A stretch of 64,000 nucleotides of DNA from Paramecium tetraurelia (Eukaryota > Ciliophora > Oligohymenophorea > Peniculida > Parameciidae): assembly GCF_000165425.1 (NCBI RefSeq), contig NW_001799233.1, positions 375,256 through 439,255 on the forward strand. Direction: 5' to 3'. Positions within the stretch are counted from its first letter, which is position 1, and each line of letters starts with the position of its first letter. The notes under the pieces are model-generated. The model saw only the letters and a list, made by a program, of their open reading frames with translations. It did no database searches and was not told the DNA's origin. The translations under genes and the position numbers were made by a program. Positions 1 through 64,000 of the stretch are shown here, piece by piece.

Positions 1-48
1 TAATACCAAATTAAATACGAAATTGAATGAAAAATTATAAGTCACTGT

Positions 49-1503
49 TCAAGATATTTTGTTATTTTCATAAAACTCATTTTCTATATAAATTTCATTT
101 GGAATCTAAAGTTCAATATGCTGTTTAAAAGTATGAGAGAGTGATAACAAATCAGCATCTTCATCATTAAGATGTGAAACGGTTGCTGATAATCGATTTG
201 TCCAATCACAGTTTTGATTAGAATCAACAATAATTTTAGATTAAGCTAAATTAAGTTTGATTCCTATTTAATGAGACTTTTTTAATTCTTCCCTTTATTT
301 AAATGATCTTATGATGAAATAAACCCTTGACATTTCATATAATAAATTCAAGTAACTTAATTTATTTTCCATTTACTATTTTACTTTTTTATGAAATAGC
401 TTAAATTCCTTCAGATCTAATTCTTAATGATTGAGAAATACTTTTGTAGTTTTAAATCTCCAGTTTTTATATATAATAATATTTTTAAAGTCAGGATAAT
501 AAAATTGGATTAATTTTTTTATTATCTTGTTATTGAGATTGTATTGGTTAAAGATGATAATTACATGTTTGATCATAAAGAGAACAGAAACAATTGAACC
601 AATATTAGCTAATAAATCACCAGCGTGCGGATATTCAAAAATAGTTTTTATTTAATTTCCCTTCATCGCTATGAAAATTACTCCTAGTATATCATTTCCA
701 TAAGCTAGTTTACAAAATTCGACTGAATTTGTTTAGGATTATATAAGTGCTCCATTAATAAATTCAAGTTAAGTTGGATATCCAAATAAGAAGGAATTTT
801 AAAGTTCATAAAAGTTGCTTTAAAGAAAAGTACTTAGAGTGTAACAATTTTATTTTTCAATCTATATGTAAAACTCTTATAAACTATCTTAAACACTACC
901 ATCTAGTGAGTTCAATTATTTTTATTGTACTTACAAAACAATCGTATTCAAGGGTTAAGAAAAAAATTGTTCAATTAATTCATCAGATGCACATTTTTCA
1001 TCCTCTTTTAAATAAATTTATTAACATTTCACTATTTATATGTACATTTCAGATGAGGTATAAATTACACCACTAATATTTTAAAACGCTAAGCTTATTT
1101 TTGGTAAGTAAAATTATGTTCCATCAGTAGCAGTCTCATTTGATTTATTTATCACCTAAAGCTCAGTAAAGCTAAAATTTGTTGTATACATAACTAATGG
1201 TAATAGTATTTTGGATTCAAAGGGATCGATGTAGTTTTCTTCAATTTTCCAATAATACATTTTAATAACATCATAATCCAGGTCCAGCAAAGAAAAATCA
1301 GATACATATATAGAACTAGATATCTTCGGGCTTAGTTTATTGTTTTGCCATAAGTAGAGCACCCAAATAGCATATGCCAAACTGGCTGAGCATATAAGCA
1401 AAGTAACGAGTCCTCCTAAAGCGCTTTTATATATAGATTGTTTTGAATCGATTTGTTGAATGAAGGGAACTCCAAAAAAATCAGCCGTTCGTAATAATTA
1501 CAT
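49..1503 (-). CDS. Two-TM membrane protein, tandem copy A
   Basis: An intact 484-residue frame with no intron, read with TAA/TAG as Gln; the start is the ATG at 1501-1503 and the TGA is at 49-51. After a short N-terminus (DFFGVPF) comes a hydrophobic segment at about residues 28-50. A long polar domain with scattered cysteines follows, then a second hydrophobic segment after the motif PHAGDLL, and a hydrophilic tail of about 170 residues. The plan of two membrane spans with a soluble domain between them fits an unnamed ciliate membrane protein family; I know no function for it. It is the intact member of a tandem pair with the gene at 2286-3744. The tail end differs from copy B while the middle is nearly identical. 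Confidence 0.8.
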
Positions 1504-2285
1504 TGAGTATCTAATAAATTAATTTGATTAAAAAAATACAATAAAATTTTATGATAGAAAGGATATTGATATATATTAAAAAAATTATCATTTAACACAA
1601 CCTAGATCATAAGGTCGAACAACAAGATATTTAGGTTAAATTTTATATTACTTAATTATTTACTAATTTACAATATACATCTTTGATCTCAATTTGTTCA
1701 GTTTAAAATTTATTATGCACTCTAATTATTAATCTTCATCTGTAGTAGAAAAATAGTATGAAAATGAAATTATTTTTATGAGAAAAAACTGATAAATATA
1801 TTTAAACTGATCTTTGGGAAAGTATCAGGGATTTTATTTACCATGCATACTGAGTATGTTCATTTAAGATCAAAGTCCTTTTATTTTCAGACTAATTATC
1901 TCCAATAAATTTTTCAAGCAAAAAGGAGTTTAATATCAATAAAAATAAATAAAATAAACAAGTACTAATTTTCTTTTTCCAATTTAAAAAAATTAAGCTT
2001 CATCATAATATAGAATAAATAAAGAATCAAATGAAATTCGATACAAAAATAGAAATCAAGATAAATTGAATTGTCAGAAAAAGTAAATAATTAAGAATAG
2101 AAATAAACTAAAAAAAGCAAAAGTAAAATCAGAATAGAATCAATCAATCATATTAAGATTTAGTAACTGGACATAATATTAGATAAGAATTCAAAAAGAA
2201 AACAATTATAATAAGAAGCTTATTTCAAAGATCAACATTAATATGGATTTAATACAAATTCAATTCAAAAATTACAAGTCATTGT
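1504..2285. other. Spacer between the tandem copies
   Basis: AT-rich sequence with no convincing gene. One plus-strand frame stays open from about 2010 into the 3' end of copy B. TGA is rare by chance at this base composition and the frame resembles nothing, so I read it as fortuitous. The spacer should hold the promoter of copy A and the 3' end signal of copy B. Confidence 0.5.
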
Positions 2286-3744
2286 TCATGATATTTTATT
2301 ACTTTCATAAAAGTCGTTTTCTAATTCAATTTCATTTGGAATTTAAAGATGATTGTGATCTTTAGGATTATAAGAAAGGGATAATAAATCAGCATCTTCA
2401 TCATTAAGATGTGAAACGGTTGCTGATAATCGATTTGTCCAATCACAGTTTTGATTAGAATCAACAATAATTTTAGATTAAGCTAAATTAAGTTTGATTC
2501 CTATTTAATGAGACTTTTTTAATTCTTCCCTTTATTTAAATGATCTTATGATGAAATAAACCCTTGACATTTCATATAATAAATTCAAGTAACTTAATTT
2601 ATTTTCCATTTACTATTTTACTTTTTTATGAAATAGCTTAAATTCCTTCAGATCTAATTCTTAATGATTGAGAAATACTTTTGCAGTTTTAAATCTCCAA
2701 TTTTTTTATATAATAATATTTTTAAAGTCAGGATAATAAAATTGGATTAATTTTTTTATTATCTTTTTATTAAGATAGTATTGGTTAAAAATGATAATTA
2801 CATGTTTGATCATAAAGAGAACAGAAACAATTGAACCAATATTAGCTAATCAAATCACCAGCGTGCGGATATTCAAAAATAGTTTTTATTTAATTTCCCT
2901 TCATCACTATGTAAATTAAACCTAGAATATCATTTCCATAAGCTAGTCTACAAAATTCGGCTGAATTTGTTTAAGATTATATAAATGCTCCATTAATATA
3001 TTCAAGGTAAGTTGGATATCCAAATAAGAAGGAATTTTAAAGTTCATAAAAGTTGCTTTAAAGAAAAGTATTTAGAGTGTAACAATTTTATTTTTCAATC
3101 TATATGTAAAACTCTTATAAACTATTTTAAACACTACCATCTAGTGAGTTCAATTATTTTTATTGTACTTACAAAACAATCGTATTCAAGGGTTAAGAAA
3201 AAAATTGTTCGATTAATTCATCAGATGCACATTTTTCATTCTCTTTTAAATAAATTTATTAACATTTCACAATTTATATGTACATTTCAGATGTGGTATA
3301 AATTACACCACTAATATTTTAAAACGCTAAGCTCATTTTTGGTAAATAATATTACGTCCCGTCAGCAGAGGTTTCATTTGACCTATTTATAACTTAAAGT
3401 TCAGAGAAGCTAAAATTTGTTGTATACATAACTAATGGTAATAGTATTTTGGATTCAAAAGGATCAAGGTAATTTTCTTCAATTTTCCAATAATACAATT
3501 TAATAACATCATAATCCAGATCCAGCAAAGAAAAATCAGAAACATACACAGAATTAGAAATCTTTGGGCTTAGTTAATTGTTTTGCCATTTGAAAAGCAC
3601 CCAAATGGCATATGCAAAACTGGCTGAACTTATAAGCAAAGTAATTAATCCTCCAAAAGCACTTTTATATATTGATTGTTTTGGATCTATTTGTTAGACA
3701 AAAGGAGCTCCAAAAAAATCAGCAGCCCTTAAAATTTTTATCAT
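2286..3744 (-). pseudogene. Two-TM membrane protein, tandem copy B, with a single-base frame break
   Basis: Homologous along its whole length to copy A (ATG at 3742-3744, TGA matching copy A's at 2286-2288), but the span is 1,459 bases, one more than a multiple of three. An extra base at 2851 (AATCAAATC here, AATAAATC in copy A) shifts the frame just before the second membrane segment. The shifted frame reaches a TGA about 30 codons later. Downstream of the break the original frame is still open to the same final stop, so the lesion is either recent or an assembly error. If real, the product would keep the first TM and central domain and lose the second TM and the tail. Confidence 0.7.
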
Positions 3745-4287
3745 TTTGAGATTAATATATCAATAATAAATGATTTAACTTTATTTTGGTTAAATATTAT
3801 AATCTTGGTATTAAGCAATACTAAAGCTTGAATTAGTAATAAGATTTACAATAATGGCTTACTAATTCTTGTTCATAGTAATTTCAAATAATTTTTAGAA
3901 ATTTTGGAGAAAACAGTAATTAATTCAAAATTTTTTTTTAAATAACTTATTTCATAAATTTTTCTTAAATAATATTGTAATGCATAAATAATAAAGTACA
4001 TGTATAAATGTCAGTAATTTATGAAAGACATACTTTTGATTTGCATTTAATCTTATGAAACCTTATATCAAGATCTTTATTTTTCACATTTAATTTATCT
4101 AAATTAGTATTTGTTTTACAACAGTTTAGCTCATTTCTTCCAAATTAAAATTTTTTTGAATGATAATCGGTCTATATTTTATATTTTCTTAATTTATTGA
4201 TAGTAGGTTCTAAGTTCTTTTCCTATATTCAAAAATATTATATTTAATTCAACCTTAGTAAAATTATATTATTATAAATATATATAA
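3745..4287. other. Intergenic, nothing recognised
   Basis: Very AT-rich sequence between the start of copy B and the next plus-strand gene, with many A/T homopolymers. No frame resembling a protein and no RNA gene was seen. It must contain two divergent promoters. Confidence 0.5.
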
Positions 4288-5626
4288 ATGCAAGAAAATA
4301 GAAAATAAATGCTAAAATCTTAAGATTCTGATAGAAGTATAAAGAATGCAGCTGATAATATTACTAAAATAACGAACAAAAAAATTCAACAGTTGGCCTT
4401 TTTAACATAATTTCCATAATAAAGAAAATTTACAGTAGTTGATAAAGTGAATAAGCTGATTGATAAGACACAAAGTAAACTGAAGCATCAATAAATACCA
4501 AAGGATGTTCAATTTTATTAAAGAAATATAAAAAAGTTTGAGAATTTGTCATCATTTATTAATTCAAAGGGATTACTGTCAGCTAATTTTAGTATGCCTA
4601 AATTAAGAGTAAAGGAGTAAGTAGATGATTAGGAACAGGAATATGTTGATTATTTGCTTGCAAAAAATTGTAAAATTATATTTTATTGTAGATAAGCTTT
4701 AATAAGAAAGACAAAGAAGAAAAAGTAAATAAGTGAAAGAGAACTATGAATAATGTTGGGAGTTAGATAACTCAGACTATGATTTTGAGTCTCCAATAAA
4801 CGTAGGTAAGGAGCTAAAATTGGCCCATTAAGATCAAATAAAAGGGGAAATAGAAGCAAAAGCGAAACTGTGGGAATTATAACAAATTAGGAAATATTAA
4901 AGAAAGCCAAACAACTTTGACTTTAAGAGTTCTTAAAGATCTTCGTAACACAAATTATAGGAAGAAGATGAAGTTGTAGTGGATTAAGGGCAATTAAATG
5001 CTTAGCACTATAAAGAGTAATCAGATAAGGTGATTAAAATGATTTGGAATGCAGCAAAAAAAATATACAATAAAAAGGAAGATCAGATAAAAAAAGAGAT
5101 ATTAATGCATTAAATAGAAAAAAATTACAGATAAAAATAGAGGGAGATGGCAAAAGAAGAAATCAATAAAATTTTACTTAGTATAATCATATGTTATATT
5201 TGAGCGGGTCAAAAACAGCATTTGATATTTGCTAAAACTGTCAGACATTTACCAGAGAATGGTGATTCAAAATAAAATACAGAGCACTTTTTCAGAAAAA
5301 AAGGGCAAACCTCACGCAAAATATAAGCCCCATACTCATTGTCACCACCAAGTTAGAACGAAGAACTGAAATCGAATAGAAAAATATCATATATTAATTC
5401 TAGACTGCATGATATTGTTCATCAAATTGATAAAATACCAGTAGGAGATTAAGCTTAAACAATAAGGAAAATGTAGAGTGAATAAATACTGTACTAAACA
5501 TTGAGAGAAACTCTTTAACCTGATTAAATAAAAGATACATTAAAGGGTCTGTTTCTTCCAACAGATCATTTATATAAAAGGCCCTTACAATTCAACAAGA
5601 AGCACTTCTAAAATTAAATCTTATGA
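4288..5626 (+). CDS. Hypothetical charged Gln/Lys-rich protein
   Basis: I do not recognise this gene. The ATG at 4288 opens a frame rich in Lys, Gln and Glu that runs to a TGA at 5624-5626, about 430 residues. It needs two introns: one of 22 nt near 4673-4694 ending in TAG, and one of 24 nt near 5180-5203 whose best-fitting acceptor is GAG, which is unusual. The N-terminal third (NAADNITKITNKK) and the stretch around 5050-5160 look helical and could form coiled coil. There is no signal peptide or membrane segment. It is the first of three plus-strand genes with 20-70 base spacers. A cytoskeletal role is possible but only a guess. Confidence 0.65.
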
Positions 5627-5695
5627 CTCTTCTATTTATATTGTAAATTTAAATATAATTTATTGATTTTCACTATTAAATTAATTGATAAAAAA

Positions 5696-6446
5696 ATGTC
5701 CTCAGGAGAATTGCCTCAAGATAAGAAAACCTTATTTTTATCCCTCGTTTAGAAGAAGCATGCTGAAACAGATGCATAAAAAATTTAGAATCGTATATTG
5801 TAATTGAAAATGGAACATGAAAAAGTGATGAAACGCGTTCAATAAGATGAAGAAAGAGCTGATGAAATTTACAGACATAGAGTTGAGATATAACTAAAGG
5901 TTATCTATTCTTTATATTAATTTATAGAAGGAAAATAAGTTAAAACAAAAATAAGCACAACCTCCTCCATTCTCACTGGCTGTATCTCATCATCAAAGAC
6001 AGGTTCTGAAAAAAATTAAGGAAGATGATTTATTAAAAAAGAAATCAGAAGCAAAACTCTTTAGAGAGCAGTTAAAAAAAGATTTTTAGGGCGTTTAAAT
6101 GCAAAAAAGTCTGGAGTAGGAAGTTTATCGAATAAAAGCAATATAAGTAAAAGAAGAAGAAAGGCAATCTACTGAGGTGGCTGTGTTGAAAATGAAATAA
6201 AAAAGGGAAAAGGTTAGATACCAAATAGAAAATGAAAAGGATTAGATAATTAAAGAAAAGAAGTTATATGATTTTAAAATATCAGAATTAGAGCAATAAG
6301 AACAATTAGCAATGATGGAGTTATAAAATTCATTAGCCCATCAATAATTTGTTTAAAAGAAAATAGAACAAGCATAGAAATTATCACCTAGTGATTATGA
6401 GAAACAATATCAAAATAATAATAAAAACGCTGAGACCACATAATGA
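5696..6446 (+). CDS. Coiled-coil protein
   Basis: The frame starts at ATG 5696 (MSSGELPQDKK) and ends at TGA 6444-6446, with one 28-nt GT..TAG intron near 5897-5924. The product is about 240 residues, almost wholly helical and charged, with heptad-like spacing of Leu, Ile and Val. A short Pro-rich break (QPPPFS) falls near residue 80. It has no TM, signal peptide or catalytic motif. The length and layout recall small ciliate basal-body or striated-fibre proteins, but I see no family signature. It ends 19 bases before the next ATG on the same strand. Confidence 0.7.
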
Positions 6447-6465
6447 TAATTATTAATATTTTTAT

Positions 6466-6968
6466 ATGCTAAACGAAAGTTTGGAATCTGATCAAGAAAT
6501 AGACCCAGAAAGGGAAAGACAAAAGCTTATGCTAAAGAGGCAAAAGTCAATTGAGGAAAGTCTCTAATTAAATGTTAAGGATCATATTGCAAAATTAGAG
6601 GTATTGAGTAAAATATTCGAAGAATTATTTGGCTGAGCTTAAAAAGGACTTAGAAATTAGCAAAAAGGAAATGTCTAACTTAAGAATGGATATAGCGACA
6701 GTAAAAAATAACCACGGTAAATCAAGCGATGATCTATGTACTTTTATATAAAATGATGTATAACTGATTGTAATAAACAAAGGCAAAAAGATAACTAAAT
6801 GAGGCTTTAAAGAAATCTTAGGATGCTAAACATGATGCTGAATTTTTAGATGCACAATTAAATGTTTTAAAAAGTGATAAAGAAAAATTGTAGGATGTTA
6901 AAGATACATTAGAAAAGAGAATAATATCTTGTGAAACAGATGTTGGTTTTAAACATGTGTATGATTGA
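6466..6968 (+). CDS. Small coiled-coil protein
   Basis: The frame starts at ATG 6466 (MLNESLESDQEID) and ends at TGA 6966-6968, about 150 residues. Two short introns are needed, each starting with GTA and ending in AAG. One is near 6601-6622; the other lies just before the exon beginning AKRQLNEALK. The protein is acidic and helical with long Leu-rich coiled coil (NVLKSDKEKLQDVKDTLEK). Function unknown. Its stop lies 12 bases from the stop of the convergent bS18m gene, so the two 3' untranslated regions must overlap. Confidence 0.65.
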
Positions 6969-6980
6969 ATATTAACAATA

Positions 6981-8535
6981 TCACTTATTTAATCTAGATT
7001 TGACTTCTTCAATAATCCTTAAGCTTTCATCATAGGAATAGGCTTATTTTGGTTTTTAATAAACAAGCTCCTATAGTTTTTCCATTTATAAGGTTTACTC
7101 ACTTATAAAGGCTTAACTCAAATAGTAGGTGGGGATTTTCTCAATATTAGACTATAATTTAAAATAGAGAAATTATTTTACTTTGATTTTATTAAATTCT
7201 TCGACAAACTCTCCGTCTTTAGCCTCAATTTCTTTTTTAATTTCTTATTTTAGTATTTATTCATCTCTCATCACTTAAAATTTGACATCATTTCCATTGA
7301 ATCTATAATTTCTTGTATCTTCTTCTTCTTTGGTCAATTTGATGCCTTATTATTCTAATTCTTTCTTCTTCAGTTTTTCTGCATAAACTATACCTTTGAT
7401 AATATTCAAATTATTTGGTCTAGCTTAACCTGGATTTATTTCTTAATCATCCTCAGTCATAGTTTAGCTCTCCAATGATCTCTCCCTTTTTTGTAATGGG
7501 GTTTCTGTATATACTTAACCTGTAGCCAGATTAACCTTTCTTCTTGAAAATTCTTAAATGTCATCTTCAATGCTAGTAAGTGATTTTTTATGATAAGGTT
7601 GAATAATTGAATTTGAGGGTAAGAGAACTAGAATTAACATGTTAAAATACGCATATGTTTTGCTGTTTTAATAGACCTTGTAACTTTCTTATGTTAAACT
7701 TCTGCTAAACTGGTTTGATGTCTATTCTTAATCTTGCCACTTTTGTTCAAAAATTAAACCAAGAATTCTGTATTTCTCCAATGAATATCGTAATTGTTTA
7801 CTCTTCTGATTGGTCTTTTAGGTTAGGGATGATGATGATAAACAACTTCATCACTAACCAATTCGTTTACATGTTCTAAATGATCTTTGGTGTTTATTAA
7901 AATGTCTTTCTACTTATCATGGTTTTTTAATTTCATATTATTTGGATATTTATTAATTGGAACATTAAATTAATCCTTGCCAATATCTTATCTCAAAGCT
8001 ATGTCCACTATCTTTTAAACAGTAAATTCCTCTCCGGGTGCCATATAAACTAAACGAGCTTACTCATTATTTTTTAACAACTAGAAAAATGCATCATAAC
8101 TTAATGGAATGCCTTTCTAATTTTTTAATTATTTAAATACTTCTACACCATTTGTCAAAATCTCTTCTCTTGATAGTCCAGTGTCTTCTAATTCTTACAA
8201 TTTCTTTGTAACTTGAGTTTGTATTTATTTCATTTATTCCTCTGATAAGTTCTTCAATGCTCCTTTTGGACTGATCTGACCTTCAACAAATGTTTTAAAC
8301 TTGCTTAATAACATTATGATATTACATTTTGATGTAAAGCATTTTCAAATGTTGGTACAGCAATATCTTTATATCTCAAAAGGGACTTAATATAAGGCAC
8401 TTCTTTAGACTATCTATGTAATGTAGTAGGTGGTTTATGATCTAAAAATTAAGGATGGATTTTATCAAATTCAGGGTTGGTTAATAAGTCCTTCTTGATT
8501 TTTGAGAAGTGACGAGAGAGTCTTATAATTATCAT
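6981..8535 (-). CDS. Mitochondrial ribosomal protein bS18m, extended form
   Basis: A component of the mitochondrial small ribosomal subunit. The bS18 core is clear in the second half: FLNKSGKIKNRHQTSL, then KKVTRSIKTAKHM joined across a 23-nt intron to LLLPSN, matching the bacterial pattern of a FLTENGKI-like strand, a basic helix and RARNLALLP. The ATG at 8533-8535 gives MIIIRLSRHFSKIKK, a typical basic mitochondrial presequence. At more than 400 residues it is several times longer than bacterial S18 (about 75), with long N- and C-terminal extensions, as is common in ciliate mitoribosomes. Three introns were inferred, near 8306-8331, 7630-7660 and 7150-7180. The stop is the TGA at 6981-6983. 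Confidence 0.8.
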
Positions 8536-8715
8536 ATTTAAATAAATTAGAAAATTTATTTTTGTTTATTAATCTCAATATTAAAGAGAGAATATTGACA
8601 TCAATTAGGAGACCCTTGAAGTTGACTTCAAATTAAATTCAGTTATCATGTCCATATGAATATTTTACCTTGACAATTAGAGGATCAATTTAACCACTCA
8701 TTATAATATTATAAA

Positions 8716-8967
8716 TCATATATATGGATTTTCAATTTCTACCATTCCATCAATTGCAAAACTATTTATCAAAGCTCCTCTGCAAATTACAAGTCCTAAT
8801 ATTCTTTGTGATGGCAATTCTCTCACTTCATCCAATACTAGATTGAGTTGATTATCAAATGATAACAAGGTTCCTTTGACTTATCTTCCTCCTTAAAATT
8901 ATATAACAACTTCTTTGTTTATGTGTGATTACAACTTTATAATCGACTCTTTTGGTAATTAATTCAT
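8716..8967 (-). CDS. LSM7: U6 snRNA-associated Sm-like protein LSM7
   Basis: An intronless frame of 83 residues. The Sm1 motif is visible as VVIQFQGGRQVKGTLLSFD followed by NLVLDEV. The Sm2 motif is LGLVICRGALI, and the protein ends EIENPYI, which fits LSM7 better than other Lsm proteins (LSM7 typically has FQGGRE, LGLVVCRG and ENPF). LSM7 belongs to the Lsm1-7 ring, which acts in mRNA decay, and to the Lsm2-8 ring on U6 snRNA. The start at 8965-8967 is 19 bases from the start of the divergent NAA20 gene. Confidence 0.85.
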
Positions 8968-8986
8968 AAATTTTTTATTTATTATT
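8968..8986. promoter_or_regulatory. 19-bp divergent intergenic region, LSM7 / NAA20
   Basis: Only 19 AT-rich bases separate the initiation codons of LSM7 (minus) and NAA20 (plus). Any shared promoter must extend into, or lie within, the coding sequences, or the 5' untranslated regions are nearly absent. No TATA-like element can be singled out, because the whole spacer is A/T. Confidence 0.4.
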
Positions 8987-9631
8987 ATGTCAACCATTAA
9001 ACCATTTCAAATTTTCGATATTTTGGATTACAACAACATAAATTTAGACATCCTGACTGAGACAGTAACTATTAAACTAAATTCAGTTCAATGTTGGCTT
9101 TTATGGAAAGTATATTGCTAAATGGCCAGAATTTTGCATTTCCATCAAAAACCACTTTGGCAATTTCTAAGGATATTGTAATATTTCTATTTATATTTAA
9201 GTATTGGGAAAGATTGAGGGAGAAAAAGCTAATAACAATAAGCAGAATTGGCATGGTCATATTAGTGTATAAAAAATACTACTTTATTAAGGCAATTACT
9301 GTAGCACCAGAATATAGAAGGTAGGGAGTAGCAAGGTTTTTGATGAATTATATTGAAGATGTAACTAATAGTTAAAATGGATGGTATGTGGATTTATTTG
9401 TTCGACCTTCAAATAAAATTGCTGTTTTGATGTATTAAAATTTTGGATATGAAATATATCAGACAGTGTACTAGTACTATAGCGGTCAAAATGGTAAATG
9501 TGAGGATGCATATGGTAATTGCCCTTTAATTCAAATTAGATATGAGAAAGTCTATGTTGAGAGATAAATAAAAACTAAAATAGAAACCAACTGGAAAAGT
9601 AATCAAACCAGAAGATTTAGAATTTAATTGA
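8987..9631 (+). CDS. NAA20: N-alpha-acetyltransferase NatB catalytic subunit
   Basis: NatB acetylates the N-terminus of proteins that start Met-Asp/Glu/Asn/Gln. The N-terminus STIKPFQIFDIL..NNINLDILTET and the C-terminal block DAYDMRK are diagnostic of NAA20. The acetyl-CoA-binding loop appears as TVAPEYRRQGVARFLMNY (R-x-x-G-x-A type), and VDLFVRPSNKIAV follows as in the family. Four short introns restore the frame: near 9070-9091, 9178-9201, 9265-9290 and a 25-nt one near 9515. The protein ends at TGA 9629-9631, about 180 residues, the usual length for this enzyme. In other eukaryotes it works with the auxiliary subunit NAA25, which is not in this window. Confidence 0.88.
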
Positions 9632-10924
9632 GTTTGTAAAATATTATACATTAATAATTATTTCTTAGAGTTCTGTTTAATTTTAACCAATTATTCTTGA
9701 TACTAAAATATATTAAATCAGATTTTACAAATAGCTATCTACTTTATTAAATTATTTATCATAAAAAGAAAAATCTTTTGGATTCTTTTCGTCATAAATG
9801 TTTTCCTCTAAGTATAGGATTCTATAGAAACTTATTACTCTACATTTATTTATAATTCAATCAGGCTTAAAGAGAGTGAAATAGTTATCAATACCCATTA
9901 AATCATTTTAATAACATTTTAGATGCTTAATAACTTCTAAAAATGCATAAAAGGCTTGAGAATATCATATATGCAAAAGTTAAAGATCTTAAGATTATTA
10001 ATGTTGGATCGAGAATACTTAAGTAAAGGAGTATCCGATCTTTAATTTATAAAAAACAGCTAAAGTCAAAATTCTTAAACATATCTATTATTTGTTTTCA
10101 TTTCTAGCATGGAATTTTTTATAGCATCTAGCAAAAATTATATATGTGTTTATCCAATACAAATTTATTAAAATATAAGATTGATTAGTTCACATATAGA
10201 TTTAATGATAAACGACACTAAAGAGTTAAATCCAGATTAATTTGAATTAACTATAAAATTAGATCGCTATAATTTATATGAACAAATTTAAAATAAATAT
10301 CATTAATTAAATCAATAGGAAATTATGGGCTTAGAGAATTAAAATTTCGAAAATTATTACTATTTAATATCATTATAAGAAATAGCAATGCACAATTATT
10401 TAATTCTCTCTTTTTAGTCATATAAAAGAACACTTAATTTATTATGCATTTATTGAAAAGAGAATTCACAATCAAATAAACTAAGAAAATTGTTAAATTA
10501 CTACAATACTAATCTAGGTTAAATCAAAAGTGTAATTCAAATTTATATATGGAGCCTTGAGATTTGACTAAATAAATTCTCAAAAAATTTAATAAAATAA
10601 TAGATAAAAATAATTGGAATTATTTATACAGTTAAGAGACTTGATATTGGAATATGATTTAAGATGAATATCAAAAGTTGGGTGATTTAAATATCTACTA
10701 TGTATCCTTAACTTTTTTGTCCTTTAGAAATCTGTTTTTATGAAGTCAGTTACAAATTACGTTCTATTAGTTTAGGTTTTTGATCATGAATAATTCAAAA
10801 TGATATACATTTGCTTGGAATGAGGTTTGGATTTTAGAATCGATATAAACAATAGAAATAAATGGAACAAAAAATTAATTATTTTTTTGGATATTGATAA
10901 TTATATTTATGATAATAATATTTA
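9632..10924. other. Long gap holding decayed open frames
   Basis: This is 1.3 kb without an intact gene, unusual for so dense a genome. On the plus strand a frame from about 9942 (MHKRLENIIYAKVKDL) and another from about 10208 (MINDTKELNPDQFELT) read like protein. The second has an in-frame TGA near 10450 and continues sensibly beyond it to about 10565. I could not connect them with introns or assign a family. The region could be a relic gene or chance open frames, since TGA is rare at this composition. Confidence 0.4.
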
Positions 10925-11339
10925 ATGTTTCTAAAGCGAATAGCATCTTCTTTTTCAAAAAGTCATCACTTAGTGATACCATATTATAATAAGGGTATAA
11001 TAGTTATAGTTATTGATAGGCTATCAAAATCCCATTTATAATGAATTAGTGGCAAACTTGGTTAGGGATGGTTTGAAAATCAAAGATGTTGATGGATTTA
11101 TCTATGCTTTTAATAATGTTATCGCTTCAGTCAAGCATGAAGATTTCAAAGAGTTCGCTAATAAGACTTGTGATTCTGAATTGGTGAAAGGGTTTGAAAC
11201 AGGATTAAAAAGACTCCAAGATAATAATCAATTTATTGAACCAATCTATGATCCTGAAATTGAGGAAGAAATTATTATTTCTGATATAACTTTTGGCTTT
11301 GAATTGAATGATTAAGTAAGTTACTATCTTTAAGTATGA
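10925..11339 (+). CDS. Small mitochondrial-type protein, unknown
   Basis: The ATG at 10925 gives MFLKRIASSFSKSHHLVIPYY, a basic presequence-like start. A 25-nt intron ending in TAG (about 10995-11019) joins NKG to YQNPIYNELVANLV. The body has a region that may be two helices (DVDGFIYAFNNVIASV) and an acidic C-terminal stretch (DPEIEEEIIISDITFGFELND). In the continuous frame the first TGA is at 11337-11339. A 19-nt intron near 11315 could extend the protein instead, so the 3' end is uncertain. About 125 residues. The start region suggests import into mitochondria; no catalytic motif was recognised. Confidence 0.6.
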
Positions 11340-11783
11340 AAATTAATAAATTAGAAACCATTTTTTAAATTAGAATTTTCTTAAAACAAATTGGAATTTT
11401 ACAATAGCTTAGTCAGGATGCTGAAGGATCCTATTAATTAATTGAGATTTGGTCCGAAACTTACACTTATTTTGGATTGCTATATAAAATGTAAGACTAG
11501 TATTAAAATATAAAACTTCGATGTATGTTATTAATTTAATCTATTAGTTACATCCTTATGCCTATCATGCAGTAAAATTCTAAGCGATCAAACACGAAAG
11601 CCAAAACAAAAATATTTTTTAGAGTTTAATTGGGTTGAGTATTGATTAAATGGTCTTAGGATAGAATTATAATTGGAGAATAATTAATATCGATAATTTT
11701 CTGAAAAGATGAATTATTTGTTGTTTTTAGGCTTATAGTAATGAAAATTAATTATATCCAACATGTATTAGATTGCAATGAAT
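11340..11783. other. Intergenic, convergent 3' ends
   Basis: About 440 bases between the small mitochondrial-type gene and the convergent DCAF7 gene. One plus frame stays open for about 100 codons, but it matches nothing and would require an intron longer than normal here. Nothing else was seen. Confidence 0.4.
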
Positions 11784-12977
11784 TCAAACATTTAAAATTT
11801 AACATGATTTGTTATAACAAATACTCACTTAATCAACTTTAGTCAAAGACCATGATATATTACTAATTTCATTTTCTGCCTTGTACTCCAGTAGAGGATC
11901 TACATAAATATATAGGAATACCGATTGAATTTTAATCATTTTATTTGTTCTGAAGTTCTGAGAAGTCCCAGATCAAGGCTGACTAATCATCTGCAACGCT
12001 ACATAAATGAGTGGTTGACTCTGGTGCCCATGCAATAGCATTAACATAGTCTTTGTGATTTTTTAATTTAGCCAAAGGTAGAAGTGGTTATCTATTGTAA
12101 AAATGAGTATGTACCTTGTATCCAGCAATGTAACATAGTTAACATCCATTTCTATGATTGCTAAGTAATTGGTATCCATTTTATTCCATGCTAATCTTAC
12201 AATTGGGTTATTGTTCTCTGTCTCAAATAACACTGTTGAATGATCCAAGGCTCTAAGAATTTACTAAAATTTAACCTTAAATCAAATTGTCTGCAACTAC
12301 CATCTGCCCCTACAGATGCAAAAATTTAATGATCAACACTAAAACAAATATCATAGACTTCCTTATCATGGGCAATGAGTTGAGTAACTACTGTTTATTT
12401 TTCAATATCCCAAAGTGTGCATGTTGTATCTATTGAAGCAGTTCCAATATAATTTTGTTATTTACAACTCCAATCAAATGAGGTCAATGGGGCATTAAAA
12501 TCACTTGTCTATGTTTGGTTAGGATGTGTATTAAATACATTTTTTAAGTCCCACTTAATCTTAACTTGAGAATTTTGATCATCATATTCCCAAATCTTTA
12601 AATTTTCTCCACTAGTTGCCAGCAAATCAGGGTACTTGCCCTCGATGTCAGGTATCCATAACACTTTAGTTGGGGCATACCTATGATTGAATTTAGCCTT
12701 TTTGCTAAATGTTTCTTGTTCTTTATCCAATTATAGTATGAAAACCTATAAAAGATGAAAAAGTGCGTACTTCATTCTAAACATCTTCAATCATACTACA
12801 AATTGCAATACGAGATTGAGGACTGGGTTTCTATTGAAATCCCATGGCGTAAATCAACCAAGGGGCTTTGTAGGTGAAAATCTAGTTTGAACTTTCTAAT
12901 TGCATGGAGGTAGGCATTTCAGTAGATTGCATGACTTGGCTTTAATTTTTAGTTGTTTAATTTTCTTGTTCACTCAT
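11784..12977 (-). CDS. DCAF7: WD40 protein DCAF7 / WDR68 (TTG1-AN11 family)
   Basis: A substrate receptor or scaffold of the CUL4-DDB1 type that also binds DYRK kinases in animals. The signature blocks are in order: YKAPWLIYAMGF, a PTKVLWIPD-like block with PDLLATSGENLKIW, LTSFDWS, GTASIDTTCTLWD, VYDICFSVDHQIFASVGADGS, VRLAWNKMDTNYLA, VNAIAWAPES, DDQSALIWDF, and the C-terminal ISNISWS..ICYNKSCQILNV. The last block matches the family's C-terminal ICYNNCLEILRV. Four introns were inferred, including a 25-nt one near 12745-12769. The start is the ATG at 12975-12977 and the stop the TGA at 11784-11786. About 365 residues, close to the usual 342. The N-terminus is Gln/Thr-rich and specific to this lineage. 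Confidence 0.9.
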
Positions 12978-12988
12978 TACTTAAAAAA

Positions 12989-13003
12989 TATATATATATA
13001 TAT
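12989..13003. repeat. Short (TA)n tract
   Basis: A run of about seven TA dinucleotides just upstream of the DCAF7 start. It is probably a simple-sequence tract in the promoter region; no other role is supported. Confidence 0.6.
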
Positions 13004-13127
13004 GAAATTTAATTGATTATATATTTTATTTTGGATATTGCTATATTCTATTGCTTCAAGAAAATAGTTCATAGCCTATAAAGAATTGAAAAAAATGATT
13101 GTCTTTATGTATTAAATAATCTCTATT

Positions 13128-14148
13128 TCACAAGAGTTCACGAAGCTCATCATAATTTTGTGAATTGAAAAGCTAAGTGTATTCTTCTGTTAATTGACAT
13201 CCCATTACTTTGGATAACAAAATCAATGGAACTAAGAAACTAGGATCACCGATGATGGTGATATCATATAATTTCTTATATTCTTCCAATTAACTAACAT
13301 ATAAATGAAATATATATACTTAAAATGATCCTATGCTAAAAATCCTATACTCACCTAATTTGGAATATTAAGGAATTTAGTCATATAAAAATCACTTGGC
13401 AAATCTCCTAATAAAATTGTATTGTTTCTGAATTTAATTCCTGAAGTTTCTAATATTTTGGCTTTAGTTGTAGCTGTTACCAACATCTCCATCTTTTCTA
13501 GAGTATCATCTTAAAAAATCATTTCATTAGTATGCAATGTCATTTCCTCATAAGTGTCAATCTCATGAATAGATGCCAAAATTGTGTTTATCACTCTATC
13601 TAGTCCACCACTCACGATGTGAAATGGAACATGTTCTTCTACACATTTATTAAAGAATGGTTCGAAAAGATATCTCAAATAAATGTGTGAAGTATTTAAT
13701 ATCTAACACGATAAAGACTTTGTGAATTTAGCTTCATGAAAGGCTTCTGATACTTTCTAATACCATTCGTGCATATGCTTATTCTTTTCCTCAATTTTTA
13801 TGCTCTAATCCTTTTCGATAGGCACATAGTAATCATAATAAGATTGCATCTTATTTTTGAAATCCTAAGGAGATAATTCTGACATTCTACAATATTATTA
13901 TTATTGTCAACCTAAACAAGCTAAAAGTAGCCGGGCTGAGGAAAGAAGATATCGTTTAGTCGAAATCAGTCACTATTTGAATCTACTGAGCACCTTCAGA
14001 TATCATCTTTCCAATTTTAGATTTTAATTCTTCTGGATTTCGAATAACCAGCTTTTCTTCTACAAATGAATTTGTTTTCTAAGAATATATGATATTTATA
14101 AACTTTTTCAGTCCAGTCACCAAGAGCAGGAAATCTCTATTTTTACAT
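13128..14148 (-). CDS. Pyrimidine 5'-nucleotidase (UMPH-1 / cN-III family)
   Basis: A HAD-superfamily enzyme that dephosphorylates pyrimidine mononucleotides. Motif I is QIVTDFDQTIS (nucleophile and acid-base Asp). The family block SYYDYYVPIEKDQSIKIEEK followed by HMHEWYQK matches the UMPH-1 pattern YYPIE..EEK..M..WY. Motif II is PFHIVSGGLDRVI (motif FS.G.GD), and motif IV is ILLGDLPSDFYM (LGD..GD). Here the second Gly-Asp of UMPH-1 reads Ser-Asp. Introns of 25-26 nt were inferred near 14090, 13905 and 13300. The start is the ATG at 14146-14148. About 310 residues. No signal peptide, so probably cytosolic. Confidence 0.85.
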
Positions 14149-14758
14149 GTGTTATATTAATATATGTATAATTAAAATATTTAGAAATATCAGAATTTCT
14201 GAAAGGCATTTATAGTGTTTCACTAAAAAATTAATTTTTTTTCAATTGTTTCATCACATTATTGTATGGATCAAGGAAACCTTACTTGAATAATATGATT
14301 ATTATATGAAATTATAACTTTTGACTCTTGGCTTGGTATGCTATTTTTGTTGAATATTTGAAGATAATATTTACTTCTTTAAATATTCAAAGAGGCAAAC
14401 AATAGAAAATTTTCAGTTAATATATTATAATAAATGTTGTAAAACGAACTTAAGAGCGTTTTCTCAGTGATATTTAAGTAAATTATAAGAAAAAAGAGTG
14501 AGATCTTAATTAAGAAATTATTTTAGTTACCATATTGCTATTTTATTTGTTATTTCTTTTGGTTACCTCAATTATATATATGGTAAGGAGGGCATTCCCA
14601 AAGGAAAAAATCAAAAATGAAAGGCTATTGGAGAAACATTCGTTATTTCTATTTTTTGTGATCCAAAAAATTGAAATGATTCTGAAGTCAATAATCAGAT
14701 TTTGATGAATTTGTTGAATAGAGATTAAGCTTTTTTAATTATCAGAATTATTATATAA
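14149..14758. other. Intergenic, nothing recognised
   Basis: About 610 AT-rich bases upstream of the nucleotidase gene and downstream of the small PP1-docking gene. A plus-strand frame from about 14592 (MVRRAFPKEK) stays open for some 40 codons, but no continuation makes sense. Confidence 0.4.
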
Positions 14759-15088
14759 TCAGTCCTTTTGAAAAAATTTTGATGGTTTTCTAAATTTGAC
14801 TTTTTTCTTTTAAATAGTAATTGTAGGCAATTGGTTATCTTCACAAAAATTTCCGAGATCTTGTTATGGTTAGAAATTATGCTTCAAAATACCTCTCAAT
14901 TAAGGACTTGCTACGTTCTTAGAAGTATCTGTTTCAGGTTATTATTGTTGTTGTTCTTGAGGCATAGAAATTTCAGCAATTTCTTAAAGATATGCACACT
15001 CAAATGTAATTTATTACACCTAAGGGAAAGCTTGCATATCCGATTCTTCAGTTTTTATGGTGCAATTTACACATAGAGAAGAACCCAT
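14759..15088 (-). CDS. Small putative PP1-docking, N-myristoylation-type protein
   Basis: A 109-residue intronless frame. It begins MGSSLCVNCT, which fits an N-myristoylation site (Gly2, Ser at 5-6 positions) next to a palmitoylatable Cys. A Gln-rich linker follows, then RGILKH and, about 28 residues later, KKKVKFRKP near the C-terminus. GILK resembles the SILK/GILK docking motif of PP1 regulators such as inhibitor-2, and KVKF fits the RVxF consensus. The two motifs occur in the order found in several PP1 regulators. Calling it a membrane-anchored PP1 regulator is inference from short motifs only. It matches no known protein that I recognise. Confidence 0.6.
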
Positions 15089-15127
15089 ATAGTTATGAAA
15101 TTAATTAAAAAAAACAAATAACACTTA

Positions 15128-15659
15128 TCAAAATTTCATTTCAAAAGCTACAATTCCTCTTCTATTAAAATTCTCTACCAAAAGTGTAAGACCACCAATT
15201 AATGATCCTCCAACTATTCCTCCAACGAAAAATGGAACAATTCCTAAGATATCAATATTCGTTTTGTGTACCTAGTGTAGATTTGTATACAGCTCCTGAA
15301 ATAGCGCCGCAAAGCATATTTTTTTTAAGTTAGTTGATATCAGCTAATTCATCTTCAAACAAGAGATTCATTCCTGCACCCACAAAATAATAAAGCATGC
15401 TGGCACTAGCAGCAGCTTAACCATATGTTGATGTGCGTTTTCCAACAGCATTAAAGAAATTATTTAGAATCAATTTTTTGGGCATATTGAATTATCTTGG
15501 GAATCCCTCTATTGCCCCCTTCATTAATCCAATTGATGAGGCTAAATTTATAAAATTCAATTTACCTAACATGTAACTGACACCAACGGTAAAGCTAATC
15601 TTATCACCAAAGTCTTATCCTGAATATTATTCAATTTAATTCTCGGCCTTGCTTCCCAT
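15128..15659 (-). CDS. Tim17/22/23-family inner-membrane translocase subunit (Tim23-like)
   Basis: 168 codons after removal of one 28-nt intron near 15268-15295. The family core is visible: hydrophobic Gly-rich helices (KISFTVGVSYMLGKLN, SSIGLMKGAIEGF), a basic loop with NAVGKRTSTYGQAAASASML, and the signature CGAISGAVYKSTLG, which matches the family's G..tG..yk.t.G. A Gly-rich last helix follows. This fits Tim23, the channel of the presequence translocase, better than Tim22 or Tim17. The start at 15657-15659 (MGSKAENQIEQYSG) is the simplest. An upstream exon from about 15755 (MLVYFAQNQIYYRYN) could add an N-terminal intermembrane-space part but would need a 45-nt intron. Confidence 0.75.
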
Positions 15660-15820
15660 AAATTAAAATTTATTATTAATTAACTTATTTTCATACCTCA
15701 AATAAGGGATTATATCTATAATAAATTTAATTCTAAGCAAAATACACCAACATTGTAAGTGAATTTCTCAAATTGAAAATTTATTATTAATATATTTAAT
15801 AAATTCGTTTTGATAAAATT

Positions 15821-17205
15821 ATGATCTCATTTGATGATCTCTTAGAGCAGAAAATATAGACTGGTACCCATCAGTTTAAAACCTTGGGTATCATTGGCTT
15901 GGTCGAATTTTGTGATGGCATTGAATATGCATACATGTCAATTTTGATAGCAATAGTCTAAAAAGAATGGGATTTGAATAAATAACAAACAGCTTCATTG
16001 GGATCAATATTTTTGTTAGGCATAGTAATAGGAAACTGTTTATGTGCATTTATTGCCGATTTAATAGGACGAAAAACTACATTTACAATTTTCACCGGAT
16101 TATCAGTTGTTTTGATATTACACAAGTATATGCAACTCTTTTAAAGAGATGATGATATTAAGACTATTTTTTGGAGTTGTTTTTGGAACTAGTTATCCTT
16201 TGGGGTATGTTTTCATCACTGAAGTTTCTGAACCTAAATATAGAGGAAGATTTGCATATACTATGGGGTTATTATTTGTAATAGGCAAGATTTATTTGGC
16301 TATTCTATGTTTCTTTTATCTTGAAGATTATACATCTGGAAATTGGAGAGGTTTGATAAGAGTGAATGGAATTCCAGTGGCATTAACATTCTTATTTTCT
16401 TTATTGTTTCTTAAGGAAACTGTCAGATATTATCTCAATAGAGGAAAATATTAGATCGCATATTAAGAAATTGAAAAGATACTTAAAGAGAACACTGGAA
16501 TTGAAGAAACCTTAACAGAGGAAGAGGTATGAAAAACATATAATTTAGAAAAATGGATTAGTGATATGGCAAGAAAAGCAGAATAAACTCAATTTAGAAT
16601 AATAAATAAACAAATATGGAATATTATCAAAAGAATATAGATTTATCACCATAAAAATTTGGATCCTCTATATTTTAACCAATATGCAAAATATGAGTAT
16701 TTATTTACTAATGCCTTTTCTATTTACAGAAAATAATTCAGGTTTAAGCTCAATGTTGTATATGTTTATTGTTGAGCTAATTTTTGCTATATCATTATAC
16801 TATTTCATAGATGACCCTTATATAGGAGGGAGAAAGAAAGTTATTGGTTATTCAGCCATCTTACTTATTATAGCAAATTCCCTTCTATATATTCTCAGAT
16901 AACGGTTCTTATTTATAGGGTTGCTCTTAATCAAGCTTGCTACGAGAGCCCTATACTCAACTCTTGGATTGGTATGCTGTGAGAGCTATCCTTTATCATT
17001 AAGGTCACAAGGCACGGCAATCGCATATGGAATAGGTAAATCTTCTGCCATTCCATCTCCATTTTTTTTATTTCCATTATTTTACATAGATCCCTATCTA
17101 CCATTTGCTTTGATGTGTCTCTTCTCTATAATTATGTTGATCGTAGATTGCTTTATTGAGAACGATAAAACAATGAAGCCATTGGAATCTTTGAAGTAGG
17201 ATTGA
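15821..17205 (+). CDS. MFS transporter, organic-cation/SV2-like; one unexplained frame change
   Basis: A 12-TM-type permease. The first half shows FCDGIEYAYMSILIA, GIVIGNCLCAFIADLIGRK (MFS motif A between TM2 and TM3) and RLFFGVVFGTSYPLGYVFITE with EPKYRGRF, typical of SLC22/SV2 relatives. The cytoplasmic middle loop is Lys/Glu-rich and holds a 22-nt intron near 16529. The second half gives CCESYPLSLRSQGTAIAYGIGK, again SLC22-like. Between about 16100 and 16149 the frame moves by one base. No GT-AG intron of normal size restores it (candidates are 21, 23 or 43 nt). A sequencing slip, a frame-broken allele or an odd intron are all possible. TGA at 17203-17205. Confidence 0.75.
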
Positions 17206-18287
17206 ATTATTGATTGAATATGTAAGTATATAGAAAATTCTAGTGATATTAAATCTATCCCAAAAATAATTAATTTATAATAAATTAATTAATCAATTCA
17301 ATCTAATTATATTGATGCTTGAATAATCTAACCTTATATATTCAATTCAATTTAAAATTCTTATTAATAGAAAGAATATCCATCCTATTAAAGAATATTC
17401 ATAAATATTAAATCAAATCAGACACAACATTAAAAATAGTTTTCCGATCAGAGTTATTTTATTTAGTTCCAGGTTATCAAATATTTATATCTTTTTTCAA
17501 AATTAATAATCATTATAAAGATTTTCATTCTAAAATAAGTTTAAAAATTGTATAGATAAAAAGATTGATATGATATACAAAGAAATGATTCATACATTCT
17601 GTCCAAATGATTCCTTTTTATATTCCATTCTAGCTCTATCTTAATTAAATTTAATAATATTAGATTCTCTTTAATAATTTTTTACCAATAACCTTTTTTA
17701 GCCTATCTTTTGATTATTCACATAACAGCCATCAAATTATAAAGCAAAATATCATTTTTCCATGTTGCATTCCATAGATAAATCCTTCAACATTCACTAT
17801 TAAGGCTTATTCCAATATAAAATCTTATTGTTTTGATTTTCTATATAACCTATTTAGGAAATAGATCTTCTTAAAGATATATATGAACTGCTTTATAGAA
17901 ATCTAGACGCTTTAAAATATGAATAAATATAAAATAAATATAATACCCTTTTTGAGAATTAATAAGAATTGCGAAAATAAAAATTGTCTTTAAAGATTTT
18001 CCTTCTATAATCATCTTAAAAATTTTCCCAAACTTAATTTTAAGAATAACAACATAATGTTAATTGGAATTACAACTTTATCCAGTTATCTTAGTTTGAA
18101 TATTAGCTTCAATAATATATTTCAAATGCGAAAAAAAGATGATGATAGTTAAATTCAATTGAAAATAGATTTGATAGCAAGAATTAGATAAACGTAAACT
18201 TGTGACCTAGTATTTAATTGAAAAATATAAAATTTAAGAGTGAAATGTAATGTTGATGTAGATGAATAAAAATATTTAAATTATTGA
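17206..18287. other. Gap of 1.1 kb containing a degraded coding relic
   Basis: There is no intact gene. The first 200 bases are simple A/T-rich spacer. The middle, on the minus strand, holds the relic described separately. The rest (about 17970-18287) is AT-rich 3' flank of the CFAP20 gene. Confidence 0.45.
17560..17960 (-). pseudogene. Relic of a Gly-rich repeat (MORN-like) protein gene
   Basis: On the minus strand, short protein-like fragments lie in different frames and are broken by TGA codons. They include NVEGFIYGMQHGKM, FDGCYVNNQKIG and a Lys-rich stretch with GYW. The pattern G-x-Y-x-N-x-x-K-x-G resembles repeated units found in large Paramecium gene families. Several frameshifts and stops within 400 bases point to an old inactive copy. 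Evidence is weak because it rests on fragments. Confidence 0.35.
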
Positions 18288-18963
18288 TCATCCTTATTTT
18301 TAGATGGGTAAGAATAATTTAAATTCAGGTGGCAATTCCTCTTCACTATATAAACGATCACTGAAATAGATTCTTCTAATTCTGCAATTGGCATGTATTT
18401 GAACTCTATTATATTTGCATCTATATGTACCGTAATGTTTCTATGTAGTTAGTACCATATGCTCTTCTAGTGAAATCAGATAAATTGAACTGAATTTAAT
18501 TCCATCCTTCATCCAGTCTCATAGGCATAGTACAGATAAATGGTTTGACTCTGGTTGTCGACTAATAATGTGTTTTAAGATGTACTTGATAATTAGATGC
18601 TCTGAATCTTCTTCTGACATTTTTGTCATCCAGGACTTGCACTTCAAATGTAAAGTATTTTTTAAGCTAGATATTAAATATGACGATTTTACATTCTTAA
18701 TAATCATTACTAAGAAAGGTAATTTGATTCCCAAAGTTTCTTTTGGATCAGCAGGAGCAGTAATGAAATTGGTACTTACATTTGTACCCATGATTTCTAG
18801 GACTGATGATTGAATATCTTAGTCTGTAATTCGCTTGATATGTCCATTCTTAACTTTCATATTCGAACTAAAAAATACTTTGTTTATCCCAAATCTACAA
18901 GGGCTTTGATCCTATTGAATATAAAATTGAAAGAAATCCACTTTGGAATGAGTTCTTGAACAT
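18288..18963 (-). CDS. CFAP20: Cilia- and flagella-associated protein 20 (BUG22)
   Basis: A highly conserved axonemal microtubule inner protein that also affects tubulin modification and ciliary beating; it has been studied in Paramecium as Bug22. The protein begins [18 protein letters not shown] and continues with [108 protein letters not shown] and [16 protein letters not shown]. This is close to identical to the animal protein. Four 24-26 nt introns were placed at the points where the conserved frame breaks. ATG at 18961-18963, TGA at 18288-18290. About 190 residues, the normal length. Confidence 0.95.
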
Positions 18964-19033
18964 CAGTTATTTTTTTATTTAATTAAACAGATATATATAT
19001 ATCACATGCCATCCAGCAATTTAATAATTATAC

Positions 19034-19701
19034 TCAAATTAAATTACCAACAAAAGTAGCTCTTTTGTATTTCTTACTCAAAGATTCCCAATTCACCACA
19101 AACTTATCACTAACCCAATATAATAGTTTTCCACTTAAAGATAAATTTTCCACTCTGCACCAACTCTCTATAAACAAAATCTTGCATCTTTTTCGAATGA
19201 ATAGTAACTAAAATTATATTATGTATTACATATTGTGCAAATAAAACAATAACAACTGGAATACATGTCCCTGGACCATTTGTGATAAAGATATCCAGGT
19301 CTCTGAATCTCAATAATATCAAAAAGGTATGCAGTGTTGCCTTGATTGTTGTGATTATTGAAGACAGATATGATTATTTGACTTTCCTACTTCTGTGAAT
19401 AGTAATCCATTCCAATTTTGGCAAAGCAATCTTTTATTTTATTGAGTCTGAATACCTTATTGTCTTCAATAAACTTAGCCACTCTTCCTGGTTCCTATGT
19501 ATCAGCGAAGGAATGCATAAAATATAAATTCTGACATTTCCTTTGGAAATCATAATTCTTCAAACTCATCAGCATTTCATAAGTGTGTCCACCAGATCCA
19601 AATAAAACAAGCATATTGTATTTTTTGTTGTATTTCGAACGAATGCAGAATCTAAATCCAACATATACGAGCAGTAATATTATAATTGATAATATTAACA
19701 T
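19034..19701 (-). CDS. ALG14: UDP-GlcNAc transferase membrane-anchor subunit ALG14
   Basis: It recruits the catalytic subunit ALG13 to the ER membrane for the second GlcNAc addition to dolichol-PP-GlcNAc in N-glycan assembly. An N-terminal membrane anchor (MLILSIIILLLVYVGF) is followed by LVLFGSGGHTYEML, the conserved GSGGHT motif. After two introns come HRSRKVKQSYLSS, LDIFITNGPGTCIP (the NGPGTC signature), a second hydrophobic stretch, FIESWCRVENLSLSGKLLY and a short C-terminus VNWESLSKKY. About 205 residues, as in yeast and animals. ATG at 19699-19701, TGA at 19034-19036. Confidence 0.9.
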
Positions 19702-19807
19702 AAATAAATAAATCTATTTTTATTAGAACATCTATTAAATATTTTCCATTGAAGTCGAACTAGATGTGATTGTAAAATATTATTCTTTCTTTTATAAATA
19801 TTTAATT

Positions 19808-21611
19808 TCATGATGAATAAATCATTTACTTAATATCCTTGAGCTTATTATTCAGTTCTTGAATTTGCTATTGATTTGTCATAAGCAATTATTTCAACAA
19901 TTGATTTTATTGATTCTTAGTATCGATAAGGAGTTTGTAATCTTCATTATCATTTTTTGTGCTTCTCTCTAAAGGAGGTTTGAGTGACAATTCTATAACA
20001 TTAGTATTGATAGTCATAGAGCTGATGTAATCAACAACTCTTTGGTTCAGTTGCTTTTATGAATCTATAATACGTTGAAGTTAGGCTTTATTTTGTTCTA
20101 AAGATTGAATTTAATCCAATAGTTGTCTTTTTTCATCTTCATGTTTCTATTTTAAATCTTGCACTTCCTTGCCAGACATAATACTCTAAGCACTGGTAGC
20201 CAATGACATTGACATTGCTCTATTTTCAAAAGAAGTATCTTTGAGTTTAGTCTTTAAGCGTTCTATCTGTTATTGGTTATTCTTAAATAATCTTCTATTA
20301 TTCTGCTTAAATAGAACTTTAATTTGAATAATTAGATTCTTTCTTAGATAACTACTTATTTTCCAAGGTCAAAGCATCAACTCTAGCTAGTAAAATGGCA
20401 ATTTCTTCATTTTTTTATTGTATATACTTGTCTTTCTTTGAGTCATCAGGTGTTTGCATTTATTGCAATTAAAACTTAAAGCTTTCAATTTCATTCTCTT
20501 TCAATGCAAGCTGTAATTTTAGATTGGATATTTCAGCTTTCATTTCATTATATTATGATTGATCCTATTATTCGATCATAGAAAATGCAACACTTCTAAT
20601 TGACTAGGATGTGTCTCTAATTTCTACTTCCTGCCTAGGTGCAGGCATTTGCATCAGGTTTAATTTACTTTCTGCATCTTTTCTTCTCACATTCCTTAAT
20701 ATCCATAATTCAAGATCTTCATGGTTAGTATTCTTCAAATAAGTGCTGGCCAACATAAATATTGCAGACAATCCTTTAATGAATGAATCGTATTTTTTTA
20801 TTAATTGTGTGATTAGAAATAGAGTGGTATCGAAATTGAACATGTTGATTGCAAATGTTATTAAATATCTCTTCAATCTACTTTGTAGGAATTATTTCAA
20901 CAATGATTTTTCATCTTCTCCTAGACCATATCCTTTTACACAATAAGTTAATATGCTTACGATGCATTCATCAGGGGGTTTCTATTTGTAGATTATGCTT
21001 AATAATTGAAAAGTGGATGCCTCTGATGAAAAACATAATAGAAAATTGGCCAAACATACTAATTCTGCTGAAAATTGCACTTCTGGATTCTTTGAACAAA
21101 ATGTCAAACAAACATTCTACAGTTTTGCATTGTCTTTGCCCACAAGATAATAAAATTCTTTCAAAGAATAGTTAATATTGTCAAAACCACTTATTTCTGT
21201 TTTATCGAATCTTATTTTAGCACTCTCACGAGCATTCTTGTATTCTTGTTGACTTAGTGAACCTCCCAGCCATTACTTCGATAAAGTATCCACGCCATAA
21301 GCAATATGATTCTACTCCACAAAATTCTTTATCTGCTCTGATTCCTTGAATTAGACTTCCATATACCTCTTTACAGATTTTGCACATTCTATGCGGTTTA
21401 GTGGATTCCTTTGCCATCTTTTTTAACATGGTTAATCTTGAATGGAGAGCATCCCTCACATACAGCTCTTAAACATCTGCAATATGTTTTATTCATACCT
21501 TTTGCATTGATGTTCCCTTGTTGTGAAACTGAAACTTTTCTGACAGATTTGACATTTTGGAATTTTTCCACGCACTTCAGGAATATTGATATAGGTTATA
21601 AATTATTTCAT
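19808..21611 (-). CDS. FYVE-like zinc-finger protein with long coiled coil
   Basis: The N-terminus has a Zn-binding ring of FYVE/RPH3A type: C-x2-C (PKCQICQKSF), a basic segment TTREHQCKRC, C-x2-C (VCEGCSP) and C-x2-C (MCKICKE), eight Cys in the usual spacing once introns near 21530, 21410 and 21360 are removed. The basic R(+)HHCR patch is only partly kept (REHQCKRC), so PI3P binding is uncertain. A helical domain with no known family follows (KEFYYLVGKD... to NHEDLELWIL), then about 300 residues of Gln-rich coiled coil to the TGA at 19808-19810. One join near 20290-20330 could not be resolved with a normal intron. FYVE proteins act in endosome traffic; that role here is inferred. Confidence 0.75.
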
Positions 21612-21725
21612 TTTTTTATTAGCAGTTCAAGTAATTTTTATTTATAATACTCGTATTTTCTTGATAATCTAAAATATCGATTATTCTATGATCTCATGCT
21701 TTCATATATCCATAAGGATAATAAT

Positions 21726-23323
21726 ATGATTATTTTATTATTACTTAATTCTGTAATCGCCAACAAACCAGAAGTCAAATTAAATGTTGAGAACAACCAA
21801 CACACTTCCTTTACTGCTATCGTAGATTAATCTAAAATTTTATATGAAGATCCATCATGCTTCTAAATTGTCTTATGGAAACGAACCTCCTCCGATTCTC
21901 ATAAATATAAATTCACAGATCAAGATTATGACATATTAGAATAAGAAGAGCATAAGTTGTAAGGAACGTCGGGATGTGTTCCTATTTAAAAATCATTCCA
22001 CGTTTCCCAACACCTGAGAATGGGATTGCCAAGCAATGAACAAATCTTTTATACAGATTTAATAGTGCTGTAGAACAGAGCTCTGATAATCAGAAACGAC
22101 TTCACCTTACAAGAAGTTAATGTCGCACACTCTTAATTCACTAAAACTATAACTTAATAAAAATTGAAAATCCCTCACTCTGATATATCTCATCCAATCT
22201 TCTTATGGAATAGTCACAATAAGAGAGTTTACATAATATCCGAGAATGGAGGTGTCAGTATACCTGATTGGATGTATTAATATCATTTTCATATCTTTCT
22301 AGATCAATTGGCGAGAACACTTTTTTTACCACCCCAGAACCCTTTAAATAAAGAAAAATCGTTTATGATGCCTATCTTAAAGATAACACAATCTATGTTG
22401 CGTGTGGCAATGAGGGAGTCGATGTATACAATTATTAGGACGGTCGACTGATGTATCTTAAAAATATAGACAGAATTGAAGAGAAACACTTGATAGCCAA
22501 AGACGTAAGCGGAGATGATGAGAGTAAAATTACTTAATTTAAATTAGACATTTACATTCTCGATCATTCATAGGGTCTATTAATTTGTGATTATGATTTT
22601 AAATTCAAATTCAGAGTTCCAATATTGATGGGAAGTGATTTCAGTCATTACAATAATACATTTATTGTTATTGCAGAGTCACAAAGAAGATAAGATTATG
22701 CTTTAGAAATCTTTTTAAATTTTACAGATAATTCCTATTATTTAAATCACTATTATATTGATGAGATGTAATTTTATGATGTGAAAGTATATGAAAAATA
22801 TGCTGTTTTGATTGGATATGAGGCACATAAAATTATATAGCATTCCATCTTTTCGCAGTTTATTAAATTTTCAAGTAACAATTATTTTGAATTCCCTTAA
22901 ATGTTGTAACTCAAGCAATGGAATGACTCATTTGTTGGATTATCAAAAAGAGAATTAAGATTATTTAGTATTGACCAGTTAGCAGCTCACATTGAATGCC
23001 AATCTTAAGAACACTTTTAGGAAAGCTACTTAGTTGCATAATACTTCTTAAATTCCTCATCTCCTTTCATTGCAACTAAATCTCAATAAGTCTTTTAAAT
23101 TGTATTCTCAGACACTAGAGTACTATCTAAAAAGAATGTTACACTATTTGGGATTGCTCTCTTCCTTATATTTTTATGTTTATGGCTTGCTGTGCTTGGT
23201 TTAGCTTGTTTCAAAAGATTCAGAGATAGAATAAACAAGTTGGAAGATGACAAAAAAGCCTTGACTTAATAAGCAGATTAAGATAAAGAAGATGGGCCAG
23301 GACAGGAGTTATCAGCGATATGA
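21726..23323 (+). CDS. Type I membrane protein with large extracellular domain
   Basis: It starts MIILLLLNSVIANKP, a signal peptide. A roughly 460-residue extracytoplasmic domain of mostly beta-type sequence follows, then one TM (VTLFGIALFLIFLCLWLAVLGL) and a short basic then acidic tail (CFKRFRDRINKLEDD...). One 29-nt intron near 22271-22299 restores the frame. The middle contains FLWNSHNKRVYIISENGGVSIPDW and VYVACGNEGVDVYNYQDGR-like strands that resemble beta-propeller or LVIVD-type repeats; that is a weak structural guess. No family was recognised. Long type I proteins of this kind are common in Paramecium. TGA at 23321-23323. Confidence 0.75.
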
Positions 23324-23532
23324 TTTATTAAATGTGTATAATAATATTAATTTACTTATTTAATTCAATTCATGGATTAAATCATAATCAATATCTAGAG
23401 TAAATCTTAATTAAGGAACAGGAAATGTGTTCATTAGTCATGCATCAATAATCTGTTACTTTTCGATATCAGACATATATTTAGTAATTATTTTATATAA
23501 ATAAATGTTATAGTTTAATAATTTTTATTATA

Positions 23533-24320
23533 ATGAACTCTTAGTAATATCAATAAGAAATTTGGAATATGAGATTAGCTGTTAAAGTAAGTCTTCTAAA
23601 TAGCAATATACCACCTTTGTACTTAATGATTTATAGATAACATTATTTACTCTTCTACTACTAACAGATCTATGATGTACAAATATATGAATTAACCATT
23701 AGCATTTCAATTCCTACTCACCTTAAATTAATAAGATAAATCAAATTACTTTTCAATATAAAAATACTATATTAACTTACTAAATACCTTTTGGAGTACT
23801 CATTGATTAATATAAAAGTGAGGATACATTCACTCCTATTGAATTAATATTAATCTATTAGAAATAAGCCCAATTTTTTACTTTAGAGGATGAAATCAAG
23901 AACCAAATCAAATTTAATCTCAAATGGGCATGCTTTGGCCGTTATAACCATGAAGGTTATGGAGATCCAATTAAAAATTTAACTTAAAATGTTTCAATTA
24001 ATGATGAAATATAAGCATTCAAACGAATCAAGTCATTTGAAGGTAAGGAAGACCTCTTTTAATATTATATGAAAATATTTGAAAAACCTAACACAGGAAA
24101 AATACAACTACCTATAAGAATTTATTTCAAAAAAGGAGGTCACTTTTAAACAATAATTGAAATAACAGATCAACAATAAACAATAGGATAAGCTCTAAAT
24201 ACCAAAATATAAGGGATTAATTTCATATTTAATGGATTACCTTTAAATACTAAAATTTCAGCTCAAGACTTCTATGATTACCTATATTCAATTGATGGTT
24301 TTTGTTATTTTGTGTGTTGA
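23533..24320 (+). CDS. ATG5: Autophagy protein ATG5
   Basis: ATG5 is the protein to which ATG12 is conjugated; the ATG12-ATG5-ATG16 complex directs ATG8 lipidation. The N-terminus gives EIWNMRLAVKVSLLNSN, then YRQHYLLFYYQQIYD joined across a 26-nt intron (23677-23702) to HFNSYS, as in ATG5's PR.SYL...HF block. FQYKNTILTYQIPFGVLID matches the F.Y.G..LKWH.P.G.L.D block. The C-terminal ubiquitin-like half gives KIQLPIRIYFK (family YIP.RIY) and ends FNGLPLNTKISAQDFYDYL. A Lys in NLKWAC lines up with the ATG12 acceptor Lys. About 253 residues. No ATG12 or ATG16 gene is in the window. Confidence 0.85.
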
Positions 24321-25424
24321 TATATCATTGAATATTAATGCTTGAAAAATGTAAATGAAATTGAGATTTTTATATTAAAATATCATAATATTCATATTGA
24401 TCAACATAGTTTCCTTTTGATTTCAAGAGTCATTTAATTTAGTCACTGAGAATTTGAAAGAGTGTCATTAAACAATCCAAGTTTATTGTCAATTTGTTTA
24501 TATATTTATAAGTTGCTATATGAATAAATTTAATGCATACCTAATAATTAAATTATAAATCCATAATTTTGATTCTTCTTTGAAATTTATGGCTGATCCA
24601 TTCAAAAGTAACATTTTGCCAATCAACTTAAGTAAAATGCTTATGAATTCTTGAATATCAGTTGATACTTTATCTAATAACTTAATAATTAGGCTAATTA
24701 TGTTAAAAATTTCATAAATTTAAATTTATTAAATAATCATTCATTAATCTTATAAAATACATATATATGTTAGAAATTACTTGCATCTGCTAAAGCTATA
24801 TAAATGTCTAATTATTAAATGAGGGATCATAAACTCTATAAAATTCTTTTTGATTTTTTTGGAAATCTTTTACAATTTCAATTCTGATCTCTTTGGATAA
24901 CAGAAAAATACTTTTTGATTAATGAGTTTCACTGCAACTTTTCGATTGTCATTTATAAATATTTATCAATTAATTATGGTTAAGTCTAAATTAAATCTTA
25001 AGTTTTTTCATCGCTCAATGTCACTGAAAGACATTCAAACTTTCTTTATTAAGTAATAATTTTCTATTTGTATCTTAGATGGCTAAAATAATTCTAATTT
25101 CTAATATTATGATATTTCTTATTAAATTACATATAATGTTAAGGAGATTTAGATTGAAAAAGAAATTGTTAATATTAGATATCTATTAAGTTGATTAATC
25201 ATATCTGACACTGTTTTGAATGTTAAACTCCAATAAAATAAGAAGATGTATACTATCAATAATGTTAAGTTACTGAAAAACGGGAACCACTATTTACAGT
25301 CATTATGAATTCCAAATCTCTGAGTTTAGGAGAACAGTTGATGTATTATGATTTAGATGAGATTGATATCCTTGTTCTTAACAAATGTGTATATTATATT
25401 AATTATTATTCAAAATTATCTCGG
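24321..25424. other. Gap of 1.1 kb with a possible kinase relic
   Basis: No intact gene lies between ATG5 and the GxGRDxYI gene. A plus frame from 24591 (MADPFKSNILPINL) stops after about 20 codons. The minus strand holds the relic described separately. The rest is AT-rich. Confidence 0.45.
24740..25000 (-). pseudogene. Possible relic of a protein kinase gene
   Basis: The minus strand reads NDNRKVAVKLINQK, like a kinase beta-3 strand with its VAVK lysine. After a possible short intron comes IRIEIVKDFQKNQKEFYRVYD. Upstream, where a Gly-rich loop should lie, there is a TGA and no recognisable sequence. No HRD or DFG block follows. This could be a truncated fragment of one of the many ciliate kinase genes, or chance. 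Confidence 0.3.
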
Positions 25425-25954
25425 TCACTTGGTGTTTTTTGGGCTGCACAATTTCAAAGTTAATTGTCTCTATTGACTAGAATAGTGAGAATGGTTAATA
25501 CCTTTGCAACTGTCTTGATTTTAAGACTTGTCTCTTTGTCGTGTAGGATGTTCTACGAAGGAAATCATTTTATAACGGTTCTTCAGGCACTTTGTTGTAC
25601 GACCGCAAATTTAATAGATAATTGAACTTTCTTTGATTCTGCAACTGCCCACCTTCATTGCATCTGTGTTTTATAATAAATATCTACGTAATGTAAAAAT
25701 CCCTTCCTGAACCATCATTGGGATAATGTTAGAATTTGGGGGTTATACTAGGCAAACTGACTTGGACTTCCTTCTTTGCTAATCCTGCTCTTTCGTAAAC
25801 TCCTTCAAAATGAGTTTGACTATCCTTTAATAGACCACCATTGGAATATTGAACATAGTAGTCTCTGCCTTCATGTTAAATTGACTTGCATACCTGTGCC
25901 ATTAGCATGGTACCTTGTAAAGTAACGAGGATCGACACATGATGCTGTAGTCAT
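25425..25954 (-). CDS. Protein with GxGRDxYI motifs, possible ciliary component
   Basis: The start at 25952-25954 gives MTTASCVDPRYFTRYHANGT. A 25-nt intron then leads into GTGRDYYVQYSNGGLLKD. A second copy of the motif, DGSGRDFYIT, occurs about 50 residues on and, after another intron, is followed by CNEGGQL. Two G(T/S)GRD(Y/F)Y(V/I) units each followed by a GG pair suggest an internal repeat. The rest is basic (RSYNKVPEEPL, RRTSYTTKRQVLKSRQ), which suits a microtubule- or membrane-associated protein. Two or three introns were inferred and the C-terminus (ending near LCSPKNTK) depends on one of them. About 150 residues. I believe related proteins occur in ciliated organisms, but I cannot name the family with certainty. 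Confidence 0.65.
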
Positions 25955-25973
25955 ATTAATATTATTATTAATT
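25955..25973. promoter_or_regulatory. 19-bp divergent intergenic region
   Basis: Nineteen AT-rich bases separate the ATGs of the divergent genes at 25954 (minus) and 25974 (plus), the same distance as at LSM7/NAA20. A shared promoter is implied, but no element can be picked out. Confidence 0.4.
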
Positions 25974-27649
25974 ATGGGATGCATTAGTGCCAAAGATGTC
26001 CAGTAATCCATCAACAAAAACATCTATAATAATATGAAACAAACGCATATCATAGCCTTTGATCAAGTAATTTGAGTGTTCATTTCGCAATAGCTGTTTT
26101 TGTTGCAATCCCAATGTCTAAGAGACCTCGATCTATTACAGAATAAGGTGATTTCTAGGCGGATCAATATGATCAACATCACGAAGGCTCATCTTCTCAA
26201 CAACCCCAAATTGACTGACGCCTATAAGTTGTGGACTTGGGGGGTTTCGCTTTGCAACAAGGGAAATTCAAAAGGAATGAATGTACACTACAGTTTCAAT
26301 AATCCTAACGAGTCCGTCGACAAGACTACTGCTTTCAATTACAATCTGGGGTCCTGCAAAGAACTCAGGTTTCATTGGTTTGCTATCATCCTCAAGGAAT
26401 ATGTTGAATATGTATAAAATGCGAAATAATAATATCCAGAAGATCGTCTCAAGGCCAAAGACATTTATGAAAAATTAAAAACCATGAAGGAACAATCATC
26501 AATTTATTTAAACACTTTATCTCTAGCTGAGAGAACTGAGGCCTTTACCAACATAGAATATAACATGAGTAAAATCAACAAGGGGTTGTTCAATGCTGAT
26601 TAGTTCTATAACAATTTAAAGGATTTAGACATAGAATTGGAAGCGTTGATCCAAAAGAGTTATCAATATGAAAGTGAAGCAGATCAATGGGGTAGAAAAT
26701 TGTATCGTGATCTTGATGTGATTCCAATTGGCAACGATTCCTATAGAATGAGAGCCAAAATGAACAGTTTGGTGTTATTGTATCATCCAGGCAAAAAGAG
26801 AACCTAAGAAGAGGAGGATTACTATTACAACATCAAATTGGAAAGGTCGAAAATAAAGCCTAAGGTTTTGTTTAACGACGAGGATGACAAACAAAAGATA
26901 TTTCTATTCAAAATAAGATGGACAGGGTGTTCTGAAGTGGATGAGAAATGGAGTGAAATTGCATTCATTTTAGAGAAACACAGTGAATAAATTAAGTCAA
27001 TCAAGTAGATTAGAAACAAAATTAGATATGAATTATAAACCTATAAGTATGTGGATGACAATTTAATTGAGGCCTGGAAGATTTATTGTCTCTCCTTATT
27101 GACTGAGTTGAAGGATGTAAAGATTACATTAAACATAAGTGATTAGGAATCAGCAACTAAGATTCTTAAAAATTAATAAGTTTTGAATGAGAATTTGGAA
27201 TTACAAACCAAATTGTTTAGTGAATACTTCTTCACAATTAGACCCTCGTAATAGAAGAAATTGAAAGAATATTGGAGGAAATTGGACTTTGACAAATAAT
27301 GGATTCAGGGATCGTTCATGAAATCTGATCAATTCAAAATGATGCATCACCAAAATCAATACAACATGATGACAAATCAGGCCAAGAACATCTATGAATT
27401 CACTACTTAGAATCCTTTGTATCAAGCCATCTATCAGAAGAGTGAGTTTATTATTAATATTTAGAATACTTGAAATTGGAGAAGGAGGCCGAAGATTTGT
27501 TCACCAAAGGGATAGCTATATTCGAGGAGATGGAGAGACTTTATGAGCAGTATAAGATAGACAAGGATGTAGACAAATTAATGAAACAAGAATTAAGGAG
27601 CAATGATGTTATTTTAAAGAAATAATCTAAACTTTCCAAATATAATTGA
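25974..27649 (+). CDS. N-myristoylation-type helical protein, unknown
   Basis: It begins MGCISAKDVQQ, a good match to an N-myristoylation site with a Cys at position 3 that could be palmitoylated. A 27-nt intron follows near 26068-26094 and a 23-nt one near 27445. About 540 residues, with no TM, mostly helical and charged. Visible blocks are LLQSQCLRDLDLLQNK, LTDAYKLWTWGVSLCNKG, LSLAERTEAFTNIEYNM, FKIRWTGCSEVDEKWSEI and a C-terminal coiled coil (KLEKEAEDLFTKGIAIFEEMERL). No enzyme motif or known domain was recognised. The N-terminus suggests attachment to the inner face of a membrane. The GC content is visibly higher than in neighbouring genes, as in the gene that follows. TGA at 27647-27649. 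Confidence 0.7.
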
Positions 27650-27701
27650 TAATTTATTATATATTTAGTACCTAATCAAAACATAGATAAAATTAAATTT
27701 G

Positions 27702-28193
27702 ATGGGGCAGACATGCAGTAAGAAACGTGAGGCCAATAAGTGCCATTAGACTCAGCCATCAAAGGTGGTTCTTGGGGATTCACATCAAAATATACATACT
27801 AATCCAACTCTTTATCACCCTCAACAAGCGTTGAAGCAATTCAAATAGCTTAGCATGCTATTGTCATTGGTAGGGAGTTTGGATCAATTAAAATAAAAGA
27901 CCAGAGAACAGTTCAGATAGTTGTTCGCATAAAAAAACAATTGCTAAATAATCATTTAAAACACCATAAGAAGAGAATTAAGAATAAAAGGCTTAATTCG
28001 ACCGCCTCAGCAAGATGACGAGGCTTTATTACTTCAGGACAAAAAGTTCAATAAATCGTTACAGACACAATTAATAATAGCAGCTGAAATCATTAGAACA
28101 TTGTAATAAGATCAAGACTTTTAAGATATGTTCCCTACAATGTGTATATCCTTTATGGAATTGGCAGACAGTATTCAATCCGACAATTAATGA
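27702..28193 (+). CDS. Small N-myristoylation-type protein, unknown
   Basis: An intronless frame of 163 residues starting MGQTCSKKREANKCH. Gly2 with Cys5 and a basic patch makes a classic dual-acylation N-terminus. The rest is helical and Gln/Leu-rich (QALKQFKQLSMLLSLVGSLDQLK; TRRELRIKGL-like basic patch; LQTQLIIAAEIIRTL). No domain was recognised. It follows another MG-Cys gene by 52 bases on the same strand. Confidence 0.65.
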
Positions 28194-28721
28194 TTTGTTA
28201 CAAATTAAGTGATAAATGATTCACTACTTATTTTAAATATTTATATTTTCAAATTTTGTTATACAGCTTTATATTCTAAATGTATAATTCAAATTAAATT
28301 CTGATATTCAAAAGAGAATACCCTCACATTTAAATCAGTTCCAACTCCAAATTGCATTTAACCTCTCAAGTGTCTCTGTACAAAAATAATTACTATTTAT
28401 GATGATACATAAGATTGACTAAGAATTAACCTCATAATATGTATCTTGTCATTTGATAGTTTATTTCCGAAGGTAGCAACTGATTGCTAAGCCTTTTTTA
28501 TCTAAATTTGAATAAAATGTTATATCAAGTAGAAAAATCATTATAAATTATAAATGTAAGTTCATTAATGAACGTGATGCCGAAGAATTGCATTGGGTTT
28601 ATTAATTTGATATTTGGTTCTTCTACTGTGTTTCTGTGAGAGTGTCGATGTTGTAGTGTGATAAGATTTCATTTTAGATTTAAGAATGCGATTATATGGA
28701 ATAAATTTATATAATTTAAGA
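28194..28721. other. Gap upstream of the flippase gene
   Basis: On the minus strand a protein-like stretch (ATFGNKLSNDKIHIM and, after a gap, HLRGQMQFGVGTDLNVR) lies at about 28330-28500. It could be part of a small gene with a start near 28540, but I could not build a convincing model or name it. The rest is AT-rich spacer. Confidence 0.4.
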
Positions 28722-31700
28722 ATGGAACGTAAACTCTACTTCGGGACTACACAACAATTGTAAAATAAGCAATACTAATATCCAACTAATTTTATACGGA
28801 CAAGCAGGTATTCATTAATTCATATTTGAGGTACAATATGATAACCTTCCTACCATATTCCTTAGCATTGCAATTCTAAAGGATGGCAAACATCTATTTT
28901 CTTATTATTGCTATCTTGTCTTTTTTTAAATCCATTTCCCCATTTAGCCCTATAAATTCTATTGCACCTTTGCTCTTTGTGGTGTCCTTGTCCATGTTAA
29001 GAGATGGATATGAAGATTATCAAAAACATCTTAGTGACAATGAATTGAATTCATCTCCCACTACCATTTGGACTAGTGGGGGTTTTGTGAAGAAAACATG
29101 GAAAGATGTACTCATGGGAGATATAATAAAAATTGATGAATTGGAAATAATCTCTGCTGACATAGTGGTGTTATAAACCTCTTAAGACGGGATCTGTTTT
29201 ATCGAAACCTCCTCTTTGGATGGGGAGAAGAATTTGAAACCGAAACAAGCAGTCAAAGAGACCTAAACTATGGAATGCAGAGAAGGAGTTATTGAATGTA
29301 TAAATCCGAATGCTTTGCTTTACAATTTCGATGGAACACTCTTTTTGGAGAGCAAGAAAATTCAATTAACACATAAGAACTTTTTATTGAGAGGATCAAA
29401 ATTGAAAAATGTTAAATGGGCCATAGGAGTTGTGGTTTATACTGGAATAGACACAAAAGTAATGAGGAATTCCGAGAAGCAGAAAAACAAAATGAGCAAC
29501 ATAGACAGATTGATTAATGTCAGAATTATTTATATCTTGATTATGCAGACATTTTCTTGCCTAATTTTAGCAATTATCTATGGAATTAATTGCGACATTC
29601 ATAACATAAATTTTGATTACTTTAGTAGAAGCTTTGCTGGCTATACATCTTATAATGGAGATGATGATATCTATGATCCAGACATCCCTAATTGTGCTTT
29701 GGCTTCATTGATGACCTTTGCAGCCTATTTCCTACTTTTAAACACTCTTATACCAATAAGTCTAATAGTATCTTTGGAATTTGTAAAAGTAGGTTAGGGA
29801 ATATTTATGTAAAAGGATAGGGAAATGTACACTGCTGAAAATGATAAGTATGTCAAAGTGTTTAGTACGACTATTAACGAGGAATTGGGGTAGGTTCAAT
29901 ATGTATTTTCAGATAAAACAGGTACTTTAACTTGTAACAAAATGGAATTCAAATTATCTGTCTGTGGAAATGAAACTTATGGAGATGTATCCATGTTTGA
30001 TAAGCATGAAATGAGCACTTTTGTAGGTAATTAGATCATAAGAAGACAGAGCACTTTGCATTCTAGAAGATCCACAGTTGTTAATGAAAAAGCTGGCATT
30101 GAATATACATTCTCTGGTGCAGTCATTTAATCGATCATTACTGAAACTGATCCTATGAAGAATCCTAATATAGGTCTTAATGTGGATACCTATTTGATCA
30201 GAAATCAAGGAGATTTAGTCAAGGAAAACCTTATGTTGCTAGCCACTTGTCATGAGTGTGTTCTTGAATTTTAAGATGATGGCACATTTAATTATCAAGG
30301 ACCATCTCCAGATGAAATAGCATTAGTGGATGCTGCTAGAAGGTTAAACATAGTCTATAGAGGGATTACAATGGGTATGATGGAAGTAGATGTGCTTGGG
30401 GTTAAGGAAAAGGTTGAACTTCTGTTTTCCTTTGAATTTAATAGTGATAGAAAGAGAATGTCTGTAATCATTAAGCACAAGGGTGTGATTAAACTATATA
30501 CTAAAGGCGCTGATGCAATTATCAAATAAAGATTGGGTCCGAATCAACCATTTCTAGCTGGGATTGATAAAAAATTGGATATGTTCTCAAGGAAGGGATT
30601 GAGAACTCTATGCTTAGCTATGAGAGTTCTTGATGAGAAATAATTCAATGAATTTTCATAAGCTATGAATGATACTCTCGGTGGGAATGACGCTGAAAAA
30701 TAGTAAACTGAATTAATTAATAAAATTGAACAGAATCTTACACTCATTGGAGCTACGGCTGTTGAGGATAAATTATAAGACGATGTTCCAGAAACATTAG
30801 CAGATTTTCTTAAAGCAAATATTAATGTGTGGATGTTGACTGGAGATAAGTTGGAAACAGCTGAAAATATTGGCAGATCCTGTAATTTGCTATAAGAGTA
30901 AATGGATGTTTTCTTTTTAACTCCTGGTTGTGATATCCTATAAATATTTAATAGAATCGCAGATCATGTTATATAGAAACCTACTACTAAAAGAGCTATG
31001 ATTATAGAAGGTATTGTATTGGCTGTTCTGAGTGAAAATGAAAATCTAACTAAATATTTAGTTTTGTTAGCTCCTCATCTTCATACAGTTATTTGTTGTA
31101 GGGTAACTCCAAAACAAAAAGCAGATATGGTTAGATTAGTTAAGAATGAATTAGGAAAGATTACTCTGGCAGTTGGAGATGGTGCTAATGATGTTAATAT
31201 GATTTAGGAGGCACATATTGGTATTGGGATTTATGGTCAAGAAGGTATGAGAGCTGTTTAAGCTAGTAATTATGCTATTGGTGAATTTAAATGTCTTTGG
31301 AAATTAGTGTTATTTCATGGAAGATAGAACTACATTCGTATTTCTGAAATGATTTTATACTTCTTTTACAAAAATATCATATTCACTGTCCCTCAATTCT
31401 ATTTTGCCTTCTTTTGTGGATTAACTGGAACCAGTGTGTTTGATGAATTGTATTATTTCTTATCATTTAACCTAGCTTTGTCTCATTTTACAACACAGTG
31501 TTTACATTCCTACCTGTGGTCATAAGAGCCATTTTTGATGAAGATGTTTTCTATACACAATAAAGAAAGGAAACATTATTAGGCAGCAAAAGAATTACAT
31601 AAGGAGTAGAGGAGAATGACATACTCAAATAAAGTTATCCATTGCTTTATTACATTGGACAAAAAAACACTATATTTACAAACGAAAAGTAATTAATGGG

Positions 31701-32350
31701 TTTATTATATATAGATTTTTTAAATGGTTTTCAATTGGAATTTTCTAAGGATTGGCATGCTTCTTTTCGTTTTACCTAGAATTAAATGATACTACTTTCA
31801 TTAAACAATCTGGATATAACAATGATTTATGGTTCTTTAGTATGTCAATGTCTACTGCCATCATGATAGTAATCAATTAATTAATTATTAGCTAGTCACA
31901 TTAAAACTAGCTTTGAATACTCAATTTTGGACAATCATAACATGGATTGCCTATTTAGGAACCAGTCTAGGTACTTACTTTGCTTATATGTGGATATCCA
32001 ACATTATACCTTCAGCTGCCATCTTTGGAACTACTTAGATGCTATTTTCAAGCTATGCGTTTTATCTTAGTCTGGCATTATCTGTATTATCAATGTTTAT
32101 TCTTGATTTATTGATGTTCACTATCAAGACATCAAAGGACACTTTACTTAACTATATGAAAAGATAAGCTAGATAAAATTAACAATTAGATATCGCTAAA
32201 ATATCCAAGTTAGAGAAAAAACTATAAGAACAAATTTCAGAAATGGAAATGCCTGGATTTGAATTGTTTCAAAAAAGAAGTTTGGTTGATTCTAGTTTCT
32301 CATTAAGTGATAATACTTCAAAAGATGGAGATAGAAAGGATAATTAATGA
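28722..32350 (+). CDS. P4-type ATPase (phospholipid flippase)
   Basis: It moves phospholipids from the outer to the inner membrane leaflet. The order of motifs is complete: N-terminal [11 protein letters not shown], the actuator loop [10 protein letters not shown] (the family usually has DGET), the phosphorylation site [13 protein letters not shown] (Asp at about 29912), [40 protein letters not shown] and [11 protein letters not shown], then C-terminal TM helices with [19 protein letters not shown]. At least four introns of 23-26 nt were inferred: near 28807, 31452, 31691 and 31867. About 1,175 residues and ten TM segments are expected. The Lys in DGEK instead of Thr is worth noting but probably lineage-specific. 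The helper Cdc50 protein is not in the window. TGA at 32348-32350. Confidence 0.93.
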
Positions 32351-32487
32351 ATTCATTTAAAGTTTATTATATTTTAATTCAATAAATTATATCTTGAAAT
32401 CGTTTTATATGTTATCTTCTAGACACCTGAACTATTTATGATAAAAATTTAAATTCATCAATTATAATTAAAATAAACCAAACAGAA

Positions 32488-32682
32488 ATGGGAATATGTA
32501 AATCAAAATCAAGTGGTTCAATAGAATCCCAATTACAAGGGTCCTTTGCATAAATTCTACATTAAGGACAAGAGAAAACTAAGATTGAAACTTTGATTAG
32601 AGAGAAAACACAATCTCAAGATTTATTCAATCCGTACCGAAACCCGATTCTTAACCGAAGGCTTAGACAGGCTCTAATTTGA
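32488..32682 (+). CDS. Very small N-myristoylation-type protein
   Basis: An intronless 64-residue frame, MGICKSKSSGSIESQ..., ending at TGA 32680-32682. Gly2, Cys4, Ser/Lys-rich. It fits the N-myristoylation consensus with an adjacent Cys, like the two genes upstream of the flippase. The rest is polar with a basic end (NPILNRRLRQALI). At this length a chance frame cannot be excluded, but the N-terminus and the position 137 bases after the flippase make it credible. Confidence 0.5.
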
Positions 32683-33496
32683 TTGATTTTATTTATACAA
32701 TGTTTATTGTTTACTTTTTGACAAGTTTGATAAAGTTTGCTCTTTATGGAGATAATATTCATATTTTCGAGCTTTCATGTCGTATTATATTTATTTAGTA
32801 TCTTCCGCATTTAATTAATTGGGAAAATAAGGGATCTCAAAATTATATTAATCAAAGGTGTGGAGTACTAACTTTAAGAAATACTTATTATGGACATTTC
32901 ACTAGTATTTCAAGCAATTTTGAGAGAAGAATAAAATTAATGTAAATCTATAAAATTATTCAATAATCAAAAGATTATTAGATGGCTCTTCCATTCTAAT
33001 TGAGAATTCTTTAACTTCTTCAATGATTGAAGTGTTCAATAAAAAGAACTTAACCATTTGTTTTTTTATTTAAATTAATTATATTACAGTATATTATCTA
33101 CTGTTTTTGTTTCAAACTATATTATTTATTAAATATCTTGTTTCTCCTAAGTACTTCGTCTTATTGATCTTCGATTTTGCTTAATTTTCTTTGTCTTAAA
33201 CAGTTTTCTATAGATTTTAGAATAATATATAATATATTTCAGATACATCAAATTATTATAATATAAAAACTCCATTATAGGCAGCTATTTTTTATTCTTA
33301 AATTGAATTCGTCTCGAAGTATTTTGGTTGAGTATAAAGTCACTCCTTGTTGGGATTTTTGAATTGACAATTGATGAATTCTGGAATTCTTAAGAAATTC
33401 ATTTCACAATTTTTCATTTTAACAATTAATAATTGAAATCAATGATTGTGTTTTTAAATAAATAAATAAAAAGAAATAAAAATCAAATATTCAAGG
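32683..33496. other. Intergenic, nothing recognised
   Basis: About 810 bases of AT-rich DNA between two plus-strand genes. No frame, repeat or RNA structure stood out. This is long for the genome, so an unannotated RNA or a decayed gene is possible. Confidence 0.4.
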
Positions 33497-34245
33497 ATGA
33501 GCTTGAGAAGGTTTCGAAGTGGAGGTATGCATGCAAATTCAGAAGAAGATTACTTAAGTGTATGATTTTTAGGAATTTCTTTTAGAAAATTGCCAAGGTG
33601 GAAAAAAAATAAAAGCAATTAAGCAATTGCTAAGTAGACGAATACTTTGAGGATTTCATTGTAAATTCGTCATTTAGTTTTGATTGCATCCAGCAGCCTC
33701 AACTACCATAGATCACTTAAAAATCTCATTTCATTTTAATTATGATTGACGACCTATAATTAAGTCCAAGAAGACTTTAAAATATGATAGAATACAGTAA
33801 ATTTATGTTTAGAATATTTGTAGCAGACAACTGTGACACAATAACCCAAAGTACAAATGACGACTCCTCAACATGGAGTCCTTAAATTATGAACTATGAT
33901 TGCATAGTTCATACTTATACATAGGATTATGTGAATCACCTTTTTAACATATGGATAATAAATACTCCCATTATCAATTCAACATTTAAAGGTATATTAA
34001 TAATCAATATTAGATTGCTATTTCCAGTTATTTGAAGCATTTATTTGTGTCAATAACGTTAGGAGTCTTGAATTTAAGGAATTATTTGAAAAAATTAAAG
34101 AGTTAAATAGCAAAGTTCAACAATTCCATCTGAAGGAATACGATGATGTAAGCATTTTTGTTATTGTTAGGCTTCTCCAGAGAGAAAACAAATCAGTAAT
34201 ATTTAATAGATTTTAAAAACCTTGATCGACACAAGGACTTAATGA
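33497..34245 (+). CDS. Hypothetical protein, about 215 residues
   Basis: I do not recognise it. The start MSLRRFRSG is followed by an 18-nt intron, then a 26-nt and later a 22-nt and a 23-nt intron. The frame then reads through VEKKQKQLSNCQVDEYFEDFI, ILIMIDDLQLSPRRLQ, CDTITQSTNDDSSTWSPQIMNYD, CYFQLFEAFICVNNVRSLEFKELFEKIKEL and a polar end. No TM or signal. The last third is helical. Short regular introns and a continuous frame argue for a real gene. Confidence 0.6.
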
Positions 34246-34354
34246 TGAAAGCAAGTTAAAATGATCTTTGTTTATTGTTTATGTTTCTATTTTACAACTG
34301 TTTATATATAAAATATACTATCAAATAATAAATTAATTATTTTAATAAACTAAA

Positions 34355-34673
34355 ATGGCAGATCAATCATAGGCAGAATATTTGAACTTAAAAGTGAAAT
34401 CCTAAGATGGTGAAGAGGTTTTCTTTAAAATCAAAAAATAAACTCAATTTAAGAAGTTGATGGATGCCTATTGTTCTAGGCAAAATGTATTATGAAGTGA
34501 TTAATTTAGCTCCAAATCTAAAATGTTAGATTTTTATTTGATGGAGAAAGAATTTTGGAGACCTAAACACCAGCAGATGTATAATGTATTCCGTTATCTA
34601 TTAGATTGGAATGGAAACTGGAGATGAGATTGATGTTGTAATTGAATAAGTTGGTGGATATAAAATAATGTGA
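34355..34673 (+). CDS. SUMO: SUMO (ubiquitin-like modifier) precursor
   Basis: A protein modifier conjugated to lysines of target proteins. After removal of a 23-nt and a 26-nt intron the frame is exactly 90 codons. It reads LNLKVKSQDGEEVFFKIKK, then KKLMDAYCSRQN, VRFLFDGERILETQTPADI, METGDEIDVVIEQVGG and the tail YKIM. The beta-grasp core and the sequence QxGG match SUMO rather than ubiquitin or NEDD8. The diglycine is followed by four residues, so a SUMO protease must trim the precursor. The N-terminal arm is short (about 10 residues) and lacks a consensus SUMOylation site, so self-chains of the SUMO2/3 type are less likely. Confidence 0.93.
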
Positions 34674-34704
34674 AATTATCATTATATTTTATAATATATA
34701 ATTT

Positions 34705-37024
34705 ATGCTTACCATCTTTCTCTTCCTAGTTTTTTAGGTTAATTGTGGAGATATTTAATTGTATAACTAATACGGATCCATCCTTTAGGATAAAATTTTA
34801 GTACACTCAATATACATATAATAGATTATTACTAAAAATGGATAGATTTACAATTATGATCTAAAGTTCTAATAGATTCTTTGGGTATCATAATTAGGGA
34901 TCTCTCTTCAATCCGAGAATGTCAAAAACTCTACACACTACTTACAAACTTATAGAGATGGCACATACTTACTTTACGATGATTTCCTATATGTAATTCT
35001 ACAAACTAACTTAGGAAATAGAACAAGATGATATTAATCTATTGTTTAGCACTTGTAACATGTTTAAAAATTCCCTTGTTTTCAATAATAATCTGGCATT
35101 TTTTATGGATATAACAACAGGAAATTTAAAAAAACTAAATCAATTCGATGTGCAGTAGATTTTAAAGAAACCTAAACTTTACCAATAAGGAGTTCTAATC
35201 AATGTATAACAATAGTATATTTCTCATTTGGAATATGAATTCTCTCAGTTTTATAATTCTAGAGTCTATATTAATTTCTTATTGCAATAAATTCGAAGTA
35301 ACTAAACATTTAAATCACATTCGAATACTACTCAAATATGGAAAACTTAGAATGGAATTTACGTCAAATGGAACAACAAAACCTTTGATTTATATTTAGA
35401 TAATGAGGTGTTTCAAGTCTTTGCATATGATAATTTAGATGGATTATAATCTTTACCAATATACAGAGATCAAATAGAATCAAAAAGTTTAGCAATAATA
35501 TCAATTTCAAATAGCAACTTTTAATGCGAACAAGATGGATAATGTTTGCAAACTGATTTTAAACCTACAACGGCTCTAGGTATCTACAAAGAGACAGAAT
35601 TAAAATAGTGTTTAAATGAATTCTATTATGCAAAGGCCTCAAAATTACCTATGGTTTATCAATAAAATACTCCTTAAACCATAGAATAATGCTTTGAGAT
35701 TCACAATGATGATGGATCTTTCGCGATGATATTGCTGACTATAATTGTTATTGGGTCTGCTTTATTGACAAGATTTAAATTTAAAAAGCAAAAGCAGAAC
35801 TTTTAGATAAATGTTAAGGAATCAAATATAGAATTAAAATATATTTAATAGAATTAAATCTAATTCAATGAATTGGAAATCATAGGATAAGGTTCGAATG
35901 GAACCAATATTCACGAGGGTTTTTTTTAAAACAAAACAGTTGCTGTTAAAGATATAAATTTATTGAATATATCCTAAAGTATGCTCAGTGGTGAATTAGA
36001 GAAATCATTTGCTCAATAAATGTCTTTAACTTCTGAAAAATTTATAAAACTATATTTCTATGAAAAAAGAAATAATCACTTATATTTAGCTATGGAAAAA
36101 GGTTTAATTAATTTAAAAGATTTTGTAAAATATGATTCTTGTAATAAATTAAATGATTCACTCAAAATCAAAATAAAATAAAACCTTTTAGACCCTAATT
36201 TTTATAAGTCGTTTATACATAATTTATTAATTGGACTTTAAGAACTAGAAGAAAAACAAATTAAACATCATGGATTAGATCAAGAAAATATCATATTTAA
36301 TCAAGACCTGCAAGTGTACTTTGCTGATCTTGGAATGTCTTAGAGAGCTGATTATTATAGAAGTAAGACTAAATCAACTAACTCTCATTTCTTCCATAGT
36401 TATAATTTGAAGTAATAATTAGGAGCAATATTTTACTATTTACTATCAAGAGGAGATGATCTTAAAAATTTATCCTAAATAAATCTTAAGGCTATTTTGA
36501 ATAAATTTAAGAAATACAACATCAAAGAATTAGATATTAGAGACTTGACTCTGAAATTGCTTTTTGATGGGCCAATAATTGATTATGATAATCTACTTTC
36601 GCACCCTTACTTTTGGACAAAAGAAAGAAAACTAAAGTTTATTTGTGAATTTAGCGATTATATCGAAACCTTCCCATAAAAACCAGGTTAAATTACTTTA
36701 TAGGAGATCTGCATTTAAAACTAAGTTTTTAAAGATAATTGGGGCAATAAATGCGAAATACTTTTAAAAGAACAAATTCGAGGATATGATAAGACCTAAG
36801 CCTTATAGTTGATAAGAGTATAAAATTAATATTATAATTAATAGCTTATTCGTAATACTAAGAATCATTACCATTAGCTTACAAAGAATAGTAAATAGTT
36901 ATTAGGAAATTCTGATAGAGACTTATTTGATTATTGGAATAAAAACTTTCCAAATTTATTCTTTACTCTTTACTAATATTCATGTGAAAATAACTTCAAC
37001 TTATTAAGTATTAAATAAAATTGA
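34705..37024 (+). CDS. IRE1: ER stress sensor IRE1: kinase-like plus KEN RNase, with degenerate kinase site
   Basis: A type I ER membrane protein of about 756 residues. It has a signal peptide (MLTIFLFLVFQVNC), a luminal domain with repeated beta segments (DGTYLLYDD, NNNLAFFMDITTGNLKKL), one TM (FAMILLTIIVIGSALL) and a cytoplasmic kinase-like domain with IIGQGSNG and VAVKDI (beta-3 Lys kept). HRD reads HHG (36266-36274, residue 514 on) and the following Lys is Asp; DFG reads DLG with its Asp kept (36326-36334). The C-terminal KEN domain begins at HPYFWTKERKLKFICEFSD. Tyr687, Arg700, Asn701 and His705 line up with human RNase residues Tyr892, Arg905, Asn906 and His910 at identical spacing. Introns of 22 nt (near 35000) and 27 nt (36818-36844) were inferred. 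IRE1 splices or degrades mRNAs in the unfolded protein response. Confidence 0.92.
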
Positions 37025-37645
37025 AATGATAATGTAATTTTTCATCAATCTCAAATTTTATATGTATGATATGACTGAATTAATTTTTAGAAATATATAA
37101 TTACATTACCAACATAAAATTGGTTTCTACCAAATAAATCTTTATTATTGTTTAAATAGCTTGAAGAATGATAAAAAATAAAGAGAATTTTAAAAATAGA
37201 AAAGCATAAATTTCACTAAATAACAATCTCCAAATGCTTAGAAAACTATCAATTCATCTGTTATGAAATACAACAGAATTAGTTTCTCAGATGCAAAATA
37301 ATTAAGTTCTAATTAGTATTCATTTCTTTAAAAAAAGAGAAAATTAAAATACAATAAGTTTAAACTTTATTTAATATAACTAATAGTTTTTTTGTTTAAA
37401 TAGTGATTATTTATAATTTTATCAAAGTTGAATTATATAAAATTTATCTTTTTTGAATATTTATCAAAATAACGTAGATATAATGCTTTCATAATTTCCA
37501 TATTTCTACTGACAATAAAAAGGTCAAAATGTATACCAATACCATATATAAAATTATTATAAGGTTTGTTCCTATTGTTATACACCTTTTTTTATCTTTG
37601 ATTATTGTTTCTATGATGATTATCACAAGAAAAATTAACAATTAA
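37025..37645. other. Intergenic, nothing recognised
   Basis: About 620 bases of AT-rich sequence downstream of IRE1 with long A and T runs. No protein-like frame of note on either strand. Confidence 0.45.
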
Positions 37646-38041
37646 TCAAAAAATTAAAATAATAATTATTTATCGACTTACTTCCTAATATTGTATTTTT
37701 TAAATGGCCGCAAACAACATGAAATAATAAAAATAACAATTCTTTATGATGTGATTGAATATATACATTTAAGCTGCCCCATCAATAATTAAATATTAAG
37801 AGTAATAACGTATTGTTTTAATGATAATGATGCATTCGTCAGGTGAATTTTCTTAAGAGGAAGTCATTCCGGATAAAAAAAAACCACCTATTAAGGCACT
37901 CATCCCACATGTGATTAATAAGCAATAGCTCCAAGAATCAATATCCTCATCCCTCTATATATCTATGTTTTAATCCTAATTTCCATTTAATTATATCTAG
38001 GGAATAAAATGGTATTCTTCATCATTTTGATTATTCTCCAT
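37646..38041 (-). CDS. Small single-TM protein, unknown
   Basis: The frame from ATG 38039-38041 reads MENNQNDEEYHFIPQIQ, an acidic N-terminus, then one hydrophobic segment (WSYCLLITCGMSALIGGFFLSG) and a polar part containing ENSPDECIIIIKTIRYYSQ. The C-terminus is uncertain. The simple frame runs to a TGA at 37646-37648, with a low-complexity hydrophobic end that may really be intron or 3' flank. About 100-130 residues. No family recognised. Confidence 0.45.
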
Positions 38042-38531
38042 TAAAGGAAAAAAAGTTAATTTAATATTAAGAATTTATTTATTTTATAAATAATTTCAAG
38101 AATTATTATTTTTGAAAACAATAAATAAATGGCCTTATAATAAATCTTTTAAAGAGTAATTGTATAATAAAATAATAAGTTCAAATCAATGTGATAAGGA
38201 TTGAATGATGTTTTTCAATATACACATAATAACTAATACAATTCTATTAAAAAAGTTCAGCCAAAAAAATTAAAGAATTATTTGTGTTGATTAATCATGA
38301 TATCTCTGTCAATAATAAGGAGGTCTAATTGATTTATAGTATTAAATTTTTTAAATAATTAACCATTCTTTTTTAATGTGTTCTATATTATCATTCTATT
38401 TTCATTATATTATACTTATCAGATCTTTTAACAATATCTAATATTTAATTTATTTTTGAATGTTTATCAAGAACTTGTTTATTGATATATCAAATAATAT
38501 AAAGAAATTATGTAATTTTTTTATTATTTTA
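38042..38531. other. Intergenic, nothing recognised
   Basis: About 490 AT-rich bases between two divergent genes, with no convincing coding frame. It must hold both promoters. Confidence 0.45.
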
Positions 38532-39340
38532 ATGTTAGAAAGAGCCCTTACATATTGCTTATAAGAAGAAACACCTATTTCAATAGCTGATGTAATGCAA
38601 ATATAACAGAACCAACAAATAAACAATAAATAACAAAAGATTTAAGCTTAACCTACTAAAATAGAAATTCAATAATTTCCATAAAAATTTATAAAACAGT
38701 CCTCAATTAAGGAATTGATCAATTAAGCAAGTTAAGATTTCAAATAGGTACCTAAAATTGTCCAAGATTTTACTCCATACCAAAGTGGGTGGTAAAAAAA
38801 TATACTTAACAAATATTATAACATCAAAACAGGAAATAATAGCATTTTTTGCAACAGTATAAATTTATATACAATAGAAACAAGAAGGAGAGCATTTTCG
38901 ATATAAATGAATTCCAAAAAAGTTAATTTAAGAATACGGGATATGTCGATGATTACTACGAGAAATTTTTAATAGGAAAATAATTGTTAGTTCTGATTTT
39001 TTAAATATCATAATAATTATAGATTTAATGACTTTTATTCTATAATGATTTTGAGCACAAAACCGACTCTCTTATTTGAGATAAATTAAATTTATAATTT
39101 ATAATTAGATTTCTTTAAATTTATACCTCTATGAAGTATCAAGATATATAAGAGAACTCTTAAACTAAGTAGTAAAAAAGTTAAAAATTGCTATTTTGGG
39201 TGAGAGATAATACCAAAAATGATAAAAACAAAGACATACCTATATTTTCATAATAATTTTTAATAAATAATTTCTATTACAATAAATCAGAATAAGTGTC
39301 AGTATTAAAACATTCTATAAAAGAGAAATCGACAAGATGA
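38532..39340 (+). CDS. Hypothetical polar protein, intron structure unresolved
   Basis: Several protein-like stretches occur in order on the plus strand: MLERALTYCLQEETPISIAD, then IQQFPQKFIKQSSIKEL, SIFDINEFQKSQ with NTGYVDDYYEKFLIG, FYNDFEHKTDSLI, and finally a clean 69-codon frame LLFWVRDNTKNDKNKD...VSVLKHSIKEKS ending in TGA 39338-39340. They fall in different frames and need three or more introns that I could not place with confidence. It may be one gene of about 230 residues or two. No domain was recognised. Confidence 0.45.
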
Positions 39341-39459
39341 GGAATATTTATGGAGAATTTTTATGATATTATAAAATTAACACTTATGTGATAATGTAAA
39401 ATAACAGTAATTATTTCTACCAATAAATTGGTTTTAATATCTCTTTTATAATTGCTAAA

Positions 39460-40229
39460 TCAAATATTCCCTATGGCCTTATTGGATTCTCTTTCTATTT
39501 CTTCAATCGATTTTAATGTAAGTCTAATTTTTTCTTTATCTTTCTTCTTTAAAAACTCTGCCAAAGCTTTTTCTCCTTCAACTTTTTCAAATTCAGGCCA
39601 TTCTTTTTCATCCTAAAAGAATTTTTCATTTAGAATAGGATGCATAAGATCATTAGTATCTTCAAACTAAGAATTTAATTGCATTTACGTTATCTTTTAA
39701 ATTGTCATATTCCCTTAATTTTCTTAATTATTCAGGATTCATTTCATAAGATGTTCTTGTATTCAAAAATGTCAAATCTTTATGTCTAATTTCAGGTGGA
39801 TGCCATACGATAGCAGGTCTTCTGCTAAACCTTTGGGCTCTCCTTGAGTATTTGTGAGGCCTAGCCTTTAAAACGTGAGGAATCTAAATGTTTAGGAAAA
39901 TATAAAACTTCATAAGATGGATCATTAATTTTAGTGAGCATCAATTATCTTAAATATTCACCATAAATAGAATCTAAATCTTAAGGTTTAGTCAATAAAA
40001 TATAATTATCGAAACTACCAGCTTTTCGAATGCATTTCATTGTCTTAGCTGTTACTTTCACATGAATTCTTCTGCCTAATATTAGAGATTCATATGTTTA
40101 TTTTTGAACATTAGGCATCCAAGATCGTCGAGTTCTATTTATGAATAGATATGCTCACTTTTTTTCTGAAAAACAAGTTTGATTTCCTGATTTTGGTTAT
40201 TTGCCATGCCAAAGACAAAATTGACTCAT
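39460..40229 (-). CDS. Mitochondrial ribosomal protein bL28m
   Basis: A component of the mitochondrial large ribosomal subunit. The N-terminal bL28 core is clear: HGKQPKSGNQTCFSEKK joined across a 23-24 nt intron to TRRSWMPNVQKQTYES, then GRRIHVKVTAKTMKCIRKAG, matching GK.P..GN..S...KTKR...PN.Q...... and VS.KALR.I.K.G in bacteria. Two further introns lead to a lineage-specific extension with ARPHKYSRRAQRFSRRPAIV and an acidic helical C-terminus. About 230 residues. The start at 40227-40229 has no presequence; an upstream exon is possible because the preceding bases keep an open frame with basic residues. Confidence 0.85.
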
Positions 40230-40902
40230 AATAGTATGTTTTGGGATTTGCTTTTGGCAGATTCTTTTAATTAAGGCTGTGTCTAATAATTATCTAGGAC
40301 TTAATTAGGATATGCTTTTGGTAGTTGGATGAGCCGAAAGCCAATAATTGAATGTAGGGCGGTGACATAATTATTTCATACCTTTGAGTAGGACATTCAT
40401 TATTTCTAAATAAATTAAATATCAAATTTAAGTTAATTTAGTAAAACAATCAATTAATTGTTCCATGTATATATTAATATCGTAATAACTTCAAGAAAAT
40501 CTAGAATTTGTATGAGGAATAATTATATATGTTTGTAAAATATTCAAATAATTCATTAATTTATAATTTGAAGAGAATCGATGAATAAGTACATGATTGA
40601 TCAAACTTAGTTTGTAGAAAGTAGATAAACTTTGAATGGAGTTTTAGTATTTTTTCTGATATTGTGCTACTTTTTGAGAGAAGGTCAAGTAATTTGTGAA
40701 GTAGAATTCTGAACTGAGTATTTTATAATTAACAACTTCATAAATTTTGATTATATTTGAAGTAAAGTTATTCGAATTGATCATTGAAAAAATGATTTGT
40801 CTGCTTCCATTTTTGAGTCATATTTTATAAACACACCTTCAAATAAATTGTTCTACTTATTATTAATATTTATTGATTAATGAAATATCAATAATATTAA
40901 TT
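40230..40902. other. Intergenic, possible 5' exon of bL28m
   Basis: About 670 bases between divergent genes. The first 100 bases next to bL28m keep its frame open and encode basic residues (LIKRICQKQIPKH), which could be a mitochondrial presequence if an upstream ATG and intron exist. The remainder is AT-rich with nothing recognisable. Confidence 0.4.
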
Positions 40903-41223
40903 ATGGACTTATATTAACATTCTTACACCCTCCCACCAAAACGATTGTGCAAAGAGCCAAAGTTGGCTATCTCTATTTTGAAAAGGAAATTCATAGAACC
41001 AATTTAAGACTTTGCTGGCGCTAGAAGAACTAGAACAAGTTTTTCACCTCAAAGGAGAATGAAATCGATTTAAATTAGATAAAAATCTGCAATACAAACA
41101 TTTAATTTTGAAGTTGGATAGATAATTGTCCCAAAAAGAAATTCTAGAGTAACACGCTTCTAAGGTCCTAATTTTCCATTTAATCTCAATTACTTGATAA
41201 AGTAAATGAATGCTTTAAAATGA
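40903..41223 (+). CDS. Small basic protein, unknown
   Basis: An intronless 106-residue frame from ATG 40903 to TGA 41221-41223. It is rich in Arg, Lys, Pro and Phe (TLPPKRLCKEPKLAISILK, AGARRTRTSFSPQRRMK, VPKRNSRVTRF). No TM or signal. Such short basic Pro/Arg proteins are common among ciliary microtubule-binding proteins, but I see no defining motif. It is the first of three closely spaced plus-strand small genes. Confidence 0.6.
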
Positions 41224-41243
41224 TTTATTTATTAATTTATAAT

Positions 41244-41594
41244 ATGTAAAATAACTTTGGAGTATAGAGGATTATTAGAACCGAAGGAGATTAGGAGGAC
41301 AATCTAATTAAGAAAAACAGTTTGGCAAGGGGCCTTTTACCTAAAAAATAATCATTAACGAATATGCAAAAAGTTAGTTTTAGTACTCATTCTAAAGTGA
41401 AATCCAAAGAATCCATTATTATATCAATAAATAAAATGAGCTAAGAAAAACTGCTAGATTTACTATGTTTATCCACTCAGGATTTAAAAAAGAGATTTTT
41501 GAAACCGTCAACAAAACATGAAAAAATAAAAATAGTCAATACCAAACATTTACCAAGGGATTTTCTTAACCTGTAAAGTGAAATAAAGTATTGA
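41244..41594 (+). CDS. Small basic protein, unknown
   Basis: An intronless 116-residue frame starting MQNNFGVQRIIRTEGDQ, 21 bases after the previous stop. Lys/Ser-rich (VSFSTHSKVKSKESIIISI) with a helical middle (SQEKLLDLLCLSTQDLKKRFL). No recognised domain. TGA at 41592-41594. Confidence 0.6.
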
Positions 41595-41646
41595 TTTTTA
41601 TTGATTTTATATATTATATTAATTCAAATTTTAACTCCAATTTAGT

Positions 41647-42189
41647 ATGTCTGTGCAAAAAAGTAATAAAGAAAATTCTAAAAACAAGAAAGTTACAATA
41701 TCAATAGAAGAAGGGATTGAAAATAGTTTTATGATTTTGAGTCCTATTAAAGAACTCTCACCTATAAAGGAGAAAATTAAAGAAGAACAAAAATGTATAG
41801 AAGTCATTGAATTCGGATGGCAAAGACACAAAATAGGGAGTGAAATACGATATTTGGACATATTTTATAATGCAAATCCAAATATATAAAAATCTGATAT
41901 CTAGCGCCTAGATTTGAATAGTTGCCTTGATGAATAAGGATAACCTGTATATCGTAAGACAACTTAGGCATTAATGTAAAATATGGCATTAAAAATCTAA
42001 TCTCGTATATCAATGGCAGGAGAGTAAATTTATTCTTCGATTCCATTACAATAGGCCTGTTTGAGTGATTATCATTGTTTCAAAGGTGATTACGGTAAGG
42101 ATTGGAAGGGGCATTAGATTATCAAGAGCAAAACCTTGAGTGGAGTAAAAAAAGGTTAGACATCAAGCAAAAAAATAATATAATAATGA
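41647..42189 (+). CDS. Hypothetical protein, 180 residues
   Basis: An intronless frame MSVQKSNKENSKNKK... to TGA 42187-42189. The N-terminal part is Lys/Ser-rich and acidic and contains two copies of a short SPIKE(L/K) unit (LSPIKELSPIKEK). The C-terminal half has DIQRLDLNSCLDEQGQPVYR and CLSDYHCFKGDYGKDWKGH. The Ser-Pro-Ile-Lys units could be proline-directed phosphorylation sites. Function unknown. Confidence 0.65.
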
Positions 42190-42201
42190 TTATAATTAAA
42201 A

Positions 42202-43021
42202 TGGGTTTATTATTGTTTTAATTTATACTCATAATTTTTGAAGTGCAGATTTCTGCTTTGAATTGGTAGAATTGATTGGTGGCTATCCATAACATATTGA
42301 TTTAAGCTAAGAAAGATATATGATTTCAAAGTGAGATACGATTCTCTGTAAAAACTAATAAATAAAAAATGGACAGTCTAAAGGAGGGACAGGATTATTT
42401 TGGAATGAATTCAATTTCCTATGGTTCCATTTAGAATGGAGCTTAATTAATTTTATGAGAGAAATCTCAAGAAAATATAATATAAACATATGTCAAAGCA
42501 AATTAAAAGAAGGAAGTAAAAGCAAACTCAAATACCAAAAACCATTTATTTAACAATAATAATAGAAGGAGATAAAAATTATGCTATTCATTAAAATTTA
42601 ATATTAGTAACAAAAAAAACATGAATCTAGAACTATTCATAGAAGAAAACAATATGAATTCTTTAAAGAAATCAATAATTTAAAAGTAGATTCTATTGAA
42701 TTTGATTAATCAAAAGATAATTGTGATTCTAAAGATATTGAAAATTAGAATATTCCATAAACTGATATATTAGAGGTTTAATAGAATGGAATGAGCTTTT
42801 AAGCATTTTCAGAATGTGATTTCTTAGGCATTTCTTATCAAATTTGGGGACCAAATCAGAGTATCCCAAAAGAGTTGTGGAATTTAATCTAATCTATAAT
42901 AATACCTAAATAGATGAGAATTGCATTCTATAAAAAATAACAATCGAAATCCTCATTAAAGGAGATTAAGAATGCTTGCAAAGGCCATTTGATAATGATT
43001 GATCTTAGAAACAGCTGTTGA
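42202..43021 (+). CDS. Hypothetical protein, start uncertain
   Basis: One plus frame reads like protein from about 42255 to TGA 43019-43021, broken only by a single TGA near 42334. Before the break: FCFELVELIGGYPQHIDLSQ. After it: FWNEFNFLWFHLEWSLINFM, KSKLKYQKPF, EFFKEINNLKVDSIEFD, SECDFLGISYQIWGPNQSIPKELW and KEIKNACKGHLIMIDLRNSC. This could be one gene with a nonsense codon, one gene with an intron I could not place, or two genes; Met at about 42450 is a safe start for the second part. No family recognised. Confidence 0.45.
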
Positions 43022-43089
43022 GTCATTAATGATAATGCATAATTAGATAAAACTTTTTTATTAAATCATTTAATAAATTATATATCATA

Positions 43090-43493
43090 ATGGCTGAAGG
43101 AAGAGAGAACTGGGCTGTAGACGAATTACTAAAAGCTGAGGAGGAAGCTAATAATATTATAAAGATAGCTTAAAAGGAAAGAGAGAAAAAAATCAAAGAA
43201 GCTAAAGTGGCAGCTGATTAGGAAATTGCTGTATTCCGAAGAGAGGAAGAAACCAAATATAATCAAGAAATACTTAGAGTAATATTAAATAATAACTTAA
43301 GCGTTTTGGATCAACCAAGGAGGAAGAAGAATTAGAAAGAAAAACAAAGGCAGAAATTGATAAGATATATTAAGATTATGAAGCTAATAAATTGGCAGTT
43401 GTGGATATGTTAATTAAAAGGGTAATTGAAGTGAAATTGGAAGTTCCAAGAGTCGTAAAGGGATAATTTGAATAACCATAACAAAATTAATGA
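43090..43493 (+). CDS. VMA10: V-type ATPase subunit G
   Basis: A peripheral stalk subunit of the proton pump that acidifies vacuoles and endosomes. The N-terminus gives AVDELLKAEEEANNIIKIAQ with EREKKIKEAKVAADQEI, matching the family pattern of L...E..A..I...A+..+...K.AK.EA..EI. After a 23-nt intron comes RFGSTKEEEELERKTKAEID, then a basic C-terminal region ending KLEVPRVVKG. About 125 residues, close to the usual 110-118. The start at 43090 and the stop at 43491-43493 are clear. Confidence 0.88.
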
Positions 43494-43525
43494 GATAAGA
43501 TGATGAATTCATATAATTATAAATA

Positions 43526-44519
43526 ATGAGTGGTGTAAAGATTTCTCATAATTTCTTTCTAACAAAGACAATTAATCAATCTAAGAGAGTGTTAAAAAGA
43601 GCATAGATCCCAATCTATTTATCAATGAACAAACCCTTAAATAAATAGAGGCAGAAACCAACAAACATTTTTGGATCAATTACCTGACTCATTCCATAGT
43701 TACAACATTGGTTGCTCTTTTAACTACCTATAACTATCAGTTATACCCCATTAAAATAAATATGGTGATAAATAAAAGATGAATCAGGCTCTAAAAACTT
43801 TGACATAATTGGTCAAAGCAAAAAGACACATTTAGCCTCATGAAAAAAGGAAATTTGAGTTACTGATTAAGAGTGGTGCTGTTTGAAGCAACAATCTAAT
43901 TAGAGCTAGGCATTTTACAAAGGCAATTTGATTGGCATTATACATTTATTGGCTAATTGTCATTTGAAGATTAATTTGTTATCTGACTTTGATTTTAGAT
44001 TAGTGGCAACTGTTTCTATTATTGCCAGTAATCCATGTATGTTATTTTCAATCAAGATTTATATTGTAAAATAGATTACCAAATTTTATTTGTATAAGAA
44101 TTTATTTAGTGCTTTTAAAAAGTATGTTAGACATAAGAAAGAATACTTTCAAGGGTCTACTACTTATTTTTATAAAAATAGTGTTGTCTTTTTGTTTCAA
44201 GTGGCGATATAATTCTCTTAAAATTAGAGTAATTCTAGATGCTATATTTGTACCTTCCCTACAATCTAATATATCATCCTTTTCTACCATTGTAAGAAGA
44301 TTGCATATTTTAAGTATGTTAGAGTATTATTTTGAAATTAGTCGACATTGCCCGGGTATGATACCTACAAGGTACTTAGGACCTTGGCATGGATTGAGAT
44401 TGATAGCCCAAGAAGAAGGAGTCAAGGGTCTGGATAGAGGATTCGGCTTGTATTTTATAGGGAGTGGTCTATTGCAGTACATCATGTTCGGAACTAAAAT
44501 AGATTAGGGAGATTTTTGA
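43526..44519 (+). CDS. Divergent mitochondrial carrier (SLC25) protein
   Basis: A candidate inner-membrane solute carrier built from three repeats. Repeat 1 gives THSIVTTLVALLTTY followed by YPIKI (P-x-[DE]-x-[KR] degenerate). Repeat 2 gives FYKGNLIGIIHLL, LVATVSIIASNP and a kinked basic region YVRHKKEYFQGSTTYFYKN. Repeat 3 gives MIPTRYLGPWHGLRLIAQEEGVKGLDRGFGLYFIGSG, close to the carrier pattern Y....i...EG...l.rG. The Px[DE]x[KR] signatures are poorly kept, so the substrate cannot be guessed. Several short introns are needed and their borders are uncertain. It starts MSGVKISHNFFLTK and ends at TGA 44517-44519. Confidence 0.55.
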
Positions 44520-44538
44520 AATAATTTGTTTATAATTT

Positions 44539-46991
44539 ATGGCATAGTCATTTGCAATCTTATAAAATTCGTTCAAACATTTTGGAGAAGGACATTACAA
44601 AGAATCTATGGAGTAATCTACAATTTAAGTCTAGGGAATTGCAGAAGTTTAAACAGCTTAAAGAGTAGTCTGATCAAAATCAATCTATGGTGCAAATTAA
44701 TGAAAATATCATACTTTGTGAATACAATATAACTAGGGATGCTAATGCTTGTTATTTAAAAATTAGATGAAATCATTGATGAAATTAGAAAACCCTAACT
44801 ACAAAAAAGTAATAATTATAGCAAGTTTATCATTTTAGAAAAGAAATAAGATGATGATAGTATTTTGCAATACAATAAAGCAATCATGCTATTCTTGAGC
44901 GGGAAGATTAGACAGGCTCATAACCTCTTGAAATAGTTGAAGGACAACTATAACCTTGACATTTACTTAAACATTAAAGTAAATCTCCTTCTAGTGGAAA
45001 CCTCATTTCAATTACAAGAATATGTTTATGCAAGCGAATTGTACAAGAAGTTATCCTCAGATGAAACCCTAAAATCACTGTAACAAAAACATCTTAAGCC
45101 CAATCAAATTGATGATTAACAATAACAACAATCCCAATAAAACTATACATCGCTTTTAATTGGGTCTGATTTGCCTTATCCAGATTCACACCCCAATACA
45201 TTTAGCAAGGAGGAATTCCTTTTTCTATTGAATGTTATTAAATGTCGATTTTATATTTTGTCCAACTAAAAAGATTAGAAAAAATAATTAAATCCTCTAG
45301 AATCGTCATTTAAAAACTATATGACCCAATTAGAGTAATCAAATGGAATATCATAAAACTCAGGGCCTTCTTTTTCATAAGACATACAACCTTATTTGAA
45401 ATTGCATGCTCAAATGATTTTTAAGTTAATGAAAGCCTAAAGGAATTTAACACTTAATGAGTCGGTTCATAAGTGTATTAAGATGATGACTCCATAATCT
45501 GAAATATAAAACCAACAAAATGCAGAATTCGCTCAATCCAAACAATTCCTTTATTTGGCATAAATTTATAATAATCTTGGGTGTGTTCATGCCAAAGTGG
45601 GCAAATATGCACTCGCTGCTGTTTATTTTCATAAAGCTATATCCTAAACCAAATTAGTCTAATAATAGTAGAATCTATATGAAGGAATCATTATGAATAA
45701 TGTGAACAAAGATTGTATGCCATGTATTAAAATTTAGCAGATGCTTTGTTTATGGATCAGTAATACTAGAAGGCACTCAATGTTTATAATCAACTATAGG
45801 ATTTGTGTAATCAGAGTGCTAAGTTTTGGTACAATAGAGGAGTATGTTTCATTCAAATTTATCATGAATCTATGCCTGACAAAAATGAATTATATGAAAT
45901 TTCAGAGGATCAATCTTAATTGCATGCTCAAGATGAAGGCAAGAAGATCATTCTTCAAAGTAGAGAAATTTACAGTGATGCCGATGAGGAAGTTTAAGAT
46001 TAGTTCTACAAAATTGATTAGAAGAATGAAGATAGTAAATTTGTGCAATCTAAGGCTAATAAGGAGTTACTAAACAATGCCATAAAGTAAGATAAATAAA
46101 ATCTATTAGAGATCTTTTCGTAATGCAATAATCTTATCCAAAAAAGAAAAAAGAGAGGAAACCATTCATCTAGATCAAGAATAATTAATAATTTAAGGTA
46201 CTTAGATATTTGAGTCTTCTATTGTATTTTTAACATATTCATTACTATGTAGAGGAGATTATAACTTAGCATTATCTCAAGGTAAGGAAGCACTAGAATA
46301 CAATCTATCAGATAATAATAAATACATTATTATACAATATGTTTTGGAAGCATACATTTAAATTTCAAAACTCAAGGATGCTATTAATTTTATCAACAGC
46401 AGCAGTGTCACTTAATTTTTAAATAGAATTAATAATAATAATAATAATAGCAATTTATAATTTTAATGTAGAAACTTAGTAGGAATTCAGACAACTTGTA
46501 TTTCAAATTATAACTCCAAAGCGATTTATCATTTTAATTTGTCAGCCCTTCATCTCCATAACAATAATTTGACTTAGGCTTGGAATTCAATTTAAACTAT
46601 GATGAATTGCTGTGATATAAATATTAATGCAATCGATGCAGATATTCCAGTTCCAATTTTAAATTTATTAATATGGTATTACTTAAAATCAGGTAACAAA
46701 GATTTCTAATATAGATAATGTTTAACTTGCAGTCCATTTAATAAAGAGAAGAAGATTATTAACAGGATAGATTGGGAAAAATAAAATATCTCTGTTAAAT
46801 ATTACAAAATGATATAAATAGTAAATAATAATTAAATCATTCTTTATATATTTCTAATATATGTTTAAATTCATAAATATTTAAAAATTATAAAAAATAC
46901 TGAATAGTAAGGTTGTTGCACATTCTAAAGTTCATATCTCAAATTAATCTTAGGCTCCTGTTGGAATCTTGGATTTACCCTGGAGCAATGA
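44539..46991 (+). CDS. CNOT10: CCR4-NOT complex subunit 10 (CNOT10)
   Basis: A TPR protein of the mRNA deadenylation complex. Recognisable blocks are FAILQNSFKHFGEGHYKES, YNKAIMLFLSGKIRQAHNLLKQL, a long Gln/Ser-rich insert, FLYLAQIYNNLGCVHAKVGKYALAAVYFHKA (family YNNLGCIHF..GKYNLA..YF.KAL), the block CEQRLYAMYQNLADALF, FWYNRGVCFIQIYHE and CRGDYNLALSQGKEAL. Introns of 17-25 nt restore the frame at several points. Two are only about 17-19 nt and one appears to end in GAG. The C-terminus is uncertain: the frame runs to TGA 46989-46991, but the last 60 codons are AT-rich and could be 3' flank. About 760 residues. CNOT11, its usual partner, is not in the window. Confidence 0.8.
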
Positions 46992-47104
46992 AAATTAATG
47001 TTGGATTTATAAATATTAAATACAAGTCATTGATAAACTATCCTTGAATCAAGTAATGAGAAGGAACAAAAATTAATTAACATTATATACATAATATCTA
47101 ATAC

Positions 47105-48391
47105 TCATTATATCGTATCAGCAATTTAGATAATTAAAGGTGGAAATCCTTTTAAATTGTAAAAATTCTCTAATTCTTATGCTGATTACAGCATCCTGTT
47201 ACAAGTAAAACATATTTTGTTGTAATATTTTGTATTGGCTCTTAAATAATTGATCAATTACTAAGACATTAATTAGATAGACTTACTTAATTTGAATTAT
47301 CTAAAGTTTCTACTTCAAGACGATTATAAACTTGGTCTCTTATTTCCAAACATAATGGACAATGGCTTTGTTACTAAAGAGGTTTTATGGTAACTTTTTC
47401 TGCAGAACTCAAAACTGTGAAGGTAGTGGAAGGGAACCCTTCTTACAGTTTATCAATAAATTGTTCAAGCAAATGATCAATATTACCTTGAGCTGGTTTC
47501 TAGTTTTTTATTATTGTAATATTACATTTTTGACAATGTTACTTAAATGTTGTCCTAAGATAAAATTTGGGAAGTTTATATTGGATTTTAATCTAAGGTA
47601 GTATAAAATATCCTTATTGAGCAATTCTTTAAGAGGATGCAATATTTGTAATTTGTTTTAATTGAGAGGATAGGTAAATTAAAAATTGTATTTGGTTGCT
47701 GATTATAGACTAAGTCCTCTTCCCTTGGATAATTAGGAAAATAGATCAGCTGCTAATCTTTGTCCATTTTAGCCAAAGCATATCTAAATTAAAGGATTGA
47801 ACTTACATTTTAGTATCCATTTTTAATTGCATAGTCATAGATGATATGTTGTTTGATCAAACGAACAAAATCTTCCCTTGCTGATCCGCTTTCTGATAAA
47901 TTATGAAGTTATTTAAGTAAAATTTAAGGATCTGGGTATATAGATTGAATATCAACAATTTGGAAAGGTAATTTGCACTCATTAGTTACAAAGTTGGTGT
48001 AATCTTGGGGTTGCTTTTAATTTCATAATGTATAATTACATATTCTTATATAAATTCTTTCATAATAAAACTTTCATTTATGTACAAAACATGAACTTCA
48101 ATAAACATCTTGCTTTTGTTGTGGGCACAAGTTGAGTGCACAACGTCACTAGCCATTTTGGCTAGAGCTGTTGAATTTCTTGAGTTAGATGAATAATTAC
48201 TATCCTCCAGAGAAGCAAACCAATAACTTTTCATTTTTCTAGGTTATGTTACATTTAAGTCTCAAAGACATTTTGAACATATGTTCGACATATCCAATAA
48301 AGCATTCTTTACAGACAGGGTCTTTTTGTATGATAATGTTTGGATTGTTGGTTTTACACTTCTTGCAAAGCTTGGGTTCTTTTTATTACAT
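47105..48391 (-). CDS. CTU2: Cytoplasmic tRNA 2-thiolation protein 2 (CTU2/NCS2)
   Basis: With CTU1 it thiolates the wobble uridine (mcm5s2U34) of tRNA-Lys, -Glu and -Gln. The N-terminus has a zinc-type C-x2-C / C-x2-C pair (LCKKCKTNN and PVCKECFIGY). NEKLLVCFSGGQNSTALAKM follows: the PP-loop-like SGG motif, with a 22-nt intron inside it. Further blocks are MFIEVHVLYINES, YTNFVTNECKLPF, ICFGQNGQRLAADL, FTYPLNQNK, TFTVLSSAEKV, HCPLCLEI and CFTCNRML, the last two giving the C-terminal Cys pairs of the family. Five short introns inferred. About 380 residues. The start is at 48389-48391, 16 bases from a divergent ATG. Read with the Gln-specific TAA/TAG code, this pathway would also serve tRNAs decoding reassigned codons. 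Confidence 0.88.
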
Positions 48392-48407
48392 AAATAAATA
48401 TTAAAAA
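48392..48407. promoter_or_regulatory. 16-bp divergent intergenic region, CTU2 / Kelch gene
   Basis: Only 16 A/T bases lie between the two divergent start codons, the shortest such spacer in the window. Transcription start sites must be extremely close to or inside the coding regions. Confidence 0.4.
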
Positions 48408-50020
48408 ATGAAGGGAAAGAAATTGTTGGATGATGATGAGGAATTTTCAAGATCGAAATCACAGATGGTAATATAATAAAATATAGGATAGGACGTATTT
48501 CCTAAATGGCAGGAATTGAAACCTTTGGGTAAAAATATTCATAGAAGATCATATCATTCATGTGTGGCTCATGAGAACTAGTAAATATAAAACGAATAAT
48601 ATTAGTCTTTATGTATATGGAGGATATGAAACAAACGAAGGAATTTTGAGTGATTTTTGCAGAATTCCATCTCCTGTTTCTCCAAAGCCCTTTTGTTGGA
48701 CAAACTTAATGAAGAAAGCTCCAGAAGATAATGCATAAGATTAAGTTCCAGGACCATTAAGAAATCATACAGCAGTAGTTCATTAGAATAAAATGTACAT
48801 GTTTGGAGGGAAGGAAAACTTGATGTCACCAACTGCAAGATTGTGGATCTATGACTTTTAGGAGGAAGTATTTGTTGAGGGAAAGGAATGCATAATTGAT
48901 GGCAAGAAGATGGCAGTGGAAGGACATTAAAGTTGTTTATGGAGTGAATAAGTAGAAATGCATACAAATTATTTTTAGTAATAGATGGTTGTCTTTGGAG
49001 GATTTTACAGTGATACTGGATATAGATCATCAATATTATTTTATGATTTATAGAAGGAAATTTGGTCAATGGTATTCAAAGGAGATAATAATTCGGCATA
49101 ATTTCCAAAAGGGGAGAGCAGAAGCAGGAGTTACATTAATTGGAAACACATTGTATGTATATGGAGGATGCAATTATGAATCAAGATTTGGGGATTTTTT
49201 GGAAATTTGACTTGGAAAATAGATAATATGGGGGATTAATTGTAACTGAAAAATCACCAGGAGTATATAATTTAATTAATAACTTATAGACAAGATCATC
49301 TACATCATTGCTAGTTCATCCATAAGGGATTATGTTATTTGGAGGAATTCATGATATAACTCATGAGAAAAACGACTTGTGGTTATACAGAGGGAATGAG
49401 TGGATTTAATTGGAAGAAGATACAAGTAGGAGACAAGTTGCTGATGAAATGTTAAATGAGTCTGCCTTTGACAAAGCTAGTCAGGCAAGACCACAAAAGA
49501 AGGAGAAAGGTAAAAATGAACCTAGATCCTTTTTATTGTTGGATGATGAACCTAAGAATTCTCTTCATTAAAGAAGAAACTCTGTGAAAAATCTAGATTA
49601 AAAGTAACCCACTGATACTAACAATAATTTCTAATTAAACAGTATGGATGAATTGAAGAAGAAACGATTGCAACAAAAGAAAAACTAAATGCTGTATTGA
49701 AAACATTGTATAAAAATAGGGCTGAATTCGAAATGAATGAAGAAGAAAAATCAAAGTTTAGAAGTTCATCACCCACAACAGATTAAATTAAAAATTCAAT
49801 AAGTGTGATCACTAATTAAGAAAAACAAGGAGGATAAAGAAAAATCCAATCACCAACAGGCAAAAAGAATGCAATCTAGGCATCTCTTAGTGGCAAGAAA
49901 CCATGTGCTAGGGATGGTCATAGTGCGATTGTAATGGGTGACATAATGATCGTATTTGGAGGAGACAGAAATTTAATGTCCTTTAATGACATCTATATGT
50001 ACTCGTTCAATTAGAAATGA
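48408..50020 (+). CDS. Kelch-repeat beta-propeller protein, with two frame anomalies
   Basis: It starts MKGKKLLDDDEEFSRSKSQM, then a 24-nt intron and kelch units with the typical GG pair: LYVYGGYETNEG, NKMYMFGGKENLM, QMVVFGGFYSD, NTLYVYGGCNY, GIMLFGGIHD, DIMIVFGGDRN. These make at least six blades, consistent with the KLHDC4/Kel1 type. A Lys/Ser-rich linker with LLLDDEPKN interrupts before the last blade. Frame changes at about 49075-49095 and at the T-run near 49195-49200 are not explained by normal introns. They may be a 40-nt intron plus a one-base slip. No BTB or F-box domain was seen. TGA at 50018-50020. Kelch proteins mostly act as scaffolds; no partner can be named. Confidence 0.8.
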
Positions 50021-50075
50021 TAATCTTAAATAACTTTAATATTCGAAATACAAAGTACGTATTAAATAAATTATT

Positions 50076-51421
50076 ATGTTAAAAATTCTTAAATACTTTG
50101 GCACCATCAAACATTTTAAGTTGCCTGACTTGGGAGAAAGTAAAACCATTAATAATTACTAGAGATTAAGGAAGCCACTATTGTGAAATGGCATGTCAAA
50201 GAAGGTGATAAAATCTCAGAAGTACAATATGTCTCTCAGATAGTTTGATCCTGTCGCAGATGTATCCACTGACAAAATGTTCACTCAAATCCCTAGTAGC
50301 TTCACTGGAGTCATTCATAAGAGATATCACAAAGAATAAGATCAATGCCAAGTTGGAGAGTTGTTTGTAGATATCGATGTTGACGAAGCCTCATCACTTT
50401 CCAACCACACAACTCAAACAACCCAATAACCATCACCAATACCAATACCAAAACCTTAAATTGCCTCGAAACCTACTCCCTAAAGAGAATCATTACTTTA
50501 AAGGATTTCACCATCTGCTAAATATTTGGCTTAATTACATAATATTGATATTAACGATGTTAAAGGTACTGGTATCTATGGGACAATCACCAAAGATGAT
50601 ATTTCAAATTATCAAAACCAACCTAAATAATAATAATAAACTACTTCGACATCATAATCATAAACTATTAAAATGAGTGACTTTTAAAAGGGCATGTAAA
50701 AATCTATGACTGAATCAAATACCATCCCACATTTGTATTTACAAGAAGAAATCGATGTCACGTCTTTAGTAATTCTTAATCCTCATATCATAGAGTTCAT
50801 TTAGAGAAGAATTAAAGAAATAATAAAATATTACTTTTATGACCCTCTTTATTAAATCTTTTTCTCTCGCCTTACTTTAGTTCCCAATATTAAATTCAAC
50901 GTATGATCCCAGTGCCCCTTTTCAATTTATCACTCATCAGGATCATAACATTTCCATTGCCATGGATTCACCTAAAGGTTTAGTCGTACCAAACATTAAA
51001 TAAGTCTAAAATCTCTCAATTTTAGAAGTTCAATAATAATTAAACAAGTATCAAAGAATTTAGATAACCTTAGATTAAAAAAATTAGGAGATGAAAGTAA
51101 ATTAGGTCCCAATGAGTTGAATAATGGAACAATTTGTATTAGCAACATCGGAACTATCGCAGGTACATACGTAGGACCTCTAATTTTACCTCCTTAAGTA
51201 TGTATCGTAGGAATTGGAAGAGTTGTTTTATAACCTAGATTTATTGCTGGATCTTATCAACCCAGAAAAATTGTAATCATTTCATTTATATATTACTTCA
51301 GATTTACACAAGCTTCGGTTGTGATCATAGAATATTAGATGGTGCTACGATTGCTAGATTTTAAAATACTTGGAAATAGTATTTAGAATAACCAGAATAA
51401 ATGATGGTTAAATTAAAATGA
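50076..51421 (+). CDS. DBT: 2-oxoacid dehydrogenase E2 (dihydrolipoamide acyltransferase), branched-chain type
   Basis: The core of the mitochondrial branched-chain 2-oxoacid dehydrogenase. A short presequence (MLKILKYFGTIK) precedes the lipoyl domain FKLPDLGEKIKEATIVKWHV, with the lipoyl lysine in VSTDKMFTQIP (usually SDKA). Then come a Pro/Gln linker and the E1/E3-binding domain SPSAKYLAQLHNIDINDVKG and GTGIYGTITKDDI. The catalytic domain carries NTIPHLYLQEEIDVT, FREELK, TFMTLFIKSFSLALLQFPIL, GLVVPNIK, ICISNIGTIAGT and the active-site sequence CDHRILDGATIARF (His and Asp kept). Five 22-29 nt introns restore the frame. The IREVTVKEW-like start and the NSTYD-like block favour branched-chain over pyruvate E2. 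TGA at 51419-51421. Confidence 0.88.
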
Positions 51422-51448
51422 AGAATTATAGTATATTGTAAGGTAATA

Positions 51449-51855
51449 TCATTTAATTTATTTTAAATTATCTTTAAGACAAGAAATTTGGTCTAATTTA
51501 TATTGTAGCTATCTCTCTCCCTTTTTATTAGTAATTGATCTCTGTTTTCTGCCTTTGAGTAATTAAACTCTAATTCTACTTACTATTCTTCTTTTGGATT
51601 CTATTCAAATTTATATCTTATGAGATTTCTATTCTATTTCCTAAATGATATTTATCTAGTTTTATTAAATTCTAGATTCAACCTTTTTCAAATTATTATT
51701 TTTTAATATTAATTCTAAATTTTCATTTCTATTTCTTAATTTTAATAGAAGTTTTCTGTTATGTATATTTGTATAGTTTGTCTCTTAGAAAAACCATTTC
51801 ATTCAGATTTTCCTGTTTTATTTCTTTGATAGTCTTCATTTTCTAGGTCTGCCAT
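51449..51855 (-). CDS. Possible small coiled-coil gene or relic
   Basis: The minus strand contains coiled-coil-like stretches: MADLENEDYQRNK, KQENLNEMVFLRDKLYK, LLLKLRNRNENLELILKNNN and YSKAENRDQLLIKRERDS. They lie in three frames, and there is no GT between some of them, so no intron can explain the shifts. It may be a recently broken gene, two overlapping small genes, or chance. Its 3' end would converge on the E2 gene. Confidence 0.3.
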
Positions 51856-52042
51856 ACATGTTTCAAAAAAAGTTATCGTCTAGGAATTTAAAATAAGCAA
51901 TGATATTGCATACTACTAAGAATAAACCCAATCCTTATGTTATTGAGAATAGATCTTTGATCGAAGATTCTTTCAAAGAGTTCCTTATTTTGAAGCGTGT
52001 TCTTAACAAAAGTTATGAAATTAATGACTTTTAATAATTAAA

Positions 52043-52294
52043 ATGAATATTAAATACTTGATTATATTAATCGTTTTGCTATTTAATGGTGGTAAGCAAT
52101 TTAAAGTAACTATAGTTCTGGCCAGCAAAATCAAAGAATGTTAAGCCAAATGTGATTCATAAATAAATATCTGCATTTATACATGTGCATAATCTTAACT
52201 GAGATAATCATTAGAAAGTTAAGCTAAATGCAAGAAGATGTGTGATGGAGTAAACAAGGAGTGCAAGACTTCTAAATGTTACTTGGAAAGTTGA
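52043..52294 (+). CDS. Small secreted Cys-rich peptide with two CX3C-CX3C-like units
   Basis: A signal peptide (MNIKYLIILIVLLFNG) is split from the mature part by a 24-nt intron. The mature part, under 60 residues, begins about VLASKIKE. It carries eight cysteines in four pairs: ECQAKC, ICIYTC, KCKKMC and ECKTSKC, i.e. C-x3-C-x6-C-x3-C, then a Gln/Ser spacer, then C-x3-C-x6-C-x4-C. The two halves look like a duplicated helical hairpin held by disulfides. No TM beyond the signal peptide. It could be a secreted or extrusome-stored peptide; no relative was recognised. Confidence 0.65.
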
Positions 52295-52883
52295 TTGAAC
52301 AAAGCTATGAAATATCAATATGATTTAAATAAATCAATAAAACTTCCTTGCTTCAATTCTTAAGCAAAATTTTTCGGTAGTCTCAAAAAAATGTCACAAC
52401 CAAGAGACAATTTTTCATACATTCAGTTAATGTGACTTTTTGAATTATCCAATTAAACAGAACTAGTCTCAGAAATTCCAGCAAAAACAACTTTGAATAA
52501 GATTTAAATCAACTTATATTAAGCAAAACTATTTTAATATTAATTGCAGTTTCTTTAAACACAGCTTTTCAATTACCTTTTCATAATTACCCGATAAATT
52601 TCCATTACATCATAATTTCAGATAGAAATGTTTTCTCTCTAATCTTGAAGATAAGAAGGCGGAACCAAAAAGCTTACTCATTGATCAACATTAATAATAG
52701 AAGAGTTTTCTAGTTTTCCTATTTATGTCAAAATTTGAGTTAAATTTATTAAAAAGGCATTTCGGAGAATATTTATTGATATTTTGAGTCAGTTTTCTTC
52801 GAACTCAGATAGTATATATACAAATATCATATATTTATATTAGTTTTAAACAAAATTGGGGATTATTTGAAAAATTATACATT
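52295..52883. other. Intergenic, nothing recognised
   Basis: About 590 AT-rich bases between the Cys-rich peptide gene and the 3' end of the kinase gene. No protein-like frame stands out on either strand. Confidence 0.45.
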
Positions 52884-54184
<1,301 letters not shown>

Positions 54185-55167
54185 GCAACCATTTTAGACT
54201 GTTTACCACTAAAGCTCCATTTGTCTTCAATAACAAAAAATTAATTATTTTATTTTTAATCAATAATGTGATACTGACTAAACTGTATTAAATTTCTAAA
54301 GCAATGTTGATGAGTTTTAAAAAGGATTAAGACCATACCAGTATTAATTCTAATGTTCTAGATGAATATATATGTATTTATTTTTAAGATATATATTAAC
54401 TATTAATGATATGGGGATATCAATTCCTATTACAGTTATCATTATTTGGAATCACTATTTGTGTGAAAGAACATCACTAATTTCAAATAGGTGTTTTCCT
54501 TTCTTATTATAATAATAATTTAAATAAGGATATATTTATTGTTTTAAAAAAACTATTCGCAATTTCTATAACTTTGAATCTTCTAGTTTATTTTGATGTT
54601 TGAAAAACATCTTTTGGATAACAAAAACATTGATGACAAAATTAAGAAAATAAGTTTTTAAATCAAAATTAATTTTTTTTGGAATTGCAAATTATTTTTG
54701 TTAAAGATTGAATTAGCTAATAATAATAACTTTTATTTATGTTAAGAATAAATCAAGCAGTTTATTTTATATTAAAACACTTTGGATCATCAATATATAA
54801 CTTTATGAATTAAATCTTAAGGCAATTTTAAAATAATTATCTTTGTTTTATTTTTTTTTAAAGAAGTTAAATAAATTATGATATAATTTGCAATCCTTTC
54901 AGAGATATCACCTTAAAATTAATTAATTTAAAGAATCTATAATTTTTCATAACCCAAAGACTTATTAAGACCTATTTAATTCTAAATATTTCATTCTTAG
55001 AAAAATATTAAAATGATCAAGTTTGCTATAAGTAACTACTCAAGGTTCACAGTTGCACTCTATTTACAAATTCTCCAACCTATAACATAAATTTTACGCA
55101 AATAATGTTTTCAATTTTCTCACTTTTATATATAATAGGAATAATTATATTAAATATTTTAAAAAAG
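54185..55167. other. Intergenic, possible upstream leader of the next gene
   Basis: About 980 bases, the longest gene-free stretch in this half. It is AT-rich with nothing recognisable up to about 55010. From 55013 (MIKFAISNYSRF) and 55105 (MFSIFSLLYIIG) there are short ATG frames that could encode a presequence for the following gene; the second is in frame with it. Confidence 0.4.
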
Positions 55168-56464
55168 ATGCAATTTTTGGTAAAATCTTCAGGAAGAGTG
55201 GGATTCTTCGGATTTGCTACAGCAGCTGCTACTCACAAGGATATTGCAGGAAAGAATTTCTTAAAATTCCAAAGCAAGTATGCAGAGTATGTCACTCAAT
55301 TCAATCAAAAGCTGTAAGAGCATATTCTTAATCATGTTAGTGAAGCTATTGAGAAAGAGAATAAAGCACCAAATGTTGCACCTTAAGGCAAAGCATTCGA
55401 GCATCCATACAATAATCCACACAATCCAGTGAACATGAGTGGTGTAAGTGTTGAATACTATTTCGTAGATTAAATCATCTGAATTGTTTTACAACTTCAT
55501 TGGACCAGAATAAGTCTCTCCACATTATGAAAATTTCCTTGTTGCAAGAAAATATCTGCTTCTCACTTATGGAGGATTGATTGTTATTGGATTTGCAGCA
55601 GGCACTACAAACCTTCATTGGATTGCTAAGTCATCCTTCTTGCCATTCTTATTCTGGATGCAAATCATGTACTTCTACTTGGAAGGTCGTAAATCATTTA
55701 TGAAACCATTGCTTGCTAGATTTTACAGAAGAGTTGCTGGAAATGAATGTTTCTAATTAGATCAATATTATCATGAGAATATGTAACTCAAAATTAGAAC
55801 ACTCCTTGAAGCAGCCAAAGGATAGATTGAATATGGGTAATTACACAAGGAATTCAAAGATGTTAAAGCAGAATTAATTAATACTGTAAAATAATATAAA
55901 TAATCTTTAGTTTCTTATGAATGAATAATTAAATCTATAGAGACACGTTGCTGAGAGATCTCAAAACATCCTTAAATCAGTTTAATAAGCAGAACAAGTA
56001 ATATTATTTAAAGATAATAACTTAGATTAATTAAAATAGATTATTATAAGAAATTATTGAAGCTGCTTAGAAGTCCTTGGAAACTAATTTAAATAGTAAC
56101 CTTCCAGAAATCTAAAAGGCATTGTTTAAGTCTGCTCTTAAAGGGTTAGCATAAGGAAAAATGACTTATGAAAGCGATCCTTTAATTGAGATGATTCTTA
56201 AAACAATTAAAGAACATGTTAGCAAAATTTAAAATTTATCTCCTGCTGAGTAAAATATTGATTAAGGTTATTTAGATAGAAGAAGTTGATTTCACTTAGC
56301 AAAGATTAATTAACAGCCATCTAAGCAAATGACAAAAAGTAACTAATATGATTGATTAATATAATAGAGCAAAGGAAGATTTCTTGAGAGCTGAACCTAA
56401 GATCGATTAAACCTTAAAAAACTATGAAAATGTGAAGAGATAAATTGCTTCATGGGGACAATGA
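55168..56464 (+). CDS. Mitochondrial membrane protein, possibly an ATP synthase peripheral-stalk-like subunit
   Basis: It starts MQFLVKSSGRVGFFGFATAAATHKD, a presequence-like segment. Next come a conserved-looking soluble part with GKAFEHPYNNPHNPVNMSG, a 25-nt intron and SELFYNFIGPEQVSPHYENF. A hydrophobic region follows (LLLTYGGLIVIGFAAGT and FLPFLFWMQIMYFYL, two TM segments). A long helical tail carries YRRVAGNECFQLDQYYHENM, FKDVKAELINTVKQYKQSL and RHVAERSQNILKSVQQAEQ. The layout resembles a subunit-b type stalk protein, which is inference only. The last exon is problematic: a frame running MIDQYNRAKEDFLRAEPKIDQTL to TGA 56462-56464 looks coding, but an in-frame TGA near 56330 separates it. 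The codon use and GC are those of a highly expressed gene. Confidence 0.65.
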
Positions 56465-56580
56465 AAGTGAGTATTTATTCATGATATCAGAATAAATATA
56501 ATATTATTCAGAATAAAGATTTCATAACTATAGATTTATACTATATTTAAATATTCATACTTTTAATACATAATTTCATA

Positions 56581-57123
56581 TCAATATGTGATAAAATCAG
56601 AGTTTAATTCATCTACTTGTTTTTGGAACTCCTAAATTTTAACTGCCATTTCCTTATTTATTTGGTTAAGCTTTATTAGTTCAATCTTGAAAATTTCCTC
56701 TAAATCAGTGTATTTCTACAGTCATAAATAAATCAATACTTATTTAATGTTTATAAACTAGCATATTAAATTAAATTGCTCGTAATTTTCATGCAATTGT
56801 TGCCTTAATTCAATGTGCTAATTATCAACATTTGCAATTGAGTCTTGTATTTTCAGACAGATATCAAAAATTACTGTGCTTAATTCTTTTAATTTTAATT
56901 TTAAATTTCCATGGATGTTTTTTTCAGCCAATTTTTCTTTTAAAACCTATAATTAATCAACTTCAAAATCTTTGAACTAATAATTATTGTTCAAAAATAC
57001 TTAATGAAACTCTCCAAATGAATAGTAATCATCTGTGTGCTATCTAACTTTATCTAAGTCAGGTACTGGAAAGCTTTTTGAACTTGTAAACTATTTGTAA
57101 TAATAAGGAGGAGGAATAAACAT
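56581..57123 (-). CDS. Small coiled-coil protein, 172 residues
   Basis: The start at 57121-57123 gives MFIPPPYYYKQFTSSKSFPVPDLDKV. The rest is helical with heptads (DFEVDQLQVLKEKLAEKN, LKLKLKELSTVIFDICLKIQDSI, EEIFKIELIKLNQINKEMAVKIQEFQKQVDEL). One 24-nt intron restores an exact 173-codon frame to TGA 56581-56583. No domain recognised. The short Pro/Tyr N-terminus followed by coiled coil suits a structural or ciliary adaptor, which is only a guess. Confidence 0.65.
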
Positions 57124-57316
57124 TTGATGTCTAATTTTTATAAATAATTTCTTATTTTATAAGTGATTATATTTTTAGTTAGTTACATATTACATTGTAA
57201 GTGAATGCGAGCATTAGATCAATAAATAAAAGAGGTAAAGGATATTAGTAATTAAACTTAAATTGAAGCAAATGAAATTAGTTTGTTATAATTAATTTTT
57301 GATTTAATATTAAGCT

Positions 57317-58378
57317 ATGCTTTAAAATAAACCATCTAGGTCACTGTCTCATCATACTAAAATCACAGATTATATGAAAAAATTTATTGAAACTAATTAT
57401 CGAGTATCGATCCCATCGTCCATGAAATAGAGTAGATAAAATAAGCAGAATAGATCGATTGATAAAACATCCAATGTTTTTAAAGTATTTGAATGGTTAA
57501 AATAGGTAGACCTTCCAAATGTCTAGCAGAATGTTTGTCTGAAACAAAGTTAACACAACAAATAAGAGAAAGAAAGAGAGTTATTGATTCTAAAAGCACT
57601 CCAAAAGTATCATCATCCTTGCATTATAGAACTGAGACATCATTTTATGAATAATAATCAAACAAATATGCTCTTTGATTTTATGCCCCTAAATCTCACT
57701 TAAGTAATTTAGGGACACAGGTAGAGAAATAAAGAAATTCCTCTAATATTAATTAAATCATTCGCATTTTAACTTCTAAGAGCAATTACTTAATTACACG
57801 AATGCCAAATCTGTCATAGGAATATACAGCCAGATAATATCCTAATTAATAATAATACCTTTGAATTAAGATTGGCAGACTTTTCACAAGCGAAGTTTTT
57901 AATTGAAGGAGAAGATTCCATTAACAACGTTAATAATGTAAAATACAGAGCTCCAGAATTGTTACTTGGAACCACCAAGTACAATAACTCAATTGATTTA
58001 TGGGCTTATGGCTGTGTAATTTATGAGATGTGGACATTGAATGCTGTTTTTGAAGGCAACACACCAGAGGAAGTTATCGCAGAGATAATCAAGATTCTAG
58101 GAGTGCCAAAGAAGCATGAATTATAATCAATGAAGAGTTAATTTGAGGATATTAAGATGCCTCAAATAAAGAAAAAGGAATGGGAATTCAGTGAAACAAT
58201 GGAATTCATAAAACAGTTTATTAAATACAATCCAACTTATAGAGGAAAGGCTCAATAATATCTGAATCATTCATTCTTTAAGGATGTTCTATCTGGTTAG
58301 ATTCGTCTAAATGGAAGGGAATTGCCAAATATAAAAAACCTTAAACCTTATGAGTTAGAAATATTAAGGCTAGAATGA
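57317..58378 (+). CDS. GSK3/CMGC-like pseudokinase
   Basis: An intronless 353-residue frame. The C-lobe is clearly of the GSK3 type: CHRNIQPDNILINN, KYRAPELLLGTTKYNNSIDLWAYGCVIYEM, FEGNTPEEVIAEIIKILGVPKKHEL and a C-terminal HSFFKDV (HPFF-like). The catalytic sites are altered. HRD reads HRN (57815-57823, residue 169 = Asn), the usual Lys two residues on is Gln, DFG reads DFS (57878-57886), and no Gly-rich loop precedes the beta-3 block NVCLKQS. The activation-segment Tyr of GSK3 is absent. Catalysis is therefore unlikely; a scaffold role is inferred. The N-terminus is basic and Ser-rich (MLQNKPSRSLSHHTK). A 21-nt stretch near 57472 could be an in-frame intron rather than coding. Confidence 0.82.
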
Positions 58379-58527
58379 AAATCATGAATATGATACTATT
58401 AAAAATAATTTAATGAGTGAAGAATTAATTAATTTACTAAATCCTACATTTTGAGTTAAACTATATTTTATCTGTTAATTGTTTTTTTGGTTTGTCTCTT
58501 TATTTCGCATTAAATTTAAAAATAATA

Positions 58528-58959
58528 ATGCAATCTAATGTTTAAACATATGCTTTCAAAAAGATTTCAAGTGAAGTAGCCGTAAGATCAAGGGGAACGT
58601 CAATTGAGAGATTTCAAACATAGGATAATGCTTAATTGTTGTTTTAAAACTAGAGACTACGCACCTAATTAGTAGTCAGTAAATAAGGCAGTGATAGTAA
58701 TATTGGACTAATGAATGGAGCTTAAAATAAAAAAACCACTTTAAAAATAACTACTCGCATTTACAATAATTATTTACTTAATGGTTGTAGACCAAATAAG
58801 AAGAAATCACTTCCCATACTTCACATTTCACCAAAACCTTTACCATTATTTTTATTACCAAACAGCAAATCCTCTTCGTAAAAGGCTTGTACCACAAGAA
58901 CTTGTTCTTAAGCTGATATAAAGAAATTTTAATTCAAAACGCTATTTAATGATATATGA
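58528..58959 (+). CDS. Small basic Ser/Gln-rich protein, unknown
   Basis: An intronless 143-residue frame, MQSNVQTYAFKKISSEVAVRSRGTS..., to TGA 58957-58959. Many Ser, Arg, Gln and Lys residues, with a Leu/Pro-rich patch near the middle (KKSLPILHISPKPLPLFLLP). No TM prediction is convincing. It lies 24 bases upstream of the SF-assemblin gene on the same strand. Unknown function. Confidence 0.6.
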
Positions 58960-58982
58960 TAAATAATTTTATTAATAAAATA

Positions 58983-59863
58983 ATGTCTTCATCAAAGATT
59001 TTATACTCTCCATCAAGATCAAAAGTTACCGTTGGAGGTGCTGACAGAGCACTTTCACCTAGTAGAGCCAAGATTTCATAACTATCAGAAAAATTATCAA
59101 ATCTTTAGCACTAAGTTGATGAGGATTAGGCTGTAAAATAAAATTATAATTCAGTTTAAAAAAGAGACTTTTGAAAATAGAGTAAAGATTTTGGAAGACA
59201 AGGCTACTAAATAAAGTTAAGCTGATGATTCAAAATTTCAATTATTAAGAGAATAACTCTCGAAAATTGATGAAGGAGCTTAAAATGAAAAAATAATTAG
59301 AGAGGTAATCTTTTGAAAGAGATGATAGGCTGGCGATGAGAAGTTAAGATCCAAAGATTTGAAGTTATTAGAAGGGTTCTTAGGAAAGGAATTGCAAAAT
59401 GAAAAAATAAATAGAAAGGATTTCGAAGTTAAGATTATTAAAAATACTGACGATAAAGTCTACAGCTTAAGATTGGATTTAGCAAGATAGAAGAAATATA
59501 GAGAAGAAACTGAGGAGAAAAATTCTTAAGAAATTGGAGATAGAGTATTGTAATTATAAGAAGAGGTTGAAGAAGAAAGAAGATAAAGGTATATCTTATA
59601 TTTATAATATTAGGGAGGAGTAAAATCAAAATACTATAAAAAGACTAGGAGATTCTATTCTTAAATTATAGGAAATTTTAACGAATGAAAAGAAATAAAG
59701 AGAATAAGCTCAAGGTTAAATGTTTAGGATGTTGGATGAGATGAATAATTATTTAAATCATGAACTGTAAGATGAGAAAAATGAGAGAGATGCCACTGAA
59801 GAAAGTATAATTAATTTAATTGACCAAACTTGCAATAGAGTTGAAAACTCACTTAGAAAATGA
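58983..59863 (+). CDS. SF-assemblin (striated fibre assemblin)
   Basis: A coiled-coil protein that forms the striated rootlet fibres attached to basal bodies. The non-helical head MSSSKILYSPSRSKV with GADRALSPSRAK has the Ser-Pro motifs typical of the family. It is followed by a segmented coiled coil of about 230 residues (FKKETFENRVKILEDKATK, EKINRKDFEVKIIKNTDDKVYSLRLDLAR). The conserved C-terminus ERDATEESIINLIDQTCNRVENSL matches the SF-assemblin end (EE.L..LLEETC.R.E). Introns are near 59134 (22 nt), about 59306 (36 nt by frame, long for here) and 59590 (24-25 nt). Paramecium is known to have many SF-assemblin genes. TGA at 59861-59863. Confidence 0.85.
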
Positions 59864-59926
59864 ATATGATTATATTTAAAACCCTAATTTTGCAATTATT
59901 AATGTTGCTAATTTTTTCATATAATT

Positions 59927-61286
59927 ATGAAAAATTTATTTATTTTTGGGGTACTAATTGGAGTATTCTATTTCATTGATAAACAATTGAACATCAAATT
60001 TATCGAATCAGAAATACTTAAACGAAACTGTCAATATAGCTAATAAGGGGACAATGAAAATATAGAATATTGTGTTTTCATTTGGAATTCTAATGAAACA
60101 TTGGCAACATTTTATTTTTTATATTCATTACCAGTCGACATAACATAAAACATCAAGATTTACTATTAGCAATTTCAAACTTCAAAATAATTAACTTTTT
60201 CGAATGTATTTTTAGAAGATCAAAAAAACTCAACATTCCCATTTATTGATTCTGAAAGCATTAAATAAGAAATCTAGAGTTCGCATAATTTAAATATGCT
60301 CGATTTTACATTGAAATTAGGCAATATCAACAATAATGAATATTATATTATGACTACTTAACTATCTGCTGTTTGCACTTATGCAATCTTCACAAAAAGT
60401 TTAAATTTAGAAATTACAGCATATTTTAAAAATAATCTGAAGTATTTAGAAGATGGTTTTGTTGCATTTCTTTGCCTTGTTATTATGTTTCTAGCGAATT
60501 AGTTGAACAAACTAGAGAGTGCTACTATGATCCCTTTAGGAAACTATATCAAACAAAACAAACCCCATATGCTTTTAATCATAATTTTAATTGCTTAACC
60601 TTTAAGACCCTTATGTTATTTCCCTGAATTTGAAGCAATAGAATGGCTAATTGGGTAGACATGCTATGCAATAGGAGAGTTTTTGTTTTTAAGGTATTTC
60701 TTATAGATTCTATCCTACTTATAAGGATAAAATAATAAAACTAACAAACTTAGGAATACTCTTGTTTCTATATTTGTAATCATACCAATCAGTATTGATA
60801 GATGGTTGATTTCATTTGAAAATCAAAGCTTTGTAATTAAAGATTTGGAGAATCAAGTCGATAATATTAATAACCTTTTGAAAATATGCTGGATATGCTA
60901 TCTATTGTATGCTAGTATTTTTGCTTATGAGATTATGATTAGTTTGCAATCACATTTGATAAGTATATATATCTCTATATTCAGGGTTGGATTTATTCAT
61001 AATAGATATTTTATTTTTTATGGTCTATTCTTTTTAGAAAAGTTCTTTTTATTTATATTATGAAAACTATGATCATCATCTTTTTAATCCTATCAATATG
61101 CTTATGATGACCTCCTATATTGCTCTACTACTACATACAAATTTTAATAAGGAAATAGAATAAACCTAGGAATTAACTAATGTTAGACATCAGATTGATT
61201 AGGAAGATGAAAATGGGGAGAATATAGAATCCACTATAGCTGAATATTATATGGAAAAATCTTCTGATGATCAAACATTAATTTGA
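59927..61286 (+). CDS. Multi-pass membrane protein with luminal N-terminal domain
   Basis: An N-terminal hydrophobic segment (KNLFIFGVLIGVFYFI) is followed by a roughly 150-residue domain with paired cysteines (RNCQYS, EYCVFIW). About six or seven TM segments follow (FVAFLCLVIMFLA, HMLLIIILIAQPL, a segment with GEFLFLRYFL, TLVSIFVIIPISI, ICWICYLLYASIFAY, NMLMMTSYIALLL) and an acidic tail (EDENGENIESTIAEYYMEK). A 22-23 nt intron near 60963 restores the frame. The plan of an ectodomain followed by about seven TMs recalls Wntless/TMEM87-like (GOLD-domain seven-TM) proteins. That is a topological resemblance, not a sequence match. TGA at 61284-61286. About 445 residues. Confidence 0.7.
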
Positions 61287-61633
61287 AGAGTTATGTGAAA
61301 CCTTTTTAGTATAAATAAATGATATAAAATTATTTGTTAATTAATTTATTCATGTTTACAACCTTATTATATGAAGAATTAATATGAGCGTATAAGATGA
61401 ATATTTATCAATTAATTTGGAAATGATATTGATGTTCACAAATAGATAAAGATTATTTGGATCGAATACACAATTAAAAAATGGCGCAAGACCTTTTTTG
61501 TGTATGAAATTGCAAAAATCTATAGGTTTTTAAAATAAAGTAAAGTAAAATATATGTATATTAGTCTTTACTAGATATTAAAATTTCGTAATACTAAGTT
61601 TAATTTATTTGAATAATAGACAAAACTTAACTA
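61287..61633. other. Intergenic, convergent 3' ends
   Basis: About 350 AT-rich bases between the multi-pass membrane protein gene and the convergent small gene on the minus strand. Nothing recognised. Confidence 0.5.
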
Positions 61634-62029
61634 TCAAAGTTCATCAACAATAATATCAGAGGCTATTTCGATTAAATCTTCTTATTTAATGTTTGGATAG
61701 GAATTCAATATCATTTCAATAAGAGTAGCAAAATCATATTCTTTTTTTATGTTCATTTTTTTTGCAAACGATTAAATGAACTAATGTAGATTGATCTTAT
61801 AAAATTCTTTCCCGAATTTGTTAATTTCCTTTTCAACAACATTCCAATCTATAATTTTTATATCCGTGTCATATTTTTTTTATTGCTAATTCTTAGGAAA
61901 TGATAATGGCTTTTTGTAAAGTAGTTCTTTATATTTTTGGTAATTGCTAGTAGGTATTCTCCGAAAAAAGAAAGATGGCTTGTTTTATCCTTGCCTATCT
62001 GTGTAGCATCCTTAACGAGGAGTATGCAT
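61634..62029 (-). CDS. Small helical protein, 131 residues, unknown
   Basis: An intronless frame from ATG 62027-62029, MHTPRQGCYTDRQGQNKPS, to TGA 61634-61636. The N-terminus is basic (FFFRRIPTSNYQKYKELLYKKP). The C-terminal half is helical and mildly acidic (IIDWNVVEKEINKFGKEFYKINL, EYDFATLIEMILNSYPNIK, EDLIEIASDIIVDEL). It lies divergently, 57 bases from the next plus gene. No family recognised. Confidence 0.6.
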
Positions 62030-62086
62030 TTTTGTTTAGATTGGAGATGCTGCAGATTTATCATCCATTATATTAAGGGAGAGTCG

Positions 62087-62732
62087 ATGATTCCAAACCA
62101 TATTACAAATAATTTGTCTTCCTCCCAAATTTCGTTAATCCGGAATAAACATAATATAAAATTATTAATCCTCAACAACAATCAGATAAATTCAAAATTT
62201 GAAACTAACTACGAAATTCAATCTGATTTCTATCCAAAACTTCACCCAAATCACCCTCAATGCAGAAGAATTAAAACAAATTAGAAAGTTAGCTAAATAA
62301 CAATTATTGAAAGACTCATAAAATCTTCACACATCATACGAATTTAAATGGTCATTGTGTAATAATAAAAGAATTTTGAACTAAATATAGGAACTGAGGT
62401 TATCAAAATAAAATGTATATTGCGCATTATCTGCCAATAATGTAATAAACTTTCGAAGATTTATGAATAATCCTGATTTATAGATTATTTATAATTAGAC
62501 AATTGCTTTTACAATATCTAAGAGAAAATACTCTACTCTTGTATAAGAAAAGAAATAAGATTTTCAAAGAAATTAAGGGATATTATAAAATTTAATTGAT
62601 AAATTGAAAATTTATTCTTTAAATTTATTTAATAAATATGCAAGGGAATACTATTAAGTATTATAAATCATTAACAGCTAATTATTTAATTAGATGATAA
62701 TTAATTTTACAATATACTTCATTTTTGTTTGA
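62087..62732 (+). CDS. Hypothetical protein, reading frame uncertain
   Basis: The frame from ATG 62087 reads MIPNHITNNLSSSQISLIR and LLILNNNQINS, which could be one leucine-rich-repeat unit, then a polar stretch. A different frame from about 62190 reads very like protein: NAEELKQIRKLAKQQLLKD, YEFKWSLCNNKRILN, LSANNVINFRRFMNNPDLQIIY, IDKLKIYSLNLFNKYARE. They may be two exons of one gene, but I could not find the splice. The 3' end at TGA 62730-62732 is approximate. Confidence 0.4.
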
Positions 62733-62773
62733 TATTTTGATTCAATATTTAAGTAAAAAACATTGCAAAATAA

Positions 62774-63176
62774 ATGGTTAATCTCTATCTAAAAGAAGGC
62801 TATGAGTATAATTTTAATAACATCTAGAAATAGTGTGCCGCGATCTTGTTCTAGACTTTTAAGGAAGTTAAACAAAAGTATTTTAACACATATTCAAATT
62901 AAGAACAAATCAAAAATAGGCTATAATAATTTACATGTTCAATCACAAAGGTCTATATGTAAAATGAATAAATCTTAACATTAAACAGATAGTATATTTA
63001 AGTGTGGCTAATAGATGTAATATTGTAATGAGGAAGTATTTATCTAAGAAAATGATGTTTTTCTTGTATCTTATATTGATATTATATTTTAATTTCATTA
63101 TTAAGAATAGCTAATATCAAGTCTACTAATTATTCGGTTGATTCTTTATTCTCTAATGATTCTTAATTCTCTATGA
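62774..63176 (+). CDS. Hypothetical protein, about 125 residues
   Basis: ATG 62774 gives MVNLYLKEGYEYNFNNIQKQCAAILFQTFKEVK, then NTYSNQEQIKNRLQQFTCSITKVYMQNEQIL. A very short intron (16-20 nt near 63020) appears to join WLID to EVFIQENDVFLVSYIDIIF. The C-terminus after that is AT-rich and uncertain. The protein is helical with no signal or TM. I do not recognise it. Confidence 0.45.
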
Positions 63177-63335
63177 TTAATTTCTTCATTTTCTTTCAGA
63201 AAAATGTGTATAATTTTAGGTATTCAATATCTTAATTATAAAAGTGTTCAAAAATGAAAAGATTCATTGTTTCTGGTTTACAACTAAATATTATTGTAAT
63301 TAGTAACCAAATTATTATCCTAAAAAATTTCAAAG

Positions 63336-64000
63336 ATGATTCTTTTAACTATTTTAATTGGGTTTGGTAGTGCTTTGATGATTAAATAAACTCATACCAC
63401 TAGAGGTATAAATGTAATAGAAATTGATTTGAACAATTATGACGAATTTACTATTGGTCAATCAACTCTAGTAATTAGTTTGACATATAACTCTATTATT
63501 TCGTACCCTATACTTTCATATTGCTCTATAACGAATTTAAACATTATAAAAAGTATAATAAGCTCGATATCTCAAGTTAAAACTTAAATAGAATCAAATA
63601 AGTATATTGTTTACAATACTTAGGAAATAGTGTATTTTTGATAACAATGCTATATTAAATTAATAGAGCTAGCAATAAATCATATTATATGATTATAATG
63701 AAGAGCAGTCTGAGTGGATTTACAACAAATTTAGTATTTTTGGTATTAAGGAAAGAAAATTCTCAATTTACATTTTTTCAAGTGAAGACGCAGAATATTA
63801 AATAACAATTGCCGATTAAGCGCCGTTAACGTGCTTTTCTAAGTATAAGGTTAATTATTGATAGAAGTTGTAACAATGTTGGGATATGCTCATAAAGTCA
63901 ACCTTCGTTTTGTGTATGCAATGGGAATTTATTTGGAACTAATTGTTAAATTTCATCACTTCCCTACAAGGCAAATGAATAATAAATCGTAATATATGTG
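63336..64000 (+). CDS. Secreted or type I protein, partial at the window end
   Basis: ATG 63336 gives a signal peptide (MILLTILIGFGSALMI), then THTTRGINVIEIDLNNYDEFTIG with beta-type sequence. After a probable intron near 63625-63660 comes EQSEWIYNKFSIFGIKERKFSIYIFSSEDAEYQITIADQAPLTCFSK. An 18-nt intron near 63850 may lead into QQCWDMLIKS. The gene is cut by the window end, so length and anchoring are unknown. It resembles the large family of Paramecium secreted Cys-containing surface proteins in general style only. Confidence 0.5.

Follow-up and report, generated by a model that had tools for sequence, protein, structure and literature searches.

Introduction

The RNase of IRE1 can be activated without phosphorylation, and what purpose autophosphorylation then serves has been studied with mutants and drugs. 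In yeast Ire1 the double substitution D797N/K799N abolishes autophosphorylation and HAC1 splicing still follows ER stress; the same substitutions are reported to let the protein activate without capturing ADP (PMC7904763). The recombinant mutant is described as unphosphorylated but with readily detectable RNase activity, and it oligomerizes and cleaves at higher concentration. Its ADP binding constants are similar to those without the mutation, whereas its activation by ADP is approximately fivefold as against approximately 200-fold (PMC3158555). Results from two other organisms oppose a general dispensability of the kinase. A D/K kinase-dead Ire1 failed to complement in C. glabrata (PMC3561209), and both activities are reported to be required in Dictyostelium IreA (PMC6025073).

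A pseudokinase has been defined by the loss of at least one of three residues, the β3 Lys, the HRD Asp and the DFG Asp, and RNase L is accepted as a nucleotide-binding pseudokinase joined to the same type of RNase (PMC4718504). In the open-licence literature, covered mostly at the level of titles and abstract openings, no description was found of a natural kinase-dead IRE1, of an IRE1 pseudokinase, or of IRE1 or the unfolded protein response in Paramecium or other ciliates. The gene described here lies in a stretch of 64,000 nucleotides of Paramecium tetraurelia DNA, which was analysed as a whole and is referred to as the window. By analogy, the protein that it encodes is functionally closest to two described systems, RNase L and yeast Ire1 with D797N/K799N.

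Gene model and domain organization

The reading of TAA and TAG as glutamine and introns of 22–27 nt are traits of Paramecium, and both are seen in the IRE1-like gene. It occupies positions 34705–37024 of the plus strand and, translated with NCBI table 6 to a TGA stop, encodes 748 amino acids after the removal of three introns, all of which are predictions from the DNA sequence. Intron 1 (34801–34824, 24 nt) and intron 3 (36818–36844, 27 nt) have the form GTA...TAG, and intron 2 (34993–35014, 22 nt) is placed at a frame break. As introns 1 and 3 are multiples of three in length and free of TGA, no frame break is visible at either. They are supported by a sister gene on contig C80, in which introns of 23 and 22 nt, both of which shift the frame, occupy these two sites; its counterpart of intron 2 is also 22 nt long. 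The initial annotation had modelled two introns and overlooked the first, for which the 23-nt frame-shifting intron of the sister gene speaks. Residue numbers beyond intron 1 are consequently eight lower here than in that reading. If retained, intron 3 would add nine residues two residues ahead of the catalytic R692, and retention of its 22-nt counterpart in the sister gene would shift the frame. A single-sequence AlphaFold2 model of the kinase–KEN region with intron 3 read through, and hence with nine extra residues, gave a mean pLDDT of 35.1 and a pTM of 0.19 and was discarded.

The protein has the domain order of yeast and human IRE1, with a signal-peptide-like start, a lumen-sized region, one transmembrane segment, a kinase-like domain and a KEN RNase domain. 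Its hydropathy profile contains two peaks only, beginning at residues 1 and 322. The first is the hydrophobic N-terminus (residues 1–19, 34705–34761, plus strand; Kyte–Doolittle mean 1.59 over 19 residues), and the second, the highest in the protein, is the transmembrane segment (residues 322–340, 35714–35770, plus strand; mean 2.21 over 19 residues). Hydropathy therefore provides the ER-signal-like start, and the single membrane span between predicted sensor and kinase, by which an IRE1 is recognized. Pfam assigns Ribonuc_2-5A (E 1.6e-20) and Pkinase (E 2.4e-9), both above cut-off, and the top 16 matches of a PDB profile search are all IRE1 (best 4.7e-30). RNase L does not appear in the 60 PDB rows displayed for the protein, and no ankyrin family is found among its Pfam matches up to E 1.

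Searched against PDB sequences, both as a single sequence and as a two-sequence profile, the luminal region gave no match to a luminal domain, and no Pfam family scored above cut-off. A BamB-like match was the only one obtained, and it is weak (E 0.0067, far under the family cut-off). A sensing role for this region is predicted from its position. By its sequence, the window gene is an IRE1 in architecture and RNase and a pseudokinase in its catalytic centre.

Further upstream in the window, a frame at 28640–31786 (plus strand) contains the domains of a phospholipid-translocating P-type ATPase.

The degenerate kinase site

The catalytic loop of the kinase-like domain reads HHGLDQEN (H506–N513). 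It is encoded by CATCATGGATTAGATCAAGAAAAT at 36266–36289 of the plus strand, a sequence that occurs once in the window and gave a mean of 0.00 matches over 100 shuffles. Against the PDB rows of yeast (3fbv) and human (4pl3) IRE1, HRDLKP.N is replaced by HHGLDQEN, and by HHGITPDN in the sister copy. The catalytic Asp has thereby become G508 and the following Lys D510, and the metal-binding Asn is retained as N513. Both changes had been noticed in the initial annotation, as had the retention of the β3 Lys and of the metal-binding Asp; the latter are located at K400 in VAVK (35948–35950, plus strand, by PDB profile alignment) and D526 in DLG. A glycine-rich loop, G379xG381xxG384, lies at 35885–35902 (plus strand). 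The GxGxxG loop, VAVK, the Asn and the DFG/DLG Asp are common to both copies, and the HRD Arg (now His), the catalytic Asp, the Lys that follows it and the APE motif are absent from both.

The degeneration goes further than had been described, since the HRD Arg is also lost and the activation segment is reduced. This segment runs from D526 to G558 (36326–36424, plus strand) without an APE-like motif. Both copies have 33 residues in this span, which begins at the DFG Asp and ends at the Gly preceding the FYY motif; human IRE1 has 51 and yeast IRE1 52. Neither the Asp and Lys expected of an active kinase (HHGLD in the window copy, HHGIT in the sister copy) nor a full activation segment with APE is present, and the loss of the HRD Asp from both copies places them among pseudokinases by the definition given above.

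Kinases of the same genome provide a control. A kinase search listed 135 matches and gave 4221 first-look candidates. The 30 best of the 135, a sample biased towards canonical kinases, all have [HY]RD and a Lys two positions further along; 29 of them were read by script and one, L038, by eye.

A second kinase-like frame lies in the window at 57167–58375 (plus strand; Pkinase E 2.4e-39). It reads HRNIQPDN and DFS and may also encode a pseudokinase. Degenerate kinase sites do therefore occur in this genome, and the proposition that loss of HRD is rare in it was rejected.

A sister copy in the same genome

Searched in its entirety for KEN domains, the genome (69.07 Mb, 231 contigs) yielded two loci, the window gene and a copy on contig C80 (139346–141672, minus strand, four introns, 745 amino acids). 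A protein search with the KEN domain of the window gene returned the same two loci and a weak match on contig C176 (E 0.0719), so that no third KEN gene was detected in the 69.07-Mb genome by either search. Other weak matches within the genome were on C223 (E 0.125) and, with the kinase domain as query, on C167 (E 1.5e-4) and C8 (E 4.3e-4). No relatives were confirmed in the scans of viral contigs or of genome contigs.

The two proteins are 51.2% identical over 744 aligned residues. Identity is highest in the KEN domain (64.8%), followed by the luminal region (51.0%) and the kinase-like domain (48.0%). Over 744 codons pN is 0.307 and pS 0.727; amino-acid change is thus constrained, and as synonymous sites are saturated dN/dS can be stated only imprecisely. 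A SUMO-like gene lies upstream of the IRE1-like gene in both loci (in the window its start is at 34355–34492, plus strand; Rad60-SLD E 5.7e-11), an arrangement that duplication of a whole segment would produce.

The initial annotation had regarded a second, intact IRE1 paralogue as the finding that would turn the window gene into a decaying copy. A paralogue does exist, but it too carries HHG (HHGITPDN, with Thr for Lys, and the metal motif DFG) and the same 33-residue segment, and so is not intact. That both copies read HHG at 51% identity argues against a read error or the decay of one copy.

The KEN RNase domain

The RNase domain retains its catalytic residues in alignment. Y679 (36785–36787, plus strand) corresponds to human Y892, and R692, N693 and H697 lie together with K695 at 36851–36868 (plus strand). 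Y679, R692, N693 and H697 share columns with yeast Y1043, R1056, N1057 and H1061, with human IRE1 also in register. The retention of Tyr, Arg, Asn and His proposed in the initial annotation therefore stands, although the numbers 687, 700, 701 and 705 given there are corrected to 679, 692, 693 and 697. The Arg and His are reported to be required for KEN activity, to which the polar residue that follows the Arg is said to contribute (PMC3710099). A single-sequence query with the domain gave 19 PDB matches up to E 10, of which 16 were IRE1 (E 1.6e-10 to 1.3e-7) and three had E values of at least 0.35. One difference from yeast and human IRE1 is the RNA-binding helix–loop, which is three residues shorter and in which no residue aligns with yeast R1039.

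At the RNase dimer interface, the positions of yeast K992 and Y1059 are occupied by Glu and Lys in both copies. In the window protein these are E633 (36647–36649, plus strand; aligned, with the codon placed by coordinate rule) and K695. Such an acidic/basic pair is shared with S. pombe Ire1, whose output is decay only. The combination of D/E with K/R has been described as an S. pombe-like pattern tied to broad mRNA cleavage, an engineered D/R pair is reported to give tighter RNase dimers, and the pattern is present in most species, human included (PMC8104961).

Decay or splicing of RNA

No candidate for the RtcB ligase was found in the 69-Mb genome by a search that was positive in 9 of 14 control genomes. 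The joining of tRNA exons is left puzzling by this result. A Trl1-type ligase (PF09511, PF08302) had no match in the genome, and likewise none in the control genomes. A search for bZIP proteins gave 51 matches. With RtcB undetected but 51 bZIP matches present, decay is favoured and a spliced transcription-factor target is possible. The Glu/Lys pair would allow decay, which is the favoured output, but does not prove decay to be the sole one, since most species share the pattern.

Discussion

We consider it probable that the window gene encodes a natural IRE1 pseudokinase in which luminal clustering is the switch, bound nucleotide acts as a scaffold, and a live KEN RNase probably cuts mRNAs for decay. 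Unfolded protein in the ER lumen would cause the receptor to cluster. Bound nucleotide would hold the pseudokinase in a dimer-competent shape without phosphate transfer, and back-to-back dimerization, aided by the Glu/Lys interface pair, would turn on the RNase. The output would be cleavage and decay of mRNA rather than splicing and re-ligation. The steps of activation and shut-off that depend on autophosphorylation in other IRE1 proteins would here fall to clustering, nucleotide exchange or another kinase. Clustering and a nucleotide-held pseudokinase are suggested as the switch because the two positions changed are those of yeast D797 and K799; nucleotide binding and RNase activity of the window protein are predicted. 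The initial annotation's idea, an IRE1 that is naturally uncoupled from its kinase but has a live RNase, gains support from HHG in both copies, the lack of a detected third KEN gene and the yeast D797N/K799N precedent.

The resemblance to the described systems is partial in each case. The yeast mutant is altered at the same two positions, but it is engineered and has a full activation segment, whereas here the residues are naturally G/D or G/T and the segment is shortened. RNase L similarly combines a pseudokinase that has nucleotide-binding residues with a KEN RNase (PMC4718504); unlike the window protein with its transmembrane segment, it has ankyrin repeats, is cytosolic and is triggered by 2-5A.

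Some supposed pseudokinases have later proved active by atypical mechanisms (PMC4718504), and the window protein retains the residues that bind nucleotide and metal. HHG could accordingly be a variant active site, with phosphate transferred by an unusual route in which D510 or another acid serves as the base. This is unlikely, as Asp and Lys are both lost, the sister copy has Thr and not Asp at position 510, and in both copies the activation segment is some 18 residues shorter and lacks APE.

It is similarly improbable that the sensor, itself a pseudokinase, is phosphorylated by another ciliate kinase and so keeps its phospho-control. Kinases are abundant in this genome, as the search counts given above indicate, and the activation segment of the window copy offers 10 Ser/Thr/Tyr residues and that of the sister copy 7, but the sequence of this segment is poorly conserved between the two. 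Moreover, the basic pocket formed in yeast by R796 and K833, which are reported as conserved in Ire1 (PMC5533888), is not kept: R796 is replaced by H507, and K833 by Q531 (T530 in the sister copy). Yeast D836 has been described as a partial stand-in for activation-loop phosphorylation (PMC5533888). Both copies carry Asp at the corresponding position, eight residues past that of DFG (D534 in the window copy, D533 in the sister copy), although as one residue within a divergent segment this match may be due to chance.

Could the kinase-like domain be a scaffold that makes no useful use of nucleotide, with clustering alone driving the RNase? The activation of yeast D797N/K799N Ire1 without ADP capture (PMC7904763) is in keeping with this, as is the uncertain αC Glu of the window protein, where spacing gives S413 (Glu in the sister copy) and the invariant E417 requires a four-residue insertion. 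It is nevertheless very doubtful, because the glycine loop, β3 Lys, Asn and DFG/DLG Asp kept in both copies would be needless for such a scaffold, and because the yeast mutation leaves ADP binding constants similar (PMC3158555). A decaying gene, an assembly error or a wrong gene model is scarcely credible: one intron had indeed been overlooked and all are predicted, but an independent copy on another contig shares the motif, the intron positions and the open frames, amino-acid changes are far fewer than synonymous ones, and a read error or lone decaying paralogue was rejected on these grounds.

Beyond the natural pseudokinase proposed for this gene, the whole IRE1 branch in this ciliate lineage may work without kinase activity. 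Every IRE1 in it would be a pseudokinase sensor resembling RNase L, kept poised by nucleotide and a strong RNase-dimer interface, with luminal clustering alone as the trigger and mRNA decay, without a splicing ligase, as the output. We hold this wider proposal tentatively. If true, it would be a natural experiment showing that an unfolded protein response can work without autophosphorylation. Judged by the two sequences, the kinase-dead IRE1 engineered in laboratories seems to have arisen in nature as well, which would add to RNase L another natural example of a KEN RNase under the control of a pseudokinase. A lineage in which two IRE1 copies have diverged and been kept, and in which neither has the catalytic residues, would permit a test of how such a sensor is switched off and would show that evolution can do without autophosphorylation.
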